Part shown: positions 1 through 10,311 of the stretch, piece after piece | Position numbering within the stretch: the first letter of the stretch is position 1 | How the letters are laid out: each line of letters starts with the position of its first letter | Made by a program: the position numbers and the translations under genes | Notes under the pieces: generated by a model | What the model was told of the DNA's origin: nothing | The model's database searches: none | Seen by the model: the letters and a program-made list of their open reading frames with translations, nothing else | Assembly: GCA_021783855.1 (NCBI GenBank) | Contig: JAJXTL010000104.1 | Span: 1 to 10,311, forward strand | Length of the DNA stretch: 10,311 nt | From: Pseudomonadota bacterium | Lineage (GTDB): Bacteria; Pseudomonadota; Gammaproteobacteria; Burkholderiales; Gallionellaceae | Direction: 5' to 3'

Positions 1-1080
<1,080 letters not shown>

Positions 1081-1105
1081 AATCTGTATCAAACTTTAAT
1101 TTTAA

Positions 1106-1363
<258 letters not shown>

Positions 1364-1396
1364 ACATAACTAAGTCGTTAAGGAAAGGTTGTTCGC

Positions 1397-1867
1397 ATGA
1401 ATATTAATGCAACTCTTCTTGGTCAGACCATCATGTTCGCCATGTTTGTTTGGTTCTGCATGAAATTCGTGTGGACACCGATAGTCGCGGGCCTGGAGCA
1501 GCGTAAAAAGCAAATTGCGGATGGGTTGGCCGAAGCGGAACGGGGCAAGCTTGATTTGGAGCTGGCTGGCAAGAGAGCGGCCGAAATTTTGCGTGAAGCA
1601 AAAGACAAGGCCGGAGCGACGATAGCCGGCGGTGAGTCGAGGGCAAATCAACTGATCGAGGAAGCCAAGGTGCAGGCAAATCTGGAGCGTGAGCGCATTC
1701 TGAATGGGGCAAAGGCCGAGGTGGAGCAGGAAGTGTTCCGGGCCAAGGAACAGTTGCGCACGCAGGTGACGGAAATCGCTCTTGCCGGTGCGGCCAAGAT
1801 TTTGGGCCGGGAAATTGACGCGAAGGCGCACAGCGAGCTGCTCGATAAACTTGTCACGGAAATTTAG
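1397..1867 (+). CDS. atpF: F1Fo ATP synthase subunit b (peripheral stalk)
   Basis: This 156-residue protein forms, as a dimer, the stator stalk that links subunit a to delta on top of F1. A single N-terminal membrane anchor (about residues 5-26, ending in FCMKFVWTPI) is followed by a long charged helix rich in Ala, Glu, Lys and Arg (about 33-120), which would form the parallel right-handed coiled coil. The C-terminal part (VTEIALAGAAKILGREID, then LLDKLVTEI) is the delta-binding region. The opening MNINATLLGQ and the length both match E. coli AtpF. A GGAAAGG ribosome site lies at 1381-1388. Only one b-type gene is present, so this is the b2 homodimer form and not the b/b' form. Confidence 0.97.
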   Translation: MNINATLLGQTIMFAMFVWFCMKFVWTPIVAGLEQRKKQIADGLAEAERGKLDLELAGKRAAEILREAKDKAGATIAGGESRANQLIEEAKVQANLERERILNGAKAEVEQEVFRAKEQLRTQVTEIALAGAAKILGREIDAKAHSELLDKLVTEI

Positions 1868-1872
1868 AAGCC

Positions 1873-2403
1873 ATGTCTGAAGCCAATACCATTGCAAGAC
1901 CCTATGTGCAGGCAGCCTTTGAGGCGGCACAGAAGCAAGGCGACCTGAAGGGGTGGTCTGACATGATGCAAGTTTTGTCAGAGCTGATGGCGAATGAAGA
2001 TGTCAAGGCAGTGGTAACAAGTCCGCGCGTCAAAACAAGCCAGATCGAAGAGCTGATGCTGCAATTGGCAGGCGCGCTGAATAAGGAGCAAAGCAATTTT
2101 GTCCGGATTCTGGCGCAAAGCGGTCGTTTGACCGTGGTGCCGGAAATCGCCCAGTTGTTCGAACTGTTGCGTGCGGAGGCAGAAAAATCTGCGCAGGTGA
2201 CAGTCAGCTCCGCGTTTGCATTGAATGATGAGCAGCAGAAGAAAATAGCTACAGCGCTGAAAGCCCGCTTGGGCACGGAAGTTAAACTAAGCTGTACAGT
2301 AGATAAAGCCTTGCTGGGCGGGATAGTGATTCGCATGGGCGACAAGGTGATAGATGGCTCTGCCAATACCCGCCTGGCTGAATTGGCATACGCACTGGCT
2401 TAA
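1873..2403 (+). CDS. atpH: F1Fo ATP synthase subunit delta
   Basis: This 176-residue soluble subunit caps the alpha3beta3 hexamer and joins it to the b dimer. The N-terminal helical domain begins with [15 protein letters not shown]. The middle has the conserved [17 protein letters not shown] stretch, and the C-terminus has the family signature [22 protein letters not shown]. Length is typical (E. coli 177). The ATG lies five bases after the atpF stop, with TAGAAG overlapping that stop as a weak ribosome site, so coupling to atpF is likely. No anomalies were seen. Confidence 0.97.
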
Positions 2404-2421
2404 TGTTCGAATAATCGAAAT

Positions 2422-2427
2422 AAGGAA
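2422..2427 (+). promoter_or_regulatory. Ribosome binding site that fixes the atpA start
   Basis: AAGGAA lies seven bases before the ATG at 2435. This site and the conserved N-terminus MKLNPSEIS that follows it decide the atpA start. An in-frame ATG at 2354 would overlap atpH by 50 bases and add 27 residues that are not typical of the family. Confidence 0.75.
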
Positions 2428-2434
2428 AACTCAG

Positions 2435-3976
2435 ATGAAGCTCAACCCTTCTGAAATAAGTAATTTGATTCGCAGTCGTATTGAAAATTTTGATGCAGCA
2501 ACCCAGGCGCGCACAGAAGGTACCGTTGTCAGCGTAACGGATGGAATCGTCCGCGTGCACGGATTGTCTGATGTGATGCAGGGTGAAATGCTGGAGTTTC
2601 CGGGCAACACCTTCGGTCTTGCCTTGAACCTGGAGCGGGATTCTGTTGGCGCCGTGGTTCTGGGTGAATACGAGCACATCACCGAAGGCAATACCGTCAA
2701 GTGCACCGGCCGCATTCTGGAAGTGCCGGTCGGTCCTGAATTGTGCGGCCGCGTCGTGAACGCACTGGGTCAGCCCATCGACGGAAAAGGCCCGATCAAT
2801 GCCAAGCTGTCCGACAAAATTGAAAAAGTCGCGCCCGGCGTAATTCAGCGCAAATCGGTCGATCAGCCCGTGCAAACAGGTTTGAAATCGATAGACTCGA
2901 TGGTGCCGGTAGGCCGGGGTCAGCGCGAACTGATCATCGGCGACCGCCAGACAGGTAAAACCGCCGTTGCAGTCGATGCCATCATCAACCAGAAGGGTCA
3001 GAACATGACCTGCATCTATGTCGCGGTTGGTCAAAAGGCTTCGACCGTTGCCAACGTGGTGCGCAAGCTGGAAGAGCACGGCGCGCTCGGGTATACCATT
3101 GTCGTTGCGGCGACCGCGTCTGATTCGGCGGCGATGCAATTCCTCGCTCCCTATGCGGGTTGCACCATGGGCGAATATTTCCGCGACCGCGGCGAAGATG
3201 CGCTGATTGTGTACGATGACCTGACCAAGCAGGCCTGGGCATACCGCCAAATCTCCCTTCTGCTGCGCCGTCCGCCCGGCCGTGAAGCTTACCCGGGTGA
3301 CGTTTTCTACCTGCACTCGCGCCTGTTGGAGCGTGCAGCGCGTGTCAACGCTGAATACGTCGAGGCGTTTACCAAGGGTGAAGTCAAAGGAAAGACAGGA
3401 TCGCTGACCGCATTGCCCATCATCGAAACCCAGGCTGGCGACGTATCAGCCTTCGTTCCAACCAACGTGATTTCGATTACCGACGGCCAGATCTTCCTGG
3501 AGACGGACCTGTTCAATGCAGGCATCCGCCCCGCGATCAACGCGGGCGTTTCGGTATCGCGCGTAGGTGGCGCAGCACAGACCAAGGTGATCAAGAAGCT
3601 GGGCGGCGGTGTGCGTCTGGCATTGGCCCAGTATCGCGAACTGGCCGCCTTTGCGCAGTTTGCATCCGATCTGGACGAAGCGACACGCAAGCAGCTCGAG
3701 CGAGGCAAGCTGGTCACCGAGCTGATGAAGCAGTTGCAATACAGCCCGCTTTCAGTCGCCGAGATGGCCGTAACGCTGTTCAGCGTGAACAAGGGTTATT
3801 TCGATGATGTGGCGGTAAACAAGGCGCTGGCATTTGAATCCGTGTTGCATGCGCATCTGAAATCCAAAAACAAGGCCCTGATGGATGAGATTGAATCCAA
3901 GAAGGACTTGAGTGCGGACAACGAGAAATTGCTTTCTGCTGCCATCGAGGAATTCAAAGCAACTGCAGTTTATTAA
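2435..3976 (+). CDS. atpA: F1Fo ATP synthase subunit alpha
   Basis: This 513-residue F1 subunit binds non-catalytic nucleotide and supplies the arginine finger to the catalytic sites on beta. The N-terminal beta-barrel covers about 25-95, the nucleotide-binding domain about 96-375 and the C-terminal helical bundle from about 380. The P-loop GDRQTGKT is at 169-176, and the arginine finger is Arg376 in [11 protein letters not shown]. The stretch [20 protein letters not shown] is of the betaproteobacterial type. I chose the start at 2435 because it has a ribosome site and gives the family length of 513 (same as E. coli); the longer frame from 2354 runs inside atpH. The gap to atpH is 31 bases and to atpG 13 bases. 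Confidence 0.98.
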
Positions 3977-3989
3977 GGCGGGGTGAGAA

Positions 3990-6303
<2,314 letters not shown>

Positions 6304-6314
6304 AGGGTGACATC

Positions 6315-6743
6315 ATGGCTATGACAGTACATGTCGACGTTGTAAGCGCTGAGGAGCTGATATTTTCCGGGCTTGCCGAGTCTGTCGTGATTCCTGGAAT
6401 CATGGGTGAGCTTGGCATCTATCCCAGGCATGCGCCCCTGCTGACCCGCATCAAGCCCGGATCGGTGCGCATCAAGCGTCCCGACCAGGCGGATGACGAG
6501 TTGATTTATGTTTCCGGCGGCATGCTTGAAGTTCAGCCCAGCCATGTGACGATACTTTCAGATACGGCCATCCGCGGCAAGGATCTGGATGAAGCCCGTG
6601 CGCTCGCGGCGAAACAGGCTGCGGAGGAAATGTTGAAGAACCGCACGGCGGATGTTGATTACGCGCAGGCAGAAGCGGAGTTGCTGCAGGCGATTGCCCA
6701 GCTGCGTGCGATACAGCAGATCAGAAAGCAAGTCGGACATTGA
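6315..6743 (+). CDS. atpC: F1Fo ATP synthase subunit epsilon
   Basis: This 142-residue subunit sits at the foot of gamma on the c-ring and inhibits ATP hydrolysis through its C-terminal helices. The N-terminal beta-sandwich (about 1-88) has [13 protein letters not shown] and a [19 protein letters not shown] motif; the usual form is GELGILPGHTPLL, so a Gly is replaced by Arg here. The C-terminal helical hairpin (about 92-140: [20 protein letters not shown], then [16 protein letters not shown]) is complete, so regulatory inhibition is possible. AGGGTGA (6304-6310) favours the first ATG; the ATG at 6321 is two codons shorter and cannot be excluded. It is the last gene of the operon, 11 bases after atpD and 14 bases before the terminator. 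Confidence 0.96.
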
Positions 6744-6757
6744 TTGTGCGCGACGAT

Positions 6758-6785
6758 AAAAAAAGCAGCCTAGGCTGCTTTTTTT
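6758..6785. terminator. Palindromic Rho-independent terminator after atpC
   Basis: Seven A, then the perfect palindrome GCAGCCTAGGCTGC, then seven T form a 28-base symmetric hairpin. The 12-bp stem (7 A:T plus 5 G:C) encloses a CTAG loop. The T tract in either direction makes it potentially bidirectional. It starts 14 bases after the atpC stop and separates the atp operon from glmUS. Confidence 0.92.
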
Positions 6786-6837
6786 ATGCCTGAAATTCCG
6801 AAAACAGAATCCGCGATAAATCTGCCGGCTTGTGCAT

Positions 6838-6864
6838 CTGCCAGGCTGCATTTATGTTTATAAT
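6838..6864 (+). promoter_or_regulatory. Probable sigma70-type promoter of glmUS
   Basis: A perfect TATAAT lies at 6859-6864, 24 bases before the glmU ATG. The best -35 match is CTGCCA at 6838-6843, with a short 15-base spacer, so it is weak. Transcription would start near 6871 and give a leader of about 18 bases containing the AGGGTGA ribosome site (6879-6885). The position just after a strong terminator supports an independent promoter. The rest of 6786-6837 holds nothing I recognise. Confidence 0.55.
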
Positions 6865-6888
6865 CATGCCAACAATTTAGGGTGAATT

Positions 6889-8250
6889 ATGACTCAACTC
6901 AGCGTCGTTATTCTTGCTGCAGGCCGCGGCACCAGGATGAACTCGGACAAGCCCAAGGTGCTGCATGAGTTGGCCGGCATGTCCCTGTTGCAGCGCGTCA
7001 TGAACTGCGCCCATCAACTCAGTGCGGCGAAGGTATGCGTGGTGTATGGACATGGCGGCGATGCGGTGCCGGAAGCGATGCGCGGCAGCGATGCGGTCTG
7101 CGTGCTTCAGGAACCGCAACTGGGCACAGGCCACGCGGTGCAGCAGGCGATACCGCATATTGAGGATGATACACAAACTCTGGTGCTGTACGGCGATGTG
7201 CCGCTGATCCAGCCGGCAACCTTGCACCAGATGCAGAAATTCAGGGGCGGCCTGACCTTGCTGACGGTGCATTTGGCCGATCCTTCAGGTTACGGACGCA
7301 TCGTGCGAAACAGCCAGGGCGACGTGACCGGCATAGTGGAAGAGAAGGATGCGAGCGCAGAGCAGCGTGAAATCAGGGAAGTCAACACCGGGATACTGCT
7401 CGCGCCCAGCAGGCTGCTCAAAAGCTGGCTGTCCAAATTGAAGAACAACAATGCCCAGGGAGAATATTACCTGACGGACGTGGTTGGCATGGCAGTCGAT
7501 GAAGGTGTGGCGGTTCAGACCGTGCAGCCCAACCACGAGTGGGAAATTCACGGCGTGAACAGCAAATCCCAGCTGGTGGTGCTTGAGAGAACCTGGCAGC
7601 AGGTTGAAGCCCAGCGTCTGTTGGCACAAGGCGTGACGCTGGCTGATCCGGCCAGGCTGGATGTAAGGGGAAAGCTTGAATGCGGGCGGGATGTGGAAAT
7701 CGACGTCGGCTGCATTTTCACAGGCAACGTGACGCTCGGCAACAACGTGAAAATCGGCGCGTACTGCATCATCACGAATGCAATGATTGCAGACGGCACA
7801 CATATCGCCGCATACAGCCATATCGACAGCAGCGTGGTGGGTGCGGACTGCCGGATCGGCCCTTATGCCCGTTTGCGTCCCGGCTCGACGCTGCACGATG
7901 CAGTGCACATCGGCAACTTTGTCGAAGTCAAAAACAGCGAAATCAACCAAGCCAGCAAGGCGAATCATTTGAGCTATATTGGCGACACGAGCATAGGCCG
8001 CAGGGTGAATATCGGCGCCGGGACGATCACCTGCAATTATGATGGCGCGAACAAGCACAGAACGGTCATTGAGGACGATGTGTTTGTCGGTTCCGACACG
8101 CAGCTTGTCGCACCAGTGAAAATTGCAAAAGGCTCGACGATAGGCGCGGGTTCGACCATAACCCGCGATACGCCGGAAGGCGAGCTCACGCTGTCGAGAA
8201 GCAAACAGACGACCATCAGCGGCTGGCTGCGTCCAGTGAAAAAGCGTTAA
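6889..8250 (+). CDS. glmU: Bifunctional GlcNAc-1-P uridyltransferase / GlcN-1-P acetyltransferase
   Basis: This 453-residue cytoplasmic enzyme acetylates glucosamine-1-phosphate with acetyl-CoA and then uridylates it to UDP-GlcNAc, the precursor of peptidoglycan and LPS. The N-terminal pyrophosphorylase domain (about 1-225) has LAAGRGTRM at 9-17, the YGDVPL motif with Mg-binding Asp103, and Asn224 in HGVNSKSQL. The C-terminal left-handed beta-helix (about 248-440) shows hexapeptide repeats (such as [20 protein letters not shown]). It also holds Arg330, Lys348, His360 (catalytic base, in [10 protein letters not shown]), Tyr363 and Asn383, each three below the E. coli number. Length is normal (E. 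coli 456). It begins the glmUS unit and lies 22 bases before glmS. Confidence 0.98.
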
Positions 8251-8272
8251 TTATTGAATTGGGAAAATAGCC

Positions 8273-10099
8273 ATGTGTGGAATTGTAGGCGCCGTAGCAC
8301 AACGCAATGTCGTACCCATTCTGCTTGAAGGATTGCAGCGTCTCGAATATCGCGGTTACGATTCGGCGGGCCTGGTCGTGGTCGATGATGGGAAGCTCAA
8401 GCGCCTGCGCAGCACGGGCCGCGTTGCAGAGCTCATTCAAATCAGCGCAGGCACGGAAGGCAGTCTGGGCATCGCTCACACGCGCTGGGCGACGCATGGC
8501 ATACCCAGCGAGCGCAATGCGCATCCGCACATGAGCCGCGATCTGATCGCAGTCGTCCACAACGGCATCATCGAAAACTACGAATCCTTGCGCAGCCGTC
8601 TGACCCAGGCCGGCTATGAATTCACTTCCGATACGGATACCGAGGTGATCGCGCATCTGGTGCACAGCCATTATGCAAGCGGCATGCCGTTGCTGAAAGC
8701 CGTGCAGTCGGCATTGACCGAACTCGTGGGCGCCTATGCCATCGGGGTCATTGCGGAGGACAATCCGGATCAGCTTATCTGCGCGCGCCGCGGCAGCCCC
8801 TTGCTGATGGGCATAGGCATCGGGGAGAACTTCATCGCGTCTGATGTTTCAGCGCTGCTGCCGGTCACCAACAAGGTGATCTATCTCGAAGAAGGCGATG
8901 TGGTTGAAATCGGCCGGCAGGGCTACCAGATCTACAGCGCGGCGGGTGTTGAGATGACCCGGCCTGTACAGGTCAGCGAGATCAGCAACGAAAGCGTTCA
9001 GCTGGGAAATTACCGCCACTACATGCAAAAGGAAATTCACGAGCAACCCGAAGCCATTGCAAACACGCTCGAATCGGCGTGCAACAGCCAGTCCATCATC
9101 CCGGGAATTTTTGGGGCCGAGGCCGAGGCTACCTTTGCGAATATCGACAGCATACTGATACTGGCCTGCGGCACGAGCTACCACGCCGGCCTGGTTGCGC
9201 GATACTGGCTGGAGGAGATTGCCGGCATACAGTGCACGGTTGAGATCGCCAGCGAATATCGCTACCGCACCAGCGTGCCGAATCCTCGCGCACTGGTGGT
9301 CGTGCTGTCCCAGTCGGGTGAGACTGCGGACACGCAGGCGGCCTTGAGTCATGCCAAGTCACTGGGACACATTTACTCTCTTGCGATATGCAATGTGCCT
9401 GAAAGCGCATTGGTCAGGCAGTCGAAGCTGCGTTTCTTGACGCGTGCAGGCCCGGAAATCGGCGTTGCTTCGACCAAGGCATTTACGACCCAGCTGGTAG
9501 CGCTCTTTTTGCTTACCCTGGTGCTGGCCAAGCAGCGCAATCGCTTGACTGCGGAATGCGAACAGCAGCATCTGCATGCCTTGCGCCATTTGCCCGCAGC
9601 AACGCAAAAGGTGCTGGATCTGGAACCCAGGATCGCTAAGCTGGCCGAGCAGTTTGCAAGGAAGCACCACGCCTTGTTTCTGGGCCGTGGCCTGCATTAT
9701 CCGATTGCGCTGGAAGGCGCGTTGAAGCTCAAGGAGATTTCCTACATTCATGCGGAAGCCTATCCTGCCGGAGAATTGAAGCACGGGCCTTTGGCGCTGG
9801 TGGACAAGGATATGCCTGTGATATCGGTCGCGCCCAACGATGCTCTGCTGGAAAAGCTGAAATCCAATCTGCACGAAGTGCGCGCGCGTGGCGGGGAACT
9901 GTATGTGTTTGCCGATGCGGATACGCATATACAGGAGGAAGACGGCGTGCACATCATGCACATGCCGGAACATGCGGGATATCTGAGCCCCATCCTGCAC
10001 ACCATTCCTCTGCAGTTGCTGGCCTATTACGTGGCATTGCAAAAAGGCACCGATGTGGACAAGCCGCGCAACCTGGCCAAATCCGTTACGGTTGAATGA
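8273..10099 (+). CDS. glmS: Glutamine--fructose-6-phosphate aminotransferase (isomerizing)
   Basis: This 608-residue cytoplasmic enzyme turns fructose-6-phosphate plus glutamine into glucosamine-6-phosphate, the first step toward UDP-GlcNAc. The N-terminal class-II glutaminase domain (about 1-240) has the nucleophile Cys2 in [16 protein letters not shown] (Arg71-His75), [10 protein letters not shown] (Asn97-Gly98) and SDTDTEV near 119-125. Two sugar-isomerase (SIS) domains follow: CGTS at 299-302, SQSGET at 346-351 and STKAFTTQL in the first; Lys485, Glu488 and His504 (ELKHGP) in the second. The tail NLAKSVTVE contains Lys603. Length is one residue less than E. coli. The 22-base gap after glmU has a GGGAAA ribosome site and no room for a glmS ribozyme. 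The 3' end of the gene doubles as the presumed Tn7 target recognition site. Confidence 0.98.
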
Positions 10100-10122
10100 C
10101 GGGCAGCGCGCATGTGTTGCCG
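10062..10122. other. attTn7-type target site: glmS 3' end and spacer
   Basis: In E. coli, TnsD of Tn7 binds the last codons of glmS, and Tn7 inserts about 25 bp after the stop codon. The equivalent codons here (encoding [20 protein letters not shown] is conserved as I recall it from E. coli) end at 10099, followed by 23 bases to the proposed transposon terminus at 10123. If this is the insertion, TGCCG (10118-10122) should be the 5-bp target duplication; its second copy would lie beyond the window. The site is seen directly; the TnsD role is inferred from the family. No terminator for glmS is visible in this spacer, which an insertion would have separated from the gene. Confidence 0.68.
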
Positions 10123-10128
10123 TGTTCC

Positions 10129-10153
10129 AACCTATTAAAGTCGTAAATAGGTT
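10129..10153. repeat. 8-bp inverted repeat around the first repeat copy
   Basis: AACCTATT (10129-10136) and AATAGGTT (10146-10153) are perfect inverted copies with a nine-base loop. No T tract follows on either strand, so it is not a convincing terminator. It may be part of the transposon end or chance. Confidence 0.55.
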
Positions 10154-10168
10154 AATAAAGTCGTAAAT
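10136..10168. repeat. Tandem TnsB-site-like direct repeat
   Basis: TAAAGTCGTAAAT occurs exactly at 10136-10148 and again at 10156-10168, a 13-base perfect repeat with a 20-base period. The spacing of about two helical turns would place both copies on the same DNA face. I read them as the first two transposase (TnsB) binding sites of the Tn7-like end. Confidence 0.85.
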
Positions 10169-10194
10169 TGAACATACGTAACTATGACCTCTGC

Positions 10195-10311
10195 TGTCAA
10201 TCGTAGAGTCCAACGGGTTAAGCAGCGAGCAGTGTTGCATAGTATCGCTGCGTAAATTTTGCTGGTGACAGATACCCCAGCCTTTTCTGCTTTCGCTGCC
10301 GGTTGTAGAAG
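10195..10311 (-). mobile_element. IS3-family insertion sequence, terminal part
   Basis: The 3' end of an IS3-family transposase gene runs in from the right edge. On the + strand, TGTCAATCGTAGAGTCCAAC (10195-10214) just outside its stop codon could be the IS terminus, since IS3-family ends begin with TG. TGACC at 10185 is an alternative edge. The other end, the terminal inverted repeat partner and the short target duplication are all beyond the window, so the exact boundary is not settled. It lies about 60-70 bases inside the Tn7-like end. Confidence 0.7.
10218..10311 (-). CDS. IS3-family transposase (OrfB), C-terminal fragment
   Basis: Reading the - strand from the window edge, 30 codons run to TAA (10220-10218). 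The peptide begins FYNRQRKQKRLGYLSPAKF and continues with TQRYYATLLAA. The FYNRxRxxxxLGYLSPxxF pattern is the hallmark C-terminus of the DDE integrase core (rve) of IS3-family OrfB, after the catalytic Glu. The protein catalyses IS transposition by a circle intermediate in characterised members. The upstream part, including the DDE residues and the frameshifted OrfA, lies outside the window, so I cannot tell whether the gene is intact. It is convergent with glmS. Confidence 0.88.
   Translation of the reverse strand, partial: FYNRQRKQKRLGYLSPAKFTQRYYATLLAA

Follow-up and report, generated by a model that had tools for sequence, protein, structure and literature searches.

The last 189 bases of the DNA analysed here (hereafter the window, meaning the whole stretch of 10,311 nucleotides) begin with a segment of 62 bp that, judging from its sequence, is very probably the glmS-proximal end of a Tn7-like transposon inserted at attTn7. 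The strength of this assignment comes from a site that agrees with the right end of Tn7 at 19 of 21 positions, from the register of the sites relative to the terminus, and from the recurrence of the same end behind glmS in other genomes. The example is clear but of a known kind, ordinary and without novelty in type.

The end behind glmS and its IS3-family border

The glmS stop codon (TGA, 10097-10099) is followed by 23 bases, then by TGTTCCAACC, and then by two copies of a 16-base repeat (Table 1). TGTTCC starts at 10123, in keeping with the original prediction, which had placed a TGT terminus 23 bases after the stop. The window has a packed pair of sites at the location defined by the target selector, attTn7, 23 bp past glmS. 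TnsD is described as binding the last 36 bp of the glmS open reading frame, with insertion about 20-25 bp further on and a 5-bp duplication, in the part of the study cited here (PMC2918618). Packed TnsB sites appear closest to the att site according to the relevant section of a review (PMC11406308).

Table 1 Features of the window around the glmS-proximal end (coordinates are those of the window)
Feature	Position	Strand	Basis
glmS	8273..10099	+	ORF; full-length match, GlmS 94% identical to that of genome G008
Presumed TnsD recognition site	about 10062-10097, 3' coding end of glmS		by comparison with the span in E. coli attTn7 (+23 to +58)
TGCCG, presumably one of the two copies of the 5-bp target duplication	10118..10122	.	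position; exact duplications in relatives
Probable glmS-proximal packed-site end of a Tn7-like transposon, shortened by the IS	10123..10184	+	identity to the ends of relatives
Outer TnsB-type site	10133..10148	+	core register from TGT equals that of the Tn7 R end
Second TnsB-type site, 20 bp in	10153..10174	+	19/21 to the R-end site of R721 Tn7 over 10154-10174
IS3-family insertion sequence, 3' end of transposase, runs off the window	10185..10311	-	98% to G008:C4:340883-341009, common border

The 16-nt direct repeats (the second copy at 10153-10168) lie 20 bp apart and are 94% alike. The inner repeat, extended to 21 bases, provides the match to the right-end site of the Tn7 copy on plasmid R721 (NC_002525.1), which confirms the earlier claim of near-identity to a right-end TnsB site of Tn7. 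Under a uniform-base model about 9e-6 matches as good as this are expected in the window, and the next-best place for the R721 site is the first repeat, with seven mismatches. In the window as in R721, AAAGTC begins 14 bases on from the first base of TGT. A looser 16-letter pattern, allowing up to three mismatches, was found twice versus 0.33 times expected; this test is weak by itself, since 2 occurrences were also reached in 10 of 200 shuffles. Tn7-like transposons have 8-bp ends, typically TGT/ACA. The terminus in the window is TGT, and those of the relatives are TGT, TAT, or, at the far end in G011, TAG. Compared with other ends behind glmS, positions 10123-10184 are identical at 58 of 62 bases in genome G006, 51 of 62 in G002, and 50 of 62 in G008.

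The visible transposon end is limited to 62 bp because matches to an IS3-family insertion sequence begin at 10185. A search of 76 genomes of the genus with the IS part returned 11 matches in 7 genomes; six of these start at the base matching 10185, one starts one base earlier, and four start further in. Four IS copies were followed across the border. An ORF in the G008 copy (L086) reads as the C-terminal part of a transposase, and some related plasmid matches carry the annotation IS3 family transposase. The likeness of the copy at 10185 to the IS3 family comes from a transposase C-terminal part and a border common to several copies; its partner inverted repeat, or other IS end, did not turn up at any of the loci inspected. 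Since this copy starts at 10185, the originally proposed span of 10123..10189 is 5 bases too long; a Tn7-family element with its cargo had also been expected directly to the right of the window, and what follows the end within the window is the IS3-family copy and not cargo. The window ends within the IS at 10311, so that neither tns genes nor a far end nor a second copy of TGCCG can be seen in it. G002 and G006 have a third inner site, at a distance of 75 and 82 bp from the first core; if the element in the window has one, it would fall beyond the IS. In the portion of a survey cited here, insertion sequences, particularly those of the IS3 family, are reported as the mobile elements most often found within Tn7-like transposons (about 30% of them) (PMC8649781).

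Recurrence and fuller relatives

An exact scan for the paired cores across 84,980 species genomes returned 12 loci. GlmS, with 62-94% identity to the GlmS of the window, directly precedes the sites in 11 of them, and the twelfth (L012, Janthinobacterium) adjoins another, diverged tns set. We also surveyed the 30 best glmS matches among 61 genomes of the closest genus; six of these 30 were already known from the exact scan. Eight of the 30 loci have at least two sites right behind glmS and one has a single site 109 bp on, while the other 21 have no sites over the next 400 bp, or as far as the stretch extends (for two of these, only about 130 bases were available after glmS). In at least five of the site-less loci (L051, L063, L065, L067, and L070) no more than about 100 bases separate glmS from the start of a ParA-type gene, which also follows the inserted DNA in G063 and G025, so the glmS-ParA order looks like the unoccupied site.

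With up to three mismatches allowed, the pattern occurs in the 76 genus genomes at 13 places in 11 genomes: 10 places, in 8 genomes, lie behind glmS, and the other 3, each in a different genome, precede an rpoH-like gene; a reversed control pattern was found at one place in each of two genomes. No paired sites (0 loci) were found in viral contigs. Searching plasmids with the end region returned 18 records, mostly IS matches, and one true end, on plasmid 1 of Polaromonas sp. JS666. This near end (L013:20001-20125) has three sites, lies on a conjugative plasmid away from glmS, and adjoins an IS1182 transposase. At two loci (L047 and L057), TGTTCC or TGTTC is repeated upstream of the end behind glmS, perhaps as footprints of earlier insertions. 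A separate stretch of G002 (G002:C21:134758-134835), away from glmS, encodes a sequence with 73% likeness to GlmS residues 575-600, close to the part read by TnsD; it is a possible decoy or captured att fragment.

Behind the same end, four relatives (G002, G005, G011, and G063) have ORFs for tnsD, a second tniQ, tnsC, tnsB, and tnsA, with TnsA of G063 assigned by eye. Together with the recurrence behind glmS in 11 of 12 loci, these genes uphold the prediction of a Tn7-like end at attTn7. Field usage, as given in the cited section of the review, applies the term Tn7-like to tnsB plus tnsC with tnsA and/or tniQ (PMC11406308). TnsD is 588-590 aa long in G002, G005, and G063 and is represented by an ORF of 420 aa in G011; the second TniQ is about 460-500 aa. 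Pfam models for TnsD, TniQ, TnsA-N, and AAA_22 matched the G002 set and, except for TnsA, the G063 set. Pfam gave no match for the TnsB of the relatives, which was identified through its matches to Tn7 TnsB (for G063, the best solved relative is Tn7 TnsB 7pik, E 4.9e-37), and NCBIfam gave none for five proteins. At L027:5092-5454 and L100:3613-3981 a small HTH gene separates the second TniQ from the first selector and is a possible partner of that TniQ.

The orientation of these elements agrees with Tn7 in part. The right end had been predicted to face glmS as in Tn7, and this is correct by architecture only: the packed-site end does face glmS, yet TnsA, TnsB, and TnsC of the four relatives are encoded in that order from the far end inward. 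R721 has tnsA directly within its R end, whereas tnsABC of the relatives begin at the glmS-distal side. Tns genes starting on the glmS-proximal side, which would mark Tn7 in the narrow sense, were not found in the relatives, the only elements to which this comparison applies. By convention the right end is the one upstream of the tns genes, as the review section defines it (PMC11406308). The relatives share the attTn7 target with Tn7, with 27% identity in TnsB and 23% and 37% in two stretches of TnsD, but add a second TniQ and, in some cases, the small HTH gene. The joint presence of tniQ and tnsD resembles the dual tniQ-tnsD Tn7-like elements of a survey whose cited part counts 1,048 loci with the genes in tandem (PMC10293859). 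A glmS-directed TnsD with a second TniQ is also found in type I-B1 CAST, which carries type I-B Cas genes and whose natural occurrence is reported, in the review section cited, only in cyanobacteria (PMC11406308).

Target duplications were looked for at seven candidate end pairs from six genomes. Four have an exact 5-bp duplication, bounding elements of 23,150 bp (G063), 31,157 bp (G011), 13,198 bp (G004), and 2,987 bp (G003), and the other three (one in G012 and two in G025) have no matching duplication. Spaced far-end sites were seen in G003, G004, G011, G012, G063, and G025, and the contigs of G002 and G005 yielded no far end. In G063 (L078, oriented about 23,340-23,400), a second near end directly follows the far end and has its first base in common with the duplication, apparently reflecting two insertions in tandem at attTn7. 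Some 20 kb from glmS, genome G025 also contains a diverged tns-like set (L080/L081, oriented 18,619-23,984) beside a ComM-like fragment (by reading). Of this set, the TnsB-like ORF alone was matched by search, and this distant TnsB relative belongs to a different element.

These observations are best explained by a history in which a Tn7-like transposon of a betaproteobacterial family, encoding TnsA, TnsB, TnsC, a glmS-directed TnsD, and a second TniQ, inserted behind glmS. By analogy with Tn7, TnsD would have bound the 3' coding end of glmS and recruited TnsC. TnsA and TnsB would then have joined the ends of the transposon to target DNA some 20-25 bp downstream of the stop codon, leaving a 5-bp duplication whose second TGCCG copy would be expected beside the far end, and placing the packed-site end so that it faces glmS. 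The IS3-family insertion, 62 bp inside the end, would be the later event, by which the two outer TnsB sites may have been cut off from any inner site and the rest of the element.

Complete element, non-autonomous member, or remnant

It is highly improbable that the repeats behind glmS are a regulatory or terminator feature of the host with only a resemblance to Tn7 ends. The sites do occupy a short intergenic stretch beside a conserved gene, and G025 keeps the repeats without tns genes. However, the repeats are missing from 21 of 30 glmS loci of relatives, form one border of the four duplication-bounded elements, and belong to an end type that is also present before an rpoH-like gene and on the Polaromonas plasmid. 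We rejected this explanation, and with it chance resemblance, on the grounds of the sporadic presence of the sites, the 19/21 match, and the pattern counts versus the reversed control. Repeats in transposon-free relatives, named in the original prediction as the observation that would speak against it, are likewise mostly absent, and G025 is the genome that comes near to such a case.

The DNA beyond the IS may belong to a complete Tn7-like transposon, to the remnant of one, or to a member of the family without genes of its own for movement; the last two are sub-cases of the transposon-end reading and not alternatives to it. Loss of the transposon body, for example through a deletion mediated by an IS, so that a solo or decayed end is left, is a substantial possibility, though one to which we give somewhat less than an even chance. 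It has to be considered because, among the three most similar ends compared (G006, G002, and G008), only that of G002 comes from a genome with a cognate TnsB. More broadly, five of the eight genomes of the genus that have the end behind glmS (G006, G008, G009, G010, and G025) lack a cognate TnsB. Yet in four of these five (G006, G008, G009, and G010) the contig stops no more than about 1.6 kb from glmS, and metagenome-assembled genomes often lack mobile DNA. A transposase-like ORF (IS30-type by reading) begins 53 bp after the first site in G008, where the contig stops about 1.1 kb past glmS. In G025, the interval of about 5.8 kb from glmS to the ParA-type gene has far-end-like sites, no matching duplication, and no tns ORF. 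Weighing against a remnant, a cognate TnsB is encoded in 4 of the 76 genus genomes (G002, G011, G020, and G063), three of which have the end behind glmS.

It is unlikely that the window's element is a non-autonomous member, with two good ends and cargo but no tns genes, for which the transposase would be supplied in trans. Such elements exist in G004 (L034) and G003 (L036), where duplication-bounded insertions behind glmS contain no tns-like ORF among the ORFs of at least 90 aa checked (13 and 2, respectively); these were apparently moved in trans. However, G004 is labelled Rugamonas and G003 Duganella, whereas the duplication-bounded copies in the genus of the window (G063 and G011) carry tns genes.

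Same-family ends before an rpoH-like gene

Ends of the same family also stand at a fixed place before an rpoH-like gene in three genus genomes (L098:8547-8591, L099:83-127, and L100:2194-2240). Counting outward from the end, the neighbouring gene has its start codon at base 83 in G020, 83 in G034, and 84 in G066, and a dyad, TTGGCACTC-N9-GAGTGCTAG, starts at base 31, 29, and 32, respectively. Pfam identified sigma-70 regions in the neighbouring gene of G034; the designations rpoH-like for the gene and CIRCE-like for the dyad are our own reading. Where the contig allows, in G020 and G066, a 389-aa TniQ comes first and is followed by HTH and TniQ genes, and in these two of the three rpoH-linked copies it occupies the place of the glmS-directed TnsD. 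The tnsABC genes of G020 are on another contig, with TnsB 73% identical to that of G063, and the 389-aa protein is present full-length at 100% in 2 of 158 genomes of the family. Far ends and duplications of the rpoH-linked copies were not found. The place before the rpoH-like gene is likely a second attachment site.

We tentatively suggest, with the odds leaning slightly against it, that the end in the window comes from a betaproteobacterial Tn7-like lineage, little described so far, in which TnsABC and the HTH-TniQ pair are retained and the first selector is swapped. A TnsD of ~590 aa would direct insertion to glmS, and the 389-aa TniQ would direct it to 82-83 bp before the rpoH-like start, beside the CIRCE-like dyad. 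If this is true, a heat-shock promoter would serve as an attachment site and the HTH-TniQ pair would form a second, protein-only target pathway.

In a genus represented here largely by fragmented genomes, a short terminal sequence after glmS suffices to flag a Tn7-like insertion, and a clean end motif has been gained for finding further ones. The related loci suggest one transposase core with different target selectors, which bears on how landing sites change in such transposons.
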